Origin: Naganishia liquefaciens
Taxonomy: Eukaryota; Basidiomycota; Tremellomycetes; Filobasidiales; Filobasidiaceae
Assembly: GCA_013423385.1 (NCBI GenBank)
Contig: BLZA01000040.1
Coordinates: 310,001-374,000, forward strand
Reading direction: 5' to 3'
Length of the DNA: 64,000 bases
Below the pieces are notes generated by a model. It searched no databases, had not been told where the DNA came from, and was given only the letters and a program-made list of their open reading frames with translations. Numbering within the stretch: position 1 is the first letter of the stretch; each line of letters opens with the position of its first letter. Of the stretch, positions 1-64,000 are shown one piece after another. A program made the translations under genes and the position numbers.

Positions 1-105
1 ATGACCCACCTCTGTCGGGTCGACAACGACCATGTACTCCTTGGTGTGCTGAGTGTGAGCCTTGTTGAAGGGCTTGAAAACGACGACGCTGATTTCCTTG
101 GTCAT
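1..105 (-). CDS. SBDS N-terminal-domain-like small protein (partial, 5' exon only)
   Basis: Only the first exon lies inside the window. It starts at an ATG at 105 on the minus strand and reads about 33 residues beginning MTKEISVVVFKPFNKAH, with a second strand-like stretch KEYMVVVDPTE. This alternation resembles the opening of the small fungal proteins built from a lone SBDS N-terminal domain (budding-yeast Rtc3/YHR087W type), which are stress-linked and cytosolic. A GTGGGT at about 9-4 on the minus strand looks like a splice donor. Upstream on the same strand are a TATATAA element near 208-215 and a CCCCT stress-element-like pentamer. The family call rests on one short exon and is tentative. 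Confidence 0.5.
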   Translation of the reverse strand, partial: MTKEISVVVFKPFNKAHTQHTKEYMVVVDPTEVGH

Positions 106-541
106 TTTGAGAGGAGGCTGAGCTTGTGATTGGTGAAGCGCAAAGTGTGATAGCAGTGATGAAGGTCAAACTACTCGAGTCTTGCAGAACGGGACATAGG
201 TCGAGGTTATATACCCCTCACGCGATGACGACAGCAGGCTAGCAGGCTGGGCGGTGGATGACGTCGGAGGGCGAGACCGGGTCCCGCTCTAGCGCCGAAG
301 CTTCGGGAACCAAGTCAGCTACGACACGGGTCCGAGGGTCACCGAGCTCGTGCTGAGGTAATAAGTTCTTCCGGACTTTTGGCTCCGAGTCACCCGAGAC
401 GGTCGACGACGTTCCGCGACATCGTAAACAAGGTCGCTCAACGTTTTGGATGGATGGAGATGGCAGGGTGCGACGTTATCGACAGCAAGTCATCTGTGAT
501 ATCGCAACTACACGTGGATCTTTGACTACGAGGCGGAATCA
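106..541. promoter_or_regulatory. Divergent promoter region between SBDS-like and Sel1-repeat genes
   Basis: This 436 bp stretch separates two genes transcribed away from each other. On the minus strand it carries a TATATAA-type box near 208-215, about 100 bp before the ATG at 105, and a nearby CCCCT. I see no clear TATA box for the plus-strand gene and no other open reading frame of note. Confidence 0.5.
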
Positions 542-2780
542 ATGATCGAAATGGTCCAATCCGTAACAAAGAAGGACCCATCGCCCAGGCTGTACCCACG
601 GCAGAGAATCAGCTCCAAGGAGGGATTCGACTCACCTTTGGCTTTACTGGCAAAGCAGGCGGCTCGAAATGTGTGTATAGAGACAAGCTTCGAGGCCATT
701 CCTAATGGTATTCGCGACTCCCAGGGCCTTACCTTTGCAACTCCCGATCTTGTTGCGGCCGATCAAGAACCAGCAACGTCGAACATTTCGCAACCGCCAG
801 CAACACAGCAATCACGCCCACCTTTACTGATAAACTCATTCCGAGACTCATTCTCTACCTTATCCTCACGGAGATCCTCATCACAGACAATCATGACGCT
901 CAGTCCACCGGAAGATGGCGATGTCTCATTCTTTTCGAGCGGGATGTCACAGCGGCTGTCTACGGCGGATTCTGTCGCATCGGAGTACAGCTTGGATTCA
1001 GCAGTAGGGGTTGGGTCAGAGGCTCGAGAGGGGACAAGGGAGATGGTCTACGCCAGCCCGACCGCGCATGCTGCGATTGATGAGCCAACACAGAAGAAGG
1101 GATTCGTCAGGCTTACTGGAGCCAGAATGGCGAGGACACTGGAGGCTTCCGCCCCGGAAAGCTCATCAACGCCTTGGGCAAATCAGGATTCCAATGCACA
1201 ATCTAGATCGGCGACACCAAATGCCGCACCGGCAATGCCCGACTTATCCAGACAGATGCAACAGACGCATATGCAGGCCAGTGCTGCGGGAGCTGCAGAT
1301 ACCGCCAACGATAAATTTTGGGATTCTTCTCGTTATAATCCAGGCTCAATATCCCAGATTATCCCGTCCCTTCCGATATCCACTGTCTCATCGGCTCCCG
1401 TCTTGCGCCGCGACATGTCCATCTCGAGAAAAAGCATGGTTGGCGAGATGGGTGAATACGAATACGAACGCGACGACGATGGGCTCGGGAGGGGCAAAGC
1501 GGGGGAGAGTTCTAGACAATCGCAGCCAGCTTTGGGACAGCGACATTCGAGAATACATTATACTAGACGACCAGCGCCGCCTCCGCCACCGGTCCCGACT
1601 ATTCCCGCCAATTTCAGAAATGACAATGGACGCGAGAACGCGGCGGCAGGGCCGAGTTCCGCGAGGGGCGAACCACAACGGACATCGTCATCTGCCCAGC
1701 GGTCTCCCAGCATACGCAATCCGCCGTCTATAGATCAATCTTCTTACCAAGGAAGACCCGTAGACGACCCGAGGCGACCATCCTGTACCCGACTTACAAC
1801 CGAAGAGCGCCGTGCCAAGATTGCCGAAGATTATTTGACCAGGGGGATTGCGGCGCATAATGATACGACGGGGATGCACGATCTAACGGAGAGTGCATAT
1901 TATTTCAGAAAAGCAGCTGAAGGCGGGTCTTCGGGCGGGTGCGTTCTATATGGTAAGTTTTCCTTCTGCAGGCATCGGATATGAATTGCGCTTGACGTTT
2001 CCCCAGGACTCGCCTTGAGACACGGGTAAGCAGTGCTGTAAGATGTGAGATACCCGGCACCTGACCGCCTTTATCAGCTGGGGAGTCGCACAGGATGAGA
2101 AGGCCGCGTTCAATTGGTTTGGCAAGGCTTGCGAAATGACCATGTTGGCGGACGAAATTCAAGTCGAGAACAGTGACCTGTTGGCCAAGAAGACCAAGTC
2201 GAAGCTCACTGTGCGTCTCGCGCGATGGAAAGTCTTGTCGGTACAGCAGACTTACGCGTGTGCCTATGTCGCTTGGATTCCCGCTCAGCCGGAGTTGATT
2301 ATGGCGCTATACGAAGTTGGTAATTGCTTCTTCCATGGCTGGGGCCTACCGCATCCCGACTACCTGATGGCGGTTTCGTATTTCAAGCTCGCAGCCGAAG
2401 CCGGCGACAAGGATGCTCAAGAACGTAAGTTGAACCCATCGCAAGAGACTCGAATAATAGGTGACGATGGTTTTTTCGGCATGGCAGAGCTTGGCTTGAT
2501 ATTGTCGCAAGGGAAACCGGGAGTCAAGAAGAACATGTGAGCTTCTCCTTTTGGGTGGAAAAGACGAAGTCTCATTCTAGCACATCATAACCGCAGGCAC
2601 GAAGCGGCCAAGTGGTACCGCACAGCTATCGCGCAGGGCGCCTCGGGCGTTGGTCTTTCCTGGGTGTACAAGGTAGGTTCCCCATCCAGTGTAGGACGTC
2701 AGGTGGCCGTCCAGAGCATTTTGGCTGACGGGTCCTTGGTGTGATCGAAGGACAAGTACATGGATGGGGAGAAGACGTAG
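542..2780 (+). CDS. Sel1-repeat protein, Dsf2/Nif1-like
   Basis: Exons that keep frame are 542-1952, 2007-2025, 2078-2424, 2488-2536, 2597-2672 and 2751-2780, giving 643 residues. A further intron at 2211-2288 (GTGCGT..CAG, 78 bp, a multiple of three and open) probably exists as well, because its removal joins SKLT to PELIMALYEVG, as expected in the repeat region. The first ~420 residues are Ser/Pro-rich and look disordered, with a PPPPP tract near residue 345. The C-terminal third holds Sel1-type helical repeats, recognisable by AYYFRKAAEGG, ALRHGWGVAQDEKAAFNWF, CFFHGWGL and AAKWYRTAIAQGASG. This architecture matches fungal Dsf2 and fission-yeast Nif1, proteins linked to mating or cell-cycle control. 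The 19-nt second exon is supported by the continuous Sel1 repeat it restores. Confidence 0.8.
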
Positions 2781-2924
2781 AGGCGGGGGAGAAGCTGTAT
2801 CTTCTCTTCGGTGCGTGCAAGGATCACAATAGCTTCTGGCCACCCTCTCGGGGTTGTCATATACCTTTATATGCCTTGTAACGATTACAATATCGACTGT
2901 CCCCCGCGTCCGGCCAAAGATTCA

Positions 2925-3879
2925 TCAATGCATGTACCCATGTCGGCCGAACATGGCTTCCCCGACGCCAGCGCCGAGACAAACAGCGATTATGAACCAT
3001 ATATTGAACGTCATCACCACGAGCCTTTGTCAGACTTGTGTCAGCCCAACAGATCGGAAAAAGGGGCGCGGGGAGCGGCAGGAAAGCGCTTACATGAGCA
3101 CGTAGCTGAGAAGCCTCGTGAGAAACATGAGCCCCCCTCGTGCTAGCTCGTTCCGCCAAATAAAGGGGATTGAATACCGGTCCCTTCGGGCCGGGTCCGT
3201 CATGGCGCGGACGACGGTGGCGGGGAGGTACGAAGGCGGGGGTGCCGCGGCGGCTGCGACAGCGGCGGGAGGACGACGGTGGGTGGTCGTGCTGGATGAC
3301 GAGGTACTGTCGTTCCGCGCAGAGAGGACGGGCATGATTTCGTCTTGGGCTAGGGGATCCGTTAGGGGCTTTTCGGCATTGGTACTCGAGGTGGAGGAGG
3401 AGGTGGATGACGAAGGGTCGTACGCTGGGGATGCCTCGAGCGTACGTGCGGGTTGTTTAGAGTCAGTGGCGGAGACGGCGGCGAGTCGACGGAGGGCGCT
3501 GGAAGGATTGTGACGCTCTCGTCAGTCGTGCGAGCGATCCCCGCACTGGAAGGTCATACTCACTCTCGGCGCCAATGAATCGTTGCTCCACGCTGAAGAG
3601 CCGCGAGGAATCGTTCCCCGACGGCCACCACGAACAATCCGATACACGCGCCAATGACGGCACCGACCGAGGAAGGGATCCATGATTGGAATAGCAGGTA
3701 GTCAGTCGAGGGGATTCCGGCGTGGAAATACATCTTCCTGTTTCGGGACCCAAGGATCAGCAGGGCGATATGCGTCACAAGGGCAGAGGGACGTACATGC
3801 CTGCCATGGAGGCCGAATCGCCGCCCATGTCCATGTCCATGTCCGAGTGGCCAGAATGTCGGGGCAGTAGGGCGGTCAT
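2925..3879 (-). CDS. Ctr-family high-affinity copper transporter
   Basis: Four exons (3797-3879, 3564-3737, 3094-3498, 2925-3024) give 253 residues. The short N-terminus has clustered methionines (HSDMDMDMGG, SMAGMKMYFHAG), the extracellular copper-collecting pattern of Ctr proteins. The first membrane helix is SWIPSSVGAVIGACIGLFVV. The second contains LMLVVM, the diagnostic MxxxM, and the third contains LGAGVGEAMFG, the GxxxG packing motif. Helices 1 and 2 are separated by an unusually long cytosolic loop of about 135 residues rich in Ser, Thr, Ala and Pro. The protein ends soon after helix 3 at GRHGYMH, without the Cys-rich tail of some Ctr proteins. It should import Cu(I) as a trimer in the plasma membrane. 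It is divergent from the ferric reductase, which would supply reduced copper. Confidence 0.93.
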
Positions 3880-4121
3880 GGTGTGTTTTGCTGAACGTCA
3901 ACTAGGCTGTGTGAAGAGACACTGTCCATGGAACCTATATACCGGCGCCGTCACCTGGCAGGAAGCTGTCTGGGCGTGGGCTGAGGTGAGACACTTGTCG
4001 CGTATTTCTTGCAGGATCGGGCGCACCCGAGCGCTCACCTCGCTTCTTGCCGTTATATAGCGATGCCCGACCGCTTCTCCCGGTAGAGGGAGGGGCCTCG
4101 AAGCCAACGCACCATCCCACC
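3880..4121. promoter_or_regulatory. Shared divergent promoter of copper transporter and ferric reductase
   Basis: The two start codons are 242 bp apart. TATATA cores lie near 3934 (about 55 bp from the transporter ATG) and near 4054 (about 70 bp from the reductase ATG), one suited to each direction. GTTTTGCTGA at 3885-3894 fits the published fission-yeast Cuf1 copper-responsive consensus D(T/A)DDHGCTGD at every position. It lies only 6 bp from the transporter ATG, so it may fall in a leader. By base composition alone, a match in 242 bp on either strand is expected about one time in five, so this is only suggestive. Confidence 0.5.
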
Positions 4122-6452
4122 ATGTCGCTCGCAGGGCCGCCCGTGATACCCACAGAGCTCCAGACATACGAGTACGTACCGCTATTCCCCTGGTTCCCGT
4201 GGTGATACGGCAACTCATCCCCGCGACTCGCCGCAGCTCATACGCAACAGATCCGAAATACCAGCGATACTATACCTATGCATGGACGGCCCTCGTTGCA
4301 ACCGCCATCCTTGCCTCGGTCCCGTACCTCGTTCGATCATTCGGCAACGGATACTGGCGCAAGGGATACAGCATCGATGAGCGGCTTGGCGAAATGGATG
4401 GAGTGACCGAGGACCGCAAGCCGTTGACGAACAGCAACGACGAACAAGGGGAAAAGTGCTGCACCGAACAGGAAGCGCTCCGAGACGTTCCCATCACGCC
4501 CTCTCCGCCACGACGGTACGCTCCGCACTCCCGGCTCGCCATCTTCCTCTCCGCGTGCACCCAAACAGCATTCAGCGGCACCCTCCCCATCCCGACATTC
4601 ACCCTCACGCCGAGCTTTCTCGCCCGACTCATACGCGAAGGCGGGACACAGCTCGCCGACTGCTGTCGCAAGGGGTACATTGGGCTCACAACGGGTCAGA
4701 TCGTCATTGTCGCAGCCTACACCGCCGGCGTCCTCGTGTGCACGTTGCAAGGCGCCGATCTCGCCTACAATGCCAATCGACCGGGCTTCCTCGCTCTCGC
4801 GCAACTCATCCCCGTCATTCTCCTCTCAACAAAGAACAATCCGCTCGGTCTCGCGCTGGGGCTGGGCTATGAAAAGCTCAACTGGGCGCATCGATGGGCG
4901 GGACGCTTGCTTTGGTTGTGCACAACCCTGCATATGGCGATGTGGACGGACCAGTACCGCCGGACGGGCCAGTTGTCGGTCTTGAAGAGCGAGAAGAACG
5001 TGTACGGAATTGCGGCGTATGCTTTGTTGTGTTGCTTGGCCGTGTTCAGCGTGAGACCAGCAAGGAGGCGGTTCTACGAGGTGTTTTGGTTCTTGCAGTG
5101 AGTCGATGTGCGCGGGTCTGAACGTGGCGACAACTGATGGCAGGAGCGTAGCATGGCGAGCTTTGTCGGTTTCATGGTCACCGTCTGCTACCATACGACT
5201 TATAGCCGACCATGGGTATGGCCATGTGTGGCCCTGTACGGTCTCGAGTGAGTTTCGATGAATCACCTGTGGAGAGCGAGAGGCGTACTCACGTCCATCA
5301 AGTCTGCTGCTCCGGCTGTTCCGATACCGATTCAAGGACGCACTTCTCGTTCCGCTGGACGAAACGATGACAATGGTGAGCTGTACTTCGTTTACGCCTT
5401 TCCCCCGCCTTGCGTTGACCTTTTCATTTTTCAATCTTAGATTCACATCCCTGACTGCGATGCCGGTTGGCTTCCGACGCAGCACATCCACCTCCGGATC
5501 CTCGTCGGCGCGCGCATTTTCGAGTCCCATGCGTTTACAATCACCAATGCGCCTCATTCGGCGCATACGGGCGGTCGTGCCGTCTTGGGTCTCGACGGGC
5601 CGGCGCCAAGGGGGATCACGTTGTATGCCAAGGTGACGGGCGATTGGACGCGCGCCGTGAATGCGCTCGCCTGGGAGCCTGGGTATCGGCTTGCGATCGA
5701 GAGCAAGGATGACGAGGCGGCGGATGTGGTGGCGGGGGATGAGGACCAAGAACTGATGCAGCAGCCGGAAACGGTATCGAACGTCAAGGTCCTGCTGAGT
5801 GGGCCGTATGGCGGATTGAAGCTCGATATGGCGCAGTACCAGAATGTGCTGCTCGTTGCGGGTGGGAGCGGGGTGACATTCATGTTGGGCTGTATCGAGG
5901 AGTGTCTGTTGAGAAAGGCGGACCTGCGGAGGCGCGGGCGCGGACAGGATGGGCCGAGAAAGGTCGAATGCGTGTGGGTCGTGAGGGATATGTGTGAGTT
6001 TGGGTGCTTGTCCGGTAGGCGCGCGCGTATGGCTGAAACTGAGGTTTTGGATATCAGCGACAATCGAAAGCATGTCGGCGACGCTTGCGTACCTGCACAC
6101 CCTTGCGTCCTCTGCCAACGCTTTCCAGCTCATCTACCACCTCTACCTGACAAACCCACCACGCCCGCTTCCTACAGGCCCACCGACATCCCTCCCGCCG
6201 ACAACCACCCTTTCCCCTTACCGGCCATCCATCTCGCAAATCGTGCGCGAATCACTACCACCGCCAACACTACCCGAACTCGAGGCGGGCCAGGGCATGC
6301 GGACGTGCTGTGACCTCGGCGGCATGGCCGTCGTGGCGTGTGGACCCGAGGGGATCGTGACGGAGAGTCGCAACGCCGTAGCGGGTCTCGGCGTCGGAGA
6401 GCGCGTCCGATGCGGCGGGGTCGCGTTCCATGGCGAATGTTATACGCTGTAA
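4122..6452 (+). CDS. Ferric/cupric reductase (FRE family flavocytochrome)
   Basis: Six exons (4122-4171, 4237-5097, 5152-5247, 5303-5375, 5441-5993, 6058-6452) join in frame to 675 residues. An N-terminal helix is followed by the ferric reductase transmembrane domain. The bis-heme histidine pairs are visible as NWAHRWAGRLLWLCTTLHM and FLHMASFVGFMVTVCYH. The cytosolic half carries the FAD region; the usual HPFT motif reads HAFT here (ESHAFTITN). It also carries the NADPH motifs GPYGG, VAGGSGVTFM and CGPEGIV. FRE enzymes pass electrons from NADPH across the plasma membrane to Fe(III) or Cu(II). The head-to-head copper transporter points to a role in copper supply, iron supply or both. The Pro-to-Ala change at the flavin motif is the only oddity in an otherwise complete enzyme. 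Confidence 0.93.
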
Positions 6453-7280
6453 GGGCTTCGTTGTATACCGTACCACCATAGAGGATCCATCGAGGGATCG
6501 ACATCCGTGTGTGTGCTCTGCTGAATCCTCTCCTCTGGATCGGGGCTGAACTCTGGACGCGGATCCAAATTTGAACAGCGGAAATGCCTCATTCGCGTAT
6601 TCTGCAGGTGAAAGTGCCGCGCTTGAGCTGTTTTCGCTGTCATCAGGCTCGCTGGGCGCGCGATATATAGGAGCTCGACTCGTTGTCGTCCCCCCCCCCC
6701 CCCCCGCCCGTATTTGCTTGTCGGCAGTACACCCGCTTCAGAGCACTTGTTGATCCTCTCTTGTTCTCAAAGCAAGTGAGCACGGCTAGGCTCATTCGAG
6801 ATGAAGCAACCGTCGCATTGGCCCTCGAACGCAACTCCTCAAGCATTTCTCGTCAATGGATAGCACCGTGGTCGTCTCTGGCTCATCTTGCGCTCCTAGT
6901 CTCAACGACATCATTCACCCATCGACCTCTGCACTTGGTCCCGCCGTCATCTACTCGATTTGTGGATACTGTTAATACGACAATCGTCATCGTCATACAC
7001 CACCGTTCCTATTCCACCTCCACCATCTCCGACCCTTTGCCATCATTGACTGTCCACTCATCCCTTTCTCCGGTCATCGTACGCCAAAACCCCTCACCAT
7101 CACTCGACATCGACACCGCTCCGACAATAAATCCCTCAACCAACTCTCGCCTCGCCTCGAATCCATTGTAGACGTTTTTACCCAATCACCCTCAAGACGG
7201 ACATCATCACCTCATTCTCCGTCATCCTTGCACAGTCATCTCAAAAGGCCTTTTCGTCAACTGTCGCGTTTTTCTTGCCG

Positions 7281-7401
7281 GTCGGATCGCTGGATGGTTT
7301 CCCACGATGGCGCGAATGCAGCTTGTTCTTCCCACGATGGGCGTCGGAGCGGATGGCGTTCTCACGATGGATTAGTGACCTGTGTCTGGTCCGCACGATG
7401 G
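7281..7401 (+). repeat. Four CACGATGG boxes at about 30 bp spacing
   Basis: The octamer CACGATGG ends at 7310, 7340, 7370 and 7401, so the spacing is 30, 30 and 31 bp. The preceding bases are also similar (TTTCC, CTTCC, GTTCT, GGTCC), while the rest of each 30 bp unit has diverged. The pattern is either an array of sites phased at about three helical turns or the remains of a minisatellite. The first three copies read SHDG in one short open frame, but no protein family is recognisable. Confidence 0.7.
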
Positions 7402-8130
7402 AGGAGGCTGTGCTGCTGGACGGGTGACGGGAATTTGAGACTTGCGGAAAAGTCGGGATGTGAGGTTTGCCGAAGATATTTGGGGAAAGGTACGCTGAGC
7501 ATGCTCAGTCGGGCTTGCGGTAAGCTTTCCCGCTTGGTCTTTCTGTGCGTGAAGCGTGGGCCGCGTCAGCTTGCGTGTGCCGTGGAAGGATGATATGGCG
7601 CGGTTGGTCAGCGCGGACAAGCTTTGGGCGGCCGCAGGGAATGAATGTGCAGGAGCGCCGGCAACGCGGGAAGTGCGAAATTCGTATTCTCAGGGAGATT
7701 GGTCGTGTGCACAGAGAAGATCGCACGAGAAAGCGTAAGAGACAGCGGATAGTCTGCACCGGGAGGGTTGGAGCAGCAGCAAAGTTTGCGAATGGGCAGA
7801 ATTCTGTGAACGCTCTCCAGCACGAATGGCTCAACCACGTAGGCATGTCGGTAAGTTTTCTTATTCGCTAGCCGTGAGGCCTGAGTACGGGGTGGTTGTA
7901 AGGAAGGAGACCGAGGCGGCGTCGAGCAGCAGCTGTGAATGACAGCAGCGTAACTGGAGAATCCTCCCTATGCAAGTATCCCATTCATTCATCTCCCTTT
8001 CTGCTGGACGACCTGTCGCGTATTTTTTCGCGGCGATCGCTTGGCGCGCGCGGAGGTGCCCCGAACGAAAAATACCCGGACAGAAAGGCAGGCTGCTGGT
8101 CCAGACAATTCAATGAATGGTTCAGACCCG

Positions 8131-8142
8131 ATAGATATATAG
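8131..8142 (+). promoter_or_regulatory. TATA element before Bim1-like gene
   Basis: The sequence ATAGATATATAG lies about 75 bp before the ATG at 8215, the usual distance for a fungal core promoter. It supports a short leader for the Bim1-like gene rather than one reaching back into the pyrimidine-rich tract. Confidence 0.45.
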
Positions 8143-8214
8143 ACATCACAGTTCACTCGTCGTCGGTTCACGCTCTCTCCAGCATCTATTCCCTGCATCA
8201 TTCAACCTCACGCC

Positions 8215-9236
8215 ATGTTCGCTCAATCCCTCCTCGTTCCTTTGCTCGTAGCCTCGTCGGCTCTCGCTCACTACACCTTGGACTACCCCGTGAGCCTTGG
8301 CCCCTCTCGCCCTACTGCTGCACCTCATTCCTTGTTCCTTGTTCTGACGACGTTTGAATGTTTAGCCCAGTCGAGGATTCGTCGATGAGGACGAAGTCAA
8401 GGTACGCTGCCTCGCTTGCGTCTTCCATACAGCAATGAACTTACGCGCGTGGTGGTCTTGTAATGTGTAGTTCTGCGGCGGTTTCTCCTCTCCCTCGTCC
8501 ATGCGAACACCTTTCCCGCTGACCGGCAACGGTCCAGGTGAGCAGAGCGTTTCATCATTTGGTACGTACGAGTTGGCTGATAGTTTCTCTCTGCTTCCCA
8601 TAGTCCAATGGGACTCTCACCACGCGATCGGAACGGTCGGAATCTACGTCTCTACCTCGGAGAACCCGACCAACTGGTCCGACTTTAGCTCGACTATGGC
8701 CAAGAACTGGTTTACTGTTCGTATGAGAGTATCTGTGCACGGCCCTTAATTACTGATGCGCCCTTCTCGCGACTAGGGCCCGAACGGAGCTGCGTGCACC
8801 AACATTGACATGTCGCAATTGAACATGAACCTGACGAATGGTTCCCTCGTGACCATTCAGATGGTTGCCAACGGTGTATGTACAGCTCTTGAAACAGTTC
8901 GGGGCCGCACACCAATGACTCATCTCTCATCAACAGGGCGACGGAAACCTGTACCAATGCGCCGATCTCATCCTCCTCGAAGGCTACACCGCCCCGTCCA
9001 ACGAAACCTGCTCCAACGACGTCTCCCTCGCTTCCAACGCCACCGCCACGGCTACGCCTTCCCTCGGACAGAGCGCATCGGCAACGTCAACGGGCGCATC
9101 GATGACGATGGGCTCTGCGACGGGTGCTGCGGCGTCGGCTTCGGCTTCGCCAACCAGCGGGGCGTTCAGGGGTGAAGTTGTCGGAGCTTTCTTGGCCTTT
9201 GCTATGGCTGCTGCCGGTCTGAGCGTCGCCTTGTAA
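8215..9236 (+). CDS. X325/Bim1-like secreted copper-binding protein (GPI-anchored)
   Basis: Six exons (8215-8289, 8366-8401, 8471-8537, 8604-8716, 8777-8875, 8937-9236) give 229 residues. A signal peptide ends in SSALA, so the mature protein begins with histidine (HYTLDYPPSRGF), as in LPMO-like X325 proteins, whose N-terminal histidine binds copper. Other family features are FCGGF, the conserved RTPFPLTG, and DSHH in the region where a second histidine ligand is expected. The C-terminus is a Ser/Thr/Ala stalk ending in a hydrophobic stretch (VGAFLAFAMAAAGLSVAL), which implies a GPI anchor. Cryptococcus Bim1 of this family helps Ctr1 take up copper when it is scarce. The exon 4 donor is uncertain: GTTCGT at 8717 or GTATCT downstream are both in phase. 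Confidence 0.85.
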
Positions 9237-9719
9237 GGACGGAAGCTCTGCCGTCCCGCTTGGTTCGGTGTACCCAGCGGAGTTCCTCTAATGGTTCTGG
9301 ATAGACGTGTGGGATGTATGGCTTTGTTCTGTAGTGCCCACTTGTAGCATGGGCGTCAATGTCACAAGAGAAATAATCAACGCTTGCTGTTCCGCCATGA
9401 ACCTGCCATTGTCAGAGCTTCTGGGGACGTCGGACGTCGTTAGCGACAGAATGGAGATTGGATTGAAATGTTCAAATTGCTATACCTCGCTCGAATGCCT
9501 CCTTGTGCCAGGGGAGACAGGTGCGCCCATGTCGAGTCAAGGTGTGATCGACGGGATGCATGTCCTAGAAGGACATTCAACATGCATCCTGGACTCGACT
9601 CTCTTCTCGGACACCGTTCTTGGCTCAGGGTAAAACGGCGTCGGCTTCATCCTCGTGGATGTCACTTGCGCGCATAAAAGAGTCGCTACTGAACGTGCGT
9701 GGTTTCCAGCCGGTTGAGC
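9237..9719. other. Intergenic region with an imperfect hairpin
   Basis: This 483 bp lies between two plus-strand genes and presumably holds the 3' end of the Bim1-like transcript and the ORC2 promoter. A 10-bp inverted repeat (GGATGCATGT at 9554-9563 and ACATGCATCC at 9580-9589) encloses a second small stem (TGTCC/GGACA). No TATA box or convincing gene is visible. The open frame from about 9307 shows no family motifs. Confidence 0.4.
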
Positions 9720-11570
9720 ATGGCACGAGCCTCGGCGAAAGCGATTCCAAGTCCAGCAACGGATAAGAGAAGACCGACAGCAGGACTCGGTCATCTCTTG
9801 CCCCTTGCCGGGGGTAGCTCTTCGTCGCAAGCAATTGGTGCCTCTGATGTTGCAGATGGATTACTCGATCGGACTCGTAGGCTCAACGAAGAATACGGGC
9901 TTGACGAGGATGACGAGGCAGACTGGAGGGAGGATGCGGGACAGAGCCGCTTTGGGATGGACCGGGATGATGGCGGTGAGCAGGACTGGGAGGGTGATCC
10001 GGAGTATGAGGAAGACGCCGAGCAAGACGAGGACGAAGAAGGTGCAGAGGACTATGACTCCCCGCTGGCAACACCGCGTTCGAAGCGTGGACTGATTGGG
10101 ACCAGCACGCCTCGATCCTCGACAGCGGGAAGCCCTTCGAATCGTTCAGCTACTGGGACGCCAAAATCGCGTACGGGCAAAGGTTCCGGGACACCGACGA
10201 CGAGAACGCCAAGACAACGCAGACCGCCAGCATGGATGATCGACCCTTCCTTGCCCGGATTCATCAGGCCGACAGCGGCGGACGCCTACTTTCTCGCTGC
10301 AGCGCGGCCCAAGAGGAAGAGGGTGGAAGAGCCCGAGGAGGAGCAGGGAGAAGGGGAACGCAACATTGGCCTTCTGGGAACGCCGCATAGATCAACGATA
10401 ACCTATCGCTGTGCTGTCATTCGCAATGCGGAACAAGTCATGTCGGAGGAGGACCGAAGACGCATGTTACGCGCCCATCATCGGGCCCAGTATGAGACAT
10501 GGCGGTCTCTCCTGCTCACCTCTCGAAACAACCTTCTCGTTTTTGGACACGGCTCAAAACGCGAGATGCTCGAGGAATTCATGACAACGACACTGCAGTC
10601 TGAAGGACACTGCATATCCGTCAATGGTCTGTTCCCGGGACTCAAAATCAAAGACGTCCTGCTGGAAATCGCCATCGCTTTTCCTGACATTGATCAATGC
10701 CCAGTACCGAATGGGCTGAATCGCGGAATCGACAAATTAGCACACAAGATTTACGCCTACTTTCTTCCGTCATCAGCACTGCCTGTCGCATCTACAAGAA
10801 CAGCATCACCAGCTTTCCCGACCTCTTCCAAACCGCTGTTCCTGCTATTACACAACATTGACGGTCCGGGCATGCGCAACGAACGCTCCTTGGACATTCT
10901 CTCCCTGCTCGCTTCATCGCCCAACATCTCCCTCGTCACGTCGTTTGATCACGTGCATACGCCCATTCTCTTCTCCACTACGCTCAACAACACTGCCAAG
11001 CACCAATATAGCAAAGGCGGTTGGACTGGTTCTGCGCCTTCAAGTCGAGGTTTCAACTGGGCGTGGATACAAGCTTCCACTTATGCACCATACACGGTCG
11101 AGTCGGAATACGTCCGCCAGAGCGCCGCCTACTCAGGAAAGACGCTCGCGGATGATGACGCATTTGGAACGCGCAATGGCGTCGCAAGTGATGTCACGGA
11201 AGAGGGCGCGCTCCGAATTCTCGCCTCGGTACCGCCGATGGCGAAACGTCTCTTCAAGCTTCTTGCCACGAAACAGATGGCAGCGCTGCCACCAGATGCG
11301 CAATTATTGAAAACGTCTATTGGCGCCAACGCTGCTACCGCCCCCGTCTTCGCCATCGATAGTGATATCCTGCAGGCGTTGGCCAAGGACAAATTCATTG
11401 CGAGAGAAGAGGAGAGATACAACACACAACTGATGGAGTACAAGGATCATGGGGTGATTATCGAGCATACTCTTGACAGCGAGAACAGGACAGGCAGATG
11501 GTTGTGGATTCCCTTTGGCAAAGAATCGTTGTCACGGATACTGCAGACACTGAACGACGTAGAAGCATGA
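9720..11570 (+). CDS. ORC2: Origin recognition complex subunit 2
   Basis: A single uninterrupted frame of 616 residues starts at the first in-frame ATG. The first ~190 residues are low-complexity: an acidic run around residues 65-120 with many Asp and Glu, then a Ser/Thr/Pro/Arg-rich linker, as is usual for the regulatory N-terminus of Orc2. The conserved AAA-like core follows: LLVFGHGSKREMLEEF, VNGLFPGLKIKDVL, LLLHNIDGPGMR, SFDHVHTPILF and FNWAWIQASTYAPYTVE, then a winged-helix C-terminus with ending GRWLWIPFGKESLSRIL. As part of ORC it binds replication origins and helps load the MCM helicase. It is one of the few intronless long genes in the window. Confidence 0.93.
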   Translation: MARASAKAIPSPATDKRRPTAGLGHLLPLAGGSSSSQAIGASDVADGLLDRTRRLNEEYGLDEDDEADWREDAGQSRFGMDRDDGGEQDWEGDPEYEEDAEQDEDEEGAEDYDSPLATPRSKRGLIGTSTPRSSTAGSPSNRSATGTPKSRTGKGSGTPTTRTPRQRRPPAWMIDPSLPGFIRPTAADAYFLAAARPKRKRVEEPEEEQGEGERNIGLLGTPHRSTITYRCAVIRNAEQVMSEEDRRRMLRAHHRAQYETWRSLLLTSRNNLLVFGHGSKREMLEEFMTTTLQSEGHCISVNGLFPGLKIKDVLLEIAIAFPDIDQCPVPNGLNRGIDKLAHKIYAYFLPSSALPVASTRTASPAFPTSSKPLFLLLHNIDGPGMRNERSLDILSLLASSPNISLVTSFDHVHTPILFSTTLNNTAKHQYSKGGWTGSAPSSRGFNWAWIQASTYAPYTVESEYVRQSAAYSGKTLADDDAFGTRNGVASDVTEEGALRILASVPPMAKRLFKLLATKQMAALPPDAQLLKTSIGANAATAPVFAIDSDILQALAKDKFIAREEERYNTQLMEYKDHGVIIEHTLDSENRTGRWLWIPFGKESLSRILQTLNDVEA

Positions 11571-12467
11571 ACCATACTTATTATCATTGAGCTAAGAGTC
11601 ATAACTGACAAGTCGAGCGCAAGTGTGGAAGCGCCCACGATACCTCGTTCGTTAAGGTTTCCATCACAACACCATCTCTTGTTGTGATCTGCATCACGAG
11701 CGGAAGCATCTCTCGATGGATGGGGAGGGCTAGGTACTTAGAGATAGATGGATGTACTATCCTATCAGTTGTAGAGTGGTCCTTAAGACCTCTACTCTGC
11801 GTTCTACATATCACAGTTCGTATGATCCAGTAGCAAGCCTCTTCCCCGCGCCTTGTTCATAACACTAAGTCATACGTAGCGACCCAAGACAGCACTGGCG
11901 ATCACCGTGTATTCTTCGAGCGAATCAGTTCGTCCGTGCCTGAGCGCACCATATAAAGCTAGGTTAGCGGAACGACAAGTATGCGTGGAAACGACTCGAG
12001 TTAAAACACATAGTCTCCGCTATCGTCCGTTATCGGCGGTCAAGGACAAGGCGCTCCATCGCTTCATCGCATTCGGTTTTTCGTCCGTATGATGCTGTGA
12101 CAGTGAGATGGGTGACCGCAGAGCATATTGCTGAGATTTTTATATCCATCAGCTATATCATGCCATGGCTGTTGCATTCTTGTTCATCCTACAAAAACAG
12201 GCAGATGAAGTTACTGGTCATGTTCTTGCAACGAGATACTCTCGATATGGCGGCACATTAGGGCAAAATCTGACGAAATGTCTCCGAATCCCTTCGAGTT
12301 GACTGACATGAGAACGGCATGGCATGTTCGTTGTGACTTCTACACCATATCTAAACACCTCCTCCCTCGAGTGATGAGTATCTACCACCTACGGCCTGAC
12401 CTGCCGTTCTTGATATTAAAGGCGTACCCCAGTCGTTTACGTTGCGGGTCAATGCTACCAATAAGAA
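11571..12467. other. Convergent 3' intergenic region (ORC2 / CAND1)
   Basis: This 897 bp lies between the stop codons of two converging genes and should contain both polyadenylation regions. It is comparatively AT-rich. I see no open frame with recognisable motifs, no tRNA-like B box and no direct or inverted repeat worth naming. Confidence 0.4.
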
Positions 12468-15400
12468 TCATTGCATGAAGGCTGATGCATACTTGTCCGA
12501 TGTCATCATCGCCTTGACGACCTTGTCAAAGGCTGGATGGTTTGTGGGGGAGCTCAGCTGATAAAGCGGCTGAATGACGCGGACCATGGTGGTCTGAACT
12601 TCCTCCTAAAGTACCAATTGGCGTGAACACAGAGTGGGGAGACACGGTTATGGAAGACTCACCCGGCGCTGAATGTCTTGGCCCGATGCGTCCTTGGGCT
12701 CTACCGAATTGACGATCGCTTCAATACTTTCTGCGAGTTCGTCCAGTCTCGACACAACGGCAGCTTCCGCAACCACGGATAATCGCTCCAGAATCATGAA
12801 GGCAAGAAGCTTGACCTCGTCGACATCTCTCAGACTAGCGATAACGCGATCAAGGACTTCTCCGATATCAACTTGCGCCAAACATGTCCGAAGCTAAGGA
12901 CACAAGTGAGACGGTCACGGAGACAGGGTTCATATTTGACACTTACCAGAGTGTGAAGCGTCTCATAGGCAGTTTTGCGGTTGTTGATACCGTCATCCGT
13001 TTTGACTGCAGATAATCTCGTGTGAGTGCAAGCATTGCCAAGGACATTCTTTGGTCAACGTACCGACCCACGGGCCCATCTGGTATTCCCTGATCAACTC
13101 CTTTCGAGGCACTGTTTCCTTCAGTAGTCCCGGCAGAAGCGATGAAAGTTGTTCTTGTACGAGATGAGGCTTATTCTGAGCAGCAGCATTGACGCTCGAT
13201 ACTGCGAGCCTGCGTACTACCTGCAGATTGCCTTATCGTCAACGGCGTATGGGCATGTGGTGCTTAAAGTGCTCACCAGATCCGTGTCATCGAGCAATTT
13301 CGTGAAATCTGCGATGATCGGAGCGAGAAGATCGTCGTAACGCTCATCCTTGTCAATGAAGACGTATCGGATGGCCGCGGCAATGGTTGCTCTTTTCGCA
13401 CCGTTAGCAGAGTTCAAACGGGACTGGCAGAACGTAAAATTTAGTATAAGATATGCTTTACAAGCGGCATCACCCACATGCAGCTCTGGTAAGTACTTTG
13501 TCGGCCGCGATGTCGTCAGTTTGCCGATGCAAGCCGCCTTGACATTCCTAGCTCCGTCGTCTTGACCTTCGCTGTCTTCTCCTAGCAGAGGTTCCCACAG
13601 TGTCTCAGCGAAGGTTTCGATATGCGCGGAGTCGCAATGAATGATGGCCTTCGACAAACGAGATCAGCCGGACTGTCAATTGTTCGACCTAGAGCGAACT
13701 GACCTCCCGAAGCGCATGCAGGAACAGGAGACGCCCCGCAGGTGTCGAAGCGGACGCTACCTGCTTTACGATCAAAGGCAAGTACTTGTTGGTGTTACCG
13801 ACAGCGATGTTACCTGCAACGCCAATCTGTAAGCTCTCTTCAAATCTCTTTTCTTCCATTATTTACCGGCAGCAAAAGCAGCAGCAGTCTTGATCTGCTC
13901 GTCCGGAGACCCAAATAGCGCGAGTACATTGTCGAAGACCTCACCATGCATGGACAAATCGCTGCAGTTGGTTATCAGTGACCGAAGATCTCTGATCAGC
14001 GAAAACTCACGTATCACGCCCGATCTCGCCTAACACAAGGAGCGATAGGTAAAGTTGCCCATTTGGGTCTGGTGCTTGAACCTGAAAGTATCTCAACATC
14101 GTTAGCGACGGCGACCACACGAGTGCGGATCCCTCACCTGTACAGGCCTGATGAATTGGCTCAAGATACCCGCAAAGTTGTCTTGGGTGTTCTTAAGAAT
14201 CACTCCAATGCATTTGGCTGCAGTCGCGTATGCCGCCGTAGAGCCTTCACCAGTTGTCGAGATAGAGCTGATTGACTGTCGGACGTCGAACACCTTGACA
14301 ATGCTGGGAACCAAACGAGTCGCCGAATCGGGATCGATTGATGTGTATGTAGCGATAAACTCTTGCAACGCTTCTAAGGATGACCCTTGAAGAGATGTAA
14401 ATTCGATTAACGAAACAACCTGCGGCAGTATGTCTTTCTCGATGGAAGCCTTCGCGGACGTTTTGGGTGACTTGAGCAGTGACGACAACACGCCAAGAGC
14501 GTATGGTAGATTGGCAATATCGGATGGAGATATGAACACTTGGAGGACGGGTACGAGAGTGGCGGTGGCTTTCTCAGGCAATTTGTCACCCAATCTGAAA
14601 TGAAAGGTCAGTTCGTCGACAAATGCGGGTTGTGATGACACAGACCTAGCGAGGACTTTATTTAGAGTCGAGAGCGCCATAGGCTTGACACCCCTCACGC
14701 TTCGCTTGAAGAGCGTAGGGAGGGTATCCAAAACTGTGAGAAGCCAATTCTCGAATACAAAGCCCTTGCAGATAGGCGATTCAGCCACGTTGCCGACGAC
14801 TTGCAGTGCGGCCAACTGGGTGCCCTCCGCGCCCAATCTGGCTGTCAGAAGCGGCAATGCTTGATCGACTTCCTGCGTCAGCGCATCTGCTTCGCACACG
14901 AGTAGATCTCCCAAAGTCAAAGTGGCCTTCTCTTTCACCTCGGAGTCGGCACTTGTACCAGCTAAGACCTGGCACGTCACATCGAAGATTGTCTTGATCA
15001 CATTGACTTGAGAAGTCGTCAAGGGAGCAACCGTGGAAGGGGAGACATTAGGGCGTATACCTCGAGCCAGCTTTGAAGCGGCGTTGAAAGCTTCGATACT
15101 AGTTCGCTGATACTTGTCGGACATGGTCTTGACGATGCACGGAACAATTAGCGGAAGGTTATCGGCATAGACGGCCACAGGGTGATTCGCAAAATATGCC
15201 GCTAGGAATGCGAGCAGTGTCGCTGCCAGCGATGCGGCTGTCGTGGATCCCGTCGACGTATGGGTCACAGCGGTCGATGCGAATGCTTTCTGAACGCTGC
15301 AAGCCACATCCTCAGCTTGCGTGTCGAGGCCTCCTTCTCCGACCTCAACGATGGCTTTTAACAACTGGAAACTCTTCTCCTTTGTCTGAATCGATTTCGT

Positions 15401-17345
15401 TAAGGACTGCTTGAGCACGGCGCGAGTCAGATTCGGCATTTGCTGATCAAGCGGTGGGAATCTGCCGAAATGTACGATCAGGCTGTAGCATTCTTTTATA
15501 TGCAATGAATACTCACAAGCTCTTGCCACTGGAAACCTCCATGCTATCGGTGCGTTTCCGCTTCAGCCCCGGAGTTTCCAGAGTCAATAGTCCAATGGCC
15601 ACGTTTCCTGAGGCACCTTTCGCTTGGCTTTTGAATACACCGGTCTGCTTGATCAATACCTCAATCGCCGAAAATATTTCGAGCCTGACGCTTTCCTCGC
15701 GGTCATTGAGTCGGCTAACCAGAAGCGGCGCCACAGACTTGTAGAACTCGGCGAGCAGCTCTGAACGAGTTGCGAGAACAGCCTGAAGCAGCCGAGCTGC
15801 GGCGCGACGAATCTTCCAAGATGAATCCTCGTCGTCAGAGTATCTGAAGCGGTGAACGCGTTTATAAGTGTACGACTAGATGCAGTCAGGCTGCCGCTGG
15901 AACACTACTCACTGGTCGTCAAAGTCATCGTCGAATTCGTCTTGGTCCTCCTCTTCCTCGTCCATCTGATCGTCTTCGTCATCGCCTCCGACGAAATTCT
16001 GCTCGAGAAGGTAGGTGAGTTCACAGCTTTCTGGCCTAGAGAGGAGAGGTGACTTACGGGATCGAATTTGAGGAGTTCACTCGCCCGATCGGTGATTTGA
16101 ATCACGAATGGGGTGATTTCTGTGGGCGAACGCAAGACCAGGGTTTCGAGAGTCTGAAGGGGAAATTCATCAGGAAACAGAGGTGAATTTCGTCTAGTCG
16201 GGTCTTCCGACTCACGTTCAATCCCGTCTCAACAGCTTCGCCATTCTGATCATTCACGTTTTCTGTCAGCGCAAGAAGTCCAGGTAGACATTTTTCAAGC
16301 ACATTTGAGAATTTCTTTCCGGTGGATGCCGAACGCATGAGCGAAGCCAGCAAAGACGCGTATGCAATCTTGGAGTCCTGTTCGTTTCCTCGCTCGTCCA
16401 CCTCCATCGATTCGTCTGGTTTCGCGTTAGCATCCGACAGATTCGCTAGAAGACGGGTCTTGACGTCTCGAATGACGGCATTGCTAGCCATACCAGCGGT
16501 AATAACGATACCTTGCACAGCTCGTTTCCTGACGTGTGGGCGAGCTGAAGTGAGAAGGTTGAGAAGAGTTGTCATCGTAGATTGCTGGAGCTGAGTACGA
16601 GATGACAGCTGAGTGTGAAATCGAGAAAAGGCCAAGTTGAGGATTTCGAGTAACTCGATGGTATGTTGCGGAGGCGAATTGGCCATCTAAAATGATCAAC
16701 GCGAGCCGATTTCGAAATCAGACAGCCAACATTGTGATCAGCAGATAGTAGGATCCCGGCGAATAGGAGAATTACGAGAGGGCTGTACGCACCAGATCGA
16801 GCTGTTTTGTACATCCATCAACTACCTTGGAAACAATATCTCCGGCTATTTGACTAGAGGGACGGAGTTCAAGAAGCATTGTTTTGAGCGCTGTTGTCGG
16901 GCGATCAAGAACAGTGAATAGGGTTTCGCTTAGAGACATAGCGGTATTGGCATACCTAGTGTTGCAATGTCACTCTGCTCCTCCTCTTCTGAATTGGACG
17001 ACACGAGCAGCTTATCGAAGGTCTGAGTAAGAGACGCCGGGCGGGTGGCAATCGACGCAAGCGTCCCTAGGCTTTGAAAAATCCGAAATTCTTAGCTTTC
17101 GCATCTTGCGTGAGTTGCCCCACTTACCATCCTGTAGCCAGATTTCGAACCTCCGTATGCTCATCTTCCAAGACTAGCTTGAGCACTTCCCTGAACAGGG
17201 TCAATTCCGTGTGTTCCTCGAGTTTAAAGGGAATTGAAGATGGCTTGTTGACCTCTTTCTGAAAGTCAATGAGAGCCATGCACCGAAAGTCCGGGTCCTG
17301 AGACCGCATCTTCTCGAGCATCGGGGTGAGGTTGAATGTCGTCAT
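12468..17345 (-). CDS. CAND1/TIP120-type cullin exchange factor
   Basis: A long HEAT-repeat protein of roughly 1,200 residues is spread over many exons. It begins MTTFNLTPMLEKMRSQDPDF at 17345 and ends DKYASAFMQ, with the stop at 12468-12470. The N-terminal block (RCMALIDFQKEV, DEHTEVRNLATG) and the following alpha-solenoid fit CAND1. Residues such as DDFDD with an acidic run near 15,920-15,980 match the acidic loop of the family. The C-terminal exons (LRTCLAQVDIGEVLDRVIAS, DVDEVKLLAFMILERLS) match the TIP120 domain. CAND1 binds cullin-RBX1 lacking NEDD8 and exchanges substrate adaptors of SCF-type ubiquitin ligases. The gene is divergent from an IBTK-like BTB gene. Exact exon borders were not all worked out. 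Confidence 0.9.
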
Positions 17346-17638
17346 CTTGGCTAATTTCTGATTTAGCCAACTCGACGGGAGTGATGCGACGTCGGGTACT
17401 TGGTGCGGGAACTGATCGCAAGACCTGATACCACTATGCATTCTCGCTCATGTTCTGTCGTCGCGTGATGACGAAGCTGAATGGCCGCCGAGAAGCGATC
17501 GACGCGACGAGCAGCCAGCAATCGCCACCGGACCGCACGTTCGCCCTTGCATGGTGATAACATGATTCGGAGTACGGAAGGGTGTCGGATGGCTCCTACA
17601 GGCTCGTCGACATCCCAGGATACCCCGCGCGATACCGC
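17346..17638. promoter_or_regulatory. Divergent promoter CAND1 / IBTK-like, with an upstream ORF
   Basis: The two start codons are 293 bp apart. On the plus strand an ATG at 17562 opens a 26-codon upstream ORF whose stop TGA overlaps the main ATG at 17639 as ATGA (17639-17642). I see no clear TATA box in either direction. Confidence 0.5.
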
Positions 17639-17642
17639 ATGA
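17562..17642 (+). other. Upstream ORF overlapping the IBTK-like start codon
   Basis: The frame encodes 26 residues beginning MIRSTEGCRMAPTG and stops at TGA in 17640-17642, overlapping the downstream ATG by the four bases ATGA. If the transcript starts upstream of 17562, scanning ribosomes would meet this ATG first, so translation of the main protein would depend on leaky scanning or reinitiation. A transcript start between 17562 and 17639 would make it irrelevant. Confidence 0.4.
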
Positions 17643-20600
17643 ACGACACCAACCTCCATGTCTACTACCTCGAGCGGAACCTGTCCGGCTTTCGCAAGTA
17701 TCTCGAAGGAGCCGAACCACTTCCCGATGCACCGACGGGATTGGCGTACAGCCGTTCGTATGGCGCGCCCAGCAGTAGTGGGCCTCGGAGCTGGACGCTA
17801 TCAAACCTGGCCATGAAAAAGCCCGACCCAAATTCTCGAGACGCGTTTGGAAGGACAGTGTTGCACCTTGTTTGCTCCGCCTCGCCAGCCTCGGCCATGT
17901 ATTCGCGCTCATTCGATTTTCTGACAACGCTTCTGGCGCATCCGCACATCAACGTCAATGCGACAGACGCAGAGTCCGGTTACACACCTCTCCATCGTGC
18001 TATGTGGAGCGGGAACCTGCGGGCAGCGAGAGCCCTTTTGGAGAGGGCAGATACGGATCTGAGTATCAAGGATTCAGAAGGTCTAACAGCCATGGATTTG
18101 TACAACAGCAGCTGTTCAGGCACAAACCCACCGGATACCGGAGCCAGGGGGACGGATTTATATACGTGGGGTTCTAACAGTACGTTTTTCAGATCCTTCG
18201 GTTTGGGCGCTGTTCACCAATATTTCCGAATTAGGGAATTGCACGTTGGGCTTGCCGGATCCCGCTGACAGAGCGCTACCTGAACGAGTCAATCTTTTAA
18301 CCAAACTGCAAGCTGCACTGCGTCATGATTCAGAAAACCCCACAGCTGCTCCCAAGGCTGGACGCCGACTCCATACAGAGGAAGTGGACAACGCCTTGGA
18401 GATCAACGAAGCAGGCATCGGCCGAGGTGGCCCAGACAGAGCTCAAGGAGATGCACTTCGGGCCAGGTTCGATCAAGTCGGCATCAAGCAGATCGCCCTC
18501 TCGAAATTCCACACGGCCATCCTTACAACGGAATCACGCGGAAACTTGTCTCTCTCGGGTGTTTCCGGCAGTGTTTGTCGTCTGGGACAACGCGGCGTTC
18601 ACAGCCAATACCCATTGGTCCCTATGCAGGAAAAGAGTGGAGGGCTTCAGGACATTCAAGTGGTCCGGGTCGCTTTGGGGACCGATCATACTTTAGCGGT
18701 CACTGAAAGGGGCGATGTGTTTAGTTGGGGAGGAAATCGGTTTGGACAATTGGGATACGTCATCGACGACGGCTCAGAATCAACCAGCACTCCTACCCCA
18801 AATACTGCGACATTCTCCGCTTCGACTAGCGCAGAGCAAGCATTGGTACAACCCACGCCTCGTCGCATAATTGGAACCTTGAAGAAAGAGAACATTATCG
18901 GATGCGCCGCGTCGCGTCTCTCGAGCGCATGCTGGACCGCAGAGGTTGGCGGATTATGGACATGGGGCACCAACATGGGCCATCTGGGTTATGACAAAGC
19001 GATGACGCAAGGTGGTATACAGGTCACCCCGCGGAAGGTGACGAGGATGTCTCAGGGCTTGGTTGATGTTGCCATGACGGTAAGTCTGCGGCATTTCCCA
19101 CGGCAGCAATATAGCTTGCTAATTCTCTGGTGGCTTATCAGGATTATGCCATGGCATGTCTGACAGACAATTATGAGGTGATCGTCCTGCATCATGATGC
19201 TGTGATTCGAGTGTCGTGAGTTTACCTCTTCTGGGACGCGGAGGCCAGGCTTGGGCTGAAGCAGTACTGCCGCAGTTTTCCTGTTCAGAGGTTCCCGGCT
19301 GGCTTTTCGCCCTATCGACCGCCATCACAGATGTCGAGCAAACCCACGATTTCAAAGATCACGTCTTGTGGCATAACCTTTGGTGTTCTCTCCAGTCTTG
19401 GAGATGTCTTCACATTCAGTCTAGCCAATCCTATCGACATGGATATAAAGGACGGAGGAAAGGGATTTGTTATCAAGCCGCAAATGGTCTGGGCTCTGCG
19501 GAAAAAATTTACTGCGGTAAAAGATGTCGCCCTCGGATCCGATGGAACCGTTATCATCTGCACTCATTCTGGTCATGTCTACGTTCGTCAGCGGCAGGGC
19601 AACAAGTGGAGCTTCAAGCGCATACCGCACCTTCAGCGGATTATCCAGGTTGGCGCCAATGAGTCGGGGTCATTCGCTGCTTTGCGCTCGGACGCCTCGC
19701 CAGGATCGTTTGACATGGAGGGTCCGGTTCTGGCAGAGGATCTGCTTAATCTACTCCCTCATATGCGTAGGGAAGTCGAATTGCCTCCAAATTTCATTCT
19801 CGGCAAAGGACCGGCCGTCAATTTGGCAAATGATGACGACGATGACGATGACGCGGACGAGGCGGTGCAACGGGATATCGATGTCGGTGGTCGACTTGTC
19901 TCCGTCTTCAAAAGCTGGACATCGATCGACGAGATACATACATTAGGCACGGACGTCTATTTCGTAACCCAGGGCAAAAGAATTCCGGTCCACCGCTTCA
20001 TCCTTCGGAATCGACTTCCAGCATTCACAGACATCTTGCGAGGCGGAGTGCCAACAATTTTGCAAAACCTGATCAGCGCAAACGTCGACGACGTGGATCC
20101 ATTCAAACACGAAGTCACGTTCACATCGACGTCATTTTTAGCCGTTCTGCTCTTCCTCCAGTACATCTACTCCGATGAGCTGGTCGCCATCTGGGATGGG
20201 CGGATACAGTCTCGACTACAAGCTGGCTTCGGCAACATGTCATACGTCGAAACCACTACAGTAAAGCGCGAACTGATCGAACTAGCAGAAGCTTTCCGTT
20301 TGGATCATTTGCGAGGACCCCTTGCGTCGACGGGTAAAGTTGCAATTCCGCCAACGCTTGCGTCAACCTGGACATCGTTTTTCGTTGCCAGTCAGTCAAC
20401 AGGGTCCGATGCACATCGGCAGTGTGATGCGGTATTGCGGCTCGCCGATAAGAAGGTCTATGTCTCCTCTCTGCTTCTGCGAGCGAGATGCCCTACCTTC
20501 GACGCTATGTTTGAGGACGCAGAGTTTACCGAACATCGGCGGAACGAGGACGGGAAAGGACATATTGTAATCGATCTCTCGAACTTGAAGTGGGCCTCTC

Positions 20601-22873
20601 TTCGGCTTGTTTTACGATGGCTACATAACGGGGACGATCAGAATATCTTCGATTACCAGCGTATGTTCCTTTCACTGCAAGAGGAAATGATTCTTACTAC
20701 AACTTCGGGATTCATAGATCAAGATACATTGGACGAGTTTCTGGACTTCGTTTTCGAAGTTCTTGCAGTCGCAGTAAGTCGAGTCAAATTGAGACCTTTG
20801 ATTCCTTATCTGATCACCTTGTAACAGAATCTTCTCCTCCTTGGACGTTTCGTCCTAGCTTGCTCCCGCGTCGTCCGACGGCACATCAACAGCATGAACG
20901 CAGCGTCTCTGGCAGCGGAGGCCAGTTTCCACAACGCACAAGATCTGAAAACGAGTATCTTCCACTACATCGCCTGCAATCTGGAAACGATGATGGAGAA
21001 TGGCCTACTGGATGATATGGATATCCGCATCCTCAATGATTTGACAAACTTTGTCCGGGACCGTCAGGCTGAAAAGCTTCCGCTCACCCGCAGTGGTATC
21101 CTGCTGGACATGGCCATGGAAAAGCATCGAAACTGGATGGCTTTGCAAGACTTCTCGGAGCCCAGGCTGCGGTACCCTCGAGACATCAAGCCTAAATCTC
21201 CAAGACTGGCATCCACCCAGGCGCCGACTCCATTTTCCAAGGCGAAGGGCAAAGTGAAGGCTTCATCAAGTAACGTTCGAGCGAGCCCGCAGATCACAGG
21301 AAACAAAGACTTCAACGAGGAATTGGACATGGACGATTTGATGTTGCCAGATGCGGCTCCGACACCTTCGACATCACATCGACCATCATTAGATGCGCAG
21401 GACAGTATTGTAAACAAGAACTCCGCCTGGAGATCTCAGGCTGTCGAAGCCAAACGGTATGTCTCTCGCCTTCTTACACGAACGACCGCTGATGGCATCC
21501 ATTCCATGGTCAGCTTGGATATGCGAAGCATAATGGCGGAGACGCAAACTACCCAATCGTCTACCGGGAGAGCCATCCCTGCGCGGAGCATATCTTCTGC
21601 AATTCCAAGCAGGCAAGTTGGTTCTAGTCCCGCTGCTAGTCCGGTAGGCTCGTACACGCCGAAGACCCCTCTTGATCGAGGTCCGATATGGCGCACGACA
21701 GCCACTACACCCACGACAGCAACCCCCGGTTCTTCCACACCGGTGCGACCAGTAGCTTCAGCCCAATCAGCCTTCCCTTCTTTATCATCCGCCAATCTGC
21801 CATCGGCTACTCAGGCAAAACCTTCTCCCACCGCCCGGCCTGCGGCATCCCCCATTCCAGGGCGATCGGTCGGCGGGCAATATGGAGACGGACAGGGTGC
21901 TCAGCCTGCCAAGAGCAATGTCATCGTGCCAACTCGTTTGACAGCAGCTGTTTCGCGGAAGAATAGGTACGCTGAATCTCTGCTTTATCGCACTGCCCTC
22001 GTTAATGAGTCTCGCAGTGAGCCTGCCTGGACGATGGCCGCGTCTTTCGCGACTCCGCCAGCCCCAGTGGCCATTTCCCCAGTCAACGACGCCAGCGCTA
22101 CTGTTTCTTTGCTCGAAATCCAACGTCGCGAGCGAGACGCGCAAATGCAGGCTGAATATAAGCCACCACCGATGACTATTCTGCAAATTCAGGAACAGGA
22201 GCGGGAGCGGGAAGAAGCCAGACAAGTGGAAGCGGAGTTTGAGAGGTGGTGGAAGGAGGAACAAGCGCGTTTGAATGAAGACATCTCTTCTACGCCCGGC
22301 ATTGGCAACAAACGTAATAAGAAATCCGCCTCCGGAGTCCTCACAGGACAGCACGAAAAGAAGGAAGGAAACGAGCACAAGAAGCCTACAAACGACAAGC
22401 GTGGTGATCAGTCACGACAGAAGGCCGAGCCGAGGAAGCAGCAAAACCGGCCTACACTGCCAACTGGCAGTGGCGAACAGCAGAATTCTGGAAAGAGTAA
22501 AAATCATTATTCACAGAGGTCCCGCAAACATCTCCAACCAGAGATGGGAAGCGCAGATTCACAGGCCACAAAGAGTCTGCAGAATGCGAAAGTAAAACAG
22601 CAAGCAGCAAACCGGAACGGTTCCAACAACGATAGTAGACCTCTCAAGCACGATCTCAACAACAATAATAGACTTCCCAAACAGTCAAATCCGCAACGCA
22701 GACAGCAAGAGGTACCGCAGAACTCGGTGGGAAATACCACCAGTGCTGCCATCCCGACTCTTGGTACATCCAAGATCAACGTTGCAGCGCCGGCGTTCGT
22801 CCCGCAACAGACGCCTGCCTTCAATCCGAGAGCAGCTGCTTTCGTGCCGCCCTCGTTTGCAGAAAAGTCGTAG
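17639..22873 (+). CDS. IBTK-like ankyrin-RCC1-BTB protein
   Basis: Six exons (17639-18179, 18235-19079, 19142-19215, 19291-20660, 20718-20773, 20828-22873) give 1,643 residues. Ankyrin repeats come first (DAFGRTVLHLVCSAS, SGYTPLHRAMWSGNLRAARA). RCC1-type blades follow (DLYTWGSNRNCTLGLPDP, DVFSWGGNRFGQLGY, LWTWGTNMGHLGYD). Two BTB/POZ domains are next, one around GTDVYFVTQGKRIPVHRF and one around CDAVLRLADKKVYVSSLLL. The last ~550 residues are Ser/Pro/Gln/Asn-rich, with a charged helix (QIQEQEREREEARQVEAEFE). This order is that of animal IBTK, an adaptor for CUL3 ubiquitin ligases, so a substrate-receptor role is inferred. The acceptor of exon 4 was chosen because CAGAG at 19286-19290 restores RVSFPAGFSPY. 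An upstream ORF overlaps the start. Confidence 0.85.
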
Positions 22874-23480
22874 GTATCGCCACCAGTTCTATCATCGCGG
22901 AAAGGGGAAGTCAGAAGAGGAAAACAAGAACGGCATAGAGCGATTGTTGTACTACTCAAGTTTTAGGGCAGCAGCATAAGCATAATGCATGAGCACAGAC
23001 TCATTCCCAGAGACATTCCTTTGATCCCGTGGGACGTCCCTTGCGATCAACGTGTGCCAATTCAAGCCCTCGAGGCAGATCAAGTTTCGGACGTTTCAGG
23101 TTGCCTCATTCGGGTCTCAGATAACCCGAAATCTCGATCGCGTGGCATGCGCTGGCGTTTCATCTGACTCCAGCAGCTACTGCAGCCAACACCATACATT
23201 CTACCGTAGGTCCGATGGATCAGTGTAGCGAAAGATTGACCTTGTATATGAGGAGAGCTCGAATTCAATGACTTGTGTCAAGTGTTAGACATCTGTCAGT
23301 CCTTCTGTCAATCTGTCATTCTCTATTGCACCTCGAAAGCGACAGGCGCGAGCGAGATAAAGTTCTCCTATCGTCGTAAGGTGACTGCCAGAATGATCTC
23401 CCAGCGCAACAAGATCTCACTGACACAAAAGCCTGCTCTTTTAGGAGCGAGGTAATCTCTCATCAGATATCTCATTGCGC
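22874..23480. other. Intergenic region between IBTK-like and DUF6534-like genes
   Basis: This 607 bp separates two plus-strand genes. I see no gene, no strong TATA box and no repeat. Confidence 0.35.
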
Positions 23481-25528
23481 ATGATCATGCAAAATCCAAA
23501 TGCCCTTTCGACCCTGGGCAGTTTCGCGCTGGAAAAACCTTCAATGCAGCATCAAGCCAGGATGACAGCCCAATCGGACTTGACGATCCAAGCCATCGTT
23601 CGCGGACAGGTCAGCTCTCCGAGATCACAGTCTGGTCCAGAAATATGTTGAGAAACTGACAGCGATTATCGCGATTAAGTTCATCGGAATGATATTGATG
23701 GCGGTGAGTGGTATCGAGGCGTTTTTACTTGGATGAATGACTGGCACTAATCCTTCCCTGGAATATCTGACGATACGATCAGATTCTTCAAGGATTGAAC
23801 CTCTGCGAAGTGGGTTGACCCATCCAACTGGCTTTCCAAAGCGCACCGGACCGACTCTATTCACTGAACTTTTCCCCTCTGATCTGCATGTGACCTAGAT
23901 GGCTCGTTACCTCCGGCGCTTCACCTCGGAACGACTTCTTCGGTACACGCTCGTCTTACCGATTTTCGCCGTTGCTACTTTCCAATCTGCTCAGGTATTC
24001 TACTTCACATACGATTTATTGATCATTCATTATGGGAACCCGATCAGACTGGCGTTCCACGATTGGGTAGGTCGTCTTCCTGGGAAAACTTCGTATCTGG
24101 CGGCGTCTGTTGATGTCAGTCTTCGTCTTCAGTGGATTGAGTCTCAGCCGACGCTGACTGCGGTAGTCATGTTCGGTGTACAAGGTTACTACGCGAAACG
24201 ACTCTGGACGGTAAGTTCTGTTTATCGCTTTGTATTATAAGAAGGTGTTTCCAAGGCTTACAAGCTTACTGGATTTGACTTGATACTTCTCCGTCTTCAG
24301 CTTCGGGGTCGACAATGGTGGCTGCTTGCATTTTATTGTATCATGCTACCCATTGGCCTCGTGGCAGGAGCGAGGTGAGTCGAGACATCGATCAAGGACG
24401 GTCGCCAGGTAAAAGTCCGCCTAGGGCTGACAGCCGACATCATAACCAAATTCAGCCTAACATACTGGTCGCAGAGTGCGCCTCTATTTCGATCGTGGGT
24501 AGAGATCAATCAAGAGGAGGTGAATGACTTCGAGAAACAGTCTCGGCCGTTCCGTAAGTCTAGCCCAGTAACCCGGTTATGAAGAAAGTCTTGAACACTG
24601 ACTTCCAAACATTCGATTCGGAAACAGGCATCGTGGCGTATGTAATACCCTTGACCATCGATCTCAGCATCATGTTCGGCATGCTGTGGACACTTGTCGG
24701 AGCGAAAAGGGAAGGCGATTCGGCGTAAGTTGCCCCGGTGACCCCAACGACACCGGGCGAGAAGAGTTCACAGTGGGCTCGGTCGTCCAATTTCCCAGGA
24801 CCATAGGGCTTGTCAGACGTTTAATGATTATCGTTGTTGAAACGATGTCTATGCCGACCACATGCTTGACGCTGACGACTGTCATGTGGATAGTTTACGT
24901 GAGTTTCGCGACCTGATTTGGCGATACGGCCAACGGCGACACTGACTCAGATCCTCCTACGCCCTCGTCATTGCCATCACTTCTTCTTAGGGCGATGCTA
25001 ATAGCAACGAGCGACTCTTTTCCTACTGTCAAAGTATGTGATCCTGGAAAGCCGAAAAGATCAGCTTCGAAAATGCAACATAGATCGATTCCAATCTAAT
25101 TCTCGTTTTTCCAATTAGGCCAACTGTGCCTCTTTTCGCTGTTGCATACCCTCATTTCTCGACGAGAGTTGCGAGAAGCGCTCATGGATACCACAATTGC
25201 CCCGACGACCAGAGCCTCCAATCCCCAGAGTACGCTGTCCTTTTCGATTCCGAACCAAGATGATGTTTGCGGTCATTTTACTTCAGCATCGGTCAAGCAC
25301 GGCAAACAGATCCTTTCAGCATCCTGCTCTATGCATGGCAGTCCTGACTACACGGTAGCGACACTCTCGGGCGCTCGCCAACTGCCACATATGGCAATGG
25401 CGGACCAAGTTGGCTTGGATGATTCTGCAACGAGGACCGAGGGTCTTCCTACGGTTAGCTCAAGCACCATCCAGAAATCCGAATCGCGGCATGGAACTCA
25501 ATTTTTAGAAGCGAGCCACACCAGGTAG
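23481..25528 (+). CDS. DUF6534-like seven-helix membrane protein
   Basis: Eleven exons join in frame to about 419 residues: 23481-23609, 23653-23703, 23783-23809, 23899-24066, 24148-24210, 24301-24374, 24456-24553, 24628-24724, 24799-24898, 24991-25033 and 25119-25528. Several are tiny (27, 43 and 51 nt). Hydrophobic helices include KLTAIIAIKFIGMILMAI, YTLVLPIFAVATFQSAQVFY, WWLLAFYCIMLPIGLVAGA and AYVIPLTIDLSIMFGMLW. The signature FTYDLLIIHYGNP after helix 3 and SLLHTLISRRELRE after the last helix fit the DUF6534/DUF6533 proteins that are abundant in basidiomycetes. A Ser/Thr-rich cytosolic tail follows. Function is unknown; a receptor-like role has been suggested from topology only. Exon 1 is the weakest part of the model. 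Confidence 0.7.
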
Positions 25529-26109
25529 AGGTATCGTTGTCCAGATCACGCTTAAACTGAAAGACGTCGCATCTCCATCATAAGATGAATTTCTCGGACA
25601 AACCCTTCTTTGCCTCTTCTGGTTCCAGTCTCGACACGGATGATCGCGCGAGTGCAGATGATTGTCCAATCCGCGCAAAATCAGGCGACGGAAAGCAGTC
25701 ACACAGGGGGTTTGATGAATCCAGTAGAATGTGTATTTCGTGGGCAACATATTTAGCTCTGACAACCGATTTCCCTCGTTAGCTAGTTGCTGTGGCTCTG
25801 ATTGCTGGCCTGGTATCCTGGCTCCACCGATCAAGGCTCTTGTAAGGCATTCGCATGTCCGAGCGCGCTACGGACTCAATGTAATCGCACGAGATTTTTC
25901 CATGGTTTGATAGATCAGTCTACGTGTGATGGACAAGCCGAAAATAACGCATATCGATTTTGAAGGTCTCCATCTCCCTTGTAACTGATCAGCGGACAGC
26001 TTGAGCCATCCCATTCCGTCTGTTTGTCTGTTCCGTGCGCCATCCGGATAGCACAAGTGCTGGATCAACAACAGACTAGAAACACCGGGTCGCAATCCAG
26101 GGGCCCTTC
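25529..26109. other. Convergent 3' intergenic region (DUF6534-like / Mug190-like)
   Basis: This 581 bp lies between two converging stop codons and should hold both 3' ends. No recognisable gene or repeat is visible. Confidence 0.35.
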
Positions 26110-29100
26110 TCAGAACTGGCTGATCCCCTCTAGCTCTACTTCGAGGTCACCACCCCTCTCCCGTTCCCTGCCTTTAACCCGGCTCCTTCCAGAAGAAAAC
26201 GTTGCTTGGACTTTCTCCTTCGAATACTTGATGGAACGCATCACACCGTTCTGCATGATTCCCCGATGTTCTTTGTGCAACGCTTTGCTTTCCTCTCGCC
26301 ATCTGCGATACCTGGAATGCGCGGATTTCGTCGACGCATTATCGCCAGCCCGCGCAGAGGCGGATGACGCCCGTCGTATCGGCTTGTCGTTACCTGAAAC
26401 ATCGCTCAGGCCTGAATCATCGCTCGGTATGGAATGGCAATCGGCGTTATCGCTTTCGGTGTCGCTTTCATCGCCAATGTCATCGCTGAAGCCCAGTTCT
26501 GCACCCGGAATGTCCTCATGATTTCCGCCCTCGGGTCTTTGGCCGTTCACCATTTGATTGACAATCCTGCCTCTCTGACGTGCAGCGGCGAACTCTTGCT
26601 CGTCACCAAGGTCCTTCGCGAGTTCCCACGCTTCGTAAACCCTTCTCAATCTTTCGTCCTTGGTAGCAAGCTTCCTGTGTACTTTACTGATGCCCGTGTA
26701 TACAGCCAGCCGGATTGTCACCGTCGAAAGATGCCCTTGCGGGTCGCTCTGCCCAGAACGAATGCTGTTCATTCGCTGATACTGCAGCTCAGCAGCTTCA
26801 TTCATGTCATCGGTCCGGTAGATCGGTAAAGTCAACTCCACTTCCGAATTATCGGCGATATCGGCGAGGCGGAACAAGGCGATGCCAACGGTAAGATTTT
26901 TTTTGAGCTTCCCTTTGCGGTCGACGAATCGAAGAACGATAGAGCAGGAATGCCTGTACTGCACAGCGAGGATCCTGCGCCTCCTGTGTCGCATTCCAAA
27001 ATCGAGATTTATCGACGTTTCAGGCACGTTACTTTGACCACTTGTCGAGCGGGGTATCGGTCCTGGGACCACGCTTTCCTGACGTGCGGCTTCAGTGCTA
27101 CCTTCGTAGTGGTGGTGTAGGACAAGTTCGTCCACATCGGAAACGACTTCCATCGCTGGACGAATGACGAGCCACGATGTTGAGTGGGAGACCTTCAAAC
27201 TCTTAATTTTGACAGTAACCAATTCGTAACCGGAGGTCGAAGGTGGTAATTTAGCATCGATCGGTTTGAAAAGCAACGATATCCGCACTGTTGATTCAAG
27301 GGACGTCTCTCAATTGTCGGTAGGGCAAGAAAGACGCCGATGTACTCACGATTGCCATGGCCCAGACCTCCAACGATTGGCATCGTCCTGATATCAGGTC
27401 AAGCCATTCGATAGATCATCAGCTGGCGCAAAAAGACCATATCGCGAAAGACATACCGCGTTACTTGAGAAGTATGATGAAACATCGAGGCAAGATCGAA
27501 TGCGACTATGCCCAAGATGGGGTCTGATAAAATGGGGAATATGTTAGGAGGTTTACCCGGAGAATCGAGAATTGCCGCATACCGTGTTCTCTATTCTTTT
27601 CATTCCTTACTACGATGACCATCCGAGCAACGCTGAAGTCACGGATGAACCGCTCGGCCCGAGCATTCCAGTACGGTTGCGGCGAAAGCTGCTTGGTTCT
27701 GGTGCGAAAGATAAGCTTTCCGTTGAGAATAACCTCCGCGTATGCGCTTGGTAGCTTGTCGGCCTCCCACGGGCCAGCGTCCAACGACTCGGCCAAAGCT
27801 AGAGGTCAAAGATGGTCAGACAGAAGTGAGTCACTTAGCAAGTCTGTCTTACCGGGAGGTCCACCTGCAGCACCGGAGCCTGGTCTTTTCTTAATTGCAG
27901 AAGTCAAGGTCCCGCCAGTCTTTTCCAGCTCTAGATCGATAGCCTGATGTATCTGAAACAGCAGGACGCCGCTCCGCCGCTGGAGGGTGGGCTTCTGCGT
28001 AGCCTCCATGGTCTCTCTTGCCCTTTCACCCGTAAGCCAGGCGATGGACTCTAACCTTCTTTTCTTCCTGTCATTTTCCCATTCGAAAGGTTCAGGTTTG
28101 AACCTTCCAAGAAATTTGTACAGCAGTCCGGGCTCCTTGACTTGACCATCGCGTCCGGTGCCGCGGTCTTCGAAGCCATGTCGTTCCTTTCTCCAGGCAT
28201 CTTGCGCCAATTCGTCTTCCTGTTCGCCGTCCTGAGGCATTTTCCAGATGGGATAGAATGCATAGCTCCATGTGATGTTGCCTTTAGCGGTGTAGCCTTT
28301 ACGTCGAGGTTTCAGCTCGTCGTCACGCTCAACCCAGTTGCGCTTCTCGGGCTGCTGATCGCCCACCATGCCCAAGAGGCCTGCCAGATCCTCCGAAACC
28401 ATTCCCAAAGGATCATCTGCAGACCAGCGGTCACCATCGTAGACGATCAACCGGAGGCGTTCGCCGGATTCGATAGCTTCCGCGGAAATTAGAATGAAGG
28501 CATCTTCCTCCCATCTCGGATTCAAGGTGTCAACGATGGTTCTGGAACTCCAAACGGGCTTTCCGTATTTTGCGAACGAAATGACGCAGTAAGGATCAGA
28601 AGAACCGATGGTGTCTGACTGTTTGAGATCCTTTGCGCTGTGAATGCGCACATGCAGCACGCCGATAGCCTCTGTACGCAAGGCAGCCTCTTGTCCCAGG
28701 AGAAGTCGCTGGAGAGGCAAAATTGAGTTAGACGATTTGGCCACCAAGCCATGCGGTATCACGCACATCAACGTCGAGCGTATAAGAGTTTGGACGAACA
28801 AAGTTGTCGCAAACCTCACGAATGGATTTGGCGACTACGTAAATGAGGTCAGTGACATGAATGAGGTGCGTACACAGGAAATGGCTTACTGTATGGTTTG
28901 ACCAGGGGCAGTCCGACGACATCTGGTGCATAGTCCTTGATGGGTTTCGCCGCGAAGTCGAATTCTGGGATAGTTGGCAGCGAGATCGTCGCCGTTCGCA
29001 CGAACGGAACATCTGGACTGAGCAGCAGCCTTATATGGACCTGTAATGCATGGGTTGAGCTTGTAAATGACACAGGGAAAATCAGCCAGACGGACCGTGC

Positions 29101-30748
29101 CCGTGATCTTCAACATTGTCACCCAGGTCGGCACTTCAAAGCCTGCCAACCCCTTGATACCGATTCCCATGAAGATGAGGAAATGCAAGTCCCATCCCTT
29201 GCGATTCTTGCGTCCGTCGTACGAGAAATCAATGGCGAGATTGATGTACTGCCCTACATCACCGTCGACAGCATCGTTCTCGTCGCCTCGAACTGCAGTT
29301 CCTTCCGACAAGGCGTCGCCAGCTTGCAAACGAGCGCTATCACCCTCGGGCTTTAGAGCGGTTTGACCCGTCTTCTCGGATCGAGCTGCGAAAGCGCCCA
29401 TGCCTTGTCCTCGACGGCCGCCAACATCACGCAGAATCCTGTCGCGTCTTATCCTTTCTTCGGCTTCATAGGCTCGCTGATCGCGGTCGTGTTGTGAGTT
29501 TTTTCGCGTGTGGCCAGTGGCCACGGAGGCGGAGCTTGACGAGCGGGAAATGGCTTCTTTTTTGCGAAGACCCAAAGTGGAGAACATGCCGTCTATCTTG
29601 TTGGCTGGAGCCGAAGGCGCACGCGAGAGATGCTCAAACCACTGGAGATCAGGAGCGAAGTAAGAATCAGGCCAAATCACCCGACGGGGCATCCTTACCT
29701 CGGGATCTGACATCGGCCTCATCGATACGATTCTGATGGGTTCTTCTCCCAGGCTTGGTTCTGTTACCCGGATCGAGGACTGCGCCCTTTAGTTTGCCCA
29801 GATGTTCTTCAACAAGGTGCGCTTACCACCAATGGCGGCACTTGTTGCAGCATAACATCCTCCAAAAGATCGATGAACGGCGTAAGCAAGTCCGTAGTCA
29901 GTACAGGAAACAATGCCTTTAAGATATGGTTGCTGAAAAAATCCAGATGAGTTCTGGACGTCGCATCCGCAACATTGCACTTACAGCCATTCTGTCGATT
30001 CTTCGGCCATTGCCAACTGTATCGGCACCTTTCCTTTGACCTTTTCTCGATCCGCTTCCGGATCCCTTCGCCTCATCGCCTCTCGTCGCTGCCAATCAGC
30101 CCAGAGGTAGTATACTCCTGCTGATGCGATAATCAAGGTGACAAACGATGCCCCAGCATACGCCAGGACGACTAGGAATGAGATGAGCGCAATGTTGGCC
30201 AACGAAGGCAGCGGCAGGGTTCCCAGATGACGAGGCGTTTGCAAGTTACTCATGGCGGGCATAAGATCCTGCGAAGATGAAAATGGTTCGAACGGGTTGG
30301 AGGGTTGTCGTTCTTCCGTACGGAAAGCCGGGTTTTGGGACAAGGCTTCTCCTTTCGATAACGGATCCTTCCCGGTATTCCTCCCGGATAGAATTTCTTC
30401 CTCTCCAGTTCGCCACCCATCAACATCTGTGTCTCTTTTAGGATCATTCTGAGGATCATTCTGGGAGATATCCATCGATGACTCGGTTTGCTGGTGATCG
30501 TGCTGAACATGTGCTACAGGTTGCCTATCCGCGGCAACGGCATTGGTATTCCGTTCCGCCACTGAAGCTAAAGTAGGCGAAGTAGATACAGGCTGCGCAG
30601 CTTGAACATCTGTGGCATAAGACTTCCTTGGCGGTAGACGGGGCGGTGTGGCCACGACGTTGGAATGCGAAGGGCTTTGATGCGGGATTGGATTCGAAAG
30701 CGAGAATGACTGCGGCCGCGCTGGTAGCGGTGGGGGTACTTCTGCCAT
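26110..30748 (-). CDS. Mug190-like tricalbin (SMP and C2 domain membrane-contact protein)
   Basis: The gene starts at the ATG at 30748 (MAEVPPPLPARPQSF) and stops at 26110-26112, with many introns. Residues 1-180 are Pro/Ser-rich. A hydrophobic hairpin follows at about 184-220 (LANIALISFLVVLAYAGASF, LIIASAGVYYLWADW). The next exons read as an SMP lipid-transfer domain (YINLAIDFSYDGRKNRKGWD, GIGIKGLAGFEVPTWVTML, TGTVRLADFPCVIY). A C2 domain is clear in GVLHVRIHSAKDLKQSDTIG, SSDPYCVISFAKYGK and DTLNPRWEEDAFILIS. A further C2-like block lies in the 392-residue 3' exon, which ends in a Ser/Arg-rich tail. Fission-yeast Mug190 has this order. Tricalbins tether ER to plasma membrane and move lipids at the contact, so the same role is inferred. 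Intron borders were not all fixed. Confidence 0.8.
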
Positions 30749-31220
30749 TCTGAGTCGTCGTAAGACCTATGAAGACATGTTGTTTGCCGAGAGAGGGTGG
30801 CTACGGGAGGATAAGCCAACGATGATAGAAGTCTCGAGGTGCACAACACAACGAGAATCAACACGAACCTCTGTTGATCAAAGGAGACTATGACGCAGGC
30901 GAACGACATTGAACCCGGTTCGTTCGAAATCTGAGACATCTGCCTTTTAGTCATAAACCAGCATCCGATGCTATCTTTGTATCACAATTACTGTACAAAG
31001 CAGCTTACAGTACCTTCGGCTTCACTACTGTGCTCCGACTGAATCTGGAGAGCTATCTTGAAGTGTCATTGACAGTAGAGCTCTATGCATGATCTGCTGT
31101 TATTGTCCGGACAAGGCGCAAGGCGACGTATCGGGATCTGCACGACAGGAAGGAGCAGCCGAGCGCAAGCTACACCTCAACCGAAGCACCTATATTCTTC
31201 AAGTAACATCGTCATATTCA
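30749..31220. other. Intergenic region: Mug190-like promoter and MRPL 3' end
   Basis: This 472 bp lies upstream of the Mug190-like gene and downstream of the mitochondrial ribosomal gene, both on the minus strand. I see no gene and no strong core-promoter motif. Confidence 0.35.
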
Positions 31221-32500
31221 TCATGCCTGCTTCTCGTTCATCGTCTTGACAAATTCCTTGGCTTCGCTTCCGCCACCGAATCCCTCGTCTCGCGACTCCA
31301 CTTCCGCCTGAGCGACTTCACCGGATTGTGCCACAGGCTTGCCTTCCTTGCCAACGTTCAAGTCCATCTTCTGCCTCTCCCCATCTCCGAAGCCTCCGCT
31401 GAGACCTTCCTTGTCACCTTCAAATTCGTCATTCAGAAGCGCTTCTTCATCGGCGGTGAGTTTCAGCTCTTCAAAGCCAGTCAAGCTGAGGGGGTCGGCG
31501 GATCCGAGTGGTGAGCGTCCGTGCACCAAAATGGCGGCGTGAGATGCTGGTCGCGAGGATTCCGCAGCGGCGACAAGGGCTAGTCGACGTTCGTTCAAGA
31601 CATACTTGACTCGGGCCATTGATTTTCGACACTGCAGGGCGGATATTGTGCGATGAGTGGACATCTCTCGCGTTATGCCAGAAAAAACATACTCTGAATG
31701 CCCTCTTCGTCAACAACTCTCGATCCATCGAAATGCCCAGTCTTCTCCGTTCTTCCCGCTGTGTTGCCAAAACATTGCGTTCTCTCAATAGAATATACCA
31801 GAGCGTGTGCAGGTCGGCGAAAGACTTTTGGCGCAATTCCTTGGCTGTCCAGGATCGGCCTGTTTTGCGCATAGGACCAGTGTCAGTAAGTCGTTTTTCA
31901 CCGATATCCGATGCCCATACCGCTTGTTAGATTCGCATCCTCGCCGAAGATGGGTTCGACAGAAATCATGCCCTCTCCTTCAGACTCTTCATAGACACCC
32001 TCCGCGATCTCTGCAGGCGTCAAACCCATTCCTCCCAACGGCTGACTCAATCTCGGGTCGACTCGGAAGAACTTCCATAACGGATGATTGGGGTTGACCT
32101 TTTCGGCGTCTGAGTTGGGGATGGAAGTGCTAGCAGGTGGTCGGCTGTAGATCGGTCGGCCTTTTGGGGTGAAACGGGCTACTCCAGCTCGATGAGTTGC
32201 GATTTCTGCTTGAGCATGAGCGCGAGCAGTGGTCGCAGCAAGGGTATGAGTCGGAATGGGATTGGCGACGTCCTCGACATCCGTGTTGGGAAGTGCATCA
32301 TTTGGTATGGTGTTAGAGTGCTGATCCAATGACTGGGGAATCGAATTGTGGGCAGATGTGGTCGGAGTCGGATGATTAGGTATCTGTCGTCCTGGTGTGT
32401 GCATCTGTCGGTACGCGATCACCGGTACGCTGGATTGCTTGGCAGCGAAGCGCGAGAGGCCGCGCCACATCGGTTTTGCGGAGACTGATGAGAGTGACAT
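31221..32500 (-). CDS. MRPL4: Mitochondrial large-subunit ribosomal protein uL29m (MRP-L47 family)
   Basis: Three exons (31921-32500, 31693-31859, 31221-31631) give 385 residues. The N-terminus ([20 protein letters not shown]) is basic, Ser-rich and lacks acids, as expected for a mitochondrial targeting sequence. The uL29m core spans the two short introns: [40 protein letters not shown] and [36 protein letters not shown] before the core is typical of fungal members. The protein should sit near the exit tunnel of the mitochondrial large subunit. The splice borders are well supported: removing GTATGG..CAG joins TSG to RSWTAKEL, and the intron contains a TTACTGAC branch-like site. The C-terminal ~100 residues are acidic and less conserved. 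Confidence 0.88.
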
Positions 32501-32991
32501 CGTGGGATCCGGTTCGTCCTTTGAAGTGTATCTGTAGGAACTGTAAGCCGTCTCAAAGAAACCCCATATCACGCGCGACACCATCCAAACCTCTGAAATA
32601 TCGATCACCTACAAAAAGCGCGGAGAAGCGAGCTTCGACTTCCGCTTTCTCGGCGGGCATGCACAAGACCTTGTCCAAGCAAGTATAGCGTGGGTCGATG
32701 TAAACTGCTCATTCACACCATCACTCTTTCAGCCATATTCATAAACATGCATGCGTAGACGCTACATTATTGGTTCAGCAATTCACTCAAGTGAGAACGC
32801 TGGTTTCACCGGGGTTCTCTGATCCTAGCATACGCTCGACTCATCACATCATCAATGCGCCGGGTCTACGGTCGACGATCGCAAGCTATGCCTGACAAGA
32901 CGATGCCTATGTCAGGCCCACATGAACAGAAATTATGACCTGCGAATTGGGAACTTTGCCCTGTTGCGAGTACATCTCAAAGGTATCGAAA
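32501..32991. other. Intergenic region: uL29m promoter and TFIIIC subunit 3' end
   Basis: This 491 bp separates two minus-strand genes. Open frames near 32,400-32,690 on the plus strand run over the uL29m first exon and are shadows. Nothing else stands out. Confidence 0.35.
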
Positions 32992-35900
32992 TCACACGCC
33001 CAACCACTCTTCAGAGATCTGGCGACAGAGGTCAGCGGCTCCAGTCATTAGGAAGATGACCTGCAAGTTGTACGCCGCTTCCCTCGCGACAGCTGGAATA
33101 TGAGGCTGCTCGATGCGATGCCGCGAATGAGTTGATGCCGAATATTCTCTCTGCAGAGCACTCACCTCCGCCCCGGCTGCCTTTTCCCCTTTCAGCCGCT
33201 TGCGAACCGATTCGAGAGTTTGACGGTAATGTTTGACAGCTAACGGCAAGATACCTGACCGAGATTTGATCAGCTTTAGACGACAATCTTGCATAACAGG
33301 GACGCACCCAGGCTTTGGAAAGCTCTGCCAAAGTTGTAATCAACCTCCTCCATGATCTGTGCCGGCGGCAGATATGTTGCATTGGTTTGCATCAGCTTGC
33401 GATATCGAGACATGAAAGCCATCGCCTGCGTCAGACCAAGCGCGTAAATAAGGAAAGGTCTCCGTGAGGCAGGCGTGAGGCCCTTACCGTGGTGATCTGG
33501 TGTAGACGATTATCACTCTGCCTTTGCATGCTTCGTCCGAGATATGCTTGAGCGAGACATAAACAGACCAATGGATCGTAGGGATTCTCATCGTATGACT
33601 GCAAGAAATAATCTTACGGGAATTGTCGTATCGGTCAACGGCACATAAGTATTTGGAAGGGCAAACTCACATATTGAACTCTGAAAGCTCTTTGCGGTCA
33701 GCAGCGCTTGACCATACATGAGCCAGAATGCCGGCTCTCGCTCGGCTGGCTTGGCCCAGGGGGCATGTCGTACGTGCTCCCGAGGACGCGTGTCCGCTTG
33801 CGTGGTGCTCGAGGGTTCACCTTCTTCGCCTTCTCGATCATCCTCCAGGTCATCTTCTTCTTCTTCGTCCTCCTCCTCATTTTCGCCATCTGGCTCGATG
33901 TCGTCTTCGTCACTATCCAAGCGGAGTTCGTCTTCTTGATCTTCAGCCTGCTTCAATTGGTCGCCGTTGGGACCCGGTGTAGGTTTGCCGGACTTCCCGC
34001 CTTTGCGACGGGGTGCGATGATCAGAAAGCGCTGCCTTGCGGGAACAATCCACCGTGCCATGCTGTCGTTCCAGTAGGTACTTCCCCCATTCGCAATATA
34101 ATCCCACATGCGAATCTCCCTGATCAAGAACTTCTGTAAGTTGAGATTCCCGAAGGAGTCCATGCCGCGAACACCAGCACCCAAGGCCGCTTCTAAGAGC
34201 CACCAAGGCTCCATCTTGAACTGGTAAGTTCTCGCCAGGTTTCTTGCCGTATTCATGATGGCACTTTGGTCTTGCAACCGCATTGCCGATGCTGTTATAC
34301 GATCGGAAGGGTAAGCTGAAAAGTTTCTCGGCGGCTGTGGAGCTCTTACACAATAAAGCCAACTGAATCTTCAGATTGTACTTGAGCGATTGGAAGATGG
34401 TGGCATATTGTACATGCTGCAATATATCGTAAGCCTCCAGCTCGTTACCTTGCTGTATCAGGAAGCAAGTATGCTATACTAGGATTGAGTAGACTGCCTC
34501 AGTTCTCCCTAGACTCGCGCTTACCAGCATGATGATTTTAAGCCAAACATCGGCTTCGATCCCTTGGAATCTTGTAACGACTTTTTGGACATATTGAATG
34601 TTCTCCACGTCGGCTTCTTCCTGGTCGACTAGAAGGGAAGTCAAGATGTGAATTATCGCCACCAAGTGTAGTCTGTTGGTGGCTTACCTTCCTCTTGCTC
34701 GAGTCGTGCGGCCATGTCTCTTACATCTTGATCCAAATTTCGCAAGTCAGGTCGCTTGCCTCTGAACCCCTTTCGAAGCGCGATCCACTTGGTGCTCTGA
34801 TGCAAAATTCCCGGAATGAGCTTCACGTCAAGTCCTGATGAGGTGCTCTGGCTACTCACTCTGTCAACAGGGAACATGGCTGGAGCTTGTCTCATACCCG
34901 CGATCATCTTGTCGGCAACGATGCTGTATCGTCGTTTAGCCGCTTGATCGCCTTCGAGAGCCGCCTGCTGCTCCACGTTCAACGTGATCAGGTTGACTCG
35001 CGCCTCCTCGTCCTCGAGTTGACGACGCTCTTTCCTTCCCAGTCGCCCCGCAAGCTGGGCTTGCCGTCCCAGTCTCGCCTGCCGGTCTTCTATACTCTCA
35101 TTGAAGAAAGCTTCATCTACGGGTTCCGGTACCTCGGGTTGAGTCTGAGGCGGCGCCGTTGCATTGAGGCGCTTTCTGGCCTCCCGAACTGGGATAGAGA
35201 AGGTAAGGAAAGTTGATGACGGTGTCTATTACGCCCATTTACCTTCATTTACCAACTCCAGAGCTCGTGCTGGATCCCCAAAGTCCTCGTATGCATGAGC
35301 CAATTTCATCTTTGTATCCAAGTCATCTGGCGCGTGTTGGAGCACTGGACGGACACATAAGCAATTGCCAATTCAGGCAACCCATCAACTGCTGACCATG
35401 CTGGAATGACTGAATCGCCATTGGATAACGCCTCAAGGCGTGCTGACAGATGCCCAGATTGATAACATGCGTCACCTCGGCAGTCTGTAGAGGTAGAATT
35501 TGAGGATCTTGGCTTTGCAACCCTAAGCGACAGGCTTACCTCTTCATCGCCAGCGAGATCCCTGAAAATGCGTTCCGCATCTTCATACAGTCCACGATCC
35601 ATTAGTGCAATACCAATGTCAGCATGAAGCACGGTATAATCCGGCGCTTCAAGCACTTCTTCTCTATGGATCTGTTTCGATGAGGGACATCGTAAACGAT
35701 CTGTCGAAGATGCTTGAATGTTGACTGACCTTTGCATCGTAGTCATGACCCAGCTTCAGTCTGGCAATCGCAAGCCTATGTCGAAGGTTGATGTCTAGCT
35801 CATAACCTTCGCTTGCTTGTTCCTGGCCTTCCGGGGCATTGTCGAGTTCCGGAGCTCCAGTTTGCCGGTGGGTCCTTCTCACGGTACCACTGGGATCGAA

Positions 35901-37298
35901 TTCCCTATCATCCACCTCCATATCCCAATAAATCTCGCGCGATCGGCCGCCGAGCCATCTTTGTCCTCTTCTGATGATATTGATGACGTCTTCGTATTCG
36001 AGAAGCAAGATCTTGAAATCGGCCAAATTGATGATGAAGTCGATGCCCATATTGTTCTGAGTCGTGCTCGAACCGACCGCTTGCTGCCCCGCTTTGGATG
36101 GACCGTCAGGAAAGGTACGAATATGATGTTCCATCGCTGCCTCGAATAATTGGGCTCCTTCTTGTATTGCGTTACAAGAGGCAAACAATGGCGGTAATTC
36201 GGCTAGAATGTTCATGTCATGAGGCAGGATTTGGAGGACCCGACGAAAGGCTTTCAAGGCCTTGCGGGGAACAACTTCAGAGAAAACAGATGACATCGTT
36301 AATCTGACACTTACGGCTTCGTCCTCGCCGAACTCTTTCGCCATCATCGCATGCTCCCACAGGAGATTGACATCATTCGGGTCTACGGCGACGACACGCC
36401 TCATGCAGTATAGGGCTTGTTGTCTTTGGCCGGCAGCTCTGAAAGGAGACTGTCAAGCCATGCGATGGCAAGGTTCCCCTTCGAACTCACTTTGATCTGT
36501 CTGCAAGATCTCTCCAAGTCTCGACGTCGTGCATCAAGTGTGCCGCCACTAATCGACATCCAATCTCTTTCTTCTCATCTCCTTGTTCGCGATGCACCTG
36601 CGCCAGAAGCATCCATGCTTCAGATTCAGTGGCGTCAAGTCGGATGATTTCGCGATAATTCCGCTTGGCTTCCGGTAAATCGTTAGACGCATATGCGAGG
36701 TTCCCTGCCTCGAAGAGATCCTGCATCTCCTTGGACCGTTTGCGTTCCCTCTTTCTACGTGTTCCTGCTGATGGCGATCCCTGGCGGCGATTACGCTTAC
36801 GTCGGCGTCCACCGAATCCCTTGGCGAGTGCGAGGTCGTCCCGGATAGCGGCCATATCTTCGACAATAGACGCATCGTGTCTTGTGGCAAGAGCGTTCTT
36901 ATCGTAAAGGTCTCCATCATTCTCTCCTATTGTATGTATGAGGGCGCTGTAGTGCAGTCGTCAGATATATGCATGTATCGAGAAAGACGGATAGATCAAT
37001 TACTTGAAGGAATCGTCCTCCTCCTGATCTTGTCGGAGTGCATCCACGTTTCTCCCTCGGGCTATCTGCGTACCATTCTCATCCTCATCTTCATCTTCAT
37101 CTTCATCATCGTCTCCACTATCCTCTTCAGATAAATCGGAGGGATCGAACGCTACCGGCAAGGTATCAACAGGAAAGCTCGATACTTCCCAAGCGGGAAC
37201 ATACCTTCTTCCTCATTCAGGTCTTCATCGTCGAGATCATTTTCATCCTGTAGTTCATCGTAGTCCCCGTATTCGGCAGCATCGTCGTAGAGATCCAT
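32992..37298 (-). CDS. TFIIIC TPR subunit (Tfc4/Sfc4, GTF3C3 type)
   Basis: The gene starts at 37298 with a very acidic N-terminus (MDLYDDAAEYGDYDELQDEN) and ends SEEWLGV at 32992-32994. Many introns interrupt it. A basic linker around KRKRSKEMQ-like sequence precedes the first TPRs (DLFEAGNLAYASNDLPEAKR, ATESEAWMLLAQVHREQGDE, PNDVNLLWEHAMMAKEFGED, ALKAFRRVLQILPHDMNIL). The second half contains further TPR pairs around a long acidic insert (about 33,830-33,960). This arrangement, TPR array 1, spacer, TPR array 2, is that of the tau-131 subunit of TFIIIC. That subunit recruits TFIIIB to tRNA and 5S genes in the nucleus. The extent is clear from both ends, but individual exon borders were not all assigned. 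Confidence 0.85.
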
Positions 37299-37923
37299 AC
37301 TAATATGTGCTCGCTATCCTCTTGATCGGATGCGAGAAAGATGCGGAATACGGCCAATGTTGTGAAAGTTGTTCAACAAGGTGATTGTCGGGTATTTGAT
37401 GGACTTGACGGCGTACTTGAGCGTCCTCGTGATCGGAGGAAAGACTTGCCTGTCAGCAAGATGCAGATGCCGATGTGCCTCAGAAGAGAATGCGGAGTTG
37501 CCAACCCAGGTTTAGGAAACGAAGGGTTTGAATCGGGGACTTGTCGAAGCAGACCCCTAAGGAAGCAGATATCTCGATTGAATTACTACAACAAAGTAAA
37601 CATACACCTCGTCCTCTCAAGACTGCAAGTCTGCGTGGCTCGATAGAAAGCCTTCAGCACTGACACAAAGGGATCTCCATCCCGGACCGCTCTATGTCTA
37701 GCTGTTACATTCCGCGGGGAAGGGCGACAAGAGACGGAAAATTGTCATGAATTGCGCGGACTAAATTGTATTGCAGGAATTGCAGAATGTTCTCTTTTGT
37801 TAACATGATTATATCATGCCTCGGGCAAACTGGAAGACTACAGCTGTGTATGCGGTACAAGTCTCAATGAACCTAGTATGTGCCATAGCCTTGCAATCAA
37901 CCCAAGATCCCAACAAGGGAGAC
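37299..37923. other. Intergenic region: TFIIIC subunit promoter and uL3 3' end
   Basis: This 625 bp lies between two minus-strand genes. An AT-rich stretch near 37,760-37,820 (TTGTTAACATGATTATATC) is a likely 3'-end region for the uL3 mRNA. A GGGTTTGAATCGG near 37,516 recalls a tRNA B box, but no cloverleaf can be drawn around it. Confidence 0.35.
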
Positions 37924-39475
37924 TTAAAGGTCTCGCTTGAGGAGACCGGTGAAGGCCTTTCGCTCTTCGACAGTCTGGAACTTTCCGTGACCGAACTTGG
38001 AGGAAGTGTCGATGAACTTGAGGTCGACCTTCTCCAAAGCGGCTCGGGAAGTGGGAGGAGCCAACGACTTTCGCAAGACGGTGACTCGCTTCTTGGGACC
38101 GGCGGTGCAACCCTTGAGCATGACGAAGGGGTTCTTGACAAGACCGTAGTGGGGGAAGCCACCCATCGGGTTGATGGTCTTCTTGGTAATGTCGTAGGCG
38201 GTGGCACCAGACTCATCCGAAGTACCGTCAGCGATTCGGTAGATCTTCTTGTTGGTCTCGGTTCGGTGGTGGTAACCGTTCTGACCAGCTCGGGCGACCG
38301 AGAACATGACCTTGGACGGATGCCAAGCACCGATACAAGCGACCTTTCGGAGACCCTTGTGGGTCTTTCGGGGCAGCTTCTTGGTTCCCCATCGGTGGGT
38401 AACACCTTCGAAACCGTGACCCTTGGTGACAGCGATGACGTCGATGACCTCGTCCTGCTCGAAGACCGAAGTGACATCGACAGTCTTTTCGAAATGGTTC
38501 TTGGCGAACTCGACCTTGTCAGCGACGGAACCACCGTTGACCTGGATCTCCATCAAGTGGGCCTTCTTCTGCTTGAGACCGGTCTTTCGGAGCTGAGTGT
38601 GGGCCAAGACTCGGACAACAGTGCAGTACTTCCTGATTCGCTCGAGCTCTCGGGCGATGGATTGACCGTTGTTGTCGGCGTGCTTCTTGGCGTACTTGGT
38701 GAAGGCCTTCTTCTTGGACTTGTACCAGTTCTTGTAGAATCGTCGCTTGAGCTCGTCGGACAAGTGCTCAGCCCAGACGGTGGTCAACGATCGAAGCCCT
38801 CGGGGGGTCTCGACGTAACCGACAACACCAACAACGACCATGGGAGGGGTCTCGATGACGGTGACGGCCTCGACGACTTCTCGCTTGTGCATCTCTGTAA
38901 GCGGATGTCAGTGTAGCTCTCGAGCTTGCTAGTGCAAGAACACTCACTGGATCCGGGTCGGTCAAGATCTCGGACGATGTGGGTCATACCAGCCTTGTAG
39001 CCCATGAGAGCGGTAAGATGAACAGGCTTGGAAGGATCATCCTGTAAAAGGCCCAAGAGTGAGCCTTCCAGTCCAATAATCACTTCTGGTCAAGCACAGT
39101 CTCGCATCTTTCCTGGCCAAACATGAGACTCCAAGCATCTGGCACACCATTCGCTCCTTCTTCAGCTGTCTAGCTCGCGCCATCTCTCGTCGCTGGCTGC
39201 GCCACCATCTTCGCCCAGCAGCTTTCACCCGCTCATCCCCAGACGAGAGAAGGTTTGGGCCCGACGACCTCCAGAGTTTCCAGGTGTTCCCGAATGTTGG
39301 AGACTGTATTGTGGAACCGGGAAAGGCATGCTACTGCGCAAGACCATCAACTTCCAGCCACCTAAACGCTTACCTTGGGGAAAGCCTTCACTCGTCCTTG
39401 GTGCCTGGCTGCTCGCTTTCGGGGCAGGAAACCCAGGGAACCGTGTCGGGGAGCTTCGTACTTTCGGTGAGACAT
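37924..39475 (-). CDS. RPL3: 60S ribosomal protein uL3
   Basis: Three exons (39374-39475, 38948-39041, 37924-38894) give 388 residues, the normal length of the family. The start [20 protein letters not shown] and the blocks [78 protein letters not shown] and [15 protein letters not shown] are near-identical to other eukaryotes. HPSKV contains the histidine that is methylated in some species. Codon use is strongly biased, as expected for a highly expressed gene, and creates a 366-codon open frame on the opposite strand that is not a gene. Intron 1 is 332 bp, several times longer than the others here, while intron 2 is about 53 bp. Confidence 0.97.
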
Positions 39476-40109
39476 GTTGACTATCCACGAGGTGCTTGAA
39501 TTGGTGACTGGTGGGGTGAAGAAAGGGTCCAAGATGTTGACAAGACGGTGACGACGGGGGGAGACGATGTCAACGACCACCTGCAGCGGTAGGGAGACAG
39601 CCTGCGATGCCGAACGGCGCAGCGCGGTCCATGGAGACTCGGGACAGGTCAGGGAAACCCGACAGCGCTAATATAAAAGCGCAGACTAGCGCCCTTTGGT
39701 ATACAGCATTCTAGAGTGTGCCTTAAATCCCCCTGGTGAACTGCTCGATTTTGACATGACTTTCTGGCCGCTTATCCGTCTACTTTCCGATCCGAACGCT
39801 CCGGCCGGTATTATGTCAGCTTTCAGGCTCGGCGATGCACCCGAGGTCGCAAGCTACTGTAACTGCAGAGTACAGCCCAAATAAACATACTCTGTTCTTC
39901 TTCTGCATTTCTGAAAGTCGCTGAGGCTTGACCGCTTCTACCACCATCTCAGGAGACGCTGCGCGCCTGGCCAGGACAATAGCGGGCTGCGGGCAATATT
40001 CCTGCGGTCCCACCACCTATTTCTTTGAACTCCCACGCCAATTTACGCCAGGCTCTGCGCATCAGCCCAATCGTCGGCGCCAACGGTCATCTCACTCGAT
40101 ATCGCAATC
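39476..40109. promoter_or_regulatory. Divergent promoter uL3 / F-box protein
   Basis: The start codons are 634 bp apart. ATATAAAAG at 39671-39679 is flanked by the short inverted arms GCGCT (39665-39669) and AGCGC (39678-39682). In one direction it lies about 195 bp from the uL3 ATG, in the other about 430 bp from the F-box ATG, so which gene it serves is unclear. A pyrimidine-rich stretch with CCCCC just above 39,475 suits the first bases of a ribosomal-protein mRNA. Confidence 0.4.
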
Positions 40110-41551
40110 ATGGCCTCATTGCAGCTGCCCCCGCCCTCGCTCGACACGATGCCAGAGGAAATCCTCTCCCAGATCGTCGCGCCGCTTCTCCCCTTGAAAT
40201 GGTACTCGCTTTCAGTTCTCGTTTCCCTGTCGCAGACGTGTTCATCGCTACGAACATGGCTCCTGGAGGATGAATCGATCTGGAACAAGGCTTTGCTGGG
40301 CAGAGGCATGGGGCGGCCGCTGTACACGATTCCTGGGTACGAAGGATTTCCAGAGTGGGAGAAGGAAATACGGGACGCGCATCGCAAGATTCGGGAAAAG
40401 GCTGCATTGGAGAAGCCCGCCGCACAAGCTGCTGAAGGAGATATCGCTACATCCGCCGTCAAGAGGGCAATGACGGCCGCAGCGCCGCATGCACAATCGT
40501 ACGCTGATCGCCCGGGCCAATACAAAACTAGTCGCTCGCCTATGCCTCCATCTGCGGTGTACCATCACGGCTATCCTGATGCCATGGACTGCGATGACGG
40601 ATCAACCGACGACGCAGAAGACTATGCTTTTCCCATCACTTGCCGCGACCTCTGTTTTCGAATATACGCCCACGAGCGCAAGTGTCTCAGCTGCAAAGTC
40701 GGCGATTCCAAGCTATCGCACTATTATTTGACTGATAACGATCTCAGGAATGCCGACAAGGTGGGCGTCCATCCGACGATTCTTAAATTCATGGGCAACA
40801 ATTGGGGGTTTGGGGCATTCGAGCCGGCGTACTTTGACAAGGTCTTAAGTATAAGAGAAGCGAGGACGAGAGCAGTGGGTAATGCTTCAAGACTGCGGCA
40901 TTACAGAGCTGACGATCGCGCAGGTCCGTACGGCCAAGTTCTTCGTCGGCTATGACTTTTTTGGCTTTTGTCCCTACACACTCGCCATACGCATACGCAC
41001 CAAGTCTGAACCTCTCACGCAGCCAGCCCTTTGCAAGATCGACGTCTCGGTGTTCATTCCTGCACGTCGTATGAGCGCTGCTATCGACCGATCGACCAAT
41101 CAGCCCGTGTTTTTCGGGCCGGAAGTATGTTATATCAGTAGCTTTACGGTGGAGAACTATAATGGTGTCACGCTTGGAGACTTTCAACGAGCCTTTGAGA
41201 AATGGTAAGCGAGATCGGACGTGATCAGAGATAGTGCTGATTGGATGTTCAGGGTGAACTCGCCAATGCTTCCAGAGGAAGCCAAAGAATTCGAAGAAAA
41301 GGGCGCATACTTTTCTTCGAAGGGCAAGAGCGCGACTAGAACTGCATTCGTGCCCGAGAAGTAGTGAGTCGTGCCCGTCGTGCAATAGCGTTCCGCGTTC
41401 CGCTCATTCTTTCTTGCCCAATAGTCCAAGATTCCGACGCGACGACAAGCTATACGAGATTGGCGACATTCGACCCGTTGGCAGCCGAGTCGAACATGGC
41501 AGAGCATGTTTGCTTTTAGGCGACAGATATCCCGGCTCGAATCTGCATTAG
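40110..41551 (+). CDS. F-box domain protein
   Basis: Four exons (40110-40848, 40907-41204, 41253-41363, 41425-41551) give 424 residues. The F-box is at residues ~10-55: LDTMPEEILSQIVAPLLPLK, LVSLSQTCSSLRTWLLEDES, IWNKALLGRG. The first intron was set at 40849-40906 because it joins YFDKVLK to ELTIAQVRTAKFF; reading through gives an early stop. After the F-box comes a low-complexity Ala/Pro/Asp stretch, a region with CRDLCFRIYAHERKCLSCK (CxxC pairs), then a conserved-looking block (VGYDFFGFCPYTLAIRIR, FFGPEVCYISSFTVENYNG). It presumably binds Skp1 and recruits a substrate to SCF. I do not recognise a specific named orthologue. Confidence 0.75.
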
Positions 41552-42341
41552 AGGTGTTGCCTGGACGGATCTACGTTGAACAGAGACCAAGAAGTCGTGA
41601 GATGGTCGACAAAGTCCGATGTGCCTTTTTAGGTTGTTTTAGGTACATTCCAAGTATAATACGTGAAGTGAAGCGCGAGACCGGCTATATAGCGGCACAG
41701 AGTATGGAACGGTGGAGCGTTGGATGTAGCAGCTGCTCAACAAGGCGGGTGTTGGCAGCCAGTTTCTTCGCGCTGCCTCCTGGAAACAATATATGCTACA
41801 TTGCGTAGTCCTCTTGGCTGGAAAGCCAAGCTCGGCCGTAGACTCCAAACAGGGAAGTCATCCCTCCATTAAATGCCCCTCCTGATGCTTGGGTCTGTTG
41901 GGTGGCGAGATCGTCGCACATGATATTGATTGCGTTTGGCTGGCACATCCGGCCGCTGAGCACATGTCCAACGATTGTCCCGACTCTCATATTCACCTGA
42001 GTTGCTATGGGCATCAATGCGAGCAATTGCGCACTGATTCCCTTGCAAGCCAATCATCTGATGCAACCCAACCATCTTGCTTGCTATACATACCAAATTG
42101 ATAAGCAAGCCCGATAGCAGGACCCTTTCTCGCGCCGCCTGCCCAGTAAATCCCCGACTCTGGCCTCGGCTGCCCCAATCGCAAAGGCGCGCGTGTGTGT
42201 CGCCGGGGCAAATCTTTCGCCTTGCTCGTCACGTTTACGCATCTCGTCACCCGTGATCACAAGGTGGTTTGGTTCAGGTTTACCTCAGTCCGCCTTGCAA
42301 ACTCTCCGTTCGACCTGATTGCACGAACAAATTCTCACAGA
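41552..42341. other. Intergenic region between F-box gene and NAP1
   Basis: This 790 bp contains GCTATATAGC at about 41694-41703, a perfect 10-bp palindrome with a TATA core, far (about 640 bp) from the NAP1 ATG. Closer to NAP1 the sequence is C/T-rich, as in leaders. No protein gene is supported. Confidence 0.35.
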
Positions 42342-43990
42342 ATGGCTCAACCAATCGCACCCCGACAGGACAGCATCGCCGCTGCCGCCACCCCGGCAAA
42401 CACCCCTTTGAACGTGGCTCCCATCTCTCGAGGCGAGGGTCTGCCCAAGCCGACCGTTGCCACCGTCGAGGAGGACGCTGATGACGAGGAAGGTGATGAG
42501 TTGGAAGGCGGCAACCCCGCTAGCATGTTGGCCCGAGTGAGTCTTTGGTGTTCTCGTTGGAATTCGTAATAGGGGCTATGCTGCACAGATGCGGTTCTGC
42601 CCTCTATTAAGAGCATGCGAAAGATCATTCTCATTGCAGCGCTGACCACATTTTTCCTCGCAGAACCCGGCCCTCTTGAACATGGTCCAGAGCAGGCTCG
42701 GTGGATTGGTCGGCCGAGACTCTGGCTACCTCGAGTCCTTACCGGCTCCCGTCAAGAAGCGAATCCAGGGACTGAAGGGTATCCAAGTCGAGCATTCCAA
42801 GATCGAGAAGGACTTCCAGCTGGAGTTGCTCGAGCTCGAGAAGAAGTTTGCCAAGAGGTACGAGCCCCTGTACACTCGACGAGCCGAGATCATTGCCGGC
42901 AAGGTCGAGCCCTCGACCGAGGAAGTGGAAGCTGGTAATGCTGCCGATGAGGAAGACGACGAGGAGGAGCAGGAAGCCAAGGTCGAGGAGATCAACGAGG
43001 AGGACAGCGACATCAAGGGTATCCCCGAGTTCTGGTTGACCGCATTGAAGAACCACTCGATCATTGGTGAACAGATCACCGAGAAGGATGAGGAGGTACA
43101 TCGTGGCGGCTTATGCACTTCCTCGTGATGCTAAAGCATACATGTACAGGCTCTCAAGCACTTGACCGACATCAAGCTCGAGTACTTGGACACCAAGCAG
43201 GCCGGCTTCAAGCTGCTCTTCTCCTTCTCCCCCAACGACTTTTTCGAGGACTCGGTTTTGACCAAGACCTACTACTACCAGGTAGGCGAGATCGCACGCG
43301 AGAAAGGGCACAGCTGACAGCGTGATCACAGGAAGACATTGGTTACGGCGGTGAATTCGTCTACGACAAGGCTGTCGGTCACGAGATCAAGTGGAAGGAA
43401 GACAAGGACTTGACCAAGACTGTCGAGATCAAGAAGCAGCGTAACAAGAGTGAGCATGCCGGATCGCCGCCTGATTCCCTTGCTGACTACCTGTTTCAGA
43501 CACCAACCGAACCCGAGTCATCAAGAAGGTCATCCCCACGGACTCGTTCTTCAACTTCTTCAAGCCTCCTCAGCCACCTTCGATGGACGACCTCGAGGGC
43601 GGTGACGTCAATGAGGAAGAGCTGGAAGCATTGGACGAGAAGCTCGAGATCGACTACCAGATCGGTGAAGACTTGAAGGAACGAGTAAGCCATACTGAGC
43701 GGCGAGGGGTATGCGAGCGCTGACCACCCTTGACTCGCAGATTATCCCCCGAGCCATCGACTTCTTCACCGGCAAGGCCCTCGAGTACGAGAATGAGGAT
43801 GACTTTGACGAGGAGGACTTTGACGAGGAGGATGAATTTGACGAGGACGATGTGAGTCTGGGCGCTGGCTCATGCCTTGTCATCTATTGACCACGGCCCT
43901 TCTTTGCTACAGGACGAGGACGAGGACGACCGTCGTGCTGCCCCCGCTCCGTCCACCTCGCAAGATCCTCAAGAATGCAAGCAACAGTAA
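42342..43990 (+). CDS. NAP1: Nucleosome assembly protein 1
   Basis: Seven exons (42342-42536, 42664-43095, 43150-43281, 43332-43449, 43500-43684, 43741-43851, 43913-43990) give 416 residues. A short Ala/Pro/Asp/Glu-rich tail precedes the long dimerisation helix ([33 protein letters not shown]). The NAP fold follows ([92 protein letters not shown]) and an acidic C-terminal tail. NAP1 is a histone H2A-H2B chaperone that shuttles between cytoplasm and nucleus. Family order and length are complete. The last exon ends in QECKQQ rather than the prenylation CaaX seen in animal and plant relatives. Confidence 0.95.
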
Positions 43991-44577
43991 TTCGCTTTGT
44001 GCAGTCTTGGAACGCCTCACCCTCCGCTTTCTTGCTGTATTTCCTTGCTCTCTCNNNCCCCCCCCCCCCCCCCCCCCCGTCTGTAAGATAAGCAAAGCCA
44101 TATGCGGCGATGGCGGAATATCTCTGTTGTTTATGAGGTTTATGACAAATATCAAGAAGGCTACGCTGCGTAGGTGGAGTCGACTTTTGGTCGGCAAGGG
44201 CAGTCTGCAGAGCAGAGCTGCGCTGGCGGCGAGGCTGGAGCTTGCTGAGAAAGCTGTTCTGTCATGTCGGCACCTTTCGCTGAGGTTGGACGTGCGTCTG
44301 GCCTTCTATACACTCATTGGCGAGCGAGTAGCTTTCCGTTGCATCGCAAATTTGCGTTCTGGTCTTTGAGAAACGCATCTTCGCCTCGAAGCGCCTTTCA
44401 TGTATCGCTTCGGATCAAGGGACATGCATGACCAGCGCCAAATGATTCCCGCGGGATCCTTGACCAAATGCCGATGACTTGTGGCAGCGATTATTACAAG
44501 TAAAGATGTGCAGTACATTTTCCCTTTTTTTTTTTTTACACGTTCCCGGCCGCATCGAGACTGTCCAGCCCTCGCGC
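43991..44577. other. Convergent 3' region with an assembly gap
   Basis: This 587 bp holds the 3' ends of NAP1 (plus) and the second F-box gene (minus). At about 44056-44078 it contains three N followed by about 20 C, so the true length here is unknown. A 15-T run near 44526-44538 lies just beyond the F-box stop. No gene is supported. Confidence 0.5.
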
Positions 44578-45637
44578 TTAGAACGGCGCACTGAACTGAT
44601 CCTCCCCGCCTCCCATGCCGCCCAAATCCTTGTGTCCCCTGGCGACCCCGCCGAGCATTCCTTTACTCTTACTCTTGCGCCCATTCAAACTCTTGTAATG
44701 CGCCCTCATCTCTTTTTTACTCCTCGTCGCGGGCGTCCCTGCCCCGCTGCCGCCCCACGAATCGTTATTCCCCCCGGGCGTACTGTACCCGCTTCCGGCC
44801 TCGCTAACACTGGCGCTCAACGCTTCAACATCCACATTCAACGGATCCCGGCGCTCGGCGTCTTCGGGCTTGCGCATGACGAGGTCGCGGAACGCCGGGC
44901 GCCAGTCTCGCTTGGATTCGCGTTTGCTCCATTGGGGCGTGGCCGAGGTGGGGATCGGAGTCGTCACCAAGGGAAGGCCGCGGTGTTTGAGGTAGGGGTC
45001 GTAGCCCGAGTTGGGGTCGTCTGGGTCCGGGTCCGTCGGTAGGCGGCGGGAGGCGTGGGTAGGAGGTGGTTGAGGAAGGGTGAGGGCGCGGCAGTGGAGG
45101 AACCATGCTGTGAGCGGGCGAGCCGTGAATATGGACATGAGCTCGTCCGTTTCCCGAGGCGTCACGAGCCGTAACAATTGACATACTATAATTCAGCGTC
45201 GAGCTCTTCCTCCATCGCTTGCTTACGCGATTACACCGCGCAAGACTCTTGATATCGAGCTGCAAAAAGATCCTCACGGCCAACGCTGACGGAAAGACAC
45301 GAAGCTAGAATCAGAGGCAAGATGACGTCAACGGATCGCCGGGGCACGACAAAGGCGGCGGTATGCGACTCACGGGATCCCGCGTGGGTGATTTCAAAGC
45401 TACTTTTGCCGGCAACCCTGCACTGCGTGGTCCACCGGGAACAGGCGTCCCCGGACGTGTCTGCAGATCGACGAGCTCATCTTCGTCTTCGTCGTCGTCG
45501 TCGTCAAACTCGTCTACAAACTCGCCATCCTGGACGCCATCGCCTTCCTCGATGGAGAGCCGGGAGAAGCGCTTGGAGGGGGACGGGTGGGATGCTGCTT
45601 GGCGATTGGCGAGTGCTGTATGGAGCAGGCTTGACAT
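44578..45637 (-). CDS. F-box domain protein (second)
   Basis: Three exons (45374-45637, 45187-45304, 44578-45107) give 303 residues. The start MSSLLHTALANRQAAS was chosen as the first in-frame ATG. An acidic run of about 15 Asp/Glu lies near residue 40-55. The F-box is at residues ~90-125: VFPSALAVRIFLQLDIKSL, ARCNRVSKRWRKSS. Directly after it comes LNYTWFLHCRALTLPQPP, and further on QWSKRESKRDWRPAFRDLV, a block that recurs in fungal F-box proteins of this type. The C-terminal ~90 residues are Gly/Ser/Lys-rich. It should link Skp1 to an unknown substrate. It is divergent from the M1 aminopeptidase. Confidence 0.78.
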
Positions 45638-45973
45638 GGGGATGGCTGGTGGTGGTGGTGGTGGTAGTGGTGGTGGGAATGCTTGTGTGCCCAAGGCGAA
45701 ACGTGGTCATTCGCGATATTCGCTTTGGCTGATTGGATTCATCCCGCGCGCCCCGGTCAGATGACTGTCGGAGTGACGTAATCACCCAGAGCGAGGTGCG
45801 CCCCGCCTCCCCCTCCCCGCTTGGCTGCTGATTTCTTTCTTTATTTGTTTCCGCGCGGGCTCGTCCGGGGTGCCAATGCATGCATATGTGGGGGTCAGAG
45901 GAAAAAGCAATCAAGGACGGCGACGGATTCACCTGTGGGGCATCTACTTGATTGCTGCATTCCACCGCGCACC
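45638..45973. promoter_or_regulatory. Divergent promoter F-box / M1 aminopeptidase with TGG repeat
   Basis: The start codons are 336 bp apart. A (TGG)n microsatellite at about 45646-45678 lies just before the F-box ATG; it would be read as CCA repeats in that leader. A C-rich stretch (CCTCCCCCTCCCCGC) lies near 45807. No plain TATA box is seen. Confidence 0.45.
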
Positions 45974-48874
45974 ATGACCACCGATCAGGCGACCCTCGCA
46001 AACTACCGCGACGTCCGAGTCACCCACACCCACCTCCAATGGCAGATCAACTGGGCCGAACAGCTCATCGCGGGGTGGGCAACCCTCAGTGTGCGACCGC
46101 AGACTGCATCGGCGGCGGCGGCCGTCGACAAGGTCGTCCTCGATACGAGCTTTCTGGATATTCAGCACGTAGACGTCGACGGGAAACAAGTCAAGTGGGA
46201 AAAGGCCGAGAGGATCGAGGCGATGGGCGAGGCATTGACGGTCCGGCTGGACGAGCCAATGACGGACGAGGTGAGCGGGCGCGCGCGCGCGAGTCTCTTG
46301 CTGTTGTTGCATAGCTCACGTTCGTTGGCAGTTCAAAATCACCATCAAATACTCGACAACCAAGAACTGTACCGCTCTCGGCTGGCTCACGAAAGAGTAC
46401 GCACCTTTCCCCTTCCCCTTCTGCATCTTCCGCTCGTCCCGCGCGCGCTCTGATCCATCTCCCACCTCGCAGGCAGACAAAGGGCGGCAAACACCCCTAC
46501 CTCTACTCGCAATCCCAAGCGGTGCGTCATCTTCCTCTCAATTTGCCCCGGTCCATCCCTTAAATCCCGGCCTCCCACAGATTCACGCACGATCCCTTCT
46601 GCCTTGCCAAGACACCCCTTCCATCAAGTCCACCTACAGCGCCTCGGTCAAATCCACCTTGCCCGTCCTCCTCTCGGCGTTGCGCATCAGCCCGCCCGCG
46701 TCCGACCCCCTGCCGACATCCGGTCAGGAGATTGAATACACATATGACCAGCCCGTCCCGATTCCTTCTTACCTCATCGCCATCGCATCGGGCAATCTCG
46801 CCTACCGCGCGTTCCCGCCCGTACCGGGGCGGAAATGGACGGCCGGGGTGTGGACCGAGCCCGAGGCGATGGAGGAGGCGTATTGGGAGTTTAGCGAGGA
46901 TATTGGGCGGTATATCGCGACGGCCGAGGATCTGACGACGCCTTATGAGTGGGGAGTATATGATACGTTGGTCTTGCCGCCTTCGTTTCCGTACGGCGGT
47001 GAGTACCGCAAAAAGAGGGATTCCGCAATCCGCAAAGGGCGTGACATGTGTCGCTGACGGGTGCTTTGGCGAAAAAGGCATGGAGAATACGTGTTTGACG
47101 TTTGTGACGCCCGTCTTGATCGCGCACGACCGAAGTCTTACAGACGTTTGTGCCCACGAAATCGCGTAGGTCTCGGGTCCATAATTTTTCCCCTTCGGCC
47201 TCGAAGTCCATCGTTGATGTCTCCTTTTCGTTCTCGATCCCTCCCTTGCAGCCACAGCTGGACAGGAAACCTCATTGGCTGCGCGAGCTGGAACCACTTT
47301 TGGTTGAATGAAGGATGGACGACGTACCTCGAGCGGATGATCCTCAACGACATGCACGGCCCAGCCGAGCGGGATTTGTCAGTCGGGTCTTTTTCTACCT
47401 GCGATGCGTCAACGAGCTGATATCGGACGGGGCAGGTCTTATATTATCGGTGAGCTACGGGCGGGAGAATCGCACAGCAGCAGCAAGGAGCTGGACTCAT
47501 CTGGCGCGCTCCCGACAGGACGAAAACAGTTGCGTGCGGCGCTCGCGGAGATGCCGCCCAAGTATCAAAAGCTCGTGATCGATTATGAGCGGTACGCGGA
47601 CCCGGATGACGGTGAGCACTTTTTGCTCTTTTACGTTTTTGGTTTCTCGGTTTCATGGCAGCTGAACCGATTCCATCGCGACACAGGATTCAGCACGGTC
47701 CCGTACGACAAGTAAGTCGTCTTGCCGTCATTTCTTGTCGCATCAGTCTCTGACACGGGATCAAAGGGGAAGCAATTTCCTGCTGCATATCGAACGCACC
47801 GTCGGCGGCCTCGACGTCTTCCGCCCATACATCAAGGCCTACATTCAGAAATTCGCCGGCAACGTCGTCACCACGGACGAATGGCGCGCGCACTTGTACG
47901 ACTTTTTCAGCAAGGCGGAGAATGGAGAGGCGCTCGTCAAGAAGCTGGATGAAATCAAGTGGGACGAGGTGAGAGCGTTGGCGTTTGGCAGCCTGGGTCT
48001 CGGTCGCGTCTGCTGACGCCTTTGGTCGCAGTGGCTTCACGGATCGGGAAGCGATCTTCCCGTTGATATCAAGTACGACGAAACTCTCGCGCAACAGGTA
48101 CGAATAAAGGATTTATTCTTCACTTTAAGGCGTGCTCTTCGAGATCTAACGTTTGGGGGGCTTGCGTGCTCGTGCAGTGTTATGACCTCGCCAACCGATG
48201 GAAGGCCGCCAGCGAAAAGGACGAGTATTCCAGCTTCTCGCCCGAGGATATCAAGGACATGTCAGCGTCCCAGAAGAGTAGGTCCCTCCTCCGGCGTCAT
48301 CTATTTTCATCGAAATTAAGCCGCCACCCTCTTCGCCGCACAGTCGTCTTCCTCGAGAGCCTCAAGTCTGAAAAGAAGCCATTGCCCGTATCCACGCTCA
48401 AGGCCCTCGACAAGGTGTACAACCTCGATGCATCCACGAACGGAGAGATCAGGCTTCGATGGTACGGATTGGCGTTGCCCGCGGGGACCGAGTACGCCAA
48501 GAGCGCCGCAGGTGGGTAGCCTGAAATCTGGCCCCTCTAGAGGGTTTGTTTTCTTGAGCTGATCCATGTCCATTGTCCTTTTCTTGTAGCCTGGGTCATC
48601 GACCAGGGTCGAATGAAGATGTGCCGAGTAAGCATTAAAGCGAGCATGCGTCCCTTTTATTTGCCTGCTGACAATCAGTAACGTCACATCAGACCGTCTA
48701 CCGACTTCTTTATGCCGTCGCGCCCGAGTTGGCACGAGACACGTTCAAGGCTCACGCCGCGTTCTACCATCCGATTGCGCGCAAGATGATCGCCAAGGTA
48801 GGTTCTAGTCGGGACATTAGAATCAAGGTCAGGTGCTGACCAAAGTCTCTTGTTAGGATTTGAAACTCGAATAG
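45974..48874 (+). CDS. Leukotriene A4 hydrolase-type aminopeptidase (M1 family)
   Basis: A multi-exon gene of roughly 620 residues starts MTTDQATLANYRDVRVTHTH and ends MIAKDLKLE. The order is that of LTA4H and budding-yeast Lap2: an N-terminal beta saddle (QINWAEQLIAGWATLSVRP), the exopeptidase signature FPYGGMENTCLTF, the zinc site HEIAHSWTGN, then WNHFWLNEGWTTYLER with the third zinc ligand. A C-terminal helical domain follows (KGSNFLLHIERTVGGLDVF, FYHPIARKMIAK). The splice at 47458-47520 (GTGAGC..CAG) joins SYIIG to RKQLRAALAEM, removing a Ser-rich run. The enzyme should be a cytosolic zinc aminopeptidase with possible epoxide hydrolase activity. The lipid activity of fungal members is weak or uncertain, so aminopeptidase is the safer call. 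Confidence 0.9.
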
Positions 48875-50801
48875 ACGCACGGAAATAATTAGAGATACAG
48901 TTTCTCGACTTTTGCATGGTTGAGGTTGGGACAGTAAAATTGATTCGCACGACATGCCACTGGTGTAACATCTCGATAGACATATACATAGCAGCATTGC
49001 ATTCCTGACAAGCTAGCGAAATCTCTCTGGCTTAATCAAGCCCATCTGCTCATGATGTGTACCTGCCTGGGCAAATTACAAACCCTCCTTGGAAAACCCA
49101 TTTATATCGCTGTCATCTGGCTTTGACGGCACATCCCATAACAAATCGAGTACATACACTCGGTCTTGAGCTGCAGCGCGAGGCCATGGATACAAGTCAC
49201 GATACTGCCCTTGAACGAGTAAAAGTCGGTTGGACGGCTGCGCTCGCGCGACCATAGCTGTCCGTTGGAAGAAATTAATGGATGCTCCTTAGCAAGGTGT
49301 CCCACTAGCTTCCCTCATTGCACTTCTTCGGCATGGGCCGACTGTCGGGCTACAATCTCAGACCCTGGGCAAACGCTGATTCCAATAGCGCACGGCCTCA
49401 CTGCACCGAGAGACTTTAGTTGCTTACAGGCCGTCGAGTCATCCGACACACCGCTCAGCACTAGGGTGGATGCTGCTGGGACGTGAGATACTGGAGAAAG
49501 AATCTTCAGATCTGCGGGTCTCGGCGCACAGGACTTTCCTCAGCCAGCCCAGGACAACAGCATGTAGCGACGGTCGACGGAAACCGATGTCCTGGTACCG
49601 AGACGGGGAGTTCCGGTCTCCGAAGTCCCAACAGACCAGGCGCAAATAAGCCGCGGGATCCAAAATGAGAGTGGGCAATGTGTTTTTACTGGGAAATTTT
49701 TACGAAGTGTCGGGTTGTGATCTTGGTAATGATCACATGATATTCGTATAGATGACATATCGAGGATGGTGACTCGAGTGGTGACCTGTTGTCCGCATTC
49801 AGACCCGACTTTGTCGATATCGACGCCTCATCAGCGAGCCTGAGTAGCAGCGTGAATACTTCCTGCGCAAGCTGTTGTTGTCCTTTTTTGATTCCGCGAC
49901 GCGTTTTACAAAAGCGAGTGTATGTTGAGATCTAACCTCATCTTGATTTCACTTCCTCCATATCCCTTCCGCGACAGACACAAGATGACATCTGTGATAA
50001 TTGATCTTCCTCTTCCGGATAGCGCCGAGACAGACGGTAGGGCAACCACGAATGCACGAGTGGCAATTCCAGCAATCAAGCCGGAGAACTGAGTTTAGAG
50101 TCAACTCTAGATCCAGTGAACATGCTCATTCATGCATTACGAAGGAGCAGCTGCTTCGTAGACTACTGTGTCTTGAGAGCTAGACAGAGCTACAAGTCAC
50201 TCACTGCAGATCAAGAGTCTAGAGATTGGACCCAAGATACTATCGCCCAATCGGTTTGCCTTGCGTCCTTTAGCGGGTAATTTCGTCGCCAGCGTCATGT
50301 CAATGAGCACTTGAATCGAATGGATGAACGGGCAGCAGCTACGCGTTCTCTCGGTCCTCTGCCGATTCGGCATGGAGCCGATCGAGCGTTCCTTCTTCTT
50401 GAACACTCGGAATGCCTTCGGGAGACTAACAAGCCTAGAATGATGGAAGGAGAATTGAGCCGTTTCGCCATCATATAAACATCCATGCCTGAACGCTAGC
50501 AACAGCCAAGATCATAAGCAATCTCGAGATGGACGTCAAAGTTTCTCGATGAATGTAGCCTTGCAATGGCGAATGCTGATGAGAGGCTTGTGCAAAGCAT
50601 GTTGCCTCATAGCTGGAAGCTGCAATGTAACAGATGACACAATCAACATGTATCCCGACAATGGTAAAATCCAATATGACTACCCCTTGGCTATCCAGAC
50701 TGTAGAATAGACCCAGTGGAGGGGAAGAAAATCTTCGATACGAGCAGAGACCAACCAATCGAGACATTCACCTGTTCCTTTGATGCAGGTCCTCGCTTCT
50801 C
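48875..50801. other. Gene-poor interval
   Basis: I see no reliable gene in this 1.9 kb. Short open frames occur on both strands but none has good motifs or splice-linked partners. One minus-strand frame at 50471-50767 is hydrophobic in its middle (GVVILDFTIVGIHVDCVICY) and could be part of a membrane protein, but no neighbouring exon was found. No terminal repeats, transposase motifs or tRNA were recognised. Confidence 0.4.
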
Positions 50802-51374
50802 CTATCGCCCCGAACTCGATCTTCTTGTTCCACTTGGCCCCTCTCCAGCAGGGTTGTCACTGTCATAATCCGCTTTACAGTAATTGGGGAAGTTATCTGG
50901 CGAAGCAGCTGGAAGGCTTTGGTCACTACTCGACAGCGAGCTATCGGGAACGACGGCCAATGTTAGCGCTCCTTCCGATTCCTCGTGCGCTTTGGACCTA
51001 TGTAGATTGACATACTCGACTGGCTTTTTCCCTACTGGCTTTTTCCCTGCTCTTGCTTCTTTCAGAACTTCCTCATACGTCTTCTTTTTGTCAAGGACAG
51101 TGGAAGAAGCAGAAGTCGTACCCTGTTCGCAATCTTTACCAGACGTTGCCCCTGTACGACAACAAAACAGACTGCCTATGCATCTGAAAGTCTCATCACA
51201 CGGACAAGAGGGATCTAACTCGGAGGTCGCATCGGTGCTGCCTGCACGAGTATGCTCAGCTTCAGTCAAATGATTTTCAGTATAGCCTTGAGAGGAGCTA
51301 GGAATACTACCGGCGTTTGTCCCGGGATACACCATATGCTCTCCCTTCAAGTCAGAAAGCTTGTTTCGAAACAT
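50802..51374 (-). CDS. Hypothetical Ser-rich protein
   Basis: An uninterrupted 190-codon frame begins MFRNKLSDLKGEHMVYPG. A TATATATC-like element lies about 70 bp upstream on the same strand (near 51,440). The protein is rich in Ser and charged residues. It has a Cys cluster (CPCDETFRCIGSLFCC, residues ~58-73), a tandem GKKPVGKKPV, and an ending EGPSGTRRSSSGR. No family is recognised. An earlier ATG near 51,428 opens a separate 25-codon frame that overlaps this start. The frame may be a real small gene, part of a spliced gene, or chance. Confidence 0.3.
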   Translation of the reverse strand: MFRNKLSDLKGEHMVYPGTNAGSIPSSSQGYTENHLTEAEHTRAGSTDATSELDPSCPCDETFRCIGSLFCCRTGATSGKDCEQGTTSASSTVLDKKKTYEEVLKEARAGKKPVGKKPVEYVNLHRSKAHEESEGALTLAVVPDSSLSSSDQSLPAASPDNFPNYCKADYDSDNPAGEGPSGTRRSSSGR

Positions 51375-52022
51375 GGGATTCCTTTTGAGGATCCGATTGA
51401 TTGATTTTATTGAAAAACGTGCCAGACATGCTGCTGATATATGTAGCTCATCAGCCGGATTGATTTTACAACTCCGTGCCTCCTTTTCTGTACATGAGTC
51501 AATCGAGCTCGATAAAACCAGTAGATGAGTCTCGTCACAAAGGACGACATGGTCGACGCGCTTTATTCTTAGATACTGATCACTAGCCGCCTGTGGCGCG
51601 GAAAAGATTTGTCGATGTGTCTATGTCCCGCAACTATTCTGAGGGCGAGGAAAGACAGCTTACAACGTCCATGTGAGATGAGTAGCCCTACAACCCCGAA
51701 ATCGTAGAACATTTTGTGCGCAATGCGGCTCGTGGTCAGGTCGAAGGGCTAACGGAATGATTTTACTACTATATCAATAGATTAACAATTCCCGTTCCTT
51801 TGATCGCATAGAGTCAGCATTAGGGGTTTCATCAAAAGTTCACAGCCGCCCTCCAACACCAAGGTCAGCTGTACTGATCCTTGAATGGAGCCGGGAGACC
51901 AGCTTTTCGGGACGGTTGCAAGGAATCGTCATGTAAATGTCATCAAGAACGTCAACCACATACAAAGTGCGCAACATTGCAAAATGAGAAGCGAAAACGA
52001 AGCGAAATGCGACAATCGAGAA
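51375..52022. other. Intergenic region
   Basis: This 648 bp lies between the hypothetical frame and the Bem1 stop. Apart from the possible TATA element near 51,440, nothing stands out. Confidence 0.35.
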
Positions 52023-54462
52023 CTACTCGGCGTATAATACATACTTCTCGTGCGTTTCGAGCCAATCCCACAATGTCGTGTCATCCTTGACATCCCCAAA
52101 TTCGCGTCCTTCGTCATTTGCACTCGGCGTCACGCCCGGTATTATGCCTTGACCAACACGATACTGCAGAACGCCGATTTCGGCAAAGAATCGACTGCGC
52201 ACCTTGTCGAGTAACTGATCATACGTGACACGCGGTGGCACACGGATAGCGACCATGTCGTCGGTATGTCGATCGAGAATCTTGATTTTGATATAAGCGG
52301 GCTGTGGAGCTGTTGCGCTTTGACTTGGAGCATTGGCTGAGCTGTGTCCAGCAAACGAAGTCGGCGCCATGGCAGCTGCGCCTGCGCGACCGAAAGATGT
52401 GGTGGAAGATGCAGTGTGCGGCGTGGCATTGCGCTGTACCGGAGACGTCGCTGATGCGCCGGGTATACGCGTAATCGATGGTGCTGCGCCATGTCCTTGC
52501 TGAGAATGACCGATGGAGGAAGAAGACCTCGTCTGCGGATTGCCATCGCTGAGACGCATTCCGGATAAGCGCTCGCTCAGCCCAGATCCGCGGCCATTCT
52601 CCAAAGTATTGGATTGTCGCATTGACGACCCACGACTAAGTGATTCAGCGATAGCTGTCCGTTTCGCCGCGGCACCCGCTTCTGTCACTTGCTTCGCCAC
52701 CGCCTTGGCTTCCTCCCTGCCGAGTGTATCCGTCATATCGCCAGATCCAGGCGTGAAGAACCCAAGCACATGTTCGTGCCGCAGAATGTAGCCAGCGCCC
52801 TGTGAACGCAACTCCAAGAGTTCGTACAAGTACAAGTCGAGATCTTTGCGCCTTTCGTTGGTGATGTCGACGTCGACGCGATCGCAGGGTCCTGGCATGT
52901 ATGGCAAAATCCGCCCAGTCCCTTGATATCCGGAATTGCGCTGTCCTGCGCCACTGACGTCGCTCGCCCGTGTCGTTCGCCCAGCCTCACGGGGGAACAA
53001 ATCAAGTAGCGTGATCTGGAAGTTGTAAAAGTCTTCGTACAGTCGATACAGGACGAGCGAAAGTGCCGGCGCGGTCGGGTCGTCCGGAAGGAACAAGGCG
53101 TTGATGCGGAACCAGTAGGCATTCGCTTCATAGTGAAACGACATGACGTGCGTCGAAATGATATCTCCGTTGCTGAGCACCGGATCTTGCGTGTTCGCTG
53201 GCGTTGGTCCTGTAGCCTCTGGTGTGGCTGTGGTTCCAACATTCCTGAAATCACCCAGCGTTCCGAGCGGAATGCTATTCTCCTTATACCGCGCCGTTGC
53301 GCTCTTCCACTCTTCGATCCGCTGTACCTGGCCTTGCGCGAGAATTTGCGCAACATTGTCGATTGGGCGGGATGTGACGGGGTCTCGGATTTCAACGAAG
53401 CTGACAGGGATCAATCCTGGTCCGCCTAGACGGCCGATAGGTTTTGCGACGAACCTTTTAAGGTATTGTCAGTTTCAGTGACGACGAAGAAGACTGAAGA
53501 ATCCAGGAGGACATACCACTCGTGATTCGATTGCGCAATGACGATAATCGGTTCTCCTGCTTTGGCGTCCAACTCATCCGGTCGCTCGGCCGCGAAGTCG
53601 TACTGTACAACTGCATACAACCTACGACAAAGATCAGCCTAATCCACCATGGAGGTGGATCGTACTTACGGTTGCGCCTTTCCCTTGCCGCTCCCCTGCG
53701 ACGCTTCTGAAGGTGCAGAGGCGTGACCATCGTGCAATGAAGCGGCAGCTGAAGCAGAAGTTGATGGGTTTTGCGCATGATGGGGCTGGTTGGAAGATTG
53801 TCGGGATATTGGCGCGGAGGTAGGTGCGGCAACAGGTGGTTGTGGCTGTGGGTATGTCGGAGGTGGCATCGGTGATTGAGCACGCGAACTGAGAGAGGAC
53901 CCGCCAAAGCAATTCAGCAGTATGTACCAGATCACTGATGCAATACTCACCTCTGTTGACTATAAGACTGATTCCTTCCATGTCCCCCAATTGCTCCATT
54001 CTCTGGAATACCTGATATACTTCCTCCTTTACCGTGCGTTCGGCCACCCTTTTGAAATTCTTCGAAATCCACGCGAGGTACCCTTCCCCTCGACCCCGTC
54101 AACGGGTCTACCACAAATTAATACCTGTGCTAACCGTGTCCTCTTCACCTTCACCTAAACTCACTTAACGCCTGATACCACCCTTCCGGACACCGATCAT
54201 CTCCCTCCAGCTCTCCTGCCACATAGAAGAAATCCCCAGCCTCATAGCTCAAGATGAGCGGTATATCCGACTTGTGACTCTTGATAGCTTTGATAACCTT
54301 TTGCGGAGGCGCGACCCTTGCAAAGGAAGGAATCGAGGTCAATGGTGGACGCGGTTGCGAGAGCGAGGGAGATGAGACGTGGGTTGCCGATGACTGTGAT
54401 TGCGAATGCGAGTGCGAGTGATTGGATTTATCCGAGTTGAGAGATCTGCGCAGGGCCTTCAT
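52023..54462 (-). CDS. BEM1: Bem1-type polarity scaffold (SH3-SH3-PX-PB1)
   Basis: The gene starts at 54462 (MKALRRSLNSDKSNHSH) and stops at 52023-52025, with about five exons. The first SH3 domain reads VIKAIKSHKSDIPLILSYEA, GDFFYVAGE and, across an intron, WYQALNPLTGSRGRVPRVDF. The second reads LYAVVQYDFAAERPDELDAK and GPGLIPVSFVEI. A PX domain follows (HVMSFHYEANAYWFRINALF, YRLYEDFYNFQITLLDLFP, GRILPYMPGP). A Ser/Ala-rich linker leads to a C-terminal PB1 domain (AYIKIKILDRHTDDMVAIRV, TLWDWLETHEKYVLYAE). Bem1 holds the Cdc42 exchange factor, PAK kinases and Cdc42 together at sites of budding and mating growth. All four domains are present in the usual order. Confidence 0.95.
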
Positions 54463-55612
54463 GGTGCGCGAGTGCGTGACAGGGAACAGGGGGACCAGCT
54501 ACGAGACAAGGACAGAACGTCTTTGGTTCTCTCGCGAACTTGTGCATTTCCGGCCGCGCCTCCTCCTTCATGTTCCTCCGCGCGCACATGCAGCAAGCAC
54601 GCGGGGACAATGCGCGTGAGTCGTCCAGAGTCGGTCGCGTGAGAGCGGATACTGGACTGGGAACTGGCATTCGGCGATTCGCCACTTCTGTTGTGTCTAG
54701 TTTGCAACATTCTGGTGAGGTTGAAGACGAAGAGATTGGCTTCCAAAGCTGAATAATTGACTGATACGGTAAGAAACGATGACTCCGCACGAAGGCCAAA
54801 GTGTGGTCCCCGTATAGTCGGGTGTTTTGCAAACCCTTCTAGAGAGCTCGCAAGCTTGCGGGACTCGAGTCCGCTGGCACGAAGATCGCTGGCGTGACTT
54901 GAGTGAACCTCGCAATATGCGATGGTCTGGAGACGTTACCATGCGCATACTGCTCAAAGATGTGTCAGGAAATACTTCTCGGTTTCCGCTTAGAATGGTC
55001 TATTCTTAGGTGGATGAAAGGTCGTGGCGTGGATATCACATCGAGTCACAGGTAGGAAGGCTTGGGCATGTGACATATTATGCCATCTCATACGAGCATA
55101 GAGAGATCGTACGGCTAATTTCAGTGAGAATTCGTTCTTCTATGCAATAAGAACAACCGAATGATGCCCCTCGGATCACTGCACCGCTAGCAAAAGCTGA
55201 AGGCGGGTGCAGCCAATGTAGAGAGCAGGAAATTCGATCCCAAGAGACTGTACTCATTAGTACGCTCCAGACTGTACTTCCCCAATGTCTTGTGGAACGA
55301 CGAGTCAAAAGTGGAGAGTTGCTTTCAGGGCACTTTCGATCCCGGATCTATTGTGGGTCTGATTGACGTTTCCTTCAACGAATCCCTCCAAGTCCGCAGC
55401 TAGAGGTCCAAAGTCGCCAATGATGAAAACGCTTATACCCTTGGCATTCGTTGGTGCCTTGGCTGTTGTCTGTGCCGTCGCTGCGTACGATCGATTCCGA
55501 TAGAGGTAATATCCTGCAAATTTGATAGTACGCGCCGATCCGCCTTTTTCAGATCGGTATGAGCATGCCTCTAAGAAGATTATGATTAAGTCCCATGCGA
55601 CAACGGCCTCAC
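54463..55612. other. Gene-free interval upstream of Bem1
   Basis: This 1.15 kb should include the Bem1 promoter. A minus-strand frame at 55305-55637 is open for 110 codons but lacks motifs and any clear splice partner. No repeats or RNA genes were seen. Confidence 0.35.
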
Positions 55613-56270
55613 TCAAAGCAGAGTAGAATTTCTCCAATTCACTTGGTCAAATCCGATATGCTGTTTCGACGATTGATATCCTAATCCCGTGAACCAAGCT
55701 GATGATACAGGTTGACAGGTTTTTCCCCGCCTGATTGCTGGCACGACTTCTGAAAGCTTCCGCGATCGGCGGCTTCCTGTCTAAAACGCTCAACATAAAT
55801 ATCACATGACAACTTAAGTCGGTGGTCCACCTGAACACTCACCAATGGATCCTTTGGATCCTCAAGCAAGACGGCGAAAATGAGATGCGCACGAGTTAAG
55901 AATTCCCCCGTCAACGAGACATCATGCCATTCGAGAATCGCTTTGACCTCCTGGCTTCCACTTACCTCAGCGGAGTCCTTTGCAGCTGGAATCCATAGTC
56001 CTAAACACGAAAGAAGTAAGCGTCTCTTGATGCTAGGGCCTGAGTTCATGCCAGAGGAATGCTCGGTATGCACATTCTCTTGCTGGAGTATTGCTTCAGC
56101 CGCTTCCTTTTTCGCCTCTTTCAAATCGCACCGCAGTTCTTTAGGGTGCAGGTTCTTCCCAATGCTGAATCTGGCGCATGATCGATCTCCGCAATGCTCG
56201 AAGATGGCTCTGTAATGCTGTGAAAGGCGGAGGCGCCAAAGTTGTGTACTGCATCGTTTGCACAGACTGG
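55613..56270 (-). CDS. Unrecognised Cys-containing reading frame (tentative gene)
   Basis: A minus-strand frame is open from about 56270. It reads LCKRCSTQLWRLRLSQHY, AIFEHCGDRSCARFSIGKN and then LHPKELRCDLKEAKKEAAEA. It continues through AILEWHDVSLTGEFLTRAHL and AVLLEDPKDPL to a good donor, GTGAGT, near 55,850. Splicing to TTTTAG gives an ending at 55613, while splicing to the next CAG gives an alternative ending at 55681. The CxxC and CGDRSC clusters followed by a charged helix look like a small metal-binding protein, but I recognise no family. The 5' end is unresolved: a stop lies just above in this frame, and a separate upstream frame from an ATG at 56402 contains EEYCGRCVG. The start is therefore either an unseen exon or wrong. 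Confidence 0.35.
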
Positions 56271-56489
56271 CGACACTTTATAGCTTGTGATGATTGGGGC
56301 CCCGACGCATCTTCCGCAGTATTCCTCTGTACGTAGAGGATGATTGCCCCTGATTGGCTGAAATCCCTGTCTTACGACTGAGGCTGAGGTGTTCCAGCAC
56401 AATGACAGCTACCGCTCTCTGAGCCCAAGTTTCTTGATTACATAGGCAAAGTTTCTAGAAATATGCCAAAACCCATAATCAATACAACC

Positions 56490-58243
56490 TCAGGTCCGTA
56501 AAGGAGCCTTTGTTTTCGTCCGCGTCCGCGAAGGTCTCGGTCTCCGACTCGGTCTTGGCTGAGGCAGTGATGGTGGACGTATTCTCGGCGCACTCGGATG
56601 TAGCGTTTCGTAAGCTCTTGTGGCACTGGGTACGGACCCTACGTCATTTGCACTTGTCTGTAGTTCGTCGCCGTTGACTGCTGGCAGGGTGGATGTGTCG
56701 ATTTTTGGTATTGATGTTGATAGCGAACGTGGTTTGTAGATCAAGACAATTATGAGACCAATAATGATGAGTATGAGAAGCAGGATACATTTCCGTTTTC
56801 CCGTTCGGCGTTGATATCTGGACGTCATGCATCAGTGCTGCTCAGCTTGGATAAAGTCTGAAGGCACTTACGTCTGCGCCACCTTGAGCTCCTCGACCGC
56901 ACCTTCCAATTCTCTCGACGTCATTTCCACATTGTATTCGACCGAATCTAAGACCGTCCCCTGCTCCACTACCAGATTTGACATATCCCTAAATAGGTCT
57001 GCGAGCTCGGTGATGGACTCTGCGATCTGCGTGATTTCGGCATCCCGCCGACGAATCGTGGATTCGTTGGTGTGACGCTGTCTCTGTGTTTGTGTCAAGT
57101 GCGCATGTGACTGACATGGACATGATACTGTCAGCAACCATTGCATAAGTGCAAGGCTTGTTACTGACAGCTTGAATATCCTCTTCCAACTCTTCATAGC
57201 TTTCTGGTCCCTTCAAGGTAATCGCACCGCTAGCAGTCAACAGGTCTTTATTCTTAATGGCATGCCCCTGTAGCTCTGGATATATGGATTGCGAAACGAT
57301 CAGCTGCGAGCTCGGCAAGTCTAAGTCTTCCGCTTGGACTCACGCTGCATGTACACTTTCTGCTTTTTCCGAAATGCTGCACTGAAATGCTGCAATTTGA
57401 CAGCTAATGCTCGCTGAACATTCTTCGCCGTCGTTACCTCATTCCTGTCGGATCCTGGATTCGGACGGATATGGTTAACGAGAGATTGCATCTTCCGGAG
57501 ATCCTGTGAGCGGAAGAGTAATGATTAGACGCAGTCAAACTACATTCTACTTCAAGCTTACTCTTGTGATGTCTATAGTCTGGGCTTCAATCTCACGTTC
57601 CTCGGCAGTCCTATCCGTAAAGGCGGGGAGGACATGCTTTGCGTGCAGCTTCTCCAGAGAATTGACTTGAATAGGCAAATGTCAAGATCAGTGCTCTTCT
57701 GAGATGGCAGATCAACCGATCTCACGCTTTGCTTGCGACCGACTGAGGATGTCTTCTATCTCATCCATGGTGTCTACCCTACAGGATGCGCAGAAGTAAC
57801 GTCGGTAAAAGCCCTGACCTGAAAGACACGAGCACTCACCATCTCGGCGGTAATCCACCTCCTTGAATGTCAATCGCATGTTGACCTCCCCTTCCACCCT
57901 CATCATCACCCATCAATCCTGCGCGCTCCTCCGCGGCAGAACCCAAAAGTCCCCCCTCCGACTCGCCGTATGTTGCTCGAGGCCGATACCGCCGCGACCG
58001 CGTCGTTGAAGAATTGCTATCCCGCACAGACAGATAATACAACGTCCTCGACCTTGTTATTGGTGAACCTGGCGACTCTTCAGTGGGCAAGAATGGGGAA
58101 GCATGGTGATAAGGTGTGTTGCTGCTCGTCGGCGGTGTGCTGGCAGTCATGGCGGGAGTGCCCGGAAAGGAAGACGCGACCCCGATTCGGGAGTCGCCGA
58201 AATGATTCGCGCCAGGAGTGGTACTGCGCGGGAAGAAAGACAT
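56490..58243 (-). CDS. TLG2: Tlg2/syntaxin-16-type Qa-SNARE
   Basis: The gene starts at 58243 (MSFFPRSTTPGANHFGDSR) and stops at 56490-56492, with about six introns. The Ser/Thr/Pro-rich N-terminus contains SRTLYYLSVRDSN, matching the family's early conserved strip. The Habc-type helices follow (VDTMDEIEDILSRSQAKR, DLRKMQSLVNHIRPNPGSDR, QRALAVKLQHFSAAFRKKQK). The SNARE helix reads RRRDAEITQIAESITELADL and FRDMSNLVVEQGTVLDSVEY, with the central Gln in place. The membrane anchor is LLLILIIIGLIIVLIY. An ~80-residue basic, Pro/Arg/Ser/Thr-rich tail follows the anchor and would be lumenal. Tlg2 acts in endosome-to-Golgi fusion; a C-terminal extension is known in yeast Tlg2 but its role is unclear. 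Confidence 0.9.
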
Positions 58244-58894
58244 CGCATGTCGAGTTGGTATGCGCCAAGAACAGGAACCACCACGCCGGGGAAAAACAAC
58301 GTCAGGTCATGTTCCCTCTGTATTCGTCACGACAAGCTCTCCTATTCCCTCGATTGCAGCTGTCATGACGGTGCACCCGCCCCAGTAAATGACGAATGCA
58401 GCGTATCATTCGAGTCGGCAGTGTCTGTACCGCGCCGACAAATACCCCTCACTACAGTCCTCAGCTGGGGTCGAGAGAGACATGAGATCCGCAAATCACA
58501 AAAATCTGCACACAGTCGGACGTACAGTCTACAAAATCCTAACAGCGCTCGCCTTGATCGCGAGCTCTCCAATCAGCGGACGACATCACCACGCAGTCAA
58601 CTGATTAGAGCCAGAGCTGGATTAACAAGAATCACAGTTGGCTGGCTTGCCTCGTTTGGAAACAACAGACTCAAGCTTGGCCTGTCATCGGGAATATCGC
58701 GAGAGGATTTTCGATGACAAGCGAGACTGCTTCAAGTCAAAAGAACGTATACCTCGGTGCCATGAGATGGATAGATTCTTCTATTGTACAATTTCGTTAC
58801 GAATCGCAAGGCCGAGCCCCTTTGTTCCTTCACGTGTCCGTTGCCAGCCCCTCAGCATAGGCAAGGATCCGAAGTCTGGGCATGGCGGCCATCT
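58244..58894. other. Intergenic region: Tlg2 promoter and M16 peptidase 3' end
   Basis: This 651 bp separates two minus-strand genes. A long plus-strand frame at 58103-58717 runs across the Tlg2 first exon and has no motifs; I regard it as a shadow. Nothing else is notable. Confidence 0.35.
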
Positions 58895-61800
58895 TTATAA
58901 GTTCCCGTCCGTCTCTGTAGAGCCCTCGCCATTGCCAGAGCGGTTACCAGCAGTAGCAAGTTCTGTGATGCCAGTAACGTAACCGACATCGCGGAATTGC
59001 GACTGAATTTTCGCCGTCAAGGCCGTCGCGCAAGCCACGACGACAAACGATGAGTCGGGATCAAATAGGGGAACGATATACTTGATCAACGCCTGGAGTA
59101 CTTGCTCTTTCGTGAAGTCCTTCGAAAGGTCAAACTGTTAGTCTAGGAAGCTCTTGTACAGACATAGCACCCACCTTGATTCGCTCAAGCGTCTTGGCGC
59201 CCGCATCGGCCGGAATGTTCTTGAAAACTTCATTCACGAGTACCGTTGTAGCCTGTATGAATCAAGTTATAGCGCTTGTCACCCCCACACCTCGATTTTT
59301 TCCAGGGAGATATTTACAGCATCATCGACGTTGCCTTCTTTCTTCGCCAAAGTGTATGACATGCTGCTCTTTGCCGCATCCACGATATACTCGCCAAGTT
59401 TGGTCTCGAGGACAAAAGAGTAGTCTAAGCAATGACTAGTTCCGCGACTTCGGCGTACTCACAGTTCCATTCGCCAAGTCTCGAACGACCCGACCGGCAG
59501 CTTCGAATGCTTTGAAGGCGTCGGGACTTCGAATGACTTCAAAGTATAATAAGCCGTGCTCTGCATCAACTTGAATCGTTGTGTGATACGCAAGCCCAGG
59601 ACCTCGAATATGTTTCTTAACTTGACTATCAGTATACACTCACTGTAGGCGATGCAAATTACACTTGCCCAGAAGTATGATTCATATGCGTTCAGCACTC
59701 CGGCTGCCAGCGTACAGACGAGGACTTCATCGGAGCCCCATCCGTAAGGCCCTTTACCACAAGCTACTGCAAAGCTGCTCTGAATGCTTGGAATGGAAAC
59801 GAGAACGACCTGGGAAACTTTCACGCTCAAGCTCATGCGAATCAATTTCGAGCCGACATACCCTTTTCGCCGGAGCTTGTCCGAGATCGCTCAGGTGAGC
59901 CCTGGCATCCGGCAAGGGTGCGAGACTGACTTTCTGCGAAACATAAGAGTCAGCATCTGTTAGCTTCAAGCAGGTAAGCGTCACACGACTCACGGGCGTT
60001 TGACAAAAATTCCTTGCCCATGCAGTGCGAGGGTTCGGAATTCCCAAGATATCTCCAGAAACGGCCAATCTGATACCTCCAGGATTCAGAACTGGGGGGG
60101 AGAAGAGATACGGTTGGACCAGGCCCACTTCGATAGAATCGATACCAGGCTACTTACGCATTTCCCGCAACTTCCGCAGCTTCGCGATAGTCAGGTCGGG
60201 TTGATTCCTGATCTCAGCGGCGATTTTTAGTAGAAAGATCAGGTCATTGTGAAGACTGGTGGCGTTGGAGGTCGATTTCGCCGCATCAAAAGCCAGGTTC
60301 TTGGCCGTCTCCCATGCTACGGCTTGACCGTTGCGCTTCCGCTCCGGCAGATCTTGCACTAATTTCGCGATGGAGACGGCGAGCCTGTGAGAATGATGGG
60401 CAATCAATGGTCAAAGCAGACCTCGGAGAGATGCTGTCTCAGCTGACCTTTCGCTACTGAAGATGCTTTTCGCAAGGAGGTCGTGCAACCTGCAAGAGAT
60501 GAGACAGAATTGAAACAAACGCTCCGCTCGAGCAGACAGAAACCATCTTACCAAGCAATAGCATCTGGATATCGCTCTTTCGCAACCTTGAGCTCAATCT
60601 GGAGGACTTCGGGAAACTCGCGCTGAATGCCGAGGCCAGCCTCATATGATACAGTGAGATCGGTGAGCTGCTTCACCACTTCTTCGTAGGGCATTATGCT
60701 ATCGAAGCGCTGAAGATCAAGCGCAAACAGTGACGCTTCGTAGATCTTGACGTATCTATCGACGGAATTCAGCTTGCTGAAGGGGTCGACAATTAGAAAA
60801 GGATTTACGGCTTCAGCTCCGGCGGTAAAACCGTAGTGTCGATGAGAGCGCGGATGGAGATGAATTTCGACTGAACATGCGAATAGTGCACAAAGTAGGG
60901 CAACATGTCACCATCCTGATCCAGATGTTCTTGCACCTTGCCACTTTTGGATGGCGTAGTGTCGATCACATTGACCCCACTCTCCACCGATATCCAGCCG
61001 ATCTTCCCAGTATCGCTGATTGGAAAGCTGGTGATCATGACCTCGGGAATCTCTTGTTCATTCTCCGCCTGAGCTTTCCGCAGCTGGATTTCCTTGGTTG
61101 CGAGACCGTCAACTCCGAGTCGCGTCTTGGTCGCTTCGAGGAACTCTGCCTGCTCTGAAGCATTTCTCTCAGTGAGAATTGAGGATGGTCGTCCGACGAT
61201 TACAACGGATGGACTATCGACAAATAGTCTGATTGACAACCGTCAGCCAGCTACTTGCACGTGTCCCTGTAGAGCGCTTACCGGGTGATCAATTCGCTCC
61301 ACTGCTCAGTCTTCCAGCTAAGGAGGGTGTCGTAGCGCTTGAGATGGTCGAATTCCGTTTGCAAATCCTTGCCATTCTGATTCCCATACAAGAAATCTAG
61401 AAAGTGTGGCGTGAGTGTCGGTTAGCGCAAAAAGAAAACGCTACATGCCTGCGATAATAGGATATAAGAGTACATCGCTCATGCTGGTCTCTGCTTTGTA
61501 GACCAGGTTTCGCTGGTCCCGCTGTATGATAGTGTTGATTCTGTCCATATCCACCCCGGCTTTGGCCACTTCACTGATAGCCATCTTCAATTCGGTATCC
61601 ATCTTGTACAACTGCAGTTGCTGGGACTCCCCGACCCGTTTGACATTGTTGACACCCTGTATGTAACATGTGATCTCGCCATGCGATGCTCGCTTGTCCA
61701 TGTAAAAATTGATAGACGTGCATGCGGGATCTACTATCTCGATAAATCGCTTGTTGAGTGGAGCGACCTGCGAGTCTGCGAGGTATGCCGTCAAGACTTT

Positions 61801-62930
61801 CGTAGCCTTGTTCGACAGGTTGCCTTCAGCCATTGGAAACCCCCGCAGCTTTTTCCAGAAGCGGACTTACAGTTTCTGTGAGATGATCACTCGTCTTTGC
61901 GCCTTGCCACCCAACCATCACCTCACCAACAGTCTCGTCCTTGTCCATGTACGGTATCACCTTGCGCACATTCTGCGTGATCACCGGCCCAGGAGCAGAC
62001 GGTGTTTCCAAGAAAGGTCGTTTCCAGTTGTCTGGGATGTAAAAGTTTCCCTTGTTTGAACTATTCGCCAAAATCATGGGATCCACCCTGTTGTTGAGGA
62101 TGCGCATGAGCTGATGGACCGGGATAGATCCGTCGATGTGTAGGCACACATTCCAGGGCTTGTACGTCGCAGCATGAAAGTGCCTTATTTCCTCCACGGA
62201 AAGCTTTCTGATGCCACTTAGCAGTCCACCGGTTACTGAGGGGTAAGCCGAGCCTGCCGGGTACATCTCGAGGGCAAGTTGTTGCATAAGAACTCGGACA
62301 GATTGCCTTTCGACTCCTTGCATTTCCGACATAACGACGCCCGCTTCTTCGCCCTTCCCGTTGATGTGATAGACTTCGGTAAGGAAGCCCGTGTCGGTGA
62401 GAGTTGGATAGAGAATATGTTCCAGGAAGATGGGTATCACATTCAGTACACCCTCGGAGCCTGCAGTGCTGTTCGTATACGCGGTGTGATCGTCTGTCGT
62501 CCATGCACTCACCCCATCGCCTCCAGCTCGATTGGCGAGACCATCTAGTACACCTTTGTAAGGGTAAGACTTTGAGCCGAGGAAGATCAGGTGCTCGAGC
62601 GTGTGAGGTAGACCAGAATCGTCAAAGACCTCGGTGGCGACGATGAAGGATGCGTTGGTCTGTTACGAACGGTGATCTCAGGAAAAAGAAATGCATTATG
62701 AGTATCCCTCGGGCTCACGATAGGGGCTGAATTGCGCGCAGACATCAATATGACGCAGAAGCATGCGGATTGACTCACTCACCTTTGTGATTTCCGACAA
62801 CGACCTGGAATCCCGTCTTCTTTGACCTATACTTGGTAACAGTCACTGGGGCAAAGTCAAGAGCAAAGTCAGACAGGACCTCGTAGTTTCCGACGTCGAC
62901 TCCGGCGGCTGAGTGGCAAGTGTTAGACAT
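58895..62930 (-). CDS. M16 zinc metallopeptidase, YOL098C/Sdd3 group
   Basis: A long multi-exon gene of roughly 1,000 residues starts MSNTCHSAAGVDVGNYEV at 62930 and stops at 58895-58897. The inverted zinc motif HxxEH is in DDSGLPHTLEHLIFLGSKSY, followed by PYKGVLDGLANRAGGDGVSA and WTTDDHTAYT. The third ligand region is in MSEMQGVERQSVRVLMQQ. The later blocks (MVGWQGAKTSDHLTE, YIQGVNNVKRVGESQQ, NQNGKDLQTEFDHLKRYDTL, LFVDSPSVVIVGRPSSILTE) fit the two-half M16C layout of budding-yeast YOL098C and its animal relatives. No clear mitochondrial presequence is seen at this start. An upstream frame that could extend it (from 63145) is better read as leader. The substrate is unknown; cytosolic peptide or protein turnover is inferred. 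Confidence 0.85.
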
Positions 62931-63309
62931 GTTGATAGTGAGAACGAAGGAATGTTTGTTGTGGTAGCGCAGTCAAGGAGTTTGCGGAAGAGGGAGAAAT
63001 TAGAAAGGCTGCCGGCAAAGGCGGGGAACAAGGATGCACCTCCAGGTACTCCAGTATAAAAGAATCGCAATCCAAGTCTCTGAAAGGCTCTGCAGCGAAA
63101 GGAGAGAAGCTGAAGGGGAGGTTTAGCTCCTTTGATCAACAGCATTGAGAACGCTGAAGTCTCATCCCGAGGGCGGATCGGTATGCATGAGCGTGCTATC
63201 TGTACAAGCTGAGAAGCCTCAGCCAAGCCGAAGATGGTAACAAGGGCTTGGGATAGTGTTGCTTGCGGTGGAACATCGACTTCGCGAATACACTGTTACT
63301 ATAGATACG
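62931..63309. promoter_or_regulatory. Divergent promoter M16 peptidase / TatD-like hydrolase
   Basis: The start codons are 379 bp apart. A TATAAAAG on the plus strand at about 63054-63061 reads as a good TATA box for the plus-strand gene but is about 250 bp from its ATG. On the minus strand the same site (CTTTTATA) is about 125 bp from the peptidase ATG. Confidence 0.4.
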
Positions 63310-64000
63310 ATGCCACCACGCACTGCATGTGTGCTGCTCAACTTCTCGATCGCAGCGGACGCAGATGACGTGTTGATGACGAATCACTCTTTCCAGCTTC
63401 GCGCGATATTTCCTGAGTCGAAGGACCGACGAGCCATTGACACGAGGGACTCCAGACGAGGTGTATCACTACAAACAGTCTTGAAAACTGGAGAAATGTG
63501 TCAGGACCATTCTTCCAGCTCGAAACGACGCAATCTCTTCGCCCATGAGGACGAGCCTCCAGACTGGCAGACTATAGACTTGCCCGAGCCAGCCGTCCTC
63601 AAACGTCGTGAGTCCCATCTCTCCCCCAAATCCGAGACGTGCTTCTCATATATTCTACACGGATCTACAGTCGTGGACGCTCACTGTCATCCGACGGATT
63701 TACCCTTCTCAGAGCATCAAGTGAAAAATGTAGGCTTGGGAGGACTCTCCGCCATGGCCACTCGGATCCACGATCAGGAACTCGTAGATGCATATGGACA
63801 GGAGCATGGACTTCACACCGGCGAAGGGGACTGGCAGAACGCTTGTTCTGGAGTTATCGCATGTTTTGGTGGGTATAAATCAACTATATATGCTCGTAAC
63901 AGCTAACCTACAGCCAGGCTATCACCCATGGTTTTGCCATTTGCTAAGCGTTGATGAGACCGACGAACCGATAGACAAATACGCACACTACGCCTCCATT
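63310..64000 (+). CDS. TatD-family metal-dependent hydrolase, Scn1-like (partial)
   Basis: Three exons are visible: to about 63608, about 63672-63870 and from 63919; the gene runs off the right edge. The splice at 63609-63671 joins LKR to LVDAHCHPTDLP, the HxH metal site of TatD enzymes. The next splice joins VIACFG to YHPWFCHLLSVDE, with the second conserved block and KYAHY. This pairing matches fission-yeast Scn1 (a Cut9-interacting protein) and related TatD nucleases or phosphohydrolases. The N-terminal ~60 residues before MCQDHSSSSKRR show no motifs, so the true start may be the ATG at 63497 rather than 63310. Activity on DNA is known for some family members and is not shown by this sequence. 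Confidence 0.78.

Follow-up and report, generated by a model that had tools for sequence, protein, structure and literature searches.

A linked Ctr, metalloreductase and X325/Bim1-like gene trio in Naganishia, a probable copper-acquisition module

In the basidiomycete yeast Naganishia liquefaciens, genes for a Ctr copper transporter, a FRE metalloreductase and an X325/Bim1-like protein stand side by side in one 6.3-kb block. The three genes probably work together in Naganishia as a module for acquiring copper at the cell surface, switched on most likely by copper starvation. The window analysed here is a 64,000-nucleotide stretch of contig BLZA01000040.1, and all coordinates are counted from its first base.

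Layout of the locus and its gene products

The gene models were built with hand-placed GT-AG introns, and all three reading frames are open from ATG to stop:

2925..3879, minus strand: CTR, Ctr-family copper transporter, 4 exons (3879-3797, 3737-3564, 3498-3094, 3024-2925), 253 aa
3880..4121: divergent promoter common to CTR and FRE, 242 bp
4122..6452, plus strand: FRE, ferric/cupric reductase-family gene, 6 exons, 672 aa
6453..8214: FRE-X325 intergenic region, 1,762 bp
8215..9236, plus strand: X325/Bim1-like gene, 6 exons, 229 aa

CTR and FRE diverge, with 242 bp between their start codons; FRE is the middle gene and is followed, after 1,762 bp, by X325. The immediate flanks are a Sel1-repeat gene and ORC2. 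The re-built models span the same 2925-9236 as the first-pass annotation, and its description of three adjacent genes with diagnostic motifs is confirmed by the models, the Pfam matches (all three products pass the cut-offs), the Ctr motifs, the haem histidines and the apparent mature His1; copper-ligand or haem residues are kept in each protein. An additional coding gene within 6453-8214 may exist but found no support: five long ORFs from this region match no Pfam family above cut-off, and a single sub-cut-off match (E 0.024) is attributed to chance.

The CTR protein is 100% identical to NliqN6_5653 and matches PF04145 with E 7.5e-33 (114.6 bits against a gathering threshold of 25.3), covering profile positions 1-151 of 151. 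Its N-terminus is Met-rich, the MxxxM motif in TM2 reads MLVVM and the GxxxG motif in TM3 reads GAGVG; the Met and Gly columns of these motifs are invariant in all eight aligned sequences. In sequence searches, the closest matches of both CTR and X325 are from tremellomycetes.

FRE combines two pairs of haem histidines with FAD and NAD(P)H domains, as its family does, and matches PF01794 (E 2.9e-26), PF08030 (9.9e-11) and PF08022 (4.5e-5). The four haem histidines lie in HRWAGR...TLH and FLH...CYH, and the NADPH motifs are GPYGG, GGSGVTF and ACGPEG. The FAD motif reads HAFT, not HPFT, and so departs from HPxT, which is common but not obligatory in the Pfam family; since the FAD domain nevertheless passes Pfam, membership rests on the domain set. 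HAFT or HALT occurs in 3/3 Naganishia rows of the FRE alignment, against HPFT or HPLT in the 11 remaining rows. FRE-family enzymes reduce both copper and iron. A midpoint-rooted tree of 14 rows (13 of 76 matches plus the window FRE) places Naganishia beside other tremellomycetes, with Agaricomycetes outside; on this grouping, horizontal transfer of FRE was rejected.

X325 matches PF20238 with E 8.8e-25 (88.2 bits, cut-off 27). Read by eye, its signal peptide apparently ends in ALA and is followed by HYTLDYP, so that residue 1 of the mature protein would be a histidine. The predicted copper ligands are this His1, the latter His in DSHHA and the Asp in GGDGN, the ligand set given for Bim1/LaX325 (PMC7529816). 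His19, His66 and Asp132 are identical in 33/33 aligned X325 homologs, and the window protein has the same residues. At the C-terminus, a Ser/Thr/Ala-rich stretch precedes a hydrophobic end, a candidate GPI-type tail, again read by eye. By sequence, the protein is most similar to LaX325, a copper protein (6ibh, E 2.3e-21), and Foldseek matches the LaX325 fold with the model of the N. albida ortholog (E 1.4e-12, 39% identity, TMt 0.85). It shares 56% identity with C. neoformans protein P0010 over 72% of its length.

Linkage in Naganishia and other tremellomycetes

A scan of the N. liquefaciens genome found two Ctr loci, six FRE loci and two X325-like loci. Of the two X325-like loci, the clustered one alone has an N-terminal His, which is missing from the C3 paralog. 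With these numbers and an assumed 6,500-7,500 genes, about 3e-6 triples within three consecutive genes are expected by chance. Because Ctr, FRE and His-brace X325 loci are so few, the adjacency of the trio is not put down to chance.

Gene order was compared in species in which at least two trio members could be located, and neighbouring locus tags on contigs of equal length were scored as linked. By this measure linkage is kept in all four testable Naganishia species, three of them besides N. liquefaciens:

N. liquefaciens: CTR 5653, X325 5655
N. albida: 1892/1894
N. friedmannii: 3333/3334/3335
N. adeliensis: 5324/5325

This result supports the earlier view of a physically linked set of copper-acquisition genes. 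Against any general rule, linkage is absent in 13/13 testable tremellomycetes outside Naganishia, Cryptococcus and Kwoniella included, where the best homologs lie on contigs differing in length; the trio is thus not generally linked in tremellomycetes. The gene-order comparison proposed in the first-pass annotation came out positive within the genus and negative beyond it. That annotation was to fall if linkage were missing from every relative and a shared response were missing too, a combination that linkage within Naganishia already precludes. The counts exclude Filobasidium floriforme, Kwoniella heveanensis, Cryptococcus depauperatus and C. neoformans (trio members carrying the tags of different strains or assemblies), K. 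bestiolae (its X325 match is a distant paralog and its FRE sits on another contig), Rickenella mellea (one of the Agaricomycetes, in which CTR and FRE occupy separate contigs), N. vaughanmartiniae, N. onofrii and N. cerealis (X325 match only) and every species with a single family found. Linkage within a single genus may partly reflect plain shared ancestry.

Relation to known systems

The comparisons that follow draw on parts of PMC2481287, PMC7705104, PMC11563359, PMC9258870, PMC7529816 and PMC12113139. In Aspergillus fumigatus, adjacent genes for a GPI protein, a Ctr transporter and a metalloreductase (Afu6g02800-Afu6g02810-Afu6g02820) were reported in 2008 as co-induced, the three being raised together in hyphae in response to neutrophils (PMC2481287). 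PMC5810475 lists Afu6g02800 as the match of Pseudogymnoascus destructans VC83_07867, which has been called a Bim1-like protein (PMC12113139). These are the same three gene types as in Naganishia, a likeness drawn from descriptions and not from sequence comparison, but they belong to an ascomycete, and their order by tag number is Bim1-like, Ctr, FRE, with Ctr instead of FRE in the middle. Under high copper, ctrA2 (Afu6g02810) fell 4.85-fold, and the metalloreductase Afu6g02820 was among the genes raised more in wild type than in an aceA deletant (PMC8425704); because these two differ, the A. fumigatus trio is not uniformly co-regulated. Growth of the triple deletant on iron-limited medium was not reduced (PMC2481287).

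Two-gene neighbours are also on record. A. nidulans ctrA-freC has a common, Mac1-bound promoter, and Ctr-FRE neighbours occur in 110 of the 127 species that have a CtrA ortholog, a set that may include basidiomycetes (PMC7705104); Fusarium oxysporum has the divergently transcribed pairs ctr3-fre9 and ctr1b-fre12 (PMC11563359). As in Naganishia, one promoter serves Ctr and FRE. Unlike Naganishia, these pairs are named without an X325 gene in the parts of the accounts drawn on here, and they are Mac1-regulated, whereas the Mac1 site TTTGCTC is missing from both intergenic regions of the Naganishia module. In P. destructans, BLP2 (VC83_03095) and FRE (VC83_03096) bear consecutive tags and are both induced by copper withholding, but the tags of the Ctr genes are far from these (VC83_00191, VC83_04814), unlike Naganishia (PMC12113139). 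The Cbi1/Bim1-Ctr1 copper import complex of C. neoformans (PMC9258870, PMC7529816) involves the same protein families; where the best homologs of X325, FRE and Ctr could be placed in genomes of other Cryptococcus species and of Kwoniella, they lie on different contigs, unlike those of Naganishia. We found no report of the trio in a basidiomycete. The earlier remark that the arrangement was not known to be described thus seems to hold for basidiomycetes at most, as the trio is known in A. fumigatus and Ctr-FRE pairs in A. nidulans and Fusarium. The Naganishia trio is a useful further example of a kind already known from a mould.

Promoters and candidate regulatory elements

The intergenic DNA of the module holds the following short elements:

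3935..3941, minus strand: TATATAG upstream of the CTR start codon at 3879, a candidate TATA box
3998..4006, plus strand: TCGCGTATT, copy 1 of three, weak candidate shared element
4054..4060, plus strand: TATATAG upstream of the FRE start codon at 4122, a candidate TATA box
6582..6591, plus strand: AAATGCCTCA, match to the CuRE consensus WAAKGSCKCR, the only one in module intergenic DNA
6593..6601, plus strand: TCGCGTATT, copy 2 of three, weak candidate shared element
6664..6670, plus strand: TATATAG, 82 bp past the start of the CuRE-like site
7496..7507: TGAGCATGCTCA, palindrome of two TGCTCA (Mac1-type) half-sites, in the FRE-X325 region
8016..8024, plus strand: TCGCGTATT, copy 3 of three, upstream of X325
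8136..8142, plus strand: TATATAG 79 bp ahead of the X325 start codon, a candidate TATA box

TATATAG thus stands upstream of each trio gene in the correct orientation, and four of the seven copies in the window fall within the module's 2,004 intergenic bases; the copy at 6664 could start an unannotated transcript or mark an upstream X325 start. One copper-fist (Cuf1-like) factor, with KKGRP and Cys-rich stretches, was found above cut-off in the genome, at C9:127,711-127,824. Together, the shared promoter, a TATATAG for each gene and this single factor make co-regulation of CTR, FRE and X325 plausible.

The published copper elements searched for are foreign consensuses, and N. liquefaciens may use another element than the Cryptococcus Cuf1 consensus WAAKGSCKCR. 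The 242-bp divergent promoter contains neither this consensus, nor TTTGCTC, nor the looser Fusarium Mac1 consensus DHNTGCTCA. Across the window, WAAKGSCKCR has 7 matches against 3.88 expected, judged not above chance, and DHNTGCTCA is no commoner than chance (23 against 24.4). Genome-wide, AAATGCCTCA is over-represented (46 copies against 13 for its backwards control); as an exact word it is near neither the Mn-SOD nor the Cu/Zn-SOD gene, and because Cryptococcus SOD genes have CuREs it is not taken as the CuRE of N. liquefaciens. Another FRE locus, C17, bears four matches to the CuRE consensus, and the reductase under copper control may be this one rather than the clustered FRE. TGAGCATGCTCA, which consists of two overlapping DHNTGCTCA matches and occurs at 3 places in the genome, is an unproven post hoc candidate. 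The fission-yeast type consensus DDDHGCTGD is too short to be informative (two matches in the divergent promoter, five in the FRE-X325 region; 162 against 136 in the window).

The two intergenic regions also share the 12-mer TGTCGCGTATTT, whose core is TCGCGTATT. Genome-wide, TCGCGTATT occurs 94 times against 78 for its backwards control, and the 11-mer GTCGCGTATTT 7 times against 6. A longest shared word of at least 12 arose in 19/500 shuffles, 21/212 other window segments and 14/88 segments of eight other loci, and a 9-mer with at least three copies in 67 of 1008 segments of the same geometry. Shared regulatory words are therefore not regarded as demonstrated, as they beat neither the controls nor the genomic background.

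That outcome, the contrast between a 242-bp divergent gap and a 1,762-bp gap, and the two-gene neighbours described for A. nidulans and F. oxysporum would all suit a locus in which the functional, co-regulated unit consists of CTR and FRE alone and X325 is a historical neighbour 1.76 kb off, regulated separately. We regard this as unlikely, though worth weighing: X325 adjoins the pair in every testable Naganishia species, no other His-brace X325 was found in the genome, and in A. fumigatus all three genes were raised together.

Proposed mechanism

As a copper-acquisition module, the trio would work at the cell surface. FRE would reduce extracellular Cu(II). The presumably GPI-anchored X325/Bim1-like protein would keep extracellular or wall-bound Cu(II) with its histidine brace and then hand it over, presumably in contact with Ctr, or release it; a Ctr trimer would then import Cu(I). 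The 242-bp divergent promoter would drive CTR and FRE, and X325 would have its own TATA promoter; copper starvation would most likely induce all three through the one clear copper-fist (Cuf1-like) factor of the genome.

Slow rearrangement in one genus might also retain unrelated neighbours, and every linked case found by tags does come from one genus. Such passive linkage seems improbable when the species have diverged to 56-62% (CTR) and 60-75% (FRE) identity, when chance alone would bring three small families together at about 3e-6, and when the same trio is described in A. fumigatus. Very improbable is a module for reductive iron uptake, in which FRE would reduce Fe(III) and Ctr would feed copper to a Fet3-type oxidase in response to iron, not copper: the dual activity of FRE-family enzymes and the many homologs that databases label ferric-chelate reductase or iron reductase fit it, but the genes directly flanking the trio are a Sel1-repeat gene and ORC2, HGATAR is missing from the divergent promoter and occurs once in the 1,762-bp region (raw count), and the A. 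fumigatus triple deletant grows undiminished on iron-limited medium. Nothing in the analysis supports the iron half of the first-pass title, which had called the locus a copper/iron uptake cluster.

Origin and meaning

One possibility, less likely than not, is that the module was assembled independently in Filobasidiales and Ascomycota out of genes that are separate in the tested Cryptococcus and Kwoniella genomes. If so, gene order alone would be natural evidence that a reductase, a histidine-brace catcher and a channel act as a unit. The alternative, an ancestral Dikarya trio retained here and broken up in other tremellomycetes, would be about equally interesting.

The mechanism of Cbi1 action is called unknown in the abstract of PMC9258870, and the trio bears on the open question of how copper is handed from Bim1/Cbi1 to Ctr1 and whether a dedicated reductase is involved. 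N. liquefaciens is a yeast with few paralogs of these genes, and it offers a basidiomycete case of a trio that we otherwise found described only in an ascomycete. Its block holds the only His-brace X325 found, one of two Ctr loci and one of six FRE loci, and so names the reductase to test as a partner.

Gene models and encoded proteins

The first-pass annotation placed three adjacent genes of Naganishia liquefaciens (Filobasidiales, Tremellomycetes) side by side: a Ctr-family copper transporter (CTR), a ferric reductase (FRE) and an X325/Bim1-like protein (X325). All three are real and intact, with open gene models and Pfam domains above cut-offs.

Features of the trio (window positions)
2925-3879, minus strand: CTR, intact ORF, Pfam Ctr above cut-off
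4122-6452, plus strand: FRE, intact ORF, Pfam Ferric_reduct, FAD_binding_8 and NAD_binding_6 above cut-off
8215-9236, plus strand: X325, intact ORF, Pfam BIM1-like_dom above cut-off

Once introns of 55-76 bp are spliced out, no translation contains an internal stop. CTR and FRE lie head-to-head with start codons 242 bp apart, and X325 follows in the orientation of FRE after a gap of 1,762 bp. The trio is flanked by a Sel1-repeat gene and ORC2, neither of which has a role in copper handling that we know of. NliqN6_5653 is CTR at 100% identity over its full length, and X325 matches NliqN6_5655, whose database model leaves one 66-bp intron as coding. We infer that FRE, whose homolog matches include no N. 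liquefaciens entry, is NliqN6_5654.

X325 aligns with LaX325, a copper protein of solved structure (6ibh), at E 2.3e-21. LaX325 was also the top PDB match (E 1.4e-12, rmsd 1.9, TMt 0.85) of a structure predicted for the N. albida ortholog, in which pLDDT averages 76.7 (mostly >85 in the domain core, low in the tail), with LPMOs ranking behind it at E 4e-5 or worse. His19, His66 and Asp132 (precursor numbers) are invariant in 33/33 aligned homologs selected from 55 matches. The Bim1/LaX325 copper site is described as a histidine brace that includes the N-terminus, together with an Asp from a Gly-rich loop; Bim1 is reported not to be redox active and to release copper faster with peroxide (PMC7529816). 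All four haem histidines and the NADPH motifs are present in FRE. The FAD motif (5528-5539) reads HAFT/HALT in all three Naganishia rows versus HPFT/HPLT in 11/11 other aligned FREs, a genus-specific change.

Paralogs and chance

Paralogs were counted by an exon-by-exon, six-frame genome scan, so that all counts are lower bounds. There are at least two Ctr loci and at least seven FRE matches; the latter make six loci once two neighbouring matches on contig C10 are merged. One X325 with an N-terminal His was found. A PF20238-positive paralog on contig C3 (3005-3658 of locus L021) is unlikely to form a histidine brace because it has no His after the signal region, and a match on contig C5 (E 0.004) spans the C-terminal part of the query only. 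The other Ctr locus, on the window's own contig (C20), is:

C20:495,926-496,309: second Ctr, six-frame scan, MLWN...TCVVF...WHI

These motifs suggest a Ctr2-like protein, and the clustered CTR may therefore be the only plasma-membrane importer. From the locus counts found, and with 6,500-7,500 genes assumed, the chance expectation of such triples is ∼3e-6.

Linkage in relatives

Linkage was judged from locus tags and from the equal or different contig sizes of returned homologs. X325 was matched in seven Naganishia species, and a second trio member was returned for four, making 4/7 testable. Contigs were of equal size and tags neighbouring in N. liquefaciens (CTR 5653, X325 5655), N. albida (CTR 1892, X325 1894), N. 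friedmannii (CTR 3333, FRE 3334, X325 3335) and N. adeliensis (X325 5324, FRE 5325). The comparison of gene order across tremellomycetes, proposed in the first-pass annotation, has two outcomes: the genes are linked in 4/4 testable Naganishia, three of them beyond the window's own species, but unlinked, on contigs of different size, in 13/13 other testable genomes. This latter count covers best returned homologs only, so a linked paralog could escape it.

In each of the 13 genomes, at least two of the three genes were located within a single assembly: Kwoniella dejecticola, Kwoniella sp. CBS 9459 (all three), K. newhampshirensis, K. dendrophila, Kwoniella sp. DSM 27419 and CBS 6097; Cryptococcus sp. 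DSM 104549 and DSM 104548; Cryptotrichosporon argae; Tremellales sp. Uapishka_1 (a fragmented assembly); Naematelia encephala (all three) and Papiliotrema laurentii (both with the assembly taken from the species name); and Saitozyma podzolica (rows of three sequences each, so that the contig shown may belong to another sequence). As far as tested, the trio is confined to Naganishia among tremellomycetes. A 14-row FRE tree places Naganishia as one clade next to the other tremellomycetes and leaves Agaricomycetes outside, which points to vertical descent. Such descent would leave two histories: either the trio came together on the lineage leading to Naganishia, or it is ancestral and was broken up in other lineages.

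Regulation

One clear copper-fist factor was found in the genome (C9, 81.5 bits; a second match scored under the cut-off); it contains KKGRP and several stretches rich in Cys. This is much as C. neoformans is reported to have a single Cuf1 (PMC13343922). TATATAG lies 55-80 bp upstream of the ATG of CTR, FRE and X325, each time correctly oriented, and 4/7 copies in the window fall within the 2,004 bp that separate the module's genes; both observations are post hoc. The Cryptococcus CuRE consensus WAAKGSCKCR (PMC7961099), which may not be that of N. liquefaciens, is absent from the divergent promoter (3880-4121), matches once in module intergenic DNA (6582) and is no more frequent in the window than by chance. 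TTTGCTC occurs in neither the divergent promoter nor the FRE-X325 region (6453-8214); the Fusarium Mac1 consensus DHNTGCTCA has no match in the divergent promoter and is about as frequent in the window as chance predicts; and TCGCGTATT, a word common to the module's intergenic regions, does no better than controls. These results count against shared copper control. Co-regulation, which linkage had been said to explain, is unproven, as is an iron role.

Another reductase gene, on contig C17, is a rival candidate for the copper-regulated reductase.

L024 2058-2580 (G000:C17:1036557-1037079): four CuRE-consensus matches, putatively upstream of the C17 FRE gene

Four matches in 7 kb compare with 0.5 expected (0/200 shuffles reach four), the most among eight 7-kb loci compared. 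Two are copies of AAATGCCTCA in inverted orientation, lying 52 bp apart and next to a TATA-like stretch; AAATGCCTCA is an over-represented word (46 copies genome-wide versus 13 for its backwards control).

The FRE-X325 region has further features. Just past the FRE stop, distant from the X325 ATG, stand CuRE-like AAATGCCTCA (6582), TCGCGTATT (6593) and TATATAG (6664), a row that possibly marks an unannotated transcript or an upstream X325 start (within 6560-8000). Over 6453-8214, stops per frame number 13-15 (plus) and 18-20 (minus) versus 27.5 from a uniform-codon estimate, uncorrected for base composition. Four copies of CACGATGG are spaced 30-31 bp apart in 7303-7401, a repeat unreported by Tandem Repeats Finder; three translate to SHDG within a 205-aa ORF, and the window holds six versus 2.6 expected (3/100 shuffles reach six). 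The region's two DHNTGCTCA matches together form the palindrome TGAGCATGCTCA (7496-7507), two inverted TGCTCA half-sites found at three places in the genome, and a ∼20-nt tract at 6690-6709 is nearly pure C.

Relation to known systems

Linked Ctr and metalloreductase genes are reported elsewhere: in A. nidulans a single Mac1-bound promoter serves ctrA and freC, and a Ctr stays next to a metalloreductase in 110/127 screened species, possibly including basidiomycetes (PMC7705104); in F. oxysporum two Ctr-FRE pairs are divergently transcribed and carry Mac1 sites (PMC11563359). In A. fumigatus, the genes for a GPI-anchored protein (Afu6g02800), a Ctr (Afu6g02810, ctrA2) and a metalloreductase (Afu6g02820) are reported to be neighbours that are induced together (PMC2481287). 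Afu6g02800 would be Bim1-like by two steps: it is listed as matching P. destructans VC83_07867 (PMC5810475), itself named a Bim1-like protein (PMC12113139). The A. fumigatus deletants are described as menadione-sensitive, with growth on low iron not reduced (PMC2481287). Under high copper, however, Afu6g02810 reportedly falls 4.85-fold, and Afu6g02820 is among metalloreductases that rise less in an aceA deletant than in wild type (PMC8425704).

The belief that the arrangement was undescribed therefore survives in part: it is known in an ascomycete, but we found no basidiomycete report of the trio in open-licence literature. The reading as a linked copper-acquisition module is probably right. 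Its novelty is modest, the basidiomycete member being new and the arrangement already known from an ascomycete.
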